41,625 nucleotides of DNA from a virus. Location of the stretch: positions 1-41,625 of IMG/VR virus record IMGVR_UViG_3300010373_000022. One strand, given 5' to 3'. Made by a program: the position numbers and the translations under genes. Below, piece by piece: positions 1-41,625 of this stretch (position 1 is its first letter; every line of letters starts with the position of its first letter). The notes below the pieces were generated by a model that was not told the origin of the DNA, did not search any database, and saw nothing but the letters and a program-made list of their open reading frames with translations.

Positions 1-123
1 CGATGCGTTCGTGTTCCATGATCAGGTCCTCGGCTTCCCCTACGCGCCCTCACCAGGCAAGATCGTCTACACGCTGCCCTGGGCGTTTCCCGGCGCGCCC
101 AACGCAAAGATGTATGCGTATGA
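1..123. repeat. Terminal direct repeat, left copy (circular closure)
   Basis: These 123 bases are identical to 41503-41625. The open reading frame that begins at 41399 continues in frame through the join into 1-745. The overlap is therefore most simply an assembly overlap of a circular or circularly permuted genome of about 41,502 bp. A true short terminal repeat of a linear virion cannot be excluded, but finding it inside a coding frame argues against that. Confidence 0.93.
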
Positions 124-745
124 TTGCCTGATTCAGCCGATCGGGCAAAACGGGCTCCCGCTCGCGCCAAATTACGGGCTGGCTCCCGGCGAGTTCTTCA
201 CCCATTCGATCTGCACGGTGAAATTCAAGAACCGCACCTGGGCGCAGCAGCCGAGCGACGACCCCAACAACATGCAGCAGTTCGACCCGAGCGAGCCCAT
301 CTTCTGGTGCGAACAGCGGACCAAGGGCTCGGGGAAGACGATCAGCCAGCCCGGCAAGAATTACCTCTATGACGATGGCTCTAACAAGCCGCTGCAAGGC
401 GAGGTCGCCGCGGTCTTTGCCGAGGTCAAGCTTGTTCTGACCTTCCCGTGGGTTCCATTCCTCCCCTGGCAACAAACGCAGACTTACCTTGGCGGTGTGA
501 ACCTGAACCCCATCCTGGGCTGCCCCAAGGGCACGCTCCTGTTCGAGGAATTCAGCAGCGACCCGAAGGGCACCACCCAGGGGCTCATGGGACAGCAGGT
601 GAGTTATTCGTTTGCCTTCCAGACCTACGACTGGAACAAGCAACCGAAGGACGGCGACGGCACACCCACTCTGGTCAAGCAAAACAACGGGTCGGGGAAT
701 CGTATCTACGCATACAAGGATTTCCTCGGCCTCTTCTTCTACTGA
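1..745 (+). CDS. Tail protein, 3' part (gene crosses the circular join)
   Basis: This is the downstream part of a 282-residue protein that starts with ATG at 41399, after the tape-measure gene. A GTG at position 11 is only an internal valine codon. I recognise no family. The protein is rich in aromatic residues and proline (for example FPWVPFLPW), has no signal peptide or membrane segment, and looks like a beta-rich structural protein. Its place, between tape measure and the fibre-like genes, is where distal-tail or baseplate-hub proteins usually lie, so a tail-tip role is inferred from position only. The stop at 743 begins a run of three TGA triplets five bases apart. Confidence 0.8.
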   Translation, partial: DAFVFHDQVLGFPYAPSPGKIVYTLPWAFPGAPNAKMYAYDCLIQPIGQNGLPLAPNYGLAPGEFFTHSICTVKFKNRTWAQQPSDDPNNMQQFDPSEPIFWCEQRTKGSGKTISQPGKNYLYDDGSNKPLQGEVAAVFAEVKLVLTFPWVPFLPWQQTQTYLGGVNLNPILGCPKGTLLFEEFSSDPKGTTQGLMGQQVSYSFAFQTYDWNKQPKDGDGTPTLVKQNNGSGNRIYAYKDFLGLFFY

Positions 746-759
746 TCTGATCTGAGCTC

Positions 760-1158
760 ATGCCGGCCTTCAACCCTCCCGTCTATCAGCCTGGCGACCC
801 GATCACGGCGCGCGACGCCAACGCGCAGAATCGCGAGATTCGGCGCCTGGGCGGGATCCGCGCCGGCGCAGGTCTCGCCGCGCGGCAAGGGCCGGGCGGG
901 CTGGAGATCACGCGAAAATCCTCCGAGGAGCGCATCTTCATTGTCCTGACCGGGACCTACGCGACCGGGTATCCGTGGAAGGAAGTCCTGCACATCCCGC
1001 CCAACACCTGGATCGACAGCGGCTTCACCGGGTCCACGACGATCGATCCGGCCTTCGAACGGCAGACCAACGATACCACCTTGACCGTCGACGGCACCCG
1101 CTACGAAGCGCGGCGATGCCCGACGTCCGGCGTGCTCGTGTTCGACGGTAAGAACTGA
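760..1158 (+). CDS. Small tail-fibre-like protein sharing an N-terminal domain with its neighbour
   Basis: The product has 132 residues. Its first 50 residues (MPAFNPPVYQPGD, then NAQNREIRRLG and GPGGLEI) match the start of the next gene almost position by position, and the similarity continues weakly to the end (PAFERQTNDTTL against PTYERRIDDRTL; CPTSGVLVF against SPTSGAWLF). The two genes therefore arose by tandem duplication, and this one holds only the shared module. A shared N-terminal module on adjacent late genes suggests an attachment domain that docks to the tail while the neighbour's longer C-terminus is displayed. That function is inferred. The gene starts 15 bases after the preceding stop. 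Confidence 0.75.
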   Translation: MPAFNPPVYQPGDPITARDANAQNREIRRLGGIRAGAGLAARQGPGGLEITRKSSEERIFIVLTGTYATGYPWKEVLHIPPNTWIDSGFTGSTTIDPAFERQTNDTTLTVDGTRYEARRCPTSGVLVFDGKN

Positions 1159-1167
1159 TCTGATCTG

Positions 1168-2982
1168 ATGCCGCCCTTCAACCCTCCCACCTACAAGCCC
1201 GGCGATCTCATCCGGGCCAGCGATAAGAACGCCCAGAACCGCGAGATCCAGCGCCTCGGCCAGGTCCGCGGCGGATCCGCCATCGCTGCGCGCTCCGGGC
1301 CGGGCGGCCTGGAGATCGACCTCCTGGTCCCGGAGGAGATCGACGCCCAGCTCACCTCCACGGCCGACGCCGACGGCGGGTACCAGTGGCAGGAGGTGAT
1401 CTTCGACGGCACGGCCTGGTCGACGACGGGGCGCACCGGCGGCAACCTCAACGGCGGGTCCAATTACGACCCGACGTATGAGCGCCGGATCGACGATCGG
1501 ACGCTCTCCGCCGGCCCCACTGTCTTCCGCATGATCCGCTCGCCGACGTCGGGCGCCTGGCTCTTCGCGCATCGCGTCCACCCGTGCCCGGGCACAGTCT
1601 GCGCCCAGGCGAACGACTGCAAGGGCAACGCGATCAGCGGCGCGTCGGTCACGATCGCTGGGCCGGGCGGCCCCTGGTCCGGGACGACGGACGCGCACGG
1701 ACACTTCTGCCAGGACGTCGGCATCAACACGGGCACGTTCACCGTCACGATCACGATCCCGAGCGGCCCAAGCCTCTCAGGCAACGTGACGATCTCCAAG
1801 AGTTGCGATATCCAGACCTGCACGCTCCGGTTCGCGGACCAGGTGTGCATCAACACCGTGGGCTGTGACGGACCCCTGAGCGGCCTGGCCGTGTCGGTCT
1901 CGGGCGCGGGCGGCGGCGGGACGACGTCGGGGACCACCGACGCGTCGGGCAAGTGGTGCTACTCGCCGGCGAACGCGCTCAACGGCACGCTGACGGTCTC
2001 GGTGACCTACAACGGCCGAACGGTCAATCAGACCGCCACGTACACGCTCAACGCACCCGGCCCGGTCTGCTCGCTCACGTTCGCCTGGGTCACCCGGATC
2101 TGCGCCTGCATCACCTCGAACTGCACGAACGGCCCGTTCACCGACATCACCGCCACGCTCAGCTTGACCGTCAACGGCAACGCCGCCGGCTCCGCCAACA
2201 CGGACAGCTCAGGCCAGGCATGCATCACGCCGACGTACGGCACGATCCCCGGCGACTCGATCACGCTCAACGCCTCGGCCGGGAGCGATTACACGACGGG
2301 CAGCTATAGCTTCACCCTGCCGTCCATCCTCAACTGCCCCTCGACGACCGGAGTCGCCTGCCTGCCCGTGTCCTCGGTGTCCGGCGGCAACCCGCCGTGC
2401 CGGCTTGGCGACCCCTGCAACTCGGGCTTCAGCCTCTTCCTCAAGACGAGCTGGTACAACTTCCTGCTCTATCCGATTGCGGGACGGTGCTGCGCCCCCT
2501 CCTGCGGCGACGACACACTCCCCAGCACGATCCACGTCAGCGACGGGATCGGATCGGTGTCGCTCATCTCCGGCTCGTCGGGCCAGAACGGCTGCCTCTG
2601 GCTGGGCTGCGCGACGCGGACCGCCGCGCTTGCCGGCGACCATAACTGCCTGAACCAGCTCCCGAATACCGGTGTGACGGTCGCCTTCGGACTGACCGGT
2701 CCGGGTGTCAGCGGCGGCGGCTCGTCCCTGGGCGGCCGGCCGGCGATCGCCTGCGGCGATTGCAACGCCGGTGCCGTCGACCTCCCGACCTATGACGCCA
2801 CGTGCGGAAACCTCGAATCCATCCTGTTCCTCGGATCCGGGGCGATCAACGTCCCGGTGCCGACCTCGGTGACGGTCAATAGCTGTTCGCCCTGGCAGAT
2901 GACGGCGGTCTTCAACCTCCCGGTCGGCAGCCCGCTCAGGCAGATCTATGGCCCGACCGTCACGCTGATCTACACGCTGTGA
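1168..2982 (+). CDS. Cysteine-bearing Ig-like repeat tail fibre or adhesin
   Basis: The product has 604 residues. Residues 1-130 are the module shared with the preceding gene. At least three repeats of about 80-90 residues follow (roughly 140-225, 225-310 and 310-400), each with an early Cys pair, a D-A/S-S/H-G turn and a later Cys, as in GTTDAHGHFC, GTTDASGKWC and NTDSSGQAC. They resemble carboxypeptidase-regulatory/Ig-like beta-sandwich repeats, probably with an internal disulfide. The remaining 200 residues are Cys- and Gly-rich and unrecognised. The architecture and late-operon position fit a receptor-binding fibre. Codon use is as in the neighbours. The ATG directly overlaps the spaced stop cluster of the preceding gene. 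Confidence 0.8.
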   Translation: MPPFNPPTYKPGDLIRASDKNAQNREIQRLGQVRGGSAIAARSGPGGLEIDLLVPEEIDAQLTSTADADGGYQWQEVIFDGTAWSTTGRTGGNLNGGSNYDPTYERRIDDRTLSAGPTVFRMIRSPTSGAWLFAHRVHPCPGTVCAQANDCKGNAISGASVTIAGPGGPWSGTTDAHGHFCQDVGINTGTFTVTITIPSGPSLSGNVTISKSCDIQTCTLRFADQVCINTVGCDGPLSGLAVSVSGAGGGGTTSGTTDASGKWCYSPANALNGTLTVSVTYNGRTVNQTATYTLNAPGPVCSLTFAWVTRICACITSNCTNGPFTDITATLSLTVNGNAAGSANTDSSGQACITPTYGTIPGDSITLNASAGSDYTTGSYSFTLPSILNCPSTTGVACLPVSSVSGGNPPCRLGDPCNSGFSLFLKTSWYNFLLYPIAGRCCAPSCGDDTLPSTIHVSDGIGSVSLISGSSGQNGCLWLGCATRTAALAGDHNCLNQLPNTGVTVAFGLTGPGVSGGGSSLGGRPAIACGDCNAGAVDLPTYDATCGNLESILFLGSGAINVPVPTSVTVNSCSPWQMTAVFNLPVGSPLRQIYGPTVTLIYTL

Positions 2983-4346
2983 GTGCGAGTGCGATGCTTT
3001 CCATCGACAGTCTTCCCAAATCGCTCGCCGGCTGCGAGGCCGTGCTCCTGGGCGCGCCGCGATACCTCGAGCTGCTCGACCCGGAGCATCCGGACTATCA
3101 CCCCGGGTACACGAACCTGGTTCGGGCCCAGGCTGGCCTTGCCCCCGATCCGCTCGCGCCGGCCTATCGCGCGCCGAGGAGCCACCCGGCCGAGCCGGAG
3201 ATCGTCCTGGAGCCGTCGGACCGGTTCGTCGCCCCGATCCGCGGCAACGCCCCGGAGAAGCCCTGGCAGGGCATCCTGGGCCGCAAGCCCTGGCAATACC
3301 GCGTGACCGCCGTGATCGTCCACATGGACACGCCGGAGCTGCTCGAGGCCGTCCTGGCGACGCTCCGGGCCCAGACGCTCCGGCCCTATCTGCTCGTGGT
3401 CGACACCGGGTCCCTGGCGGTGAACCGCCGCAAGCTCGAGCAGCTCGAGCAAAAGCATGAGGATCTGGAGATCCATTACCTGCGGTCGAAGGGTTACCAG
3501 CACAGCTCCGAGCCGATCACGGCCGCGAACGACCTGGCCTTCAGCCTCGCGCAGACGGAGTTTGTCTACTCGACGCACGTGGACGTGTTCTTGCGGCGTC
3601 GGGATTTCCTGGAGTGGCTCGTGTCGCTCTGCGGGCCGGAGACGCCGGCCGTGGGCTATCGTATGAGCTCCCGGCAGTGGAAGACGGACCTCTGGTGGCA
3701 TTGCCTCGGTCACAGCGCGACATGCTATCACCTTCCGACCTGGCGGAAGATCGGGGCGAGCTGGTCACTCGCGCGGGCGCGGGAGCGGCTTGGCCTGACT
3801 CTCCAGGAGTCGGACTGGGGATGGCCCGATACCGAGACGGCGCCCGGGCTCTGTTTCCGCGACGCAGGCTTCCCGATTCGCACACTGGGCGAGCCGGCCG
3901 GCGGACCGAGCGTCCTGGCGATCGGCGATGAGATCAACGACGTCCAGGAAGACGACAACCTGGTCCACGTCCGGTCGACGACCTCGCACAAGCTCTATCA
4001 GCCGGCGACGTCCATGGCCCGGGCGGAGCGGCTGCGGAGAGAGGTGGCGGCGGCGTGGAAGCGGGCGGAGAAATGGAGCGAGCTCGATCAGCGCCTGCTG
4101 GCGAGTCCCTACCTGGGGCCGATCGAGCGTGCCAAGCGGTGCGAGCACCGGGGACCGAAGGCCCAGTGCGGCTGCAATGAGCTGTACACGTGCCTGGCCG
4201 GGAAGGGCGACAGCCAGGCACGCGTGAGCCTCAACGACTGCGTGGCGTGCGTCACTTCAGCGGAGCCGTTGACGGCGATGCCGACGGCTCCGGGCTCGGC
4301 TTTGGATTCGGATCCGGCAGAGGACCTCCGCCCGGCCCCGGCTTGA
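2979..4346 (+). CDS. GT-A-type glycosyltransferase with C-terminal cysteine motif
   Basis: The product has 455 residues. From about residue 108 it has the start of a GT-A nucleotide-sugar fold (TAVIVHMDTPELLEAVLATL, then LLVVDTGS), and an acidic metal-binding candidate in THVDVFL at about residue 202. Near residue 390-430 lies a cluster CEHRG...CGCNELYTC...CVAC that could bind zinc. It is read from GTG at 2979, which overlaps the preceding TGA; an in-frame ATG at 2994 is the alternative. As the last gene of the late operon it might modify virion fibres or host surface sugars. Substrate is unknown. Confidence 0.7.
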   Translation: MSASAMLSIDSLPKSLAGCEAVLLGAPRYLELLDPEHPDYHPGYTNLVRAQAGLAPDPLAPAYRAPRSHPAEPEIVLEPSDRFVAPIRGNAPEKPWQGILGRKPWQYRVTAVIVHMDTPELLEAVLATLRAQTLRPYLLVVDTGSLAVNRRKLEQLEQKHEDLEIHYLRSKGYQHSSEPITAANDLAFSLAQTEFVYSTHVDVFLRRRDFLEWLVSLCGPETPAVGYRMSSRQWKTDLWWHCLGHSATCYHLPTWRKIGASWSLARARERLGLTLQESDWGWPDTETAPGLCFRDAGFPIRTLGEPAGGPSVLAIGDEINDVQEDDNLVHVRSTTSHKLYQPATSMARAERLRREVAAAWKRAEKWSELDQRLLASPYLGPIERAKRCEHRGPKAQCGCNELYTCLAGKGDSQARVSLNDCVACVTSAEPLTAMPTAPGSALDSDPAEDLRPAPA

Positions 4347-4626
4347 ACCCCGGCGGCAGATGGCCCGGGTCGATGACCGTGACCCGCTCGGAGGGATCGC
4401 CGATCTCGAACCGACCCTTGAACCCGCGGATCGTGATCCGCTTGTCGGAGCAGGCCGGGCACGTCGCGGGGTCGTGCTCCTTGCTCCGCGGCGCGCTCGC
4501 GACCCACAAGGCCCGGAGCCGCTCGGACTGGAGGCAGCTATTGACGACGCTGGCGATCGTCACGGGGATCGTCACCCACAATGCGACCTGACCGAGGGTA
4601 CGCCAGGGACCTATCTCTCGCTGCAT
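4252..4626 (-). CDS. Small membrane-anchored protein with proline-rich tail
   Basis: The product has 124 residues. One hydrophobic segment at about residues 12-28 (VALWVTIPVTIASVV) is followed by a CPAC pair and a Pro/Gly/Ser-rich C-terminus. The start at 4626 has an AAGGA ribosome-binding site eight bases upstream. Its 3' end overlaps the end of the convergent glycosyltransferase gene by 95 bases. No family is recognised. A spanin-like role was considered because of the anchor and proline-rich tail, but there is no lipobox or paired gene to support it. Confidence 0.6.
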   Translation of the reverse strand: MQREIGPWRTLGQVALWVTIPVTIASVVNSCLQSERLRALWVASAPRSKEHDPATCPACSDKRITIRGFKGRFEIGDPSERVTVIDPGHLPPGFKPGPGGGPLPDPNPKPSPEPSASPSTAPLK

Positions 4627-4731
4627 GGTGTGAGTCCTTTGATCACGAGAATCGATTGTGCGGGTGAGATCGATTGGTTAAGGTGACATGAACATTACGG
4701 GCCATGACGGTCCCGGTCCGAGCTCGGAGAG

Positions 4732-4771
4732 GCCCCGCGGTCCGTCGGACAGACTGGCAGCGGGGCTTTTT
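4732..4771 (+). terminator. Intrinsic terminator of the rightward late operon
   Basis: GCCCCGC (4732-4738) pairs with GCGGGGC (4760-4766) and is followed by TTTTT. The loop itself can fold through GTCC/GGAC. It points rightward and lies beyond the last late gene, separating that operon from the leftward genes that end at 4774. Confidence 0.75.
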
Positions 4772-4773
4772 GC

Positions 4774-5025
4774 TTACGCCTGCTGCTCTTGCTGCTGTGC
4801 GAGCTCGTATTGCTGGAGGGCCTCCTCCGCCTGGGCGACGGCCGCCTCGAGCGTCTCGGCCTCGATAACGGCCTCGCGCTTGCGTTCGATCATCAGCGAC
4901 CACGTCGGCGCCGCGAGCCGCCCTCCGTTGGGGACGAGGGCGACGGGCTTGTCCGCGACGGTGGTGGTTTTGGCCGGTCCGAAGACGGCGGCGTAGTCAG
5001 ACCATCGATAGCGCGTGTCAGCCAT
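4774..5025 (-). CDS. Hypothetical 83-residue protein with C-terminal coiled coil
   Basis: The N-terminus is mixed (DTRYRWSDYAAVFGP), and residues 47-83 form a strongly helical, Glu/Ala/Gln-rich stretch ending in QQQEQQA, a likely coiled coil. The ATG at 5025 has GGAGG eight bases upstream, so the start is well supported. The gene overlaps the C-terminal part of the frame above it (4893-5288) by 133 bases in another frame. Function unknown. Confidence 0.65.
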   Translation of the reverse strand: MADTRYRWSDYAAVFGPAKTTTVADKPVALVPNGGRLAAPTWSLMIERKREAVIEAETLEAAVAQAEEALQQYELAQQQEQQA

Positions 5026-5288
5026 GAGGGTTGCCTCCGCATTGAGGCCAGGTCCTTGATCAGGTAATCGAGCTGGTGGTTTTCATTGGCCGTCCGCTTC
5101 GCGCGACGAACCAGGCCGGAGAACTCCGGGTCACTGAGCAGCTCGCGGATCACGAGAACCTCGAGCGCGGTCTTGAGGCAGGCCGAGCACAGGTCCGCGA
5201 GCACCCAGTAGCAGCCGCCGGGGCAGGCCCTGGCGTCGGTGCAGCGGCAGATCCGGCAGACGTAGGGCTGGTCGGGGTGGCTTCTCAT
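4893..5288 (-). CDS. Small cysteine-rich zinc-binding protein
   Basis: The product has 131 residues. The first 40 carry the pattern CRICRC-x5-CPGGCYWV-x4-CSAC, a compact zinc-binding motif found in many phage and bacterial small proteins. Residues 41-90 look helical; the Pro/Ser/Arg-rich remainder overlaps the next gene and has low complexity, so the functional protein may effectively end earlier. Its ATG overlaps the TGA of the upstream gene (ATGA), indicating translational coupling. Role unknown. Confidence 0.6.
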   Translation of the reverse strand: MRSHPDQPYVCRICRCTDARACPGGCYWVLADLCSACLKTALEVLVIRELLSDPEFSGLVRRAKRTANENHQLDYLIKDLASMRRQPSWLTRAIDGLTTPPSSDRPKPPPSRTSPSPSSPTEGGSRRRRGR

Positions 5289-5794
5289 GACAGCCACCCC
5301 GCAAGAATCGTGTCGGTCGCGGCCTTGAGGTCGGCCCTGCGGCCGCTCGGCTCGCCTCGGTACGCCGCGTAGCCATAGCCGGCGGCCACGATAAAACGCG
5401 GGTCCGCCGTGAGAGTCCGGACTCGGACCAGCGTGGCGACGGCCAGCCGGATCCCGTCGGAGGCCGCGCGCTGGCACGGGGTCAGGCCAAGGTGGGCATC
5501 GATCTGATGCTCCAGTTCGTACATGCTTCGCCTCCTGGAGACGCTGGGACCGATCGACGTGCGATCGGACGTCGGACTGCCCGCGGAACGCTCCACGGGC
5601 CGCACAGGCGATTTGGCGGGGACTGGGACGGTGGCCCAGGACAGGATCAGGGCGAACCCGAGGACCCCGAGGATGACGCCGGTGAATCGGCGCTCGAGCA
5701 GGTTGTCACTGAAGGGGTGGACGCACTCCAGGCCCCACAGGATCAGCACGCACCCGGCGCCGAACGCGGCCCAGGTGACAGAGGGGTCGTCCAT
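5285..5794 (-). CDS. Two-helix membrane protein with possible internal second product
   Basis: The product has 169 residues. Two hydrophobic segments (about 7-25 and 39-57) are followed by a Ser/Pro/Arg linker and, from residue 91, a soluble helical domain (MYELEHQIDAHLGLTPCQ onward). The frame is open across both parts, but the internal ATG at 5524 has its own perfect ribosome-binding site. This suggests either two genes fused by loss of a stop codon or one gene with two products. No family recognised. It sits opposite the rightward regulator at 5926. Confidence 0.55.
   Translation of the reverse strand: MDDPSVTWAAFGAGCVLILWGLECVHPFSDNLLERRFTGVILGVLGFALILSWATVPVPAKSPVRPVERSAGSPTSDRTSIGPSVSRRRSMYELEHQIDAHLGLTPCQRAASDGIRLAVATLVRVRTLTADPRFIVAAGYGYAAYRGEPSGRRADLKAATDTILAGWLS
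5522..5536 (-). promoter_or_regulatory. Internal ribosome-binding site and start codon
   Basis: On the minus strand AGGAGG (5536-5531) lies six bases before an in-frame ATG (5524-5522). This is stronger than the site in front of the upstream start at 5794, and would give a separate 79-residue protein ending at 5285. Confidence 0.55.
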
Positions 5795-5925
5795 GTCAAT
5801 AGCTCCATGCGATCGGAAAAGGGGAAGTGTGGATCGACGCGAAGAAGGGAATCAGCGGATGCCGATCTAGGGGGTGGGCGGGCCTGTGGATTGAGACTTA
5901 TCGAGATCGCGGGAGGGAGGAAGAG

Positions 5926-6294
5926 ATGGACGAGCCCGAGAGTGGAAAGCGGCGAAGACGCAGAGCGGACAAGGGCGAGGACGCGGTCAAGGGGCCAAAG
6001 CGAAAAGTGAGCCTCTGCCTGTCGGAGGAGACGTATCGGCGGCTGGCGATCCACGCGGTGGGGACCGGACGCGACATGAGCGCGGTGGCGGAAGAGCTCT
6101 TTACCGTCAATCTCCGACGCTACGTGCTCCAGGACCGGGGAGGCGCGCCCGTGGTAAACACTGAGGGTCCGGCAAACCCCGAGGTTGAAGGTTTGCCGTC
6201 TACCGAAGCCTTGACGCCGCCGGACGATGCGTCCGGGGCCTTGGAGCCGGGGAAGGGGAGGGGAAGAGGGGGGCGGGGTCGACCGGCGGCGTGA
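5926..6294 (+). CDS. Basic ribbon-helix-helix-like DNA-binding protein
   Basis: The product has 122 residues. After a very basic N-terminus (GKRRRRRADKG) comes KRKVSLCLSEETYRRLAIHA followed by GRDMSAVAEELF, the usual layout of a ribbon-helix-helix (CopG/Arc-like) domain: a strand, then two helices. The C-terminus is Gly/Arg/Pro-rich. The ATG follows GGGAGGGAGG by five to ten bases. It lies next to the integrase and runs towards it, so it could act as an excisionase-like or regulatory factor, which is inferred only from position and fold. Confidence 0.6.
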   Translation: MDEPESGKRRRRRADKGEDAVKGPKRKVSLCLSEETYRRLAIHAVGTGRDMSAVAEELFTVNLRRYVLQDRGGAPVVNTEGPANPEVEGLPSTEALTPPDDASGALEPGKGRGRGGRGRPAA

Positions 6295-6305
6295 GGGCGG
6301 GATGT

Positions 6306-7286
6306 TCAGCCAGCGTTGAGCTGGGCGCTCGGGGCGAACTGGCGGAAGCTGATCCGCTGGGCTGCGGCCCGGCAGTTGATCAGGTCGTCTTCCAGGTACC
6401 ACTCCTGCGTTCGCTCGTTCGTGTGCCGGAGGAGGTCCTTTACCTCGTACGGTCCCATCCCGAGCCGTTTCGCGTGCGTCGCCAGCGAGTGCCGGAACTT
6501 CTGGATCGTGCCGTCCGCGACCCCCGCCCGCAGGCAGAGGGCCTTGACCTGGTCGAGCGGCTTCTGACCAACGCTGCCATTGAACCAGGGACCGACCCGC
6601 CGCTTGCCCGGAAAGAGCCACTCCGAGCCGCACTGGGGAATCCACCGCTCGAGGACGACCTTGAGCTCGGGCGCGATACCCAGCGGCCGGCCCGACGCCT
6701 TCGTCTTCAGCCGGCGGAGCCTGTGGCTCCTGAGCATGATGACCTCGTCCGCGAGCCGCACGTCGTCGACCCGCAGGCCGAGCGCCTCCATCTTCCGCAT
6801 GCCAGTGTACGCATAGGTGTACACGAGCGCCTGGCGCAACGCGGCTTCCCGGCCGCCGAGGAGCGCCTCGGCGTCGGCCTGGTCGAGGATCTTGAGCAGC
6901 TCGGGGATGGAGAAGTGCCGGGCCTTGCGTTCGATCTCCTCGAGGTCCGCGTCGTCGAACGTGATCCAGTCCGAGCGGATGGCCCAAGGCGAGACCCGCA
7001 CCCACTTCATCTTGACGGCGATGTTCACCGCCGCGCGGAAGGTGTTCAGGTAGCTCAGGTTCGTGATGGGCTCGCGATCCTCGTGCACCTCGAGCCACCG
7101 AAGGATCGCCGAGGGCAGGATGTCTGACGTGCGCTGAACCATCGGTTGCCGGGACCGCTTGCGTCTCAGCGACCGAAATTCCCCGAGCACCGTTCGCATC
7201 TTCTTGAACGTCGAAAGGCGGCGGTGGGGTGGCGCGTAGAGGTCGAGGATTTCGCGTTCGAACCGGCGATATCCGACTGCTGGCAT
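6306..7286 (-). CDS. int: Tyrosine-family site-specific integrase
   Basis: The product has 326 residues, normal for phage integrases. An N-terminal SAM-like core-binding region (about 50-105) is followed by the catalytic domain: Arg164 in TGMRKMEALGL, Lys196 in the beta-hairpin, Arg265 in QKFRHSLATH, His288 in LLRHTNERT and nucleophile Tyr297 in EWYLED. The first residue of the usual HxxR motif is Gln262 rather than His. The ATG at 7286 is preceded by GGGAGG; the frame stays open further upstream through the attP site but that extension has no ribosome site. It would integrate the phage at the adjacent tRNA-Arg half-gene. Confidence 0.93.
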   Translation of the reverse strand: MPAVGYRRFEREILDLYAPPHRRLSTFKKMRTVLGEFRSLRRKRSRQPMVQRTSDILPSAILRWLEVHEDREPITNLSYLNTFRAAVNIAVKMKWVRVSPWAIRSDWITFDDADLEEIERKARHFSIPELLKILDQADAEALLGGREAALRQALVYTYAYTGMRKMEALGLRVDDVRLADEVIMLRSHRLRRLKTKASGRPLGIAPELKVVLERWIPQCGSEWLFPGKRRVGPWFNGSVGQKPLDQVKALCLRAGVADGTIQKFRHSLATHAKRLGMGPYEVKDLLRHTNERTQEWYLEDDLINCRAAAQRISFRQFAPSAQLNAG

Positions 7287-7373
7287 CGTTGGGCCTCCCA
7301 GGTGATTGGGGGGGAATGCCCAAGTTTTGCCGCTGATTCTGATCTTGCTTGAGAAGGCGATCCGGAAACACTG

Positions 7374-7420
7374 TCGGCCTTCGGAACCGACGGTTAGAGG
7401 TTCGAATCCTCTCGGGTGTA
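7374..7420 (+). other. attP core: 3' half of a tRNA-Arg(TCG) gene
   Basis: From 7374 the sequence reads as the second half of a tRNA: anticodon stem TCGGC/ACCGA (one C-A mismatch), loop CTTCGGA with anticodon TCG at 7381-7383, a five-base variable loop, T-arm AGAGG-TTCGAAT-CCTCT (7396-7412), the 3' acceptor strand CGGGTGT and discriminator A at 7420. No CCA and no 5' half follow or precede. It lies 88 bases upstream of the integrase start. Phages that use tyrosine integrases commonly carry such a fragment to restore the host tRNA gene after integration. Confidence 0.85.
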
Positions 7421-7520
7421 CTGGCACGGGTTTCGGCCGCGTGCCGTCCCTGCTGCGGTCTGGCGTGGCTCATTGGGTCACCCTAGACTGTCACTGGGGA
7501 AAGGAGTCCTTGGATCGAAC

Positions 7521-7563
7521 ACGGCCCCCGGGAAACGCCGCCAAGCATCTGCCCGGGGGCCGT
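7521..7563. repeat. Hairpin with conserved 19-base loop, copy 1
   Basis: A perfect 12-bp stem (7521-7532 with 7552-7563) encloses a 19-base loop. Bases 7530-7554 are identical to 9414-9438, on the other side of the helicase gene, where the same loop is closed by a shorter G4/C4 stem. The shared loop with changed stems suggests a structured element, in either DNA or RNA. A second perfect hairpin, CTCCCGG-CCAA-CCGGGAG, follows at 7589-7606. Confidence 0.7.
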
Positions 7564-7627
7564 TCCCTGCGCTCCGGGCTCGCCTGCGCTCCCGGCCAAC
7601 CGGGAGAATCGGACGAGCTGACCCGAC

Positions 7628-7867
7628 TTCCACGGTTTCCCAGACAGATTCCCGAGTTATTTTCGAAACTATGGAATCCCTCAGACTAAGCGGCACAACG
7701 GGTTAGGTCGAGATTCCCGAGTTTCTCCGATCCCTCGCGTGCGCGCGCCCCCGGGGGCGCGCCTGAACCAAAACTCGGGAATCTCGTCGTAAGTCGTTGG
7801 CAGGACTGGTCCGGATCGTTCCAGAGTTTCGAAAGAAACTCGGGAATCTGTCTGGGAAACCGTGGAA
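7628..7867. repeat. 240-bp concentric inverted repeat with four GATTCCCGAGTT boxes
   Basis: The outer arms 7628-7676 and 7819-7867 are inverted copies matching at 46 of 49 bases. The inner arms 7709-7724 and 7771-7786 match perfectly over 16 bases. Both pairs share the same centre (7747.5), and the spacer arms between them still match at about half their positions, so this is one large decayed palindrome. The box GATTCCCGAGTT occurs at 7647-7658 and 7712-7723 and inverted at 7772-7783 and 7837-7848. A 20-bp GC palindrome lies near the centre (7743-7762). No gene is visible from 7287 to 7890. A replication origin, a recombinase arm-site cluster or a transcription control region would fit. Confidence 0.85.
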
Positions 7868-7890
7868 TCTTTGACGGTTGTCGGGAGGCA

Positions 7891-9243
7891 TCAATGGGCT
7901 CCGTTCTCGCCGGCCTTCCCATCGCCGTTTGTGAATCCGAGATCGAGCTGGGGCCGCACGCCGGCGGGGAGCCGGAGCCATTCGACGCCCCCCTCGCGGT
8001 ACGTTTCGAGCCGGCCCAATTCGAGCATCTTGTCCCGGCCGTTGTAGTAGGTCTGGCTCGCCGACTTGGCGTCGTTGACGATCGCCCGCTTGACGTCGCG
8101 AGCGCGCATGGGACCGTCCTTGAGAAGTTTCGTGATCTGGCCAATGACCTCCTTGCACTTGCCGGCCCGCGGTCCACGGCGCCCGTCGGTCGAGTCCCGG
8201 TACTTTCGCTCGTAGATCATCCGCAGGACGTCGTCGGCGCTCCATTCGACGGTGTCCGGATCCCACTCGATTCCGTTGTCCTCGAGCCGGAAGCACAGGC
8301 CCGGGGTGCGCTTGGCGATGTTCACCTTGAGCCACGTGAGCGTCCGCTGGTCATCGTCGAAGGGATGCTCCGAGAGGAGCCAGTTCATCCGGCCGACCTG
8401 CAAGAACGCGCCCGCGCCGCCGGCCCGGTAGAGGGCCTTGAGGCCCCCCGTCTTGTTCAGGTGATGGATGATGACGATGGCCACCTTGTAGTGCGACGCG
8501 AGAACCTTGAGCGGGTTCAACGCATGCCGGACCTCAGCATCCTTGTGATCGTTCACCCCCACCAGGTAGTCCAGCACGGGGTCGATGATCAGGAGCTTCA
8601 CGTCGCCCAACTGCTCGAGCTTATCGGCGAGGGGCTGGATGTCGCGCGTGATGCTGAAAGGCAACACGGTCCCATCCCGCCGGCGGATCGTCACCGCGTT
8701 GTAGACCATCTTGGGGTCGCACCCCGCCTTGGTGAGCCGAGGCGCGATCGTGTCCGCAAGGTCGTCCTCGGCGGCCATGTAGATCACGGAGCCCTTCTCG
8801 ACCGGCTGGCCCGGGCAATCGGGCCAGCAGCCGCCCGTGGACACCACGGCGGCCATCTCCGTGGCCAGTTGGCTCTTGCCCAGACCCATGTCGCCGGCGA
8901 TGACGCTGAGCTTGCCCTGGGGAATCCGCAGCGGCCAGAGCCAGCGGATGTCCTCCTGCTCGACGTCGGCGATCCGGTCGGCCACCAGCTCGCCCCAGGC
9001 TGGGATCTTGTCGAGGTCCGGATCGCGCTCGGTGGTCAGGATCCTCCGCGCACCGGGGACCAGCGGCGGGGGTTGGTCGGCATCGGGGAGCGACGACTGG
9101 TACCCGTCGGGCAGGAGCCGGTGGACCGCCAGGATTCGCTCGTAGTGCTTGCGCACCTCGAGCGGCAGCGTGCTATCCAGGATGTTCGAGAGGTACTCGG
9201 CCTGCTGACGCGCGGACGGGCGTCGTGTGAACTCGCTGCTCAT
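7891..9243 (-). CDS. RecA-fold DnaB/RepA-type replicative helicase with winged-helix tail
   Basis: The product has 450 residues. Walker A GDMGLGKS is at 117-124 after the typical lead KLSVIAGD, Walker B LLIIDP has Asp221, and IIHHLNK (His260/261) corresponds to the motif following it in the AAA_25/RepA group. The C-terminal 100 residues (KEVIGQITKLLKDGPMRARDV onward) look like a winged helix-turn-helix that may bind the origin or DNA forks. The ATG at 9243 has AAGGAGG at good spacing. As the only replication-type ATPase it probably drives phage DNA replication. It is transcribed leftward, downstream of the annealing protein, and faces the 240-bp dyad. Confidence 0.85.
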   Translation of the reverse strand: MSSEFTRRPSARQQAEYLSNILDSTLPLEVRKHYERILAVHRLLPDGYQSSLPDADQPPPLVPGARRILTTERDPDLDKIPAWGELVADRIADVEQEDIRWLWPLRIPQGKLSVIAGDMGLGKSQLATEMAAVVSTGGCWPDCPGQPVEKGSVIYMAAEDDLADTIAPRLTKAGCDPKMVYNAVTIRRRDGTVLPFSITRDIQPLADKLEQLGDVKLLIIDPVLDYLVGVNDHKDAEVRHALNPLKVLASHYKVAIVIIHHLNKTGGLKALYRAGGAGAFLQVGRMNWLLSEHPFDDDQRTLTWLKVNIAKRTPGLCFRLEDNGIEWDPDTVEWSADDVLRMIYERKYRDSTDGRRGPRAGKCKEVIGQITKLLKDGPMRARDVKRAIVNDAKSASQTYYNGRDKMLELGRLETYREGGVEWLRLPAGVRPQLDLGFTNGDGKAGENGAH

Positions 9244-9528
9244 CTACCCCTCCTTCCGGCCGTGGCTCGGGGGGGGGGGCAGGGTGGACAGAGGGGCAGA
9301 ATCCGGGTACGATTTCCCGGATGGTACGGACCGTGTGCGCGGAGGCGCACCGTGCCCGCGGGAGGCGGGTTGTGCCATATCAGTAGCCCTTGGTTGTTTG
9401 CCGCCTGTCCGTGGGGAAACGCCGCCAAGCATCTGCCCCGACTGACCGGCCGTGCAAATCGAAGTCTAGCCGTTCAGGTCACATCTCACAAGCGACGGGG
9501 CCTACATGGCCCGTTCACTCCATATCCA
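9244..9528. other. Gene-free stretch upstream of the helicase gene
   Basis: No convincing gene is seen on either strand. It contains a run of eleven G (9269-9279), a hairpin TCCGGG...CCCGGA, a hairpin around GTGCGC-GGAG-GCGCAC, and at 9414-9438 the second copy of the 25-bp element. On the minus strand it forms the leader of the helicase gene. Confidence 0.6.
9414..9438. repeat. 25-bp direct repeat, copy 2
   Basis: Identical to 7530-7554. The 19-base loop (9417-9435) is closed here by GGGG/CCCC only. The two copies flank the helicase gene in the same orientation. Confidence 0.8.
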
Positions 9529-9906
9529 TCAGCCGTTACTTCTGTCGCCATCGTCACTGCTGGAACCATTGGTCGGCAGCTCGAACGCGTGCGCCAGCTC
9601 CGCCGCGAGCCGGTCGGGCGACGGCAGGGGCCGGTAGGCGTTGAGCAGCTCCCAGGCGAGCGACTCGGCGTCCACGGGCGAGTCCTCGTCGTCGATCGTC
9701 TCGCGGGCGATCGAGACCGCGGCGCCGCAGGCCGCGCAGTGGTAGACGGAGATCAGCCGGTAGACGCGCCGGCCGTCGCGCTGGACGACGTCGGTGCCGC
9801 CGGTCGCGAGCTCGAGCTCGCCGTTGCAGCGGGGGACGGGCAGGCCCAGGTGGTTTCCGAGCAGCGCGGTGCGGTGGGTGTAGGGATGGGGTCGGTAGCT
9901 CATCAT
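9529..9906 (-). CDS. Hypothetical small protein with CxxC pair
   Basis: The product has 125 residues. It has a lone Cys in PRCNGEL and a CAAC pair at about residue 57 within a beta-rich region (VYRLISVYHCAACGAAVSI), suggesting an incomplete or atypical zinc ribbon, then an acidic helical C-terminus ending in DDGDRSNG. The ATG at 9906 overlaps the TGA of the upstream gene (ATGA); a second ATG follows directly. No family recognised; it is part of the leftward early operon. Confidence 0.65.
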   Translation of the reverse strand: MMSYRPHPYTHRTALLGNHLGLPVPRCNGELELATGGTDVVQRDGRRVYRLISVYHCAACGAAVSIARETIDDEDSPVDAESLAWELLNAYRPLPSPDRLAAELAHAFELPTNGSSSDDGDRSNG

Positions 9907-10124
9907 CTGTCGTACTCCAGGGAGTGGACCAGGTCGGAGACGGCGTGGCAGATCCGCTCGGGCAATTCGTCCGCAAGGCGGACTTCGAGGAGCGAGTCTC
10001 GGACGTAATTCACCGAGCCGCCCCGCATTGAGATCAAAAGGAGCTGCTTCCCGTCAGGCCGTGGCTCGGCGATCGCCGAGATGCTGATTTCAAGACTGAC
10101 GGCGTTGGCGACTCCGCGCTTCAT
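9903..10124 (-). CDS. Hypothetical 73-residue early protein
   Basis: A small soluble alpha/beta protein (EISISAIAEPRPDGKQLLLISM, then a helix ADELPERICHAVSDLVHSL). It overlaps its downstream neighbour by ATGA and its upstream neighbour by four bases, so it is coupled in the early operon. It has the same general plan, a beta hairpin followed by one helix, as the next two upstream genes, which might be diverged paralogues. Function unknown. Confidence 0.6.
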   Translation of the reverse strand: MKRGVANAVSLEISISAIAEPRPDGKQLLLISMRGGSVNYVRDSLLEVRLADELPERICHAVSDLVHSLEYDR

Positions 10125-10396
10125 CCATCCCTCCCTGGCCCGGGTAGCGTCGAGCCCTTGTATTCACGCCGGAGCCGATTGTCGGTCTCGCCCCAGACCA
10201 CGCCGGCGACATAACTCACCCGCGCGATGGCGTCCTGGGCCAGGTCCATTGCCTCCTGCTCGGTCCGGCGCCCCAGGGGCATCTCCTGCGTCAATGACCG
10301 CTCGTCGCCAAGGTCGACGTGGTACACGAGCTGGTACTCGCGCCGGCCGTCGGCGTCGGGCTCTGACGTCCATTCGACTCTCAGTTCAGCCTTCAT
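10121..10396 (-). CDS. Hypothetical 91-residue early protein
   Basis: Begins MKAELRVEW and has beta strands (REYQLVYHVDLGD), a helix (TEQEAMDLAQDAIARV) and a basic tail. The ATG at 10396 overlaps the preceding TGA. The upstream in-frame extension was rejected because it overlaps other well-supported genes and has unusual composition. It resembles the neighbours at 9903 and 10393 in layout. Function unknown. Confidence 0.6.
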   Translation of the reverse strand: MKAELRVEWTSEPDADGRREYQLVYHVDLGDERSLTQEMPLGRRTEQEAMDLAQDAIARVSYVAGVVWGETDNRLRREYKGSTLPGPGRDG

Positions 10397-10620
10397 CCGC
10401 CCCTCCCATTTCGCTCGGGGCCGAGTGCCTGCGCGGACGCGGCCTTGAGGATCGTCGTCGCAAGCTGGTCGCGCTCGGCGTCTGTGAGCGTGCGCGTCGG
10501 GATACGCAGCGCGCCGTCCACGGCCATCTCGACCCGATACGGCACGGTGCCGTCCCGGGAGCGCGTGCCGGTGGCGTAGAGTCGGATCGTGACTTTCATT
10601 GCGGATCGCTTGCTCCTCAC
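10393..10620 (-). CDS. Hypothetical 75-residue early protein
   Basis: Contains a beta hairpin (KVTIRLYATGTRSRDGTVPYRVEMAV) and a helix (TDAERDQLATTILKAAS). I place the start at GTG 10620 because it overlaps the upstream TGA (GTGA), the coupling pattern also seen at 11349; ATG 10599 is the alternative but lacks a well-spaced ribosome site. Function unknown. Confidence 0.55.
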   Translation of the reverse strand: MRSKRSAMKVTIRLYATGTRSRDGTVPYRVEMAVDGALRIPTRTLTDAERDQLATTILKAASAQALGPERNGRGG

Positions 10621-10877
10621 TCGAAAAGCAGCTCCTGGTCCGGCTCGGCCTCCCGGCGCTCCGCTGAGCGCCGCTCCCGCCGGCGACGATCGCCGCGGAC
10701 CAGCCGGTCGAACTCCCGGAGCCAGACCTTGTAGGGGTAGTTTTCACGGCCCTGGAATGGGTACGCCTTGGAAACAAACCGCTCGAGCTCGCGGCCCTCG
10801 AGGCCGAGCCGCCGGCCCTCCTCGAGGGCGCGATCGATCGACTCGCGGGCCTCCTGGCCCCAGGTGTAGCGGTCCAT
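10617..10877 (-). CDS. Hypothetical basic helical early protein
   Basis: The product has 86 residues, charged and mostly helical: MDRYTWGQEARESIDRALEE, then a central YPFQGRENYPYKVWLREFDRL and an Arg/Glu-rich end (GDRRRRERRSAERREAEPD). The high basic content suggests nucleic-acid binding, but no family is recognised. The start ATG 10877 has only a weak ribosome site and lies eight bases after the upstream stop, so coupling is likely. Confidence 0.6.
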   Translation of the reverse strand: MDRYTWGQEARESIDRALEEGRRLGLEGRELERFVSKAYPFQGRENYPYKVWLREFDRLVRGDRRRRERRSAERREAEPDQELLFE

Positions 10878-10885
10878 GGGCCTGG

Positions 10886-11095
10886 TCAGTCCTCGAACTT
10901 GCGGAGCCACGCCTCGCGCACCTGGACGCCTCGCACGCCGGCCATCAGGGTCTTGTTCGCGTGGTCGGCAAGGAGGCCCGCGGCCTCCATCGCCTGGGAT
11001 TTGGTCGGATGCGAAATGCCGCGCTGGTGCTCGATGTCGAGAAGCCATTGAAACAACGTGTTCACGGCATGAGCTTCGGTCACTGAGAGTGCCAT
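10886..11095 (-). CDS. Hypothetical 69-residue helical early protein
   Basis: Reads MALSVTEAHAVNTLFQWLLD and on through helices to VREAWLRKFED. The ATG at 11095 has AAGGAG eight bases upstream and shares a base with the upstream stop (TGATG). Function unknown. Confidence 0.6.
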   Translation of the reverse strand: MALSVTEAHAVNTLFQWLLDIEHQRGISHPTKSQAMEAAGLLADHANKTLMAGVRGVQVREAWLRKFED

Positions 11096-11349
11096 CAGAG
11101 CGACTCCTTGAGGGGTTGATAGAGGACACGTTCGAGCATCTGAAGCTTGTCCATGCGGTACGCCACCCCGCACCGAGGACAGCCATACCACTGGCGGCAG
11201 AGCACGTGCGGCCCCACGGCGGCGATCTCGGTGCCGAGCCAGTCGACACGCGCGCCGCAGGGCTCGAGCGGGGTCAGGCCGATCTGGGCCAGGAACTGGG
11301 CGTGGCTGAAAGGCATCGGGTGGGGAGGCGACCAGTTCGAGGAGTTCAC
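11095..11349 (-). CDS. Hypothetical protein with CPRC knuckle
   Basis: The product has 84 residues from GTG 11349, which overlaps the TGA of the Rad52-like gene (GTGA) and has AGGAGG upstream; a downstream ATG at 11316 lacks such a site. It holds Cys residues in LEPCGAR, VLCRQWYGCPRCG, a possible zinc knuckle. Small zinc-binding proteins are often found beside phage annealing proteins, but no specific role can be claimed. Confidence 0.6.
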   Translation of the reverse strand: MNSSNWSPPHPMPFSHAQFLAQIGLTPLEPCGARVDWLGTEIAAVGPHVLCRQWYGCPRCGVAYRMDKLQMLERVLYQPLKESL

Positions 11350-12152
11350 TCCGGCCCCTCCTGGCTCGCGTACACCGGATCGGACGCGGCCTGGATCGCC
11401 GCGAGCTTCCGCGTCGCCTCGGCGTAGGCCAGGCTGACCTGGTCCGCGTCCCAGTCGATCATCCGGCCCGGGAACTCCTGAAGCTTGGCCCAGGAGTTGA
11501 GGTACTTCAGGAGGCCGACCTGGTGGCGCTGTTCGGCGTCCTTGACCCAACCGAAGAGCGCCTTGCCGGAGCGGGGGACGCCGTCGCCCTTGCCGTTGGA
11601 GGCCGCTGGCGGCTCGCTGGCGTGGCCGTTGGCGGTCGGGCCGTTGCCAGGGCCTCCCCATTTCCCGTTGGCCTTGTGGTGGCCATTGGTGCCGTTCCGG
11701 GCGGGCGCCTCGGCCGCCCTGGTGACGGTCAGGTCCTCGGCGCTGACGGAGGTCCTCTCGACGCCGATCCGCTCCTGGACGAACTTCGGCACCCCGTCGC
11801 GGTAGAGGTAGCGAGCGACGCCGAACTTCACCGCCGCTCTCTTGAACGAATCGCTGTATCCAGACTTGTCGTCGTCGCCTGAATCGGCCATCCCGGCATA
11901 GCCGCCGGCGTCGCACTTGGTGAGCACGCTGCCGTCCGGGAGGCGGATCGACAGCCGGCAGAGGACGGAGTTCGCGTTGGGCACATACTCGTCCCACCAG
12001 TTCTCGGGGCCGAGCACGTTGTCGAGCCGGTTCATGATGGTCCGCGCCGTCACGTAATTGAGCTGCCTGCCGGACTGGGAGCGGACCTTCACTTCTTCGG
12101 GCTCGAAGGGCGCGGCCAGGGCCGCGAAGAGATCAGGGTGTTGGGTCATCAT
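11346..12152 (-). CDS. Rad52/Rad22-like single-strand annealing protein
   Basis: The product has 268 residues. Residues 20-125 carry the typical core: RQLNYVTARTIMNRLDNVLGP then ENWWDEY, a beta segment SVLCRLSIRLPDGS, and GYSDSFKRAAVKFGVARYLY, the most conserved helix of phage Rad52-like recombinases. A Gly/Asn/Lys-rich linker (about 150-200) precedes a C-terminal helical domain. The family anneals complementary single strands for phage recombination and replication repair. The start at 12152 has AAGGAGG eight bases upstream; the longer frame to 12185 lacks one. It heads the recombination part of the leftward operon. Confidence 0.88.
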   Translation of the reverse strand: MMTQHPDLFAALAAPFEPEEVKVRSQSGRQLNYVTARTIMNRLDNVLGPENWWDEYVPNANSVLCRLSIRLPDGSVLTKCDAGGYAGMADSGDDDKSGYSDSFKRAAVKFGVARYLYRDGVPKFVQERIGVERTSVSAEDLTVTRAAEAPARNGTNGHHKANGKWGGPGNGPTANGHASEPPAASNGKGDGVPRSGKALFGWVKDAEQRHQVGLLKYLNSWAKLQEFPGRMIDWDADQVSLAYAEATRKLAAIQAASDPVYASQEGPE

Positions 12153-12394
12153 CGACGTCGCCTCCTTATCTTTTCCGCCTGACACTCCTCGCGCCAGGCT
12201 TCGTGCGCCCCGGAATCGTCATGCGCGAGGACCGTCCCGAGCTTGAGCGCCCCGTTGGCCGGCGGGATGCAGGGGTCGAGGGGGCCGCGCTCAACGGCGA
12301 CCCGGGACGTCTCGTAAACGCTGAGCTGATCGTTGGGTGGCTCGATACGCCTGGTCACCAGCCAGATGTCCCAGGTCTTGACGGGAGTGCTCAT
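12149..12394 (-). CDS. Hypothetical 81-residue early protein
   Basis: Starts MSTPVKTWDIWLVTRRIEPP; contains alternating strand-like segments and ends in a basic QAEKIRRRRR. The ATG at 12394 has GGAGG seven bases upstream, which makes it preferable to the TTG at 12418. Its stop overlaps the first ATG of the Rad52-like gene. Function unknown. Confidence 0.6.
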   Translation of the reverse strand: MSTPVKTWDIWLVTRRIEPPNDQLSVYETSRVAVERGPLDPCIPPANGALKLGTVLAHDDSGAHEAWREECQAEKIRRRRR

Positions 12395-12414
12395 CCCCGG
12401 CGCCTCCGTGGTGA

Positions 12415-12738
12415 TCAATCCGGGTTGATGTTGCTCGCCAAACGCGCGAAGCGCTCGACGTCGTCCCCGAAGATCACGGGAGCGAACCCGAGGGAGCGAA
12501 CACGGGCCTTGAATTCGACGAGGGCTCGCGAGAGCACGTTGCCGGAGCCATCGTCATCGCCCATGTCGAAGTAGGTCCCAGCGCCGTAGTCGACCGTGTC
12601 ATCCTCGCGCAGGCTCTGCGTGTGGACGATCAGCTCCTCCAGCCGCCAGCGTTCATTGAAGCGACCCCGGAGCACGGCCCGATGCGGGACGTCGCCCGGC
12701 GCCTTCACGATCTCGCTTGAACACAGATCAACGATCAT
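12415..12738 (-). CDS. Hypothetical acidic early protein
   Basis: The product has 107 residues, beta-rich at first (MIVDLCSSEIVKAPGD, then HRAVLRGRFNERWRLEELIVHT) with an acidic middle (GAGTYFDMGDDDGSG) and a helical end. The ATG at 12738 has AGGAG seven bases upstream, favouring it over GTG 12759. No family recognised. Confidence 0.6.
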   Translation of the reverse strand: MIVDLCSSEIVKAPGDVPHRAVLRGRFNERWRLEELIVHTQSLREDDTVDYGAGTYFDMGDDDGSGNVLSRALVEFKARVRSLGFAPVIFGDDVERFARLASNINPD

Positions 12739-12798
12739 CGCATCGCTCCTAAAAGCCACGGCCGCTCACACCGGCCGGGGTGGGGTGGGGTGGGGTGG

Positions 12799-13056
12799 TC
12801 ACGATCCGGGAAAGCTGATGTTCGCGACGTTGAACTTGTGCCGGTCCGTGTAGAGATCACCGTGCTCATTGAAACGGGACTCAGGGTAGCAGCGGCCGAG
12901 AAACCGCATCGCCGCGTCGACGGAGGGGAACGTCGCCGCCTCGTCCCAGGACGCCGTGTATACCGGTTCGATGGTGCGCGTCCAGGGCTTGAGGGAGACC
13001 GCCCGAAGAAACACCGGGCGATCCTCGATGCCATCAAACTTGATGCGAACGATCAT
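12799..13056 (-). CDS. Hypothetical 85-residue early protein
   Basis: Starts MIVRIKFDGIEDRPVFLRAV with AGGAG six bases before the ATG at 13056, and continues with a mixed alpha/beta sequence containing FPSVDAAMRFLGRCYP. A similar plan to the neighbouring small genes; function unknown. The 60 bases downstream contain a tandem GGGGT run (12778-12799). Confidence 0.6.
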   Translation of the reverse strand: MIVRIKFDGIEDRPVFLRAVSLKPWTRTIEPVYTASWDEAATFPSVDAAMRFLGRCYPESRFNEHGDLYTDRHKFNVANISFPGS

Positions 13057-13112
13057 GTCTGGCTCCTGAAAGGCCTGGACGCTCACACCGCCCGGGCCGG
13101 GTTAGGGGTCAC

Positions 13113-13358
13113 TCACTCAGGCCGCCGCAACACCACGCGGGACGCGAGCTCGAGCTCGTCCCAGTCCAGCTCCTCGCCCTCCTCGGCCGGCGATCGCCGC
13201 TCGCACTCGATCGACCGCAGCCGCTCCGGCGATCGCCGCCAGGCCCGCTCGCCGGGATCACGCTCGAGCGGATCGGGGCCGGACCAGACCTCGATCCCGT
13301 CGACCAGGTCGACCAGCACGGCCACCGGGAAGCCCTCGTCAAACAGCACGTTAGCCAA
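13113..13358 (-). CDS. Hypothetical 81-residue early protein with TTG start
   Basis: The frame LANVLFDEGFPVAVLVDLVD begins at a TTG (13358) placed six bases after GGAGG; no ATG fits. It is beta-rich at first and then very rich in Glu/Arg (ECERRSPAEEGEELDWDELEL). It overlaps the upstream stop by eight bases. The GGCGATCGCC stretches within it match codon use rather than a repeat. Function unknown. Confidence 0.55.
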   Translation of the reverse strand: MANVLFDEGFPVAVLVDLVDGIEVWSGPDPLERDPGERAWRRSPERLRSIECERRSPAEEGEELDWDELELASRVVLRRPE

Positions 13359-13686
13359 AGGACACCTCCATTTCCTCGGCGCGGTGGAGGTGGTAGGCGA
13401 GGCGCGTCCAGCGGACCAGGAGGGCGCGGCGGCGGGTGTCCAGGACCTGCTTGCGGCTCCATCGCTTCGTCCAGGTCCAGCGGCGGTCCATCGCCGTGTG
13501 CGCGACGCGGGCGCGGTCGGTCAGTTCGCGGAGCCGCTCCTCGCGCTGGGCCAGGGCGAGGCCCGAGGGGGACAGCCGGTAGTCGAGGTCCTCGGGCTCA
13601 CATGCGTCGCGCTCCCGGTTCAGCTCGAAGACGTCCTTCATTCGCCGCGGCTTGCCCGTCGCGGCGGTCCGGGGTAGATTGAGCAT
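13351..13686 (-). CDS. First gene of the leftward early operon, helical basic protein
   Basis: The product has 111 residues from ATG 13686, preceded by AAGGA at eight bases. It is mostly helical and Arg-rich (RWTWTKRWSRKQVLDTRRRALL) and could bind nucleic acid. It is the first gene after the leftward promoter at 13799-13826 and a hairpin in the leader at 13724-13756. No family recognised. Confidence 0.6.
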   Translation of the reverse strand: MLNLPRTAATGKPRRMKDVFELNRERDACEPEDLDYRLSPSGLALAQREERLRELTDRARVAHTAMDRRWTWTKRWSRKQVLDTRRRALLVRWTRLAYHLHRAEEMEVSFG

Positions 13687-13723
13687 TAGAAGGGTCCTTG
13701 TTGCAGGGGGCCACTTCGAACCC

Positions 13724-13761
13724 GGCCTCGTGAGTGCAGCGAACACTCACGGGGCCTTTTT
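13724..13761 (+). terminator. Terminator-like hairpin in leader of the leftward operon, pointing right
   Basis: A 13-bp stem (13724-13736 with 13744-13756, one G-T wobble) with loop CAGCGAA is followed on the plus strand by TTTTT and then CATGCGCC. Read rightward it is a strong intrinsic terminator although no rightward gene precedes it; read leftward it is a stable hairpin in the 5' leader of the early transcript. Confidence 0.65.
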
Positions 13762-13798
13762 CATGCGCCGATCGAGCCACTCTTGATCGGACACCTCT

Positions 13799-13826
13799 AT
13801 CCTAGAGACTCAGTCACCAGTGTCAA
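13799..13826 (-). promoter_or_regulatory. Leftward early promoter
   Basis: On the minus strand TTGACA (13826-13821) is followed after 16 bases by TAGGAT (13804-13799). The operator-like CTGGTGACTGA lies inside the spacer. It drives the early operon that starts at 13686. Confidence 0.75.
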
Positions 13827-13926
13827 GAATGATTTGGGGAATCTTCTCTTGTCATCCCAGTGACGGGCTCTATGATGGAACTGGACCGACGGTGACGTTC
13901 TTTCTACAATCCTTCCCAGTTACTGG
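13810..13926. promoter_or_regulatory. Three operator-like copies of CCAGTNACTGG
   Basis: A perfect 11-bp palindrome CCAGTTACTGG lies at 13916-13926, just before the ribosome site of the rightward gene. A 9-of-10 match, CCAGTGACGGG, lies at 13857-13867 within the rightward promoter spacer, and a weaker match, TCAGTCACCAG, at 13810-13820 within the leftward promoter spacer. One repressor binding all three could control both promoters and its own gene. Confidence 0.65.
13849..13876 (+). promoter_or_regulatory. Rightward promoter
   Basis: TTGTCA (13849-13854) and TATGAT (13871-13876) are separated by 16 bases, about 58 bases before the ATG at 13934. It is back to back with the leftward promoter, whose -35 box starts 23 bases away. 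Confidence 0.75.
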
Positions 13927-13933
13927 AGGCATC

Positions 13934-14167
13934 ATGAGCACTGGGCTTGCCGCGACGATGGTCAAGAGAAACGACGAATCCGCGAAGATCGACGCGGCGG
14001 TCCTGCGTGACGCTCGCCTGGTGGCTGGCTACCGGGGGATCACGATCGCGGAATACCTCTCAGAGGTCCTCGCGCCGATCGTCGAGAAGGACCTCATCGC
14101 GGAGCAGGAAAAGGACATGCAGCGGCGCAGGGCGAAGGGGGCTGGTGGCAAGCCGCCGAAGAACTGA
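13934..14167 (+). CDS. Small ribbon-helix-helix-like regulator at the divergent switch
   Basis: The product has 77 residues. The stretch VKRNDESAKIDAAVLRDARL, followed by AGYRGITIAEYLSEVL, resembles a ribbon-helix-helix fold: a short strand, helix A, turn GIT, helix B. The C-terminus is basic (QRRRAKGAGGKPPKN). The ATG at 13934 has GGAGG five bases upstream. Its position beside two opposed promoters and its possible operator over its own ribosome site make it a good candidate for the lysis/lysogeny or early-gene regulator. It could also be an antitoxin, but no toxin gene is adjacent. Confidence 0.65.
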   Translation: MSTGLAATMVKRNDESAKIDAAVLRDARLVAGYRGITIAEYLSEVLAPIVEKDLIAEQEKDMQRRRAKGAGGKPPKN

Positions 14168-14240
14168 GCTCGCTCCGCATGTTGCTTTGTTGAACCAGGC
14201 TCTTGATCGTGGCCGGGCTGCGCACTAGGTTGGACCGAGC

Positions 14241-14340
14241 GCGTGCCCACTACCACGTGCCCAAATCACGGTTCGGGCTTGCCCGATCCAACGCCCCTGC
14301 GCGGGAGTAGTGGCCTGCGCAGGGGCGTCTCCATGCGCGG
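14241..14340 (+). ncRNA. Structured pseudoknot RNA element, copy A
   Basis: Stem 1: a hairpin CGGG-CTTG-CCCG (14274-14285, a CUUG tetraloop). Stem 2: a perfect 12-bp hairpin (14291-14302 with 14317-14328). CCACTAC at 14247-14253 pairs perfectly with GTAGTGG at 14307-14313 in the loop of stem 2, making a pseudoknot. The homologous copy at 17311 keeps every helix with compensatory changes. It ends in CCATGCGCGG, where ATG 14333 opens a five-codon frame whose TAA overlaps the start of the next gene (TAATG). It may be a leader regulator or terminator for the gene at 14350. The stretch 14168-14240 holds nothing else recognisable. Confidence 0.75.
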
Positions 14341-14349
14341 AGCCTGCTA

Positions 14350-14955
14350 ATGCGCGACATCGACGATGATGAGGATGACGACGATCGCCCGATACGGAGG
14401 CCCAAAGAGGTAAATGGCCTTGGGGTGGCCGCCTTCATCTTCGGCGTGCTCGCCCTGGCGATCTCATGGCTCCCCCCTTACAACTTCGCCGTCGTCCCGC
14501 TCGGCGGTATCGGCTTCCTCCTGGCCTGCCTGGGACTCGTGATCTCCTTCATCAACAGCCGCATCAGTTCGACGTGGCCGGCGACCGCGCTGCTCTTATG
14601 CCTCATGGCCTTCGGACTGCTGGTGCTGACCACGCCAGAGATCACCGAAGCGATCGAGCGCGAGTGGGCACGCCAGGAGCTGGAGAGCAAGAAGGCCCGT
14701 CTCGACGCACTGAAGGAAGCCGAGGCGAAAGCGGCGGCATTGCCTCCCGCACCAACTCCGGCGCCGGAGCCTCCTCCGCCGCTCCCCTCTGATCCGCAGG
14801 CGAAGGTGGCACTCGAATCCGCGACGTCCGCCCGCTTCAATGGCAACGAGGCCGCGGCGATCTACATGCTCCGCAAGCTGATCAAGGCCCACCCGGGCAC
14901 GGCCGAGGCGCAGGCGGCGAAGGACCAGCTCGCCGAGATGCGGGCCAAGCCATGA
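14350..14955 (+). CDS. Three-helix membrane protein with TPR-like tail
   Basis: The product has 201 residues. After an acidic start (MRDIDDDEDDDD) there are three hydrophobic segments (about 23-42, 47-68 and 75-93), then a charged helix, a Pro-rich linker (ALPPAPTPAPEPPPPLP) and a C-terminal repeat-like helical pair (SARFNGNEAAAIYMLRKLIK, then GTAEAQAAKDQL) resembling one tetratricopeptide unit. Probably an inner-membrane protein exposing a protein-binding tail. The ATG has GGAG seven bases upstream, and follows RNA element A. Function unknown. Confidence 0.7.
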   Translation: MRDIDDDEDDDDRPIRRPKEVNGLGVAAFIFGVLALAISWLPPYNFAVVPLGGIGFLLACLGLVISFINSRISSTWPATALLLCLMAFGLLVLTTPEITEAIEREWARQELESKKARLDALKEAEAKAAALPPAPTPAPEPPPPLPSDPQAKVALESATSARFNGNEAAAIYMLRKLIKAHPGTAEAQAAKDQLAEMRAKP

Positions 14956-15053
14956 GCTGGTTCGACGCCGTCGGCATCATCGTGGCGACGCTCGTCGGCT
15001 TCCCGCTCCTGGCGTGGATCGGGCGGCTGCGGGAGTGGGGGCGGAGGGACTGA
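14952..15053 (+). CDS. 33-residue single-span membrane peptide
   Basis: Its ATG overlaps the TGA of the previous gene (ATGA). Reads MSWFDAVGIIVATLVGFPLL then AWIGRLREWGRRD: one membrane helix with a basic tail. Coupling to a membrane protein suggests a joint complex. Function unknown. Confidence 0.6.
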   Translation: MSWFDAVGIIVATLVGFPLLAWIGRLREWGRRD

Positions 15054-15055
15054 GG

Positions 15056-15292
15056 CTAACGGGTGAGCTGGCGCGTGGTCTGGCGGGGCGGAGTGGAAGT
15101 GGGGCGGGCGAACGGGCAGGCGCAGGCGTCGAGGCGCTGGTTGAAGTGGTAGATGGCGCCGGAAACGCCGTTGGCGAGCGCGCTGAGACCGATCGCCATC
15201 ATCTGCCGCCAGAAGTCGTGCTCGTACAGCGACTCATAGCCGAACGCAAGGGCGGTGGCGATCGCACAGGCCAGGAACGGCACGCGGTACAT
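15056..15292 (-). CDS. Small membrane protein, opposite strand
   Basis: The product has 78 residues, with a hydrophobic N-terminus (MYRVPFLACAIATALAFGYE) and a second amphipathic or hydrophobic region (MMAIGLSALANGVSGAIY), then a Cys/Pro/Thr-rich tail. The ATG 15292 has AGGAG about ten bases upstream. It is an isolated leftward gene among rightward ones, which is typical of a moron or lysogenic-conversion gene. Function unknown. Confidence 0.5.
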   Translation of the reverse strand: MYRVPFLACAIATALAFGYESLYEHDFWRQMMAIGLSALANGVSGAIYHFNQRLDACACPFARPTSTPPRQTTRQLTR

Positions 15293-15325
15293 GGGCGTTT
15301 GGTCTCCTGGGGTGAATGATAGCTC

Positions 15326-15925
15326 ATGAGTGGCATGGGCCGGAAGTGGTGGGAACGCATCAAGCCCTACCTTGAGGTGATCGGCCATTTCATCAATGTC
15401 CGGGAGATGGCCTACCTCTTGCTCGGGGCGGCCGGCACGGCGGTCTCCCGATTGGCCCGACTGGACAGGCCGTGGCTGATCGCGCTCATGTGGCTGCCGT
15501 TCTTTGGGTCGATCGCCGTGATCGTGATTCGGCACCGGCGCGACCGGCGAGCGCTCACGGCTCCCAAGCCCGGGTCCCTGGCCCAGCTCGCGGCACGGCG
15601 CCCAGCGGTCGGCCACGACAGCCGCATCCCATTCCCGCTCAAGGTCCATTTCGCCGCCGGCGTCGCGCGCGACATCGTCTTCGAGGCGATGGCGGCGTGG
15701 GACGGAGACACGATCGTCGCACCGTCGCTCATCTGCCCGGACTGCGGGGCGATCATCGACGTCCGGCAGAACCCGCGCGGGGCCAAGAGCCTGCTCGGTG
15801 CGGTGGCGTTCCTCGAATGCCGCAAGTGCCGGTTCGAAGGCACAGTGATGATGAGCTGCGACGAGCTCCTCGACGCGATCCGGTGGGCGTTCTACCGGCA
15901 TGAAGACGAGTCAGGCAGGCTTTAG
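15326..15925 (+). CDS. Membrane protein with C-terminal zinc ribbon
   Basis: The product has 199 residues. Hydrophobic segments lie near residues 27-42 and 50-68, then a basic stretch RHRRDRR, and from about 135 a zinc-ribbon-like module CPDCGAIIDV...CRKCRFEGTV. Probably membrane-anchored with a cytoplasmic zinc module. No family recognised. A moron role, such as exclusion of other phages, is possible but unsupported. Confidence 0.6.
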   Translation: MSGMGRKWWERIKPYLEVIGHFINVREMAYLLLGAAGTAVSRLARLDRPWLIALMWLPFFGSIAVIVIRHRRDRRALTAPKPGSLAQLAARRPAVGHDSRIPFPLKVHFAAGVARDIVFEAMAAWDGDTIVAPSLICPDCGAIIDVRQNPRGAKSLLGAVAFLECRKCRFEGTVMMSCDELLDAIRWAFYRHEDESGRL

Positions 15926-16000
15926 TGCCGCTCCTGACATGGATCGGTCGGCTAAGGGAATGGGGACGGAGGGACGATTCGGAGAGGTGAGGTGCAAGCC

Positions 16001-16471
16001 ATGCTGATGATGACGCCGGAACAGGTTGACGCCATCGCCCGGGGCGAGGAGAGCTCGGAGCTTTACCCCCGGCTGTCGTCGGAGGAGCTGAGGGACTACG
16101 AGGAATGCAAGGCCCGACGGTACATGGTGCGCGACGTGGACGACGGCTTCTCGAACGTCGAGATCATGTATCCCGAGTGGTGCGCCGCGCGGGGCCTCCC
16201 GATGATGAAGATCCTCTATATCGGCAACCTTGCATCGGTCTCGGTTCACACCAACCCCTTCTCCGTGACATCCCGACTCGATCGGCAAACGTTGGCGCGG
16301 GTCGTGCGGTTATGCCAGCCGCTCTCCGCGGTCGCGGATTCAGTCCTCTGCTGCGGGGAGAATCGGCTGCGGATCTGGGGGCTGCCGCGAGCGAAAGCGC
16401 CGGCGGTTGCCGCCCGGATCTGGAAGTACATCCGATTCTCGAAGACCGGCGACTGGGCGGCGACTGAATGA
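16001..16471 (+). CDS. Hypothetical 156-residue protein
   Basis: Starts MLMMTPEQVDAIARGEESSE. An acidic helical N-terminus leads to a beta-rich C-terminal half (LASVSVHTNPFSVTSRLDRQ). GTG 15992 is an alternative start; the AGGTG preceding ATG 16001 by six bases favours the latter slightly. No motifs recognised. Confidence 0.55.
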   Translation: MLMMTPEQVDAIARGEESSELYPRLSSEELRDYEECKARRYMVRDVDDGFSNVEIMYPEWCAARGLPMMKILYIGNLASVSVHTNPFSVTSRLDRQTLARVVRLCQPLSAVADSVLCCGENRLRIWGLPRAKAPAVAARIWKYIRFSKTGDWAATE

Positions 16472-16544
16472 GCCACTGAGCATCTTCCAGCAGGCGATCC
16501 CGCCGGCCTACACCGAGGCCTGCTCGTCGACTGAGGAGGGCGAG

Positions 16545-16640
16545 GTGACGGTGAACCTGAAGCTCGTCGCTCAGCTCAGCGACTTCGCCGACGCCTGGGA
16601 CAAGAACATCGGGGAGCAAGGGTACGTAAAGGAGGGCTGA
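16545..16640 (+). CDS. Possible 31-residue peptide coupled to next gene
   Basis: A GTG start four bases after GAGGAGGG gives a short helical acidic peptide (VTVNLKLVAQLSDFADAWDK) that ends TGATG, overlapping the next start. The frame is open upstream, but no better start is seen. Coupling and ribosome site support it; its small size keeps confidence low. Confidence 0.35.
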   Translation: MTVNLKLVAQLSDFADAWDKNIGEQGYVKEG

Positions 16641-16870
16641 TGTTCGACCGGCACGTCATGCTCGAGGCCGCCTACCGTAAGGGCTGGGACGCAGCGGTCC
16701 GCTACGCCCAGCTCTTCGACAACCCCTACCGTCGGGTCGACTACCGAGACCGGTGGGAAAGAGGGTTTCGCGACTGCGAGGGGTCGGCCACGAATACGCG
16801 ACCTGGGTACACCCACTATGACGATCGGTCTGCGGCAAGAGTCGTGGGCCGGATACGGAGGGCCTCATGA
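16640..16870 (+). CDS. Hypothetical 76-residue protein
   Basis: The ATG at 16640 has GGAGG four to five bases upstream. Reads MFDRHVMLEAAYRKGWDAAV followed by an Arg/Tyr/Asp-rich sequence. The pattern AAYRKGWDAAV is a helix seen in many small phage proteins, without known role. Its TGA overlaps the next ATG (ATGA). Confidence 0.6.
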   Translation: MFDRHVMLEAAYRKGWDAAVRYAQLFDNPYRRVDYRDRWERGFRDCEGSATNTRPGYTHYDDRSAARVVGRIRRAS

Positions 16871-17226
16871 TTACCGACGCAGATATCCAGAGCCTCAAGC
16901 CCCTGGCGATCCCCAGGGGCTTTGATGTCGTCGCCCAGACATTCGGCGACCACACGAACATCAGCCTCAAGGACCTTCGCGTCCCGGAGCTGGCCAGCCG
17001 CGGGATGTTCGCGACTGCGGAGGCTGCCAGGAAGTTCCTGGCAGATCAGCCCGTGCAGCCGCGGTTCAGGGCCCAGATGACCTACACCAACGGTCGGGTA
17101 AATGTCGGCGACGTCTACGCAGCGGACCGGCACCAGGCGTTTGTCCGGGTGGCGGCACTCGCGACGGTCCTCGGCCAGGTCCTGGATGACGAGCCCTGGG
17201 AGCTTCAATGGCAGAGGAGCGGGTGA
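16867..17226 (+). CDS. Hypothetical 119-residue protein
   Basis: A soluble alpha/beta protein (MITDADIQSLKPLAIPRGFD, then a helix TAEAARKFLAD, then MTYTNGRVNVGDV). Coupled to the previous gene. Ends ten bases before a GC-rich palindromic stretch (CCCCGGC...GCCGGGG) that leads into RNA element B. No family recognised. Confidence 0.55.
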   Translation: MITDADIQSLKPLAIPRGFDVVAQTFGDHTNISLKDLRVPELASRGMFATAEAARKFLADQPVQPRFRAQMTYTNGRVNVGDVYAADRHQAFVRVAALATVLGQVLDDEPWELQWQRSG

Positions 17227-17310
17227 CCCGCCCCGGCGGCCGAGGCCGGGGCGGGAATGCCGGGGATACCTTGATCCTCCTGGCCCAGCTCCTTACCCTG
17301 GTCCCAACGG

Positions 17311-17407
17311 CGTGCCTGTCACCACGCCCACAACCGAGTCGGGGCTTGCCCCGAATCAAGCGCCCTGCGCGGGGGTGACAGCTCGCGCGGGGTGTTTTCA
17401 TGCGCGG
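17311..17407 (+). ncRNA. Structured pseudoknot RNA element, copy B
   Basis: Homologous to copy A at 14241. It has a CGGGG-CTTG-CCCCG hairpin (17340-17353), a 10-bp hairpin (17361-17370 with 17385-17394, two G-T wobbles), and CTGTCACC (17316-17323) pairing perfectly with GGTGACAG (17374-17381) in the hairpin loop. Of the seven pseudoknot pairs shared with copy A, four differ and all four changes are compensatory. The tail is TGTTTTCATGCGCGG, so a terminator role is possible. It precedes the zinc-ribbon gene at 17414. Confidence 0.75.
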
Positions 17408-17413
17408 ACGACC

Positions 17414-17707
17414 ATGGAACTCAATCCCGAGCAGCGGGCGCAGGCCCAGCGATTCTTCGAGGACAAATGGAGGATGGCGGGCGTCTGCCCGATCTGCGGT
17501 ACCACCGGTTGGGAGATGAGCAGTTCAATCGTGCAGCTCATGGGGTACTACGGCGGGACGCTTGTCGCCGGCGGCCCGGTATTCCCGCTTGTGCCTGTCT
17601 TTTGCAAGAACTGCGGCTATACCCTACTGTTTAGTGCGATCGCCATGGGTATCGTCATCCCGGAGCCGCCGGCCCCGAACGTGGGGACGGAGGCTGCCCA
17701 TGGCTAA
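17414..17707 (+). CDS. Zinc-ribbon protein
   Basis: The product has 97 residues: a helical start (MELNPEQRAQAQRFFEDKWR) and a four-Cys zinc ribbon, CPICGTTGW at about 25-33 and CKNCGYT at about 69-75. The second half is hydrophobic enough to lie near membranes. The next gene, a membrane protein, overlaps by eight bases, which suggests a functional pair. It follows RNA element B directly. Confidence 0.7.
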   Translation: MELNPEQRAQAQRFFEDKWRMAGVCPICGTTGWEMSSSIVQLMGYYGGTLVAGGPVFPLVPVFCKNCGYTLLFSAIAMGIVIPEPPAPNVGTEAAHG

Positions 17708-18167
17708 ATCGACGGTTCCCGATGTCGGTCGCAATTACGAGTGGGCCCAGACCGTGCGGGAGATGATGCTGGCGGTACCCCTGGCCGACTGGCGGGCCAT
17801 CAAGCGGATGGTCTGCCGGTGCAAACCGCGGAAGGCTCCGCGCCACGAGCTCGTGATCTCGGTGGCCGCCGGAGCGGCTGTTTCCGCGTTCCTGAGCGGA
17901 CTTGGGCTTCAGACCGCGACTGCCCCTGCGTGGCTCCACGCGGTGACGTGGGCGGCTTGCATCGCCGGCACCGTCATCGCGGTGGTTGTGCACGTGATGT
18001 CCCGCGATCATGAGGCCGACCGGACGGAGCGCGTGGAGAGCGTGCTCGAGCAGATGGAGCACGTCGAAAGCCGCTTCAATCTCCCCGAGGGAGCCGTAGC
18101 TATTGATGGGCTAGTGGAGGCCCATGGAAGTCAAAAATCACTTCCACGCGCCGACAGAAGTGATTAG
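17700..18167 (+). CDS. Two-helix membrane protein paired with the zinc ribbon
   Basis: The product has 155 residues from ATG 17700, with GGAGG six bases upstream. A soluble basic start (ADWRAIKRMVCRCKPRKAPR) is followed by two hydrophobic segments (about 52-70 and 78-99) and a helical, probably coiled C-terminal part (ERVESVLEQMEHVESRFNL). Overlaps the zinc-ribbon gene. Function unknown. Confidence 0.65.
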   Translation: MAKSTVPDVGRNYEWAQTVREMMLAVPLADWRAIKRMVCRCKPRKAPRHELVISVAAGAAVSAFLSGLGLQTATAPAWLHAVTWAACIAGTVIAVVVHVMSRDHEADRTERVESVLEQMEHVESRFNLPEGAVAIDGLVEAHGSQKSLPRADRSD

Positions 18168-18200
18168 GGTAGGCCCGTCAGAGCGTTGCTGAGTGGCTCC

Positions 18201-18231
18201 AGGCCCCGGTCGGGCGGTCCGATCGGGGCCT
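18201..18231 (+). terminator. Hairpin followed by ATGCG
   Basis: An 11-bp stem (18201-18211 with 18221-18231, one wobble) with a nine-base loop, followed by TTGGTATGCGCGG. The T-tract is poor, so termination is uncertain. It belongs to the same family of rightward hairpins with an ATGCG tail as 13724, 14291, 17361 and 19100. In the gene-free stretch 18168-18384 nothing else is seen. Confidence 0.5.
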
Positions 18232-18384
18232 TGGTATGCGCGGCAAACCCTCCCGATGGGGAAAACTCTAACGCTCCGGATCCCGCCGATCCGATAGACT
18301 CGAACGACGGCCGGTGAACACGCGCGCGGGGGATTGGTCCTTAACTGGGATCCTCCCGGTACCGGCCGCTCAAGAGGTGAGATC

Positions 18385-19059
18385 ATGATCCGCCACACCT
18401 GTTTGATCCTCGCAGCATGCCTCGCGCCGGCCGGGCTCGCCCGCGCCGGCGACGAGGCCCCGCCGCCTCCGCCGACGCCATCCCCCCAGCGCCCGCTCCC
18501 TCCCGCGGCGCCGGTGAAGGCGCCCCCAACGCCGTCTGTGCAGGCGCCCGCGCAGGCCGTTCTGACGCCGGTCGCGCAACCGCCGAGCCAGACCGTCACG
18601 CTCCAGCTCCAGCCCGCGGCGCCGGCCCAGCCGGTGCAGGCGCCCCCGCCGCAAACGATCACCCTGCACGTCCAGGCTGTGACCGCACCGGCTCCAGTCC
18701 AGCCGGTTCAATCGCTTCCTGCTCAGCCCGTGACGTTGCAGATCAGCCAGGCCCCGGCCGCAGTTCCCGCGCAGCCGGCGGCCATCGTGCAGCAACCCGC
18801 CGTTCAGCAGGTGGTGTTTCAGCCGCCCTCGAAATTGGGGCTGGCCCTGGCCCGCCTCGGGCAGAAGCTCACGCTCTACGGCTACAGCACCGCCAGGGTG
18901 CCGTACCAGGCCCCGACGCTGGCGGTGACCACTCAGCCCGTGACGCAGGCTGTGTACGCACCCGTGCAGCTCCAGACCGTGGCACAGCCCGTCTACGCGG
19001 AGCCGGTGCTCGCGACGCCCCAGTCGCCGCGCAAGCACGCCTGGCTTTTCCGGCATTGA
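18385..19059 (+). CDS. Secreted proline/glutamine/valine-rich repeat protein
   Basis: The product has 224 residues. A signal peptide is clear (MIRHTCLILAACLAPAGLARA, cleavage after ARA). Residues 25-150 are low-complexity Pro/Ala/Gln with repeated QPVTLQ- or QTVTLQL-like units; the C-terminus is beta-like with QPVTQAVYAPVQLQTVAQPVY repeats. A host-derived or conversion protein for the cell envelope is likely. A strong terminator follows. No enzyme motif is seen. Confidence 0.65.
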   Translation: MIRHTCLILAACLAPAGLARAGDEAPPPPPTPSPQRPLPPAAPVKAPPTPSVQAPAQAVLTPVAQPPSQTVTLQLQPAAPAQPVQAPPPQTITLHVQAVTAPAPVQPVQSLPAQPVTLQISQAPAAVPAQPAAIVQQPAVQQVVFQPPSKLGLALARLGQKLTLYGYSTARVPYQAPTLAVTTQPVTQAVYAPVQLQTVAQPVYAEPVLATPQSPRKHAWLFRH

Positions 19060-19099
19060 GTGGTAGAGTTCTGACGCGAGTTTGAGGGGGTCAAGTCGA

Positions 19100-19140
19100 G
19101 CCCCGGGGTCTGGTATGGTTGCCGACCCCGGGGCTTTTTT
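19100..19140 (+). terminator. Strong intrinsic terminator
   Basis: A perfect 11-bp GC stem (19100-19110 with 19124-19134), a 13-base loop and TTTTTT. It ends the rightward accessory operon exactly where the convergent gene ends. Confidence 0.9.
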
Positions 19141-19435
19141 ATGCGTCGTAAACTGTTCCACGCGGGCCGGGCCAGAGGTGGAGGCTGAGCCGGATCATGG
19201 GCTCGAGACCAGCCGCCAGGAACATGCTCCCGATCTTCTGGTCCCAGCAGCGGCAGCGGAACTCGAACGACCATGGGCCCCAGTAGTCGATCCTCACCAG
19301 TCGGGGGGCGGCGCGAATGTTGATGCAGTAGCTGTTGTCGCGGAGGAACATGCCGAGCTCGCGCGGACGGATCACGCGGTAATCGAAATCGCGCCGCGGC
19401 ACCGGGAGCGGGTTGGTCGGTGGGATTGTCCCCAT
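19139..19435 (-). CDS. Hypothetical 98-residue protein
   Basis: Starts MGTIPPTNPLPVPRRDFDYR with AGGA seven bases before the ATG at 19435. Contains FEFRCRCWDQKIGSMFLAAG; beta-rich. It is convergent with the secreted protein gene and lies downstream of the XRE regulator. No family recognised. The 55 bases between it and the regulator hold nothing visible. Confidence 0.6.
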   Translation of the reverse strand: MGTIPPTNPLPVPRRDFDYRVIRPRELGMFLRDNSYCINIRAAPRLVRIDYWGPWSFEFRCRCWDQKIGSMFLAAGLEPMIRLSLHLWPGPRGTVYDA

Positions 19436-19490
19436 GGTTCTGTCCTAGGTCCCCATCATGGGGGACACCTGGTTCGCTCGGACTGATCAC

Positions 19491-19934
19491 CTACGGCTCG
19501 ATCACGCCGGCGATGTCTTCGTCGACCTGGGCGACGAGCTCCGACACGCCGGGCATGTCGAGCGTGCCGAGGTCCCGATCGCCCTCGAGGGCGAGCTGGC
19601 CGTCCTCCTGGACCTCTGGCGCGACCGCATCGACGCCGCGGCCGAGGCGCGGGCCGCTTACGCCTGGGGACTGCCGTCGGCTCGACAGATCGGCCCTCGA
19701 GGGCGGCGGTGACGGCCGCGATCTGCGGCTCACCCGCAGCGGCTCGACGCCGAGGACCTCGCACAGCCGGCCGGCGGTCTCGAGGGTCAAGTCACGCTCG
19801 CCCTTCCGGAACCGCCAGATCGAGGCCTCCGCCACGTTGGCCTGGCGGCCCAGCTCGTAATTGCTGAGCTCGCTGTCGGCGATCAGCTCCCGGAGCTGCT
19901 CGGCCAGGGTCGGGCGGGGCTTGGTGCGTGCCAC
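19491..19934 (-). CDS. XRE-family helix-turn-helix regulator
   Basis: The product has 147 residues from GTG 19934, with GGAG eight bases upstream. Residues 8-66 form an HTH_3 domain: LAEQLRELIADSELSNYELG, then ANVAEASIWRFRKGERDLTL and GRLCEVLGVEPLRV. The remainder is a basic/Pro linker and an acidic tail (VSELVAQVDEDIAGVIEP). It directly follows the serine recombinase gene, so the two are co-transcribed; it may repress their shared promoter at the CTTGTCA array. Confidence 0.8.
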   Translation of the reverse strand: MARTKPRPTLAEQLRELIADSELSNYELGRQANVAEASIWRFRKGERDLTLETAGRLCEVLGVEPLRVSRRSRPSPPPSRADLSSRRQSPGVSGPRLGRGVDAVAPEVQEDGQLALEGDRDLGTLDMPGVSELVAQVDEDIAGVIEP

Positions 19935-19935
19935 G

Positions 19936-20631
19936 TCAGGCGCTCCTCCGCAAGAGGCGGGCGAGGGTGCCGGGAAGCCAGAGCTGGTTGCCCTCCTTGG
20001 TTTCAATCCCGAGCGTCTTGAGGACGTCGGCGATCGCCCGCAAGGACTTCCCCTCGCCGCGCAGGACCTTGATGAGCTTCAGGGTCGCCTGCTCGGTGGG
20101 GTTCTCCACCAGGTGGACGCCGTCTTCGTGCAGGTCGTACCCGAAGCGTACCTTCCCGCATCGCTCGCCGCGGGCGATCTTGCCCTGGAGGACCTGACTG
20201 GTTCGCTCGGATAAGATTTCCCTTTCCCACTGGGCGACGGTCATCAGGATGTTCAGGGCGAGCCGGCCGTTCGCGGTCCGGGTGCTGATCTCATCCGTTA
20301 CGCTCAGCAACTGCCGCCCCGCCTTCTCTGAGTAGAAGTTGTCGAGCAGCTTCGACCAGTCCCCGAGCGACCTGGTCAGTCGGTCGAGCTTGAAGATCAC
20401 CGTCCCCTCGACCACGCGACGGCGGAGGCGCTCGAGGTGCGCGCTCAGGCCCGGACGGTTCATTGTCTTGGCCGAGACACCTGCATCGACGAACACCTCC
20501 TTGATCCGCAAGTCATAGACGGCCGCGTATAAGAGGATCTTCTCGCGCTGGGTCCCGAGGGAGAGCCCTTCGTTGGCTTGCTCCTCGGTCGAGACCCGGA
20601 GATACGCGTCGACGTCGATAGGCTCAGCCAT
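19936..20631 (-). CDS. Serine recombinase of the resolvase/invertase type
   Basis: The product has 231 residues. YLRVST gives Arg12 and nucleophile Ser14; KLDRLTRS gives Asp83, Arg84 and Arg87, with the spacing of gamma-delta resolvase. A helical dimer-interface region (LNILMTVAQWEREILSERTS) and a short C-terminal DNA-binding segment (LRGEGKSLRAIADVLKTLGI) follow. The length is that of small resolvases/invertases, not large integrases. It may resolve multimers or invert a segment. It faces the repeated CTTGTCA sites. Confidence 0.9.
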   Translation of the reverse strand: MAEPIDVDAYLRVSTEEQANEGLSLGTQREKILLYAAVYDLRIKEVFVDAGVSAKTMNRPGLSAHLERLRRRVVEGTVIFKLDRLTRSLGDWSKLLDNFYSEKAGRQLLSVTDEISTRTANGRLALNILMTVAQWEREILSERTSQVLQGKIARGERCGKVRFGYDLHEDGVHLVENPTEQATLKLIKVLRGEGKSLRAIADVLKTLGIETKEGNQLWLPGTLARLLRRSA

Positions 20632-20660
20632 CGGTTTTTACCCTTCCGGATTGAGATACC

Positions 20661-20762
20661 CTTGTCAACTGACAAGCATTGATCTTACTTACCTTCTGAC
20701 AAGGTTCCTTGTCAACTGACAAGCTTTCCGCCGTTTCGCCTTTTACCTTGTCATCAGACGAA
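20661..20762. repeat. Array of CTTGTCA palindromes upstream of the recombinase
   Basis: The palindrome CTTGTCA-AC-TGACAAG occurs perfectly at 20661-20676 and 20708-20723. Degenerate copies with one good arm lie at 20688-20703 (right arm) and 20747-20762 (left arm). Centres are 27, 20 and 39 bases apart. They lie between the leftward recombinase and the rightward gene at 20883. They could be operators for the XRE protein or subsites of a recombinase site. A weak rightward promoter (TTGTCA 20662, 17 bases, TTACTT 20685) overlaps the first. Confidence 0.75.
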
Positions 20763-20882
20763 CCTCTGGATACGGATTTTAACTGTTCTTGCGTACACTC
20801 AAAATCGATGTTTGCACTCTCCAAAAGTGAGCCTAGGATAGATAGACGATCCGCGATGATGCGGATAACTGTGAGGGTTGCG

Positions 20883-21137
20883 ATGCGGACCCCGCCTGGG
20901 ATCGACAAGACCAAAGCGCGAGAGAACGGTGTCCGGGTCGCCGCCGAGCGACGCCGCTCGGATCCTTCTTCCCGACGTATTCACGCCATCAGCGAGCGTG
21001 AATATACAGATGAAGAGAATGCGTTCATCTCGGCCGTGATTCTGTACCAGCAGAGCCATGCAATCCTGTTCATGACGGCGACCGATTACCTCGCTGTGCT
21101 CAAGTTCCTCGGTTATCAGAAAACCGCGACCGCCTGA
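20883..21137 (+). CDS. Hypothetical 84-residue protein
   Basis: Starts MRTPPGIDKTKARENGVRVA, basic, then a conserved-looking helical part (EYTDEENAFISAVILYQQSH) ending LAVLKFLGYQKTATA. GAGGG lies five to six bases before the ATG at 20883; upstream in-frame starts would run through the operator array and are rejected. Function unknown. Confidence 0.6.
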   Translation: MRTPPGIDKTKARENGVRVAAERRRSDPSSRRIHAISEREYTDEENAFISAVILYQQSHAILFMTATDYLAVLKFLGYQKTATA

Positions 21138-21153
21138 ACCGAGGTCCGCCGCA

Positions 21154-21822
21154 ATGGTCGATCTTCCCGCCGTCGTGCGGTGCGTCCTCTTCGCACCCGT
21201 CGCCTGGCTCTACCCATCGGTAATTGCCGAATTGATGGGCGCCGACGTCGACCTGGTCCGGGACCAGTGTTGCGACCTCAACGTATCGGGATGGCTCGAT
21301 GTGGTCGATGCGGACCCCGAGCCGCTCGTGATGCTCAGCCCTGATGCGATGCAGCGCCTCGGTGTCGAGCTCGGAGACGAGGACAGTCCCACGGGCTACG
21401 TGCCGATCGAGCGGGAGGATGATCATCCGCGGGACTTGCCGCTCTCGGAGCCGGACCAGGTCGTGGATCCGCAGCCGACTCCGCTCGAGTGGGATGAGGC
21501 CAGAGAGGAGCTGGAGACCTACCTCTCAGAGTTGCTCCATTGGCGACGATCGCCGCTCCCCGGCCTGATCGACCGCGTGCCCTGGCCCACAGTGCTCTAC
21601 ATGGGTCTGCCCGGCCAGTGGAGCGAGCTGAAGCCCGAATGGGGGCCGTGCGTCGATTGTCGGTCGCGCGAGGCCAGACGCCAGGCCACTCCCCACTATG
21701 ACGAGCAGGGCAAGCCCTTTATCCCGCCGGCCCCGCTCGACCGGTGCTGTCTTCGGTGCATGACCTGGGGATGGGACCGGCATTTCCGACCCAAGGAGGC
21801 GCGCGGGAGAAAGCCCGCATGA
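21154..21822 (+). CDS. Hypothetical zinc-binding protein with winged-helix-like start
   Basis: The product has 222 residues. Residues 5-60 (VVRCVLFAPVAWLYPSVIAE, then MGADVDLVRDQCCDLNVSGW) resemble a winged helix of replication or transcription regulators; residues 170-205 hold CVDCRSREARR and CCLRC, a possible zinc site. The middle is acidic and Pro-rich. Coupled to the next gene by ATGA. A regulator of the late operon is conceivable, from position and fold only. Confidence 0.55.
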   Translation: MVDLPAVVRCVLFAPVAWLYPSVIAELMGADVDLVRDQCCDLNVSGWLDVVDADPEPLVMLSPDAMQRLGVELGDEDSPTGYVPIEREDDHPRDLPLSEPDQVVDPQPTPLEWDEAREELETYLSELLHWRRSPLPGLIDRVPWPTVLYMGLPGQWSELKPEWGPCVDCRSREARRQATPHYDEQGKPFIPPAPLDRCCLRCMTWGWDRHFRPKEARGRKPA

Positions 21823-22040
21823 AACGCTCGTTCCGCAATCTATTGATCGGTCTTGCCCGGCGCGAGGGGCTCTCCCTGGGCGAGCTCGGCCGCGGCTTTG
21901 AGCTCAGTCGATCGACCATCCGCAAGATCCTCGAGGACCTCGAGCTCGAGGAGAAAAGTGCACACCTCCAAAATTTTCTTTCCGATCGCCGGCCGAGACT
22001 TACGTCGCGCGGACCCTCCAAAAAGTGCGCGGATCGGTAG
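21819..22040 (+). CDS. Small helix-turn-helix protein
   Basis: The product has 73 residues: LLIGLARREGLSLGELGRGF then ELSRSTIRKILEDLE is a clear helix-turn-helix, similar to sigma-70 region 4 or resolvase-type HTH domains. The C-terminus is basic. It stands at the head of the late operon and could be its activator or bind terminase sites; both are inferences. Confidence 0.65.
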   Translation: MKRSFRNLLIGLARREGLSLGELGRGFELSRSTIRKILEDLELEEKSAHLQNFLSDRRPRLTSRGPSKKCADR

Positions 22041-22064
22041 CGGATCTATAGAGGGGGAATTCTC

Positions 22065-22214
22065 GTGACCCGCTACCGCACCGCCAAACTCATCGTCGGC
22101 GACGTCCTCTTCTGGGTCGTCTGCGTGGCGATCGTCCTGGCCGTGTGCGCGATCGGTCGCGAGCCCTGGAGAGGCTTCACTGAAAGGCTCCCGGAGCTGA
22201 GTTCCGATGGCTGA
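22065..22214 (+). CDS. 49-residue single-span membrane protein
   Basis: GTG start after GAGGGGG. One membrane helix (VLFWVVCVAIVLAVCAIG) lies between a basic N-terminus and a polar C-terminus. It overlaps the next gene by eight bases. In the candidate lysis cassette it could be a holin-like or accessory protein. Confidence 0.55.
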   Translation: MTRYRTAKLIVGDVLFWVVCVAIVLAVCAIGREPWRGFTERLPELSSDG

Positions 22215-22797
22215 TCAGCCTTGCAAATGGCCCGACGCGCACGCCTACTTCTGGATCGACTTCTCGCGCGTGCCGCCGCCGTTGACGTCAGAGGACTTCT
22301 CCGCGGCGGTCGCCTGGGCGGTCGAGCAATGGCAGTCTGCATGCGACTTCGTGTTCACGCCGGTCACCAACTCGGTCTATGCCCGCCTTGTCTGTAGCTT
22401 CGGCCTGCTCGACGAGTCAGGCGTGGAGCTCGGCCTCACTCAGGAGCCCTGCGGCGTCGATCCCCGGGCCCAGCTCTGGTCGAAGTACAACACGGTCGCC
22501 GCCTGGTCCCCGGCTCGCCTCAAGCTGACCGTGCTCCACGAGCTCGGCCACTTCCTCGGCCTGCAACACGCGCCCGACGGTACCAAGTCGATCATGTCGG
22601 CGATCCTGGATGAGTCCTTGACCGGGCTCACACCTTACGACATCGCCACGATCCAGGCCCTCTACGGGCAGCACCCCAGCGCGGTTGGCACGCCGGCGAC
22701 GCCTTCCCCCCAGTCCCAAACCTACGACCCGGTCGAGATCCCGCTCCCCACGGGCGGCAAGCTCCGGGTCGAGTTCACGTTCGTCCCTGGCTCATGA
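22207..22797 (+). CDS. Matrixin-like zinc metalloprotease
   Basis: The product has 196 residues. HELGHFLGLQH (His111, Glu112, His115, His121) is the three-histidine metzincin site, and Met130 in SIMS fits the Met-turn. The segment FSAAVAWAVEQWQSACDFVF matches the start of matrixin catalytic domains. There is no signal peptide or propeptide. Three small membrane proteins surround it immediately before terminase, where lysis genes often lie. It may therefore take part in release of phage from a protein-rich envelope, or process virion proteins. Confidence 0.8.
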   Translation: MADQPCKWPDAHAYFWIDFSRVPPPLTSEDFSAAVAWAVEQWQSACDFVFTPVTNSVYARLVCSFGLLDESGVELGLTQEPCGVDPRAQLWSKYNTVAAWSPARLKLTVLHELGHFLGLQHAPDGTKSIMSAILDESLTGLTPYDIATIQALYGQHPSAVGTPATPSPQSQTYDPVEIPLPTGGKLRVEFTFVPGS

Positions 22798-22877
22798 CCG
22801 AGCTCGATCTCCGCGTCTTCGTCTGGGTGGGCTGTGTGCTCGCCCTGGTCCTCTTCGTCGCACCTCTCGTGAGTTGA
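22794..22877 (+). CDS. 27-residue membrane peptide
   Basis: Its ATG overlaps the protease stop (ATGA). Reads MTELDLRVFVWVGCVLALVL then FVAPLVS, almost entirely one membrane helix. The stop is one of three TGA triplets spaced by five bases (22870, 22875, 22880). Confidence 0.5.
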   Translation: MTELDLRVFVWVGCVLALVLFVAPLVS

Positions 22878-22884
22878 GCTGAGC

Positions 22885-23193
22885 ATGTTCACCGCGCTTT
22901 ACCAGTGGGTCGCCGGCGTCGTCGTCTCGAGGCTGATCAACAAGACTCTGACCGGCGTGCCCGCCGCGATCGCCGCGCACGTCAACGTGTCGGCCCTGGC
23001 GCTGGTCGCGTTCAAGGCCTGGCAGACCGGCGGGGGAGTCGTCGCCGTCGAGCAGGCCCTCCTGAGCCAGGTCGCCGCCTACGTGCCGGCGTCGGACGTG
23101 ACGCTCGTCGCCTCCGGCCTGGTGTTCACCTTCGAGATCGAGCGGCGATTCGGCCTGCCCGCCCCGACCGCTGGCGTCAACGTCACGCCCTGA
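22885..23193 (+). CDS. Holin-like small membrane protein
   Basis: The product has 102 residues with amphipathic or hydrophobic helices (LYQWVAGVVVSRLINKTLTG; VPAAIAAHVNVSALALVAF) and a less polar C-terminal part. The size, hydrophobicity and position after a protease fit a holin or a membrane anchor, but no family is recognised. Confidence 0.5.
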   Translation: MFTALYQWVAGVVVSRLINKTLTGVPAAIAAHVNVSALALVAFKAWQTGGGVVAVEQALLSQVAAYVPASDVTLVASGLVFTFEIERRFGLPAPTAGVNVTP

Positions 23194-23245
23194 CCAGCTC
23201 CCCGGTACCAGCAACGCCAACCCTCGATCGAGCGGAGCAACTGCG

Positions 23246-23512
23246 ATGGACCACCACGGCCGGATTCACGCTTTGACCGCGACCGGCTCGGTGTGGTGGG
23301 TCATTGACCAGGTCTATCGGTACGGGCCGAGCTGGTCCGTGGTACCGCCGCTCTTCCTCGCGATCGCCGGACTGGTCGGAGCCGTCAACGGCTACCTCAA
23401 TGACCGCCAGGCTCGGCGGCATCGGGAGGAGGAGCACAGGCTCAAGCTCAAGACCGCCGACACGTTCGCGGGACTCCCCAACTGGCGCCCGCTCGATCCG
23501 CACCCGAACTGA
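23246..23512 (+). CDS. Single-span membrane protein before terminase
   Basis: The product has 88 residues: one membrane helix (VVPPLFLAIAGLVGAVNGYL) followed by a very charged tail (NDRQARRHREEEHRLKLKTA). An N-out/C-in holin-accessory or spanin-like layout is possible. The gap 23194-23245 contains nothing else. Confidence 0.55.
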   Translation: MDHHGRIHALTATGSVWWVIDQVYRYGPSWSVVPPLFLAIAGLVGAVNGYLNDRQARRHREEEHRLKLKTADTFAGLPNWRPLDPHPN

Positions 23513-23539
23513 GCTGGCTTGACAGGTTGACACCTGAAA

Positions 23540-24007
23540 ATGCGGGAAAAGTGGACCGAAAACTTCCTGGCCGCGCTGCAGCTCTCGCCCAACGTCGCCG
23601 CGGCGTGCCGGGAAGCCGGCATCAGCCGCCAGGCCGCGTACGAGCGACGCAAGGCGGACCAGGAGTTCTCCCGCGCCTGGGACGATGCGATCGAGGAATC
23701 GACGGACGAGCTGGTCGGGGAGATGTACCGCCGCGCGATCCGCGGCGTCGATCGCCAGGTCCTCTACCGGGGCGAGCCGGTCCTCGGCGTCAACGGGCAA
23801 CCGCTGGTCGAGACGCACTACTCGGACACGCTGGCGATCTTCCTGGCGAAAGCCCACCGTCCGCACATCTATGCCGATCGGCTCCAGGCCGAGCACTCGG
23901 GTGACCTGACGATCCGCGTCGAGTACGCCGATGCCGACAGTGACATTGAGCCTCCCGCGGCCCCATCCGGCCCAGGCGAGGATCCTGCGGGAGGTGAAGC
24001 GGTTTAA
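23540..24007 (+). CDS. terS: Terminase small subunit
   Basis: The product has 155 residues. The N-terminus is a helix-turn-helix typical of small terminases (FLAALQLSPNVAAACREAGI, then SRQAAYERRKADQEFSRAWD); then RAIRGVDRQVLYRGEPVLG and YSDTLAIFLAKAHRP, which are characteristic of this family. It recognises phage DNA for packaging. It overlaps the large subunit gene by 77 bases in another frame. Confidence 0.88.
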   Translation: MREKWTENFLAALQLSPNVAAACREAGISRQAAYERRKADQEFSRAWDDAIEESTDELVGEMYRRAIRGVDRQVLYRGEPVLGVNGQPLVETHYSDTLAIFLAKAHRPHIYADRLQAEHSGDLTIRVEYADADSDIEPPAAPSGPGEDPAGGEAV

Positions 24008-25151
24008 CTGCGTGCCCTGCGGGCGCCGGTTCGGCAAGACGACGATGGGCCTCCATCGGCTCACGCCGCCGATGCTCGAGGGTTTTCCGGTCGGCTGGTT
24101 TGCACCCAGGTTCAAGTATCTGACCGAGGTCTGGCGCGACTTCCGCCGCGTGCTCAAGCCGATCACCCGTCACAAGGACGAATCCCAGCGGCGGATCGAG
24201 CTCGTGACCGGTGGCTCGATCGAGTTCTGGTCGCTCGAGGATGGAGACGCCGGCCGCTCGCGAAAATATAAGCGAATCGTCATTGATGAAGCGGCCAAGG
24301 TCAAGAACCTCGAGCAGGCCTGGACGCAGGCGATCCGGCCGACTCTGACCGACTTCCGCGGCGGGGCGGACTTCTACAGCACGCCGAAGGGCCGCAACTT
24401 CTTCTGGAAGACGTTCACCTATGGTCTCGATCCGCTCCGGCCGGACTGGGCGACCTGGTCCGACGGCCCGAATCGCGGCCTGCCCACGTTCCTGAACCCG
24501 TTCATCGACCCCCAGGAGATCGAGGACCTCCGCCGCGGCCTCCCCGAGCGCGTGTTCCGCCAGGAGCTGCTCGCCGAGTTCCTCGAGGACGCCGGCGGCG
24601 TGTTCCGCGGCGTTGCCGAGGCGGTCGATCAGGGACGCTCGCAGAACGACGCCCCCGACCGACACCGCCACTACACGGCGGGCGTCGACCTGGCCCGCGT
24701 CGAGGACTTCACGGTCATCTGCGTGCTCGACGCCCTGGGCCGCCAGGTCTACTTCGAGCGGTTCAATCAGATCTCCTGGGAGCGGCAGATCGCCGCCGTC
24801 GTCGCGGTTGCCGAGGCGTATGACGCGGACGTCGTCCTGGACAGCACGGGCGTCGGCGACCCGATCTTCGAGCGGCTCCGCAACGCGGGTTTGAGCGTCG
24901 TTCCCTATGCGTTCACCAACGCCTCGAAGGAAGCGCTGATCAATCACCTGGCGATGTCGATCGAGCAGGGCAAGATCCGCTTGATGGACCTCGAAGAGCA
25001 GACGGCCGAGCTGCTCGCCTATGAGTACGAGCTGACGCCGTCGCGCAACGTGCGAATGAACGCGCCCGAGGGGATGCACGACGATTGCGTGATCGGTCTC
25101 GCCCTGGCGGCCTGGGGCGCCACGAATCAGAAGTGGATCGAGGTCCTCTGA
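23931..25151 (+). CDS. terL: Terminase large subunit
   Basis: The product has 406 residues. The ATPase part has GRRFGKTT at 31-38 (Walker A) and RIVIDE with Asp119/Glu120 (Walker B). The RNase-H-like nuclease has Asp253 in TAGVDLARVEDF, Asp304 in VVLDSTGVGD and Asp384/385 in MHDDCVIGLALA. It translocates and cuts phage DNA at the portal. The start is ATG 23931; GTG 23940 is possible. Its TGA overlaps the portal ATG. Confidence 0.93.
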   Translation: MPTVTLSLPRPHPAQARILREVKRFNCVPCGRRFGKTTMGLHRLTPPMLEGFPVGWFAPRFKYLTEVWRDFRRVLKPITRHKDESQRRIELVTGGSIEFWSLEDGDAGRSRKYKRIVIDEAAKVKNLEQAWTQAIRPTLTDFRGGADFYSTPKGRNFFWKTFTYGLDPLRPDWATWSDGPNRGLPTFLNPFIDPQEIEDLRRGLPERVFRQELLAEFLEDAGGVFRGVAEAVDQGRSQNDAPDRHRHYTAGVDLARVEDFTVICVLDALGRQVYFERFNQISWERQIAAVVAVAEAYDADVVLDSTGVGDPIFERLRNAGLSVVPYAFTNASKEALINHLAMSIEQGKIRLMDLEEQTAELLAYEYELTPSRNVRMNAPEGMHDDCVIGLALAAWGATNQKWIEVL

Positions 25152-26512
25152 TGGCAGCCGGACCGAGCCGATTCAAGCTCGCCTGGGACCAGATCACGCG
25201 CGGGGTCTCGGCGGTCTGGACCCGGATCGGCGGCCAAGGCCTCGGCTCGCGACTGCGGTACCTGCTCCCGGGCGCCCGCCTCGATTACGAGCGCGAGGCC
25301 GGCGACCTGTGGATGTCCTCACTGGTCGCGATCGCCCTCAAGTGGGTGGGCGACAATTACCCCAAGCCGCGGCTCCAGGTCTCGCGCGTCGCCCGCGACG
25401 GCAGCTACGTCCCGCTCCCCAGGCACCGCGTCTGCGATTTGATGCGGCGGCCCAACCCGTACTACACGGGCCGCGTGCTCGCCAAGGCGATCGCCCTCTC
25501 GCTCCTGACCGACGGCAACGCCTACGTCGTCAAGATCCGCGACGGGCTCGGCCGGCCGGCGCAGCTCTGGTGGGTCCCGCACTGGCTGATTCAGCCGATC
25601 TGGGAGACGGACACCGGCGCCGCTTACATCAAGGGGTACCAGTTCCTTCGCGATTACCAGGTCGTCACGCTCGCGCCGCAGGATGTGATCCACTTCCGAG
25701 ACGGCCTCGATCCCCGGAACGATCGCCTGGGGCTCGCGGCGATCAAGGGCCAGCTCCGCGAGATCTGCACGGATAACGAGGTCTCCGGGTACACGGCCTC
25801 GATCCTCCGCAACCTGGGCGTCCCCGGCCTGGTGGCGATCCCCAAGGACGGCGCGAAGCTGACGCCGGACCAGGGCAACAAGCTCAAGGAGCGGATCCGC
25901 GACACGCTCACAGGCGACATGCGGGGCGACACGCTGGTGTTGCTCTCCGGCAGTGTCGAGCTGGTGAAGATCGGCTTCAGTCCGGAGGAGATGCGGCTCG
26001 ACAAGCTGCCCGCGCGGGGCGAGGCCCGGATCCTGGCGGCCCTGGGCGTCTCGCCGATGGTTGTCGGCCTGCCCGACCCCAACAAGACGTACAGCAACCT
26101 CAAGGAAGCCAACTCGGCCGGCTGGCGGCACTGCATCGTCCCGCTCCAGGACCTGGTGGCGGACACCCTCGATCTTCACCTCCTGCCCGAGTTCGACGAC
26201 CCCGAGAAGTATCGGGTCGGCTTCGATTACAGCGACGTGGAAGCGCTGCAAGAGGACCTGAGCGAGAAGCATGAGCGCGTGCGTGAAGATTTCAAGGCCA
26301 ATTTAATTGAGCAAAACGAGGCAAGGGACCTTCTCGGCTATGAACCACACCCCGATGGCGACCGGTTTTTCTTCGAGCTTGCGGGCGGCGGGAGCGATCC
26401 AAGTGCTCCCGACGACCCCGACGACTCTTCGCCTGGCACCCCGACCAAGCCAGACGACGAAGACTCAAACGTTGCTGAAGAGGATGGAGAGCAGAGTCGA
26501 GACGCTGCGTAG
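25151..26512 (+). CDS. HK97-family portal protein
   Basis: The product has 453 residues. It has the phage portal pattern: LWMSSLVAIALKWVGDNYPK, then DLMRRPNPYYTGRVLAKAIA, LTDGNAYVVKIRD, DVIHFRDGLDPRNDRLGLA, and ILAALGVSPMVVGLPD with YSNLKEA. The C-terminus is acidic. It forms the dodecameric ring through which DNA is packaged. ATG 25151 shares its A with the terminase stop. Confidence 0.93.
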   Translation: MAAGPSRFKLAWDQITRGVSAVWTRIGGQGLGSRLRYLLPGARLDYEREAGDLWMSSLVAIALKWVGDNYPKPRLQVSRVARDGSYVPLPRHRVCDLMRRPNPYYTGRVLAKAIALSLLTDGNAYVVKIRDGLGRPAQLWWVPHWLIQPIWETDTGAAYIKGYQFLRDYQVVTLAPQDVIHFRDGLDPRNDRLGLAAIKGQLREICTDNEVSGYTASILRNLGVPGLVAIPKDGAKLTPDQGNKLKERIRDTLTGDMRGDTLVLLSGSVELVKIGFSPEEMRLDKLPARGEARILAALGVSPMVVGLPDPNKTYSNLKEANSAGWRHCIVPLQDLVADTLDLHLLPEFDDPEKYRVGFDYSDVEALQEDLSEKHERVREDFKANLIEQNEARDLLGYEPHPDGDRFFFELAGGGSDPSAPDDPDDSSPGTPTKPDDEDSNVAEEDGEQSRDAA

Positions 26513-26735
26513 CCAGCTGGATCGTCTCAACACGGGCGGCGGGGACGGACGCCGGCAGTTCACGATCTCAGTCCCCGTGTCGCGCGACGGCGGCCCGATC
26601 GAGACCATGAGTTTTGCGGTCACGGCCAACACCAGGTCCGAGGCCCGGGCGATCGTCAAGCGGATGCTCAACGGCGGCAAGCTCGGCCGCCAGCGGTTGC
26701 CGATCTCCACCGAGATCGAGCGGCTCTACGCCTGA
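26484..26735 (+). CDS. Small protein between portal and MuF genes
   Basis: The product has 83 residues: a short coiled coil (MESRVETLRSQLDRLNTGGG) and a beta/alpha domain (RQFTISVPVSRDGGPIETMS; TRSEARAIVKRMLNGGKLGR). It overlaps the portal end by 29 bases in another frame, and ends at TGATG with the next gene. Start position is uncertain. Possibly a capsid assembly factor. Confidence 0.55.
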   Translation: MESRVETLRSQLDRLNTGGGDGRRQFTISVPVSRDGGPIETMSFAVTANTRSEARAIVKRMLNGGKLGRQRLPISTEIERLYA

Positions 26736-28534
26736 TGGCCGCCGAGGCGAACACATACGGCCTGCCGACCGGCGAGAACGTCCGCCGTGCGCTGGTCCGG
26801 CTCTTCCGCGAGCAACGCGCGAACCTGATCGCCGCGCTGACTCCGCCGAAGCAAAAGTCGGCCGAGCAGCTCCCCGAGCTGCCGAACCAGCTCCCGGACA
26901 TCAGGCCCGGGCTCCACGACTTCATCGACGTGATGACGCCGCTGATCACGGCCTACTGGGACAAGGCCGGCCAGACCTTCTTCGCGAAGCATGATCTCGA
27001 TCCTGAGAAATGGCAGGTCGTCAACCCGCACACGAAGGCCATGATCGAGCAGTCGGTCCTGGCCTTCAGCGAGTCGACGCTGAAGACCACCAACCTCGCG
27101 CTCGACGAAGCGCTCAAACGCACGCGGGAGGAGCTGGTCGCCGGCGTCGTGACCCGGGGCGAGTCGATCGAGCAGCTCACAGACCGGATCCAGAGCGTCT
27201 TCACCGCGGCCGAGACCTGGCGGGCCAGGCGGATCGCCCAGACCGAGACGTCGCGAGCGGTCCATGGAGCCAACGAGGCGGCCGCACTGCAGTGGGGCGG
27301 CGTGGCCGGCTGGGAGTGGCTGCTCTCGAGCGACGCGTGCCCGATGTGCCAGACGATCGGCCGGCGGGCGAAGTTCGTGAGGCTCGGCCAGGCGTTCGCC
27401 GTGATCGGGTCCAATCCGGCCTATGCCGAGGTGAAGTACCCGCCGGCTCACCCGCACTGCAATTGCACGGTGGTGGAGGTCCTGACCGAGGACGACTCGA
27501 AGACGCCCTGGTCCGCCACACTGCATCAGCCGAAGCCCGAAGCGCAGGATTACCCGGACGGGCAACTGCCTGGTACCAGGCCCAAGCCGGAGCCCAAACC
27601 GAAACCAGCTCCGAAACCCAAGCCAAAGCCCAAGCCGCCGGCGAAGCCAACGACGAAGCCCCAGGAGCCCCACAAGACGATCCAGGAGCGGCTGGCCAGC
27701 TACACCGAGGGCGATGCCAAGGTCGCGGCCCTGGCGAAGATCCAGAGTGACGTCGACGCGGCTCAGGCCAGACAGGAGACGGCGCTCGCGGCCTGGAAGG
27801 CGACCGAGCATTTCAACCAGCTCCCGAGGGACAAGTGGACCGAGGAGATGCGGACCCAGCGCCGGAACCTGAGCGCGGCGCTGATGAACGCTCAGAACGA
27901 GCTGAATCGCGTGCGCGACTCGGTCCGCGATCGGGCGATGGAGGTCCTGCTCGTCCCGCCGAAGCAACGGATGAAGATCATCAGCCCGCAGAAGGGCAAG
28001 CCGATGAGCAAGCTCCCGGAGCCGCTCCGGGGCGAGGCCGAGAAGGGGCTCGAATGGTTCGGCCAGGTCCTCGCCAAGGGGCCGGGCCCAGCCCTCCTGG
28101 TCGCCCAGGGGAAGCTGGTCCCGAAGAACAGCGACGATCGGGCCAACGCGACGTATCAGCAAATCTTCCTGGAGCCGCACAACAAATCGCACATCGTCGT
28201 CCACGAAATGGGCCACTGCCTCGAGTTCCAGCACGCCAAGGAATCCGCGCACGCGTTCCTGAAGCATCGTGTCGGCGATGAGAAGCCGGCCAAGCTCAAG
28301 GAGCTTTTCCCGGAGAAGGGGTACAAGGACAACGAATTCGGCCGCAAGGATGAGTTCACACGGTCAATGAGCTTGCACTACGCGTACTACACCGGCAAGG
28401 ATTACGGGACCTATGCGACCGAGGTCCTGTCGATGGGCGTCCAGAAGCTGTACGAAGATCCCCACGGGTTCGCCGCCAAGGACCCCGAATACTGCAAGTT
28501 CATCCTCGGAATCCTTGATGGATCGTTGAGGTAA
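26735..28534 (+). CDS. MuF head-morphogenesis protein fused to a zinc metallopeptidase
   Basis: The product has 599 residues. Residues 60-255 form a MuF/SPP1-gp7 domain: RIAQTETSRAVHGANEAAAL, W-x-L-x-S-x-DACPMC, then YPPAHPHCNCTVVEV. A Pro/Lys linker (about 283-315), a helical region with WTEEMRTQRRNL, and a C-terminal zincin follow: HEMGH at 490-494 and, downstream, YATEVLSMGVQKLY, where Glu is a candidate third ligand. MuF proteins sit at the portal and can enter the host with DNA. Temperate-phage MuF proteins carrying toxin-like C-termini are a described family, so an injected effector is plausible. Confidence 0.85.
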   Translation: MAAEANTYGLPTGENVRRALVRLFREQRANLIAALTPPKQKSAEQLPELPNQLPDIRPGLHDFIDVMTPLITAYWDKAGQTFFAKHDLDPEKWQVVNPHTKAMIEQSVLAFSESTLKTTNLALDEALKRTREELVAGVVTRGESIEQLTDRIQSVFTAAETWRARRIAQTETSRAVHGANEAAALQWGGVAGWEWLLSSDACPMCQTIGRRAKFVRLGQAFAVIGSNPAYAEVKYPPAHPHCNCTVVEVLTEDDSKTPWSATLHQPKPEAQDYPDGQLPGTRPKPEPKPKPAPKPKPKPKPPAKPTTKPQEPHKTIQERLASYTEGDAKVAALAKIQSDVDAAQARQETALAAWKATEHFNQLPRDKWTEEMRTQRRNLSAALMNAQNELNRVRDSVRDRAMEVLLVPPKQRMKIISPQKGKPMSKLPEPLRGEAEKGLEWFGQVLAKGPGPALLVAQGKLVPKNSDDRANATYQQIFLEPHNKSHIVVHEMGHCLEFQHAKESAHAFLKHRVGDEKPAKLKELFPEKGYKDNEFGRKDEFTRSMSLHYAYYTGKDYGTYATEVLSMGVQKLYEDPHGFAAKDPEYCKFILGILDGSLR

Positions 28535-28535
28535 C

Positions 28536-28802
28536 ATGATCGGCAGAGTCACTTACCGCTATCCGTCGCGTCCGCTCGATCCGCCGGTTGTGCTGGTCCT
28601 GGGCGACGACCTGGTCTGGACCTCGGCCGAGCGGCCGGACATCGCCGACGATCTCAACGATTACTTCGGCATCGTGCTGGCGGAGTCGGGCCCTGCTGAC
28701 GGCAACGTGGCCGTCGCCGAAGTGGTCCGCGTCTCTCGGGCCCTGGGCGGCACTTACGAGCTCGAGGCGAAGAAGCCTGCCCCTGATGACAGGGTCTACT
28801 GA
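28536..28802 (+). CDS. Hypothetical 88-residue protein downstream of the MuF fusion
   Basis: The ATG lies two bases after the MuF stop. Reads MIGRVTYRYPSRPLDPPVVL with an acidic middle (ERPDIADDLNDYFGIVLAES). No family is recognised. Its acidic character and immediate position after a toxin-like gene allow an immunity role, but an ordinary head-assembly role is equally possible. It ends in a triple TGA. Confidence 0.55.
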   Translation: MIGRVTYRYPSRPLDPPVVLVLGDDLVWTSAERPDIADDLNDYFGIVLAESGPADGNVAVAEVVRVSRALGGTYELEAKKPAPDDRVY

Positions 28803-28885
28803 GCTGATCTGAGCTAAGCAGCTCCACACTTCGAATCCTCGTCAGGACGCCGCGCCCAGCTCGGCCGTCCCGGGAGCACTGCGCG

Positions 28886-29704
28886 ATGCCACTGAAGTAC
28901 AAGACCTTCGCCTTCCTCGACTGCAAGGCCGAGGGGGACGGCGACGGCTCGGAGTTCTCCGGGTACGCGGCCGTCTTCAACAACGTCGACAGCTACGGCG
29001 ACGTGATCGTCCCGGGCGCGTTCAAGCGGACCCTGGACGACTTCATGCTCAACGGCCAGATCTGCTTCAACCACGGCGAAGTGATCGGCAAGCCGCTCGA
29101 CGCCAAGGAAGATCAGAAGGGCCTGTTCATCCGGGGCAAGATCAGCGACACCGCCAAGGGCCGGGACTGCAAGACCCTCATCAAAGACAAGGTGATGAGG
29201 AAAATGTCGATCGGTTATCGCGCCGTGCAGGCGAAGAGCGCGGTTCCGGACGACGTGCGGAAATACTGGCAAGAGGTCGGTTACCAGCCTACCGAGCAGG
29301 ACGCCTTCAACCTGATCGACAACAAGTACGGCCTCACCTTCCTCCACGAGATCAAGCTGTACGAGGCCTCGCCCGTCGCCTTCCCCGCCAACACCGAGGC
29401 CGACATCACCGGGTCCAAGGGCATGCTCAAGCTCTCCGAGCTGGCCCAGCTCGTCAAGGAGCTCAAGGAAGGCCGCAAGCTCTCGACCTCCATGCGGGAT
29501 CGGCTCAGCGGTCATCACCAGTCCCTCTCGGCTGTCTGCAAGGACCTGGGCGACATTCTCACCGAGACGGCTCCGGCCTCCGAGACCGAACCCGAGCCGG
29601 ATCCCGACACCGACGGGAAAGCCCGCGCGGCGGCTCTGACCAAGGCCCGCAACGAACTTTCGCTCCTCCACCTCCACCCCGTTTTCACCAGGAACGATCG
29701 ATGA
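28886..29704 (+). CDS. HK97-type prohead serine protease
   Basis: The product has 272 residues. SGYAAVFNNVDSYGDVIVPG is the family signature at 25-44; His63 in CFNHGE and Ser108 in RKMSIGY are the catalytic pair. The C-terminal 100 residues (after 165) are linker and helical, perhaps a scaffold region. It matures the capsid. Its TGA overlaps the capsid gene ATG. Confidence 0.92.
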   Translation: MPLKYKTFAFLDCKAEGDGDGSEFSGYAAVFNNVDSYGDVIVPGAFKRTLDDFMLNGQICFNHGEVIGKPLDAKEDQKGLFIRGKISDTAKGRDCKTLIKDKVMRKMSIGYRAVQAKSAVPDDVRKYWQEVGYQPTEQDAFNLIDNKYGLTFLHEIKLYEASPVAFPANTEADITGSKGMLKLSELAQLVKELKEGRKLSTSMRDRLSGHHQSLSAVCKDLGDILTETAPASETEPEPDPDTDGKARAAALTKARNELSLLHLHPVFTRNDR

Positions 29705-31095
29705 ACGAGACGATCCGAGCGCTCCAGCGGGAGCACGACGAGAAGTACCAGAAGGCCGACGCTCTGCTGAGCAAGGCCGACCCGACCGACGCGGAGCGCG
29801 CGGAGGGGGCGACGCTGATCACGGACCTGAAGGGAATCAAGAACCGTCTCGAGAAGGAATTCAAGCTGCTCGACATGCGGGGCGAGCTCGACGGCATCAA
29901 GAAGGACCGCGAGAGCGTCAACCCCGCCGATCGCGCGGCCAAGAGCATGATCTGGGCCGGCAAGGTGGGCACGGACGGCGGCTGGCTCGGGATGAAGAAC
30001 GCGGGCCGCGTCCTCTTCGACAGCTACGGCTCGCTGATCGAGGACATCGGGCCGGGCACGATGGGCCAGAAGCGCTGGGACGCGATCCAGACGCCCGAGT
30101 ACAACAGCGCCTTCACCACCTGGCTCCGCTCCAAGGGCGAGAGGGCCAGCCTGGACGGCATGCGTCTGAAGACGCTCCAGGAGGGCCTGGACGATCAGGG
30201 CGGCGTGACGGTCCCGGCCGACATGCTGATGAGGATCATCGCCCGCGAGCCGGCGCCCACGGACCTCGCCTCACTGGTGACCAACATCACCACCGGCCGC
30301 GATCGCGTGGTCATGCCGCGCACTCAGTACAGCGCCGACAACCTGTACGTCACCGCGTTCCGGGCGGCCTGGACGGGCGAAATCCCGACCGGCTCGTCTC
30401 AGCTTGCGGTGAACGACGCGAACCTCCTGGGTAACATCGAGGTGCCCGTTTACACCGCGATGCTCAGCGCGCGGGTCACCAATGACATGGTCGAGGACTC
30501 GGCGTTCCCGATCCAGGCGTGGGTCGAAAACCAGCTCCGGATCACGGTCGACCTGCTCCGCGAGAACATGATCCTGAACGGCACCGGCAAGGGCCAGCCG
30601 ACCGGGCTCCTGGTCAACCCGGGGGGCGCGTTCCAGCCGGCCTCGATCCTCTCGAGCGGCGCGGGCACCTTCAGCGGTGACGACCTGATCAACGTCGCCT
30701 ACACGCTGCCTCCGCAGTACGACAAGGACGCCCGGTACGTCTTCAACAAGACGAACGTCCAGAACTTCATCTCGAAGCTCAAGGACGGCAACGGCCGGTA
30801 CCTGTTCGGGATGGGGTACCAGGACAGCGGCCTGGCGACCGCCCGGCCCAAGGAGCTGGTCGGGTACCCGTTCACGATCAGCTCGTTCATGCCGAACATC
30901 GGCGCGGCCAACTACCCCGTGCTCTTCGGCGACCTGAAGGGCTATTACATGGTGAACCGCCTCGGCCTCACCGTGCAGATCCTTCGCGAGGTGGCAGCCG
31001 AGCTGAACCAGTTCATCATCGTCTGCCGGATCCGCTTCGGCGGCCAGACCGTCGAGCCCTGGCGGTTGTACGCACTCAAGTCCAACAACGCCTGA
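29701..31095 (+). CDS. HK97-fold major capsid protein
   Basis: The product has 464 residues. The N-terminal 110 residues are charged and helical (delta domain, probably cleaved). The capsid fold begins near 130, with DDQGGVTVPADMLMRIIARE, DSAFPIQAWVENQLRITVDL, NMILNGTGKGQPTGLLVNPG and a C-terminal DLKGYYMVNRLGLTVQILRE. This is the classic order protease then capsid. Confidence 0.95.
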   Translation: MNETIRALQREHDEKYQKADALLSKADPTDAERAEGATLITDLKGIKNRLEKEFKLLDMRGELDGIKKDRESVNPADRAAKSMIWAGKVGTDGGWLGMKNAGRVLFDSYGSLIEDIGPGTMGQKRWDAIQTPEYNSAFTTWLRSKGERASLDGMRLKTLQEGLDDQGGVTVPADMLMRIIAREPAPTDLASLVTNITTGRDRVVMPRTQYSADNLYVTAFRAAWTGEIPTGSSQLAVNDANLLGNIEVPVYTAMLSARVTNDMVEDSAFPIQAWVENQLRITVDLLRENMILNGTGKGQPTGLLVNPGGAFQPASILSSGAGTFSGDDLINVAYTLPPQYDKDARYVFNKTNVQNFISKLKDGNGRYLFGMGYQDSGLATARPKELVGYPFTISSFMPNIGAANYPVLFGDLKGYYMVNRLGLTVQILREVAAELNQFIIVCRIRFGGQTVEPWRLYALKSNNA

Positions 31096-31186
31096 GCGCT
31101 CTCCGGGGCGCTCTTTCCCCTTCTCGCTGGCGGACCATTCCCAAACCACCGAGCGCCCTCGAGGGCGCTCCTGGGGACGCACGCAC

Positions 31187-31636
31187 ATGATCTTGCACCA
31201 TCTGTTCAAGAACGCCGATATCCGCCTCGCGATGCAGGAGCAGGCGGCCGGCATCGCCAACGTCAATGGCAACTCGATCGATACCCTCGGCTACGACGCC
31301 GTGGCGTTCGTCGGGATCTGGGGCGCCCTGACCGCGACCCAGGTGAGCCAGTTCAAGGTCCAGGGCTCGAACGATAATGCGACATGGACGGACATCGCGG
31401 GCTCGCACACGACGCTCCTGACGGACGGCCAGAGCCACACGGTGAACGTCATCGACGTCTACCGCACCGGCTACCGGTACCTCCGCCTGGTCGCGCTCCG
31501 CGCCACCGCCAACGCCGTGATCGACGGCGCCGTGGCGATCCTCTACCACAACGAGAACTCGCCCTCGGCGTTCGCCGACGCGTCGGTCGCCTCGGCCCCG
31601 ACCTTCGTCTATCTCGCCACCGCCGGAACGCCGTAA
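31187..31636 (+). CDS. Beta-rich probable capsid decoration protein
   Basis: The product has 149 residues with alternating strands (DAVAFVGIWGALTATQVSQF; KVQGSNDNATWTDIAGS; GYRYLRLVALRATANAVIDG), similar to jelly-roll or discoidin-like structural domains. Position right after the capsid gene fits a decoration or stabilising protein. The gap 31096-31186 holds a short hairpin (GAGCGCCC-TCGA-GGGCGCTC). Confidence 0.6.
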   Translation: MILHHLFKNADIRLAMQEQAAGIANVNGNSIDTLGYDAVAFVGIWGALTATQVSQFKVQGSNDNATWTDIAGSHTTLLTDGQSHTVNVIDVYRTGYRYLRLVALRATANAVIDGAVAILYHNENSPSAFADASVASAPTFVYLATAGTP

Positions 31637-31683
31637 TCCACGCCGTTCCGGTCAACCATCACCGGGCCACCAAAGGACCGATC

Positions 31684-32010
31684 ATGCCGTTCATGAACGA
31701 GCGCCGTCTGCGGATCTACAGGCTCTCTCGGGAGCATTTCGAGCGGATCCGCGACGGCTATCTCGCGCCCAGGTTCTCAGAGCTCCCGCCGGACATCACG
31801 CCGGTCCAGGTCTCAACGGTGTACTTCTGGATGACGAGCGAGATCGCGATCCTCGCGACCAGTGAGTCGTTCCCGGAAACCAGCGAGTCCGCCCCTCTCG
31901 ACGTGGTCGCCCTGCCTCTCGACGTCGTGACGGCGGAGTTCCACTGGCCGTCAGCACTGGCCGAGCGTGCGTGGCGGCGGCCCACGCTCGATGGGCCCGT
32001 GAATCGTTGA
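31684..32010 (+). CDS. Hypothetical 108-residue protein
   Basis: The ATG lies after a purine-rich stretch; starts MPFMNERRLRIYRLSREHFE, then a neutral beta-like part with TSESFPETSESAPLDVVALP. Translation in the frame upstream of the ATG is out of frame with real genes. No family recognised. Head-completion region by position. Confidence 0.55.
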   Translation: MPFMNERRLRIYRLSREHFERIRDGYLAPRFSELPPDITPVQVSTVYFWMTSEIAILATSESFPETSESAPLDVVALPLDVVTAEFHWPSALAERAWRRPTLDGPVNR

Positions 32011-32028
32011 GCTGAGAGGACCGTCGAC

Positions 32029-32205
32029 GTGAAACCGCCCGTGGAAAACAAGGCCCTGGCGCTCGACTTCGGCGGCGATCGCCGGCCGCCAGAGCGCCCG
32101 CCCTGCACTCATCAGGACACCCCAGGTGATCATCGATTACCAGAAGAACGCCGCGCATGCGACCCTGTTCAGTGTCTACGACGCAAAGACCGCCGAGAAC
32201 CTTGA
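32029..32205 (+). CDS. Possible 58-residue overlapping protein
   Basis: A GTG eight bases after GAGAGGA opens a basic, Pro/Arg-rich frame (VKPPVENKALALDFGGDRRP) that overlaps the next gene by 80 bases. The ribosome site fills a gap of over 100 bases, but the composition after 32126 looks like a shadow frame. Confidence 0.25.
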   Translation: MKPPVENKALALDFGGDRRPPERPPCTHQDTPGDHRLPEERRACDPVQCLRRKDRREP

Positions 32206-32365
32206 TCACCTGCATATCTTCTACGCCGACGACTCTGCGGGTGTCTTCAAGAGCTACAAGAAGATCTCGGACGGGAACATCAACTCCTTCGAAGTCGATC
32301 CGGCGACGCGCGAACCGATCGTGGTGGTGACCGAGCGGAAGATCAAGATCGTGCGGAAGGCCTGA
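32126..32365 (+). CDS. Small 79-residue protein
   Basis: GTG start with CAGGA upstream. Reads VIIDYQKNAAHATLFSVYDA, with aromatic and charged residues, ending in KIKIVRKA. Its lower GC and normal Lys content differ from neighbours. Its family is not recognised; it lies between capsid and connector genes. Confidence 0.6.
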   Translation: MIIDYQKNAAHATLFSVYDAKTAENLDHLHIFYADDSAGVFKSYKKISDGNINSFEVDPATREPIVVVTERKIKIVRKA

Positions 32366-32367
32366 CG

Positions 32368-32955
32368 ATGCCCGACCTTGCCCAGCAATCCGACGTCACG
32401 ACGCTGATCAGCCGCCTCCAGGGCCTGCCCGGGCTGGCCTCGCTGATCAGCACGGCGTCGGTCTGGATCCAGAACTACACCGGGCTCCAGTTCGTCGTGA
32501 ATAGCTACTCCGAGCTACACGACGGCAAGAGCGAGTCCCGGATCTGGCTGAGGCAGACGCCCGTACTCTCGGTCCAGAGCGTCATCCTCTGGCCCAACAC
32601 GACCCCGCAGCCGATCGACAACACGGACAACGACGGGTGGACGTTCGACCCGGCGACGGGCGAGCTCCGCCGCGGCAACGGCCACGTCAACCAGCGGTTC
32701 GAAGCCTGGTTCCCGGACGGCCTGCAAAACGTCCAGGTCAATTACACGGCCGGCGCTCCCAGCGTCCCGGCCCCGGTCCTGTATGCGACCGTGCTGACGG
32801 TCAAGCACCTGGCCGACTCGCTCAAGATGACCGGGCTGCTCAAGAGCGAGGACATCGGCGATTACAGCTACGAAATGGCCGACGCCGGCGACATCGGTCT
32901 CCCGCCTCTGGCTCGCGTGCTGCTCGCGCCCTACATCCAGGATTTCATCGCGTAG
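32368..32955 (+). CDS. Head-tail connector protein, gp6-like
   Basis: The product has 195 residues. TLISRLQGLPGLASLISTAS and the aromatic repeats WIQNYTGLQF, VLSVQSVILWPN, GLQNVQVNYTAGAPSVP, YATVLTVKHLADSL and a C-terminal PPLARVLLAPYIQDFIA match the plan of phage head-tail connector proteins of the HK97 gp6/SPP1 gp15 group. It seals the portal for tail joining. Confidence 0.75.
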   Translation: MPDLAQQSDVTTLISRLQGLPGLASLISTASVWIQNYTGLQFVVNSYSELHDGKSESRIWLRQTPVLSVQSVILWPNTTPQPIDNTDNDGWTFDPATGELRRGNGHVNQRFEAWFPDGLQNVQVNYTAGAPSVPAPVLYATVLTVKHLADSLKMTGLLKSEDIGDYSYEMADAGDIGLPPLARVLLAPYIQDFIA

Positions 32956-32962
32956 GGTGGCC

Positions 32963-33316
32963 ATGGCGATCGAGGACTTCATGGACGACCTGGTCAACGT
33001 CCTCGCCCAGGCGACGGGGCAGGACACGACCGGAGCGCCGTCGCGCAAGCCCTACTCGCTGGCGGCGGCGAACTGCCCGGCACTCGTGCAGGAGAAGGGC
33101 GGGTCGCGAGACCGGAAGAACGACAAGGCCACACAGACGTTGATCGGCACGGTCTACCTCACGACCGATTACCAGCTCACGACCAGGAACCGGCTCGAGC
33201 TGATCGACCCGAACGCTCCCGACGCTCCCAAACGCGAGCTGGTGATCACCGCCGCCAAAAACATCAATCGCATGAACCGGCTCTGGCAGGTGGATTACGA
33301 AGAGCAACGCGTGTGA
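32963..33316 (+). CDS. Head-tail adaptor or stopper protein
   Basis: The product has 117 residues: MAIEDFMDDLVNVLAQATGQ, then beta segments TLIGTVYLTTDYQLTTRNRL and ELVITAAKNINRMNRLWQVD. Size, beta content and place between connector and gp10-like gene fit a head-closure (stopper) protein. GTG 32957 is an alternative start. Confidence 0.65.
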   Translation: MAIEDFMDDLVNVLAQATGQDTTGAPSRKPYSLAAANCPALVQEKGGSRDRKNDKATQTLIGTVYLTTDYQLTTRNRLELIDPNAPDAPKRELVITAAKNINRMNRLWQVDYEEQRV

Positions 33317-33319
33317 ACG

Positions 33320-33742
33320 ATGAGCAGCAAGCTCGAGTGGAATGGCGATGGGGCCAAGGCCCTGGTCCGACGCCGGACCGCGGCCTACCTGCTCAAGCTC
33401 TTGCGGCTCATCGTTCGCCGCGCCAAGGAACTGCTCGCTGTCCCCGGTACCGGGAAGACGAAGGGCAAGAAGACCGGTCCCGTCGTCCATGCGTCCGCCG
33501 GCGATCCCCCGCACAAGCAGACCGGCCGCGGCCGCGCGAGCGTGACGTACGAGTTCGACGATGAGCAGCTCGTGGGACGGGCTGGCACCAACGTCGAATA
33601 CATGAAGCATCAGGAGCTGGGGACCAGGAAGGGGCTCGCCCCGCACCCGTGGCTCCGGCCGGCCTACGAGTGGGCCAAGAACCAGGTCGGCTCGCTCGAG
33701 GACTTCCTCTCGGACCAAGAATCGGGATCCCCGTCCTCATGA
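33320..33742 (+). CDS. HK97 gp10-like neck/tail-completion protein
   Basis: The product has 140 residues. AYLLKLLRLIVRRAKELLAV, VVHASAGDPPHKQTGRGRAS, VGRAGTNVEYMKHQELGTRK and HPWLRPAYEWAKNQV follow the conserved order of the HK97 gp10 family (helix, G-x-L-R-x-S, Y-A-x-x-x-E-x-G, P-x-RP). Its TGA overlaps the next ATG. Confidence 0.88.
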   Translation: MSSKLEWNGDGAKALVRRRTAAYLLKLLRLIVRRAKELLAVPGTGKTKGKKTGPVVHASAGDPPHKQTGRGRASVTYEFDDEQLVGRAGTNVEYMKHQELGTRKGLAPHPWLRPAYEWAKNQVGSLEDFLSDQESGSPSS

Positions 33743-36700
33743 CCACCCCGCTCGCACCGGGCAATCTCGTCGCGACGCCGCAAGGCCAATCGGTGTCGCT
33801 GAGCGCGTCCGCGCCGAGCGGTGGCACGCCGCCTTACAGCGTGTTCCTCTGGATGGATACGGATGAGGTTCCGGAGACGTTCAATCCGCAATCGCTGCCC
33901 CTCTTTCGCTGGCTCAAGTCGGACGCGGGCCTCCTGACCGATTCGGCGGCCGGCTTCTCGGGGCTCGCAACGCAGGTCCTGGACGCCGGCAATGCTCTCC
34001 AGCTCGGCGGTACCAGCTTCACGGTCGGGGGTTGGTTTCAGTGGGGCGCGGGCGGCGCGATCAGCACCGCCTGGCAAAAGGGCGTCGTCGGCCAGGCCAC
34101 CCTTGAGTACGCGATCTATCTCGACGCCACCAACCACATCACCGGGGCGATCGGCAGCGGCGCGGCGACGACGACAGCGGCCACTGCAAGCCCTGTCAGC
34201 CTGGGCGTCTGGTACTTCGTGCTCGCGTGGTGGGATAGCGTCGCACAGACGTGGAACCTGAGCGTCAACGGGGCCGCGCCGACGTCGGTCGCCTGGGCCG
34301 CCGGCACGTACAACGGCAGCGGACGGTTCCAGTTCGGCAGCGCCACGGCACCGATGAACGGCGCCATCTCCGGGCCGTTCGTGTTCACGAGGGTCTTGAC
34401 GGGTGCGGAGCAGACCGAGCTATACAACGGAGGCCTCGGCCTCCCATTCACGCACTGGCCCACCGCGCTCCAGACGGACTCACACTATCAAGACTATTTT
34501 CCGTTCGTGGAGGGAACGGGGAGCCGCCGGGTCGACCCCGCCGGGTCGCAAGGTTGGTGGCTGGACGACACGAACCTCAACGTCGCGCTCGTGGCCGGGG
34601 CAATGGGCTCGTTCGCGCCGACGGGGACCGCGGTCGGCTGGGGGCACAGCCCGTGCGAGCCGATCTCGCAATGGACCGATCAGACCGGCAATGGCAACCA
34701 CGCGATCCAGAGCGCGGCGAACAACCGGCCGATCTTCGTGCCGAACGTCCTCAACGGACTGCCCGCGGTCCGGTTCCATCGCTCCGGCCTCTACAATACG
34801 GTCGGCACGGCGATGGAGCTGCTCGGCAGCCGGAGCGGCTCCGGCACGCTCCTGATGCTCTGCAAACTCCGGGGCCAGCCGGCGTCCGGTGACTTCTGGT
34901 CGCTGATGAGCAGCAAGGGGCCCGCGGGCACGTTCAGCGAGGTCCTGGTCGAGGGCACGGGCCGCACCGGGTTCGCGCCGTGGACGTTCCTGAACGACTA
35001 TGTGCAAGGCCAGGGCGTCGGATTCGATCAGCCTCCCGACACGCTTTCTGCCCACTCGCTGGGCCTGAGCTACGCGGGGCAGATCGGGCTGAGCAACTAC
35101 CTGGCCCAGCTGGACGGCCAGCCCCAGGTCCTGGTGCTCAGCGGCAACCTCCTCCGCGCGACGACCGATCTCGGCAGCCTGGGCGGCCGGCAGGATCAGT
35201 ACGGCAACATCACGGCCTCGTCCGAGCTCGACGTCTTCGAGGTGATGGAGTTCGCCGGCGAAGTGGACCAGGACACACTCGCCCTGGCCGCGAGCTACCT
35301 GGCGACGCGCGGCGGCCTGGCCACCACGGCTCCCGCCGCGCCCACGCTCACGGCGATCGGCGGCTCGCAGGCCGTGGCGCTGAGCTGGGGCACGGTGGCC
35401 GGCGCCACGGGCTGGTCGATCGAGGCGAGCATCCACGGGCAGAATGCGTTCGAAGTGGTCGCGACTCTCCCGCCCGGCCAGCTCAGCTACGTCCACGGGC
35501 CGGTACAGCTCGGCACGTCGATGGACTACCGGATCCGCGCGACCTCGGCCGCGTTCGGGTACGGCGCCTATTCCGCAGTCCAGTCGGCGCAGCCCTTCCA
35601 GTGGCCCCAGGCGGCCGGCTCGCTGATCGCCGCGTACGAGTCGGGGTCCGCGTACCAGGACGCCGGCAGACGCACACTGGCGGTCAACCAGGGCGATCCG
35701 ATCCAGGGCCTCCTCGACCTCACGCTCAACGGGAACCATGGGTGGACCACGGCGGCGAACCAGGCCACTCTCCAGCTCAACGACGGGAACGGGCTGCCCT
35801 CGATTGCGTTCAACCAGGCGCTGCCGAGCTGGTTCAACATCGATGGCGGGGCGGCGCTCAGCGATCACACGATCTTTCTGGTCGCGCGCTGGCCGGCGAT
35901 CGATGCCAGCATCAAGCCGATCCTGGGCGATGCGACGAATTATGCCGCGGCTGTTACCAGCAACCAGGTCGACTATCTGGCCGGCGCACAGACCACCGGC
36001 GCGCAGACGCTGCCGACGTCCACCGCGCCGGTGCTGCTGGAATCGATTCGCGCGGGCAGCTCATGGACGGTGAACTGGAATTGTTACGCGCTGAAGAGCG
36101 CCGTCACCGTACCGACCACGGCCATCGGAGCGAGCTTCTTCGGCAAGGCGGGCACGAACTTCCTGAACGCCCGCGTGCAAGCGCTGATCGTCGCGCCGAG
36201 CAACCTCCAGGTCACCAACCCGACGCTGTTCGCTCAAATCAGAGAATACTTGCGTCAGAAGTACTCGACGCCCGGCGTCTACTCGACGGTGGTGATCGCG
36301 GACTCGACGACCGACCTGGGCAGTCACGACACGGGCGCGCTCAGTCTGAATCCGGACGGATCGATCCTCTGCACCTGGGAGGCGGCGGCGACCTTCGGTG
36401 GGATCGTCCACAACATCGATTATGCGACCTCCTACGACGGGGGAAACACGTGGTCGCCGGCGACGGCGCGATGGACCACCGGGCAGGACCTCTGGCGTGG
36501 CAGCTTCTCCTACGGTCAGAAGCGGCTCGCGTCGGGCACCACGCTCTGGGGTATTGGCCGAAGCTATGCGGGCCGAAACGTCTTCACGACGGACACCGGG
36601 CATTTCCTCCGATCGAACGACGGCGGTGTCTCCTGGACGGACCCGGCCCCCGTCACGTTCGATTACAGCCCGTTCTCACCGCAGCCGGCCTATTTCCAGT

Positions 36701-37314
36701 TCTTCGGCCAGCCCGTCGAGCCGGTACAAGGGGGACCGCTTTACTGGCACGGGTATGGCCAGCCGGCGGGTGTCTCATGGACCAACTCCTATTTCCTTGT
36801 GTCGAACGATCGCGGGCAGACCTGGACGATCCAGGGGACGATCGCGACCGGGAGCGCGACGCACGCCTACAGCGAAACCGCCATCATCAACACCGGAGGA
36901 AGCAACTGGCTCGCCCTCATGCGCGACGACGGGACCGCGGGAGGGAACCTCGCGCAGTGCACCTCGAGCGACGGCGGGGCGACGTGGTCCGCACCGACGG
37001 TCCCGTTCACAGACAAGCTCGTTGAGAACGTCTCGCCGGCACTCCTCAGACTTCAGAGCGGGTCCATCCTGGCGGTGTACGGCCATCGCAACGCGGGCCT
37101 GCGCTGCCGGCGGAGCACGAACAACGGGACGAGCTGGAACAATCCGCTCGACGTCTTCATCCCGGTCGCCAGCTCCGACTCGGCCGGGTACCCCGGACCG
37201 ATCCAGCGCACGGACGGGCTGATCCTCGTCTCGTACTACTGCCTCTTCAACTCGGGCGCGGGCGGAAAGACCCAGCTCCAGCTCGTCGGCTTCCCGGAGT
37301 CGGCACTGCCGTAA
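33739..37314 (+). CDS. Giant LamG/FN3/Asp-box (sialidase-like) virion protein
   Basis: The product has 1191 residues. About 60-235 is a LamG/concanavalin sandwich (FTVGGWFQWGAGG, GVWYFVLAWWDS, LSVNG); a related region lies at about 310-520, a fibronectin-type-III domain at 530-620, a further lectin-like region at 620-840. From 880 on come Asp-boxes: SYDGGNTW, SNDGGVSW, SNDRGQTW, SSDGGATW and STNNGTSW at about 897, 959, 1022, 1076 and 1127, as in BNR/sialidase propellers. It probably binds or cleaves surface glycans. Its position between neck and tail terminator genes is unusual; a neck whisker, head fibre or tail fibre are all possible. Confidence 0.82.
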   Translation: MTTPLAPGNLVATPQGQSVSLSASAPSGGTPPYSVFLWMDTDEVPETFNPQSLPLFRWLKSDAGLLTDSAAGFSGLATQVLDAGNALQLGGTSFTVGGWFQWGAGGAISTAWQKGVVGQATLEYAIYLDATNHITGAIGSGAATTTAATASPVSLGVWYFVLAWWDSVAQTWNLSVNGAAPTSVAWAAGTYNGSGRFQFGSATAPMNGAISGPFVFTRVLTGAEQTELYNGGLGLPFTHWPTALQTDSHYQDYFPFVEGTGSRRVDPAGSQGWWLDDTNLNVALVAGAMGSFAPTGTAVGWGHSPCEPISQWTDQTGNGNHAIQSAANNRPIFVPNVLNGLPAVRFHRSGLYNTVGTAMELLGSRSGSGTLLMLCKLRGQPASGDFWSLMSSKGPAGTFSEVLVEGTGRTGFAPWTFLNDYVQGQGVGFDQPPDTLSAHSLGLSYAGQIGLSNYLAQLDGQPQVLVLSGNLLRATTDLGSLGGRQDQYGNITASSELDVFEVMEFAGEVDQDTLALAASYLATRGGLATTAPAAPTLTAIGGSQAVALSWGTVAGATGWSIEASIHGQNAFEVVATLPPGQLSYVHGPVQLGTSMDYRIRATSAAFGYGAYSAVQSAQPFQWPQAAGSLIAAYESGSAYQDAGRRTLAVNQGDPIQGLLDLTLNGNHGWTTAANQATLQLNDGNGLPSIAFNQALPSWFNIDGGAALSDHTIFLVARWPAIDASIKPILGDATNYAAAVTSNQVDYLAGAQTTGAQTLPTSTAPVLLESIRAGSSWTVNWNCYALKSAVTVPTTAIGASFFGKAGTNFLNARVQALIVAPSNLQVTNPTLFAQIREYLRQKYSTPGVYSTVVIADSTTDLGSHDTGALSLNPDGSILCTWEAAATFGGIVHNIDYATSYDGGNTWSPATARWTTGQDLWRGSFSYGQKRLASGTTLWGIGRSYAGRNVFTTDTGHFLRSNDGGVSWTDPAPVTFDYSPFSPQPAYFQFFGQPVEPVQGGPLYWHGYGQPAGVSWTNSYFLVSNDRGQTWTIQGTIATGSATHAYSETAIINTGGSNWLALMRDDGTAGGNLAQCTSSDGGATWSAPTVPFTDKLVENVSPALLRLQSGSILAVYGHRNAGLRCRRSTNNGTSWNNPLDVFIPVASSDSAGYPGPIQRTDGLILVSYYCLFNSGAGGKTQLQLVGFPESALP

Positions 37315-37318
37315 GCAA

Positions 37319-37885
37319 ATGCCGCGCGTGCTGGTCACCACGAACCCGACCTGGCCGTTCCTCTACACACCGCCGCCGGGCGGACCGTACCGGTTCCAGC
37401 TCGAGGTGAAGGACAGCGCCGGCGGCGACGTCTTCACTCCGCAGGTTCCCCTGGCCGGCTTCACACCACCGCCGGGCTCGCTCCAGGAGGCGATTCAGGC
37501 CTTCTTCGCCACGCGCCCCGACCTCCAGGCCATGACGTCCGACCGCCGGCTCTGGCACCTCGAGGCGGACGAAGGGACCGAGCTGCCCTACGTCGAGTAC
37601 TTCAAGGTCGCGGAACCGACCGACGTGTTCACGACGGGCGGGCGCGTGCTCAAGGCCTCGTTCCAGATCAACTGCTACCACTGGACCGTGACGCAGGCAA
37701 TCGCCGTCCGCCAGGCGTTCCAGACCGCGTTCGACGGTGCCCCGCTCAACATCCTCGGCCAGGTCGTGGCCTACTGCATCCCCAACGAGCCGCTCGAGAG
37801 CAAGGCCGAAGGCAAGGGCCCCAAGGGCGAGGACTGCTACGCCTCCCTGATCACATTCGATGTCCTTTATGCCGGTTCTCTTTGA
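37319..37885 (+). CDS. Tail terminator (tail-completion) protein with N-terminal extension
   Basis: The product has 188 residues. From about 55 on it has the family plan: SLQEAIQAFFATRPDLQAMT, LPYVEYFKVAEPTDVFTTGG, LKASFQINCYHWTVTQAIAV, FQTAFDGAPLNI and a final strand. The first 50 residues (TWPFLYTPPPGGPYRFQLEV) are an extra beta-rich part, longer than usual for this family. It caps the tail tube. The end shows three TGA five bases apart. Confidence 0.72.
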   Translation: MPRVLVTTNPTWPFLYTPPPGGPYRFQLEVKDSAGGDVFTPQVPLAGFTPPPGSLQEAIQAFFATRPDLQAMTSDRRLWHLEADEGTELPYVEYFKVAEPTDVFTTGGRVLKASFQINCYHWTVTQAIAVRQAFQTAFDGAPLNILGQVVAYCIPNEPLESKAEGKGPKGEDCYASLITFDVLYAGSL

Positions 37886-37907
37886 TTTGATTTGAGAGGA
37901 GTCCGCC

Positions 37908-38402
37908 ATGACCGCAAACGTCTCGGGGGGATTCACCCTGAGCTCCAACCTGGTGTTCGCCATTCCCGCGGGCGCGAACGTCCTGACCGCGTACAACGTC
38001 CCGATCCAGCCCAACGCCAATTATTCGTACACGCCCGGTACCGGCGCGAACCAGATGAACAAGGGGTACCAGGCGTCGGGCAACGCCGCGGCGGCCCCCG
38101 TGTCGATCGACCTGACGACCGTCGTCTGCGTCGACGGCAGCACGGGCCTCGCGCATGTCCGCGAGCTGCTCATCTTCAACGACGACCCGACCCACACGCT
38201 CAACTGGGACATGACGATCGTCAACTCGCTCCTGGGTCCGTTCACCGTCGCGACGAAGTGGACGATCCCGCCGCTCTCGCACGCGCGGATCGCCAACCCG
38301 GCCTCGGCCGCCGGCTGGACGGTCGACAGCACGCACAAGATCGTCGACCTCGATCCCGGTGCCAACACGATCGCGTACCGGCTCGTCGCCGGCGGCGATT
38401 GA
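37908..38402 (+). CDS. Hypothetical beta-rich structural protein
   Basis: The product has 164 residues, Ala/Asn/Thr-rich with strands throughout (MTANVSGGFTLSSNLVFAIP; LLIFNDDPTHTLNWDM; TKWTIPPLSHARIANPA). No family is recognised. GAGAGGAG lies seven bases before the ATG. Between terminator and tube genes, so probably virion or tail associated. Confidence 0.65.
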   Translation: MTANVSGGFTLSSNLVFAIPAGANVLTAYNVPIQPNANYSYTPGTGANQMNKGYQASGNAAAAPVSIDLTTVVCVDGSTGLAHVRELLIFNDDPTHTLNWDMTIVNSLLGPFTVATKWTIPPLSHARIANPASAAGWTVDSTHKIVDLDPGANTIAYRLVAGGD

Positions 38403-38458
38403 CCCGCCCTGGTCCTTACACCCCATTCCACCTCACCGATTCAGATAAGGACTAGAGC

Positions 38459-38866
38459 ATGTCTACTGCCTATTCCGGCAAGGACGGCAAGGTCTTCAGC
38501 GGATCCACGGACATGGACGTCGAGGGCTGGGACGCCGACGTGGAATCCCCCGATATCGACGTCACGACCACGGCCGACGCCGGCTGGGAGGATGCGATCG
38601 AGGGCCCGATCAAGGTCTCGGGCACCTTCGATTTCCTCTGGAACCCGCTCAAGGACCCGTTCAACACGGTCGTCAACCTGATGCCCGGCGCGGCGCTCCT
38701 GGGCGGCACCTACCCGACGCTGAAGCTCCAGATCGACGCCAACAACAACTATCTCCAGGGCACCGCCAAGATCACCAAGCTCTCGATCAAGAACAAGGTC
38801 AAGGACGCCGTGCGGTTCACCGCGAGCTTCCGCTCGAAGGGCGCCTGGACCAGGCCGAACGTCTGA
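38459..38866 (+). CDS. Major tail tube protein
   Basis: The product has 135 residues: MSTAYSGKDGKVFSGSTDMD, EGWDADVESPDIDVTTTADA, GPIKVSGTFDFLWNP, and LLGGTYPTLKLQIDA then YLQGTAKITKLSI, VRFTASFRSKGAW. This is the layout of small tail-tube proteins (strand, GTF loop, GTAxI and SFxxxG). It lies before the frameshifted chaperones as usual. Confidence 0.82.
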   Translation: MSTAYSGKDGKVFSGSTDMDVEGWDADVESPDIDVTTTADAGWEDAIEGPIKVSGTFDFLWNPLKDPFNTVVNLMPGAALLGGTYPTLKLQIDANNNYLQGTAKITKLSIKNKVKDAVRFTASFRSKGAWTRPNV

Positions 38867-38927
38867 TCTGACGTGGGGCCTCTCCGGAGGCCTCGTTTCT
38901 CCCCGATCACGTATCAGAGTACTTCCG

Positions 38928-39428
38928 ATGGATCTTGCTCGACTCAGCAACCAGCCCGTCGAGATCGTCGTCGCCGGGCAACCGCTCCTCTTCGGGGAGC
39001 TGACGCTCGAGGGAATCGCCCGGCTCCAGGCCTGGGTCAAGGAGCACGTTCCGCATCCGCTCCGTGCACTCCAGGGTCAGCTCGTAGGGTTTTCGGAATC
39101 CGAGAAATCCGAACTGCTCCGTCAGGCTCGCGAGGACGCGAAGGCGTGGCCTCCCCAGATCGGCACTCGTAAGGGCAACGGCGCGCTGCTCTCGACCGAG
39201 GAGGGCCAGATCGCCGCGCTGACCGAGGCGCTCAAGGTCCATCAGCCGATCTGGACCGACGCGGACGGGAAGCGTCTCTATCGCCAGCTCGAGCGTTGGG
39301 GTCGCAAGCACCCGGACCAGGCCGAGGCCACGCTCCGGCGCATCTACGCGATCGCGTTCGGCGTGGACGATCCCGAAGCCGAGCTCGACGAAGAGCTCGA
39401 GGGCGAGGCCTCCGACCCAAAAGCCTGA
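38928..39428 (+). CDS. Tail assembly chaperone G
   Basis: The product has 166 residues: MDLARLSNQPVEIVVAGQPL (strand) and helices (ARLQAWVKEHVPHPLRALQG; LTEALKVHQPIW) ending in ELEGEASDPKA. Position between tube and tape measure, and the slippery heptamer just before its stop, identify it. It binds tape-measure protein during tail assembly. Confidence 0.85.
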   Translation: MDLARLSNQPVEIVVAGQPLLFGELTLEGIARLQAWVKEHVPHPLRALQGQLVGFSESEKSELLRQAREDAKAWPPQIGTRKGNGALLSTEEGQIAALTEALKVHQPIWTDADGKRLYRQLERWGRKHPDQAEATLRRIYAIAFGVDDPEAELDEELEGEASDPKA

Positions 39429-39679
39429 GGCGCCCCGGCGCCGCTGAGCTCGACTGGAAGGCGATCTATCGCGCCCTGGTCCGCCGGGCGAAGGTCGCGC
39501 CGTCGGAGGTCTGGGGCCTCACGTTCACCCAGGCCGCGGCCCTGCTCGAGGAAGAGACGGACCCGAACGACCGCCACGCCGGCGGCATCCCGATCAACTC
39601 GCTCGAGGACCTCCAGGAAGCGCTGGGCCTCGAGGGCGATCAGGCGAGATGGGCGCTCGGAGCCGGAGCCGGAGACTGA
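38928..39679 (+). CDS. Tail assembly chaperone GT (programmed -1 frameshift product)
   Basis: Ribosomes slipping back one base at 39416-39422 read through from codon 165 into a second frame that is open to a TGA at 39677-39679. The fused product has 250 residues: the G part followed by SLRRPGAAELDWKAIYRALV, then a helical T domain (FTQAAALLEEETDPNDRHAG; LEDLQEALGLEGDQARWALG). The T frame has no start of its own close to its beginning, and its composition is coding-like. G and GT together wrap the tape measure, as in lambda. Confidence 0.85.
39416..39442 (+). promoter_or_regulatory. -1 frameshift signal: C CCA AAA plus hairpin
   Basis: The heptamer C CCA AAA (39416-39422) is in the right register (zero-frame codons CCA and AAA). 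Six bases later a hairpin GGCGC-CCCG-GCGCC (39429-39442) could pause ribosomes. The zero-frame TGA is at 39426. Confidence 0.88.
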
Positions 39680-39682
39680 CCC

Positions 39683-41389
39683 ATGTTCAAGCTCGCATCG
39701 CTCTTCGTCGAGGTCTCCGCGAAGAGCGACAAGTTCAACTCCGCGCTCAGCTCGATCCACTCGCGCCTGTCGGCCGCGAGCGTGGCCGTGGGGACGTTCG
39801 CCGGCAACGTCGCCACGGCGTTCGCGCGAATGACCTTCGAGGGCGTGGGGGCCGGGTTCCAGAAGACCATCGTCTCGGCGTCTCATCTCGCGGAAACCAC
39901 GTCCAAGGTGGGCGTGGTGTTCAAGCAAAACACCGCGCAGATCATGCAGCTCTCGAATGAGATGGCGCGGTCGTTCGGGATTCCCAGGGGAGAGCTGCTG
40001 GACGCCGCGGCAATGTTCGGGTTGATCGCCAAAGGCGCGGGCATGTCCACGGCCGAGGCGGCGAAACTCTCCCAGCAAATGAGCAAGCTCGCGATCGACG
40101 CGACGAGCTTTTATGACCTCCCGCTCGATAGTGCGCTCGAGAAGATCCGCGCCGGCCTGGTGGGCGAGGCCGAGCCGCTGCGGGCCCTCGGCATCATGCT
40201 CTCCGAGGATGCGGTGAAGGCCGAGGGCCTCCGTCTCGGGTTCATCAAGGCCGGCCAGGAGCTCACCAACCTCGGCAAGATCCAGGTCCGGGCCCAGCTC
40301 ATCGCCAAGGGCCTATCTGACGCCCAGGGCGACCTCGCCCGGACCCAGAGCAGTTTCGCGAACCAGTCCCGCGAGGTCTGGGGGCGGCTCGAGAACACCT
40401 TGACCGGGATCGGCGAGAAGCTCTTGCCCGCAGCCAACTCGATTTTGAACGGCGTCAACAAGCTCGCACAGTCCGTCTTCGAGTCGATCGAGGGCCACCT
40501 CCCGACGATCCAGGCCTTCGCCGATCGTATCGCCACTTACGGCAAGTACATCGGCCTGGCGTGGAAGGAGCTGCCCACCGTCTTCGAGCTCGCGAAGATC
40601 AAGGCCCAGGAGCTGGCGCTTCAGGTCCAGACGGTGTTCAGCCGGTTCGGCTCCAAGGTCTGGGACCAGCTCGTCTGGGGGGCGAACGCCGCACAGGTCG
40701 CGATCCGGGACGATTTCATTGGCCTGGTCAACTTCTCGATCGACCTTTTCGGGCAAATGGCCAAGGCGTTCAGCTCGCTCCTGAATAACGCGATCGACAG
40801 CGTGGCCGCGAAGTGGAAGCCGTTGCTCGCCGCGGTCTTTGGCCCGCATATCCTCCTCAGTGGCGGCAAGGAAGCGGTCCCGGCGATCAAACCCAACTTC
40901 GGGCTGCTCAATCAGAACCCCTTCGCCAACGTCGGCCCGCGCCCGGAGTTCAACGCCGCGGAAATCTTCAAGGACCTCCCGAATCTCGCCGGCAAGGCCA
41001 AGGAGTTCTGGGACAAGCTGGGCCAGAGCTTCGACACCCAGCAGGCCAAGGAGCGGCTCACGACGATCTTCGGCAACATCGGAACGGCCGTGGGCGGATT
41101 CTTCGCGCGCGTCTTCGGCGGCGGCAAGAACGGGACCCCAGGCGGAGCGCTCGCCCAGGCGCCCAAGAAAGAAAAGAAGCCTGAGATCGACAGCCTGACC
41201 GAGTTCGCGTTCAAGCTCAGGGCGGCGCAGTTCGGAAAGGACAGCCAGAAGGCGGCCACCGATGCCAACACGAAGGCCCTCAACGCTGCGACGAACGCTT
41301 ACATGACCGCGACCGCCGGTATGACCAAGCCCACCCTGGGACAGCAGGCGCGCAACGCATTCCGCGCCGTCTTCGGGTACGACGTTTGA
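39683..41389 (+). CDS. Tape measure protein
   Basis: The product has 568 residues. The N-terminus (FVEVSAKSDKFNSALSSIHS) and the segment KVGVVFKQNTAQIMQLSNEM, LDAAAMFGLIAKGAGMSTAE, FYDLPLDSALEKIRAGLVGE and GIMLSEDAVKAEGLRLGF match phage tape-measure proteins. A helical C-terminal half follows. By the usual relation of about 1.5 angstrom per residue this predicts a short tail, near 85 nm. Confidence 0.85.
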   Translation: MFKLASLFVEVSAKSDKFNSALSSIHSRLSAASVAVGTFAGNVATAFARMTFEGVGAGFQKTIVSASHLAETTSKVGVVFKQNTAQIMQLSNEMARSFGIPRGELLDAAAMFGLIAKGAGMSTAEAAKLSQQMSKLAIDATSFYDLPLDSALEKIRAGLVGEAEPLRALGIMLSEDAVKAEGLRLGFIKAGQELTNLGKIQVRAQLIAKGLSDAQGDLARTQSSFANQSREVWGRLENTLTGIGEKLLPAANSILNGVNKLAQSVFESIEGHLPTIQAFADRIATYGKYIGLAWKELPTVFELAKIKAQELALQVQTVFSRFGSKVWDQLVWGANAAQVAIRDDFIGLVNFSIDLFGQMAKAFSSLLNNAIDSVAAKWKPLLAAVFGPHILLSGGKEAVPAIKPNFGLLNQNPFANVGPRPEFNAAEIFKDLPNLAGKAKEFWDKLGQSFDTQQAKERLTTIFGNIGTAVGGFFARVFGGGKNGTPGGALAQAPKKEKKPEIDSLTEFAFKLRAAQFGKDSQKAATDANTKALNAATNAYMTATAGMTKPTLGQQARNAFRAVFGYDV

Positions 41390-41398
41390 GGGACACCG

Positions 41399-41625
41399 AT
41401 GCCCGCTCCGACGGTCAAATTCAAGGTCCTCGCGCACGGGTACGAGGTCCACGGCGGCCAGGATGGGCTCGAGGCCACCGTGCCCTTTCTCGTGGCCTGG
41501 TCCGATGCGTTCGTGTTCCATGATCAGGTCCTCGGCTTCCCCTACGCGCCCTCACCAGGCAAGATCGTCTACACGCTGCCCTGGGCGTTTCCCGGCGCGC
41601 CCAACGCAAAGATGTATGCGTATGA
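41399..41625 (+). CDS. Tail protein, 5' part (continues at position 1)
   Basis: ATG 41399 follows the tape-measure stop by nine bases. The 38 residues before the repeat (MPAPTVKFKVLAHGYEVHGG, then QDGLEATVPFLVAWSDAF) continue in frame into the copy at the window start to give 282 residues in all. See the entry at 1-745. Confidence 0.85.
   Translation, partial: MPAPTVKFKVLAHGYEVHGGQDGLEATVPFLVAWSDAFVFHDQVLGFPYAPSPGKIVYTLPWAFPGAPNAKMYAY
41503..41625. repeat. Terminal direct repeat, right copy
   Basis: Identical to 1-123; marks the overlap of a circular sequence. Confidence 0.93.

Follow-up and report, generated by a model that had tools for sequence, protein, structure and literature searches.

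Elements A and B of this phage genome are strongly supported as members of a real, previously unnamed RNA family under selection at the level of RNA, a reading that rests on the comparison of thirteen sequences in which three hairpins (H1, H2 and H3) are joined by a kissing contact between the loops of the first and the third.

The preliminary description of the window (the whole 41,625-nt stretch of IMG/VR record IMGVR_UViG_3300010373_000022) had placed two RNA elements at 14241-14340 and 17311-17407, and both were found at essentially those places (Table 1). They share their dimensions, with an H1 of 6-7 bp and an H3 of 15-16 bp that each close an 8-nt loop. In A, positions 14307-14313 of the H3 loop pair with positions 14247-14253 of the H1 loop through 7 bp (CCACTAC/GTAGTGG), and in B, 17374-17381 pairs with 17316-17323 through 8 bp (CTGTCACC/GGTGACAG). 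Both pairings had been proposed earlier, as had the count, which we also obtained, of four of the seven shared A-B pairs altered on both sides. The first strand had been described as pairing with the loop of a terminator-like hairpin; the pairing stands, but the strand is itself the 8-nt loop of its own hairpin, H1. The contact is therefore a loop-loop (kissing) interaction between H1 and H3, and the simple strand-loop pseudoknot was dropped. Likewise, the term terminator-like suits H3 of B, which is followed by TTTTC (U-tract at 17395-17398), but not H3 of A, which is followed by CTCC and has no U-tract. The left edge of the elements was set by the promoter, whose -10 box ends 9-11 nt upstream. 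Folding z-scores were -3.7 for A and -1.9 for B, and the A/B geometry, searched for on both strands, occurred nowhere else in the window and in not one of 40 dinucleotide shuffles.

Table 1. Elements A and B with their promoters and hairpins (coordinates are those of the window), and the genes behind all members with a clear downstream gene.
Feature	Coordinates	Strand	Description	Basis or matches
Promoter of A	14202..14231	+	CTTGATC, 17-nt spacer, TAGGTT	pattern CTTG-N20-TANNNT
Element A	14238..14332	+	three-hairpin kissing-loop RNA	fold and covariance-model match, 79.5 bits
Element A, H1	14239..14260	+	stem GCGCGTG/CACGTGC, loop CCCACTAC (14246-14253)	fold
Element A, H2	14270..14289	+	CUUG tetraloop	fold
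Element A, H3	14291..14328	+	15-bp stem, loop AGTAGTGG (14306-14313)	
Gene behind A	14350..14955	+	201-aa predicted membrane protein	weak family matches only
Promoter of B	17270..17299	+	CTTGATC, 17-nt spacer, TACCCT	pattern CTTG-N20-TANNNT
Element B	17307..17399	+	three-hairpin kissing-loop RNA, 3' end TTTTC	fold and covariance-model match, 83.8 bits
Element B, H1	17309..17328	+	stem GGCGTG/CACGCC, loop CCTGTCAC (17315-17322)	fold
Element B, H2	17336..17357	+	CUUG tetraloop	fold
Element B, H3	17358..17397	+	16-bp stem, loop GGTGACAG (17374-17381)	
Gene behind B	17414..17707	+	97-aa zinc-ribbon-like protein	zinc-ribbon matches weak, below cut-off
Gene behind C1				no family assigned
Gene behind C2			HNH nuclease	PF01844
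Gene behind D				no family assigned
Genes behind E			80-aa frame, then pilin-type protein	
Gene behind F			NACHT NTPase	
Gene behind G			398-aa protein, zinc-ribbon-like N-terminal segment	
Gene behind H				no family assigned
Gene behind I				no family assigned
Gene behind J			HIRAN plus TerB	PF08797, PF05099
Gene behind L401			50-aa membrane protein with good ribosome site	

The covariance-model search for homologues suggested in the preliminary description was run on planctomycete genomes and, together with pattern scans that included viral contigs, brought the family to 13 members, all in Isosphaeraceae genomes or in phages. A first pattern that left out the loop sequences (CGTG-N8-CACG, then GGGCTTGCCC) gave copies C1 and C2 in IMG/VR contig L037, a provirus of Singulisphaera sp. 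GP187 (Isosphaeraceae, Planctomycetota), which has three further copies in its chromosome. Three covariance models (R1, R2 and R3), which encode the three hairpins and are unable to encode the kissing pairs, were applied to genome sets of the family (45 genomes), the class (398) and the phylum (392). These searches yielded members D (L153), E (L154), F (L155), G (L156), H (L157), I (L160) and J (L383), as well as K (L158), a degraded copy; D to K all fall within Isosphaeraceae, with few candidates per genome scored in the large sets. The thirteenth member (L401) lies in a 52-kb viral contig and was obtained with a pattern that combined the promoter with H1 and placed no constraint on the loops; it then scored 52 bits with R3. 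Pattern scans of viral contigs matched at least hundreds of loci and, among the matches listed, only the GP187 prophage and L401 were kept after filtering by loop pairing or model; one scan of genome contigs gave 111 loci, with only GP187 real. Two model matches outside Isosphaeraceae (L384 and L385) have no kissing loops and were dropped as GC-rich terminators, and a second weak match in the L401 phage (L488) was without the fold by eye. Among 50,697 phage records searched for similar DNA, none matched element A, and short matches were limited to the start of the gene behind A or the sequence after it. A search for relatives of the L401 phage through its replication gene returned only L401 itself.

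Rfam 15 gave no match at the gathering threshold anywhere in the window, and relaxed E-values returned only chance matches in the region of A and at the loci of C1, C2, D, E, F and G. Thus, the earlier statement that no named RNA class has this form agrees with the Rfam searches, and the family is best described as new, narrowly distributed phage leader RNAs, set apart from the families in the Rfam library. Three chromosomal copies in G001 and G040 (L156, L158 and L163) are 84-85% alike over promoter and element and occupy different sites, and two of the three are decayed; the promoter-leader unit seems to spread or to be left behind by lost prophages. One of these copies (L163/L382, G040:C1:5958879-5958982) breaks off inside H3, and an IS5-like transposase reading frame lies a short distance behind it.

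In the 13-member alignment, all 91 cells of the kissing helix are Watson-Crick, a figure that arises partly by selection since loop pairing served as the membership test for weak matches; the strong matches within Isosphaeraceae were obtained without that test. Five of the seven kissing pairs are altered in both strands and one-sided changes are absent, and across the whole structure 22 of 35 pairs show double changes, with 0 of 500 shuffles as good; the 13 members come from few genomes, and the related copies F, G and K are not independent. When the partner was slid by 1-3 columns, pairing fell from 93% to about 40%. The loops fall into nine types (CCACTAC, CTGTCAC, CCGTAAT, CCATCAC, CCACAAC, CCTTAAC, CCTCTAC, CCTTGAC and CTGTAAC), and they match their own partners over 7-11 nt (7-9 nt for the first eight types) and foreign partners over 0-5 nt, with one of 20000 permutations as good. 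The preliminary description had named homologues that lose the loop pairing, or vary its strands independently, as the outcome contrary to its reading; the pairing survived, and eleven further members keep the contact. Its remark that both hairpins covary as well also holds for H2 and H3, whereas the H1 stem (GCGTG/CACGC) is nearly invariant in sequence, with three of its five pairs unchanged throughout. The invariant kissing pairs are a C-G at one end of the helix and an A-U near the other. In H1 and H3, 21 G-U pairs stand against 3 A-C mismatches (p = 2.8e-4), which shows that the selected molecule is the RNA of the + strand. Together with the compensatory changes, this bears out the selected RNA fold that had been proposed from A and B.

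The earlier view of the elements as leader RNAs before genes is sharpened by a shared promoter at their 5' end. The pattern CTTG-N20-TANNNT occurs at four sites in the window against 0.62 expected, and among the first 12 members an exact TTG-N20-TANNNT lies upstream of nine (expected about 6e-4 per member). In eight members, 9-11 nt separate the end of the -10 box from H1, and in E and J the box lies 15-19 nt upstream; the J promoter has an 18-nt spacer, and I and K have no clear promoter match. The L401 promoter was part of the search pattern and is not independent evidence. With a promoter just upstream of nearly all members, the RNA is placed at the 5' end of the transcript, and the predicted transcript start falls within a few nucleotides of H1 in most of them.

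The region 13651-13762 of the window contains a third such promoter (CTTG-N20-TAGATT), followed by a two-hairpin leader with a 13-bp terminator hairpin (13724-13756) and the 3' end TTTTTCATGCGC. An 11-mer of this region, TTTTCATGCGC, also follows H3 in element B. The region shares the theme of promoter and terminator but has no covariance-model match and was rejected as a third member; its loops could form at most a short contact containing G-U.

Each element had also been said to lie just before a gene for a small membrane or zinc-ribbon protein, and the genes behind A and B correspond to this (Table 1). In each of the eleven members whose downstream gene is clear, that gene is co-directional and in most cases lies 10-50 nt past H3, with L401 as a twelfth; K has no clear gene behind it. 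Co-directionality is a weak argument in phages, because neighboring genes tend to share direction. The downstream genes, compared with each other, showed no meaningful mutual similarity. Several look defense-like, namely the NACHT STAND NTPase (L374:7776-10145), the HNH nuclease (L037:8320-8862) and the HIRAN/TerB protein (L383), and the D protein (L372:3557-4900) may have an EVE-like N-terminus. Directly after H3, ATGCGCGG is found in both A (14333-14340) and B (17400-17407). In A it opens a 5-codon ORF (14333, ATGCGCGGAGCCTGCTAATG) whose stop overlaps the start of the downstream gene (TAATG), and in B its frame differs from that of the zinc-ribbon gene; these reading frames are possible leader peptides. 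Within the unit behind A, a 48-bp direct repeat (15003-15050 and 15928-15975, 85% identical) suggests a recent duplication.

The window encodes a temperate tailed phage with terminase, portal, capsid and serine integrase, and several of its proteins have distant relatives in the GP187 prophage and in the contigs of D and I. A perfect 123-bp direct repeat at the window ends (1-123 and 41503-41625) indicates that the contig is probably a complete phage genome, circularly closed or permuted. Replication-type genes are found near the element, and in the opposite orientation to it, in the window, GP187, L401, G011 and G040; by analogy, this boundary position looks like that of phage early-operon leaders.

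A cis-acting leader on nascent RNA is suggested jointly by the transcript-start position, the portability, the phage setting and the presence of a U-tract in roughly half the members. That the element is a cis-acting leader of whatever mechanism appears quite probable to us; that it gates transcription is our leading but tentative reading, held at somewhat less than even confidence. RNA polymerase would start at the adjacent CTTG/TANNNT promoter, so that the element forms the 5' leader, and would make H1, then the very stable tetraloop hairpin H2 and then the long GC hairpin H3. The H3 loop would kiss the H1 loop and lock the leader into one compact body near the polymerase; against this, by our own estimate, the linker lengths make such an intramolecular complex sterically tight. 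The locked structure may then determine if the polymerase halts at H3 or shortly past it, or continues into the gene. This would amount to conditional termination or antitermination acting on the nascent transcript, in which a factor of the phage or the host might or might not take part. Acting in cis, the leader would be a portable regulatory cassette before unrelated accessory genes of planctomycete phages. Cis action, hairpins and kissing contact formed simultaneously, and a transcriptional step are what we infer.

All intact members have a GC-rich H3 stem, and a U-tract follows it in 6 of 13 (B, C1, C2, D, E and L401). A proper U-tract is absent in the other seven, A included, so intrinsic termination is not constant and H3 is not simply a terminator. 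When the RNA is truncated so that H3 has no 3' arm yet, the minimum-energy fold predicted for most members joins the two loop strands in a long-range pairing, which makes a kinetic switch possible. Full-length folds of most members showed no stable alternative to H3, and a classical two-state attenuator is thus not evident.

Among other explanations, an autonomous small RNA of about 95 nt, with its own promoter and H3 as terminator, would act in trans on protein or RNA, and the neighboring gene would be incidental. A promoter that sets +1 at a wholly folded unit, TTTT after H3 in six members and copies such as K without a clear gene would all suit this reading, which we nevertheless consider unlikely: the U-tract is missing from seven members, and a close, co-directional gene in every one of the eleven with a clear gene is unexpected for a free-standing RNA gene. 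The element might instead stabilize the 5' end, with H1 locked to H3 so as to shield the mRNA from 5'-end-dependent decay and insulate it, and with no switching. This agrees with a 5' end that is predicted, for most members, a few nucleotides at most from H1, with the extreme stability of the stems and tetraloops, the lack of a conserved U-tract and the portability between unrelated genes, but in D (T9) and E (T5) strong U-tracts would stop transcription before the gene is reached and a stabilizer would hardly need a matched loop pair kept through nine sequence changes, which makes it rather unlikely.

A phage or host protein that recognizes the near-invariant H1 stem and the ends of the kissing helix could repress or activate translation or transcription. 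The contrast between H1, which barely varies, and the freely covarying other helices would fit such a leader, as would the invariant kissing pairs; no candidate protein common to all carriers was identified, however, and the start codons lie outside the structure, and we judge this reading improbable. We take a similarly low view of mutually exclusive pairing, in which the loop complementarity would serve an alternative long-range helix (an antiterminator) instead of the kissing contact. The truncated folds described above are in its favor, but it gives no reason for 7 nt to coincide with both hairpin loops in every member. A complementary 7-mer lies inside both loops in all members (H1 is degraded in K), and this strict confinement argues that the hairpins and the kissing helix coexist; on the predicted folds, purely alternative pairing is possible as a transcription intermediate. 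A DNA-level element, such as an operator or a recombination site with inverted repeats that only resemble RNA hairpins, is highly improbable and on sequence grounds already largely refuted: GCGTG-N8-CACGC just after the -10 box does resemble a dimer operator, but G-U pairs greatly exceed A-C mismatches on the + strand, the H1 spacer is 7 or 8, and changes in the H1 loop are mirrored in H3 about 60 nt away. Of the three functions offered in the preliminary description, the metabolite riboswitch was rejected, as the genes behind the elements are neither related to one another nor metabolic, an invariant single-stranded pocket was not observed, and the conserved positions are mainly the H1 stem and the loop ends; an attenuator and a protein-binding leader are the candidates left.

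Several known systems resemble the element in part. In the account of HK022 putRNA (putL/putR; PMC9378689), RNAs of about 70 nt with two stem-loops lie at the start of early transcripts of lambdoid phages, putL just downstream of PL, in two copies per phage genome; they act in cis on nascent RNA, where they bind the zinc-binding domain of the RNA polymerase beta' subunit and suppress termination. The element is likewise a phage RNA near the transcript 5' end, with two copies in the window genome, but it has three hairpins with kissing loops, whereas that account describes two stem-loops and no loop-loop contact, and the genes it accompanies are accessory genes of planctomycete phages, not lambdoid early operons. 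The element might even be an antitermination RNA that, as HK022 put does, works without a protein, but that arose independently, has another architecture (a kissing-loop body) and serves planctomycete phages as a portable cassette for the expression of accessory and defense-like genes; we regard this reading as improbable. In the cobalamin riboswitch, a loop of the upstream domain also kisses that of a downstream expression-platform hairpin (L5-L13; PMC10907184), but the element has no Cbl aptamer core (no Rfam match), is about 95 nt in total and has no metabolic gene behind it. The type III toxin-antitoxin (ToxIN) leader, with ties to phage defense, has the same order of promoter, folded RNA, hairpin terminator and gene (PMC5086642). 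The element, however, is a single unit without tandem repeats, its downstream proteins are mutually unrelated, and no ToxN or toxin-family match was found among the scanned downstream genes, so that a type III system was rejected. Since each of these three fails at least one testable defining feature, the element is not filed as a member of any of them. It also resembles bacterial candidate structured RNA motifs, such as the set of 104 including Rhodopirellula-1 of Planctomycetes (PMC2864571), which were likewise recognized by comparative covariation, often lie 5' of genes and are mostly of unknown function; none of those in the Rfam library, to which the comparison applies, matches the elements.

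These results add a previously unlisted and well-supported RNA family to a phylum in which very little is known of phage regulation, and they provide a clean natural example of full-loop kissing within one molecule, maintained across nine loop sequences. Several of the attached genes (HNH, NACHT and HIRAN/TerB) look like defense or conversion genes, and the RNA probably has a part in determining if the accessory gene behind it is turned on. If the gating of transcription is true, the family would represent a simple leader cassette that phages attach to their accessory genes.
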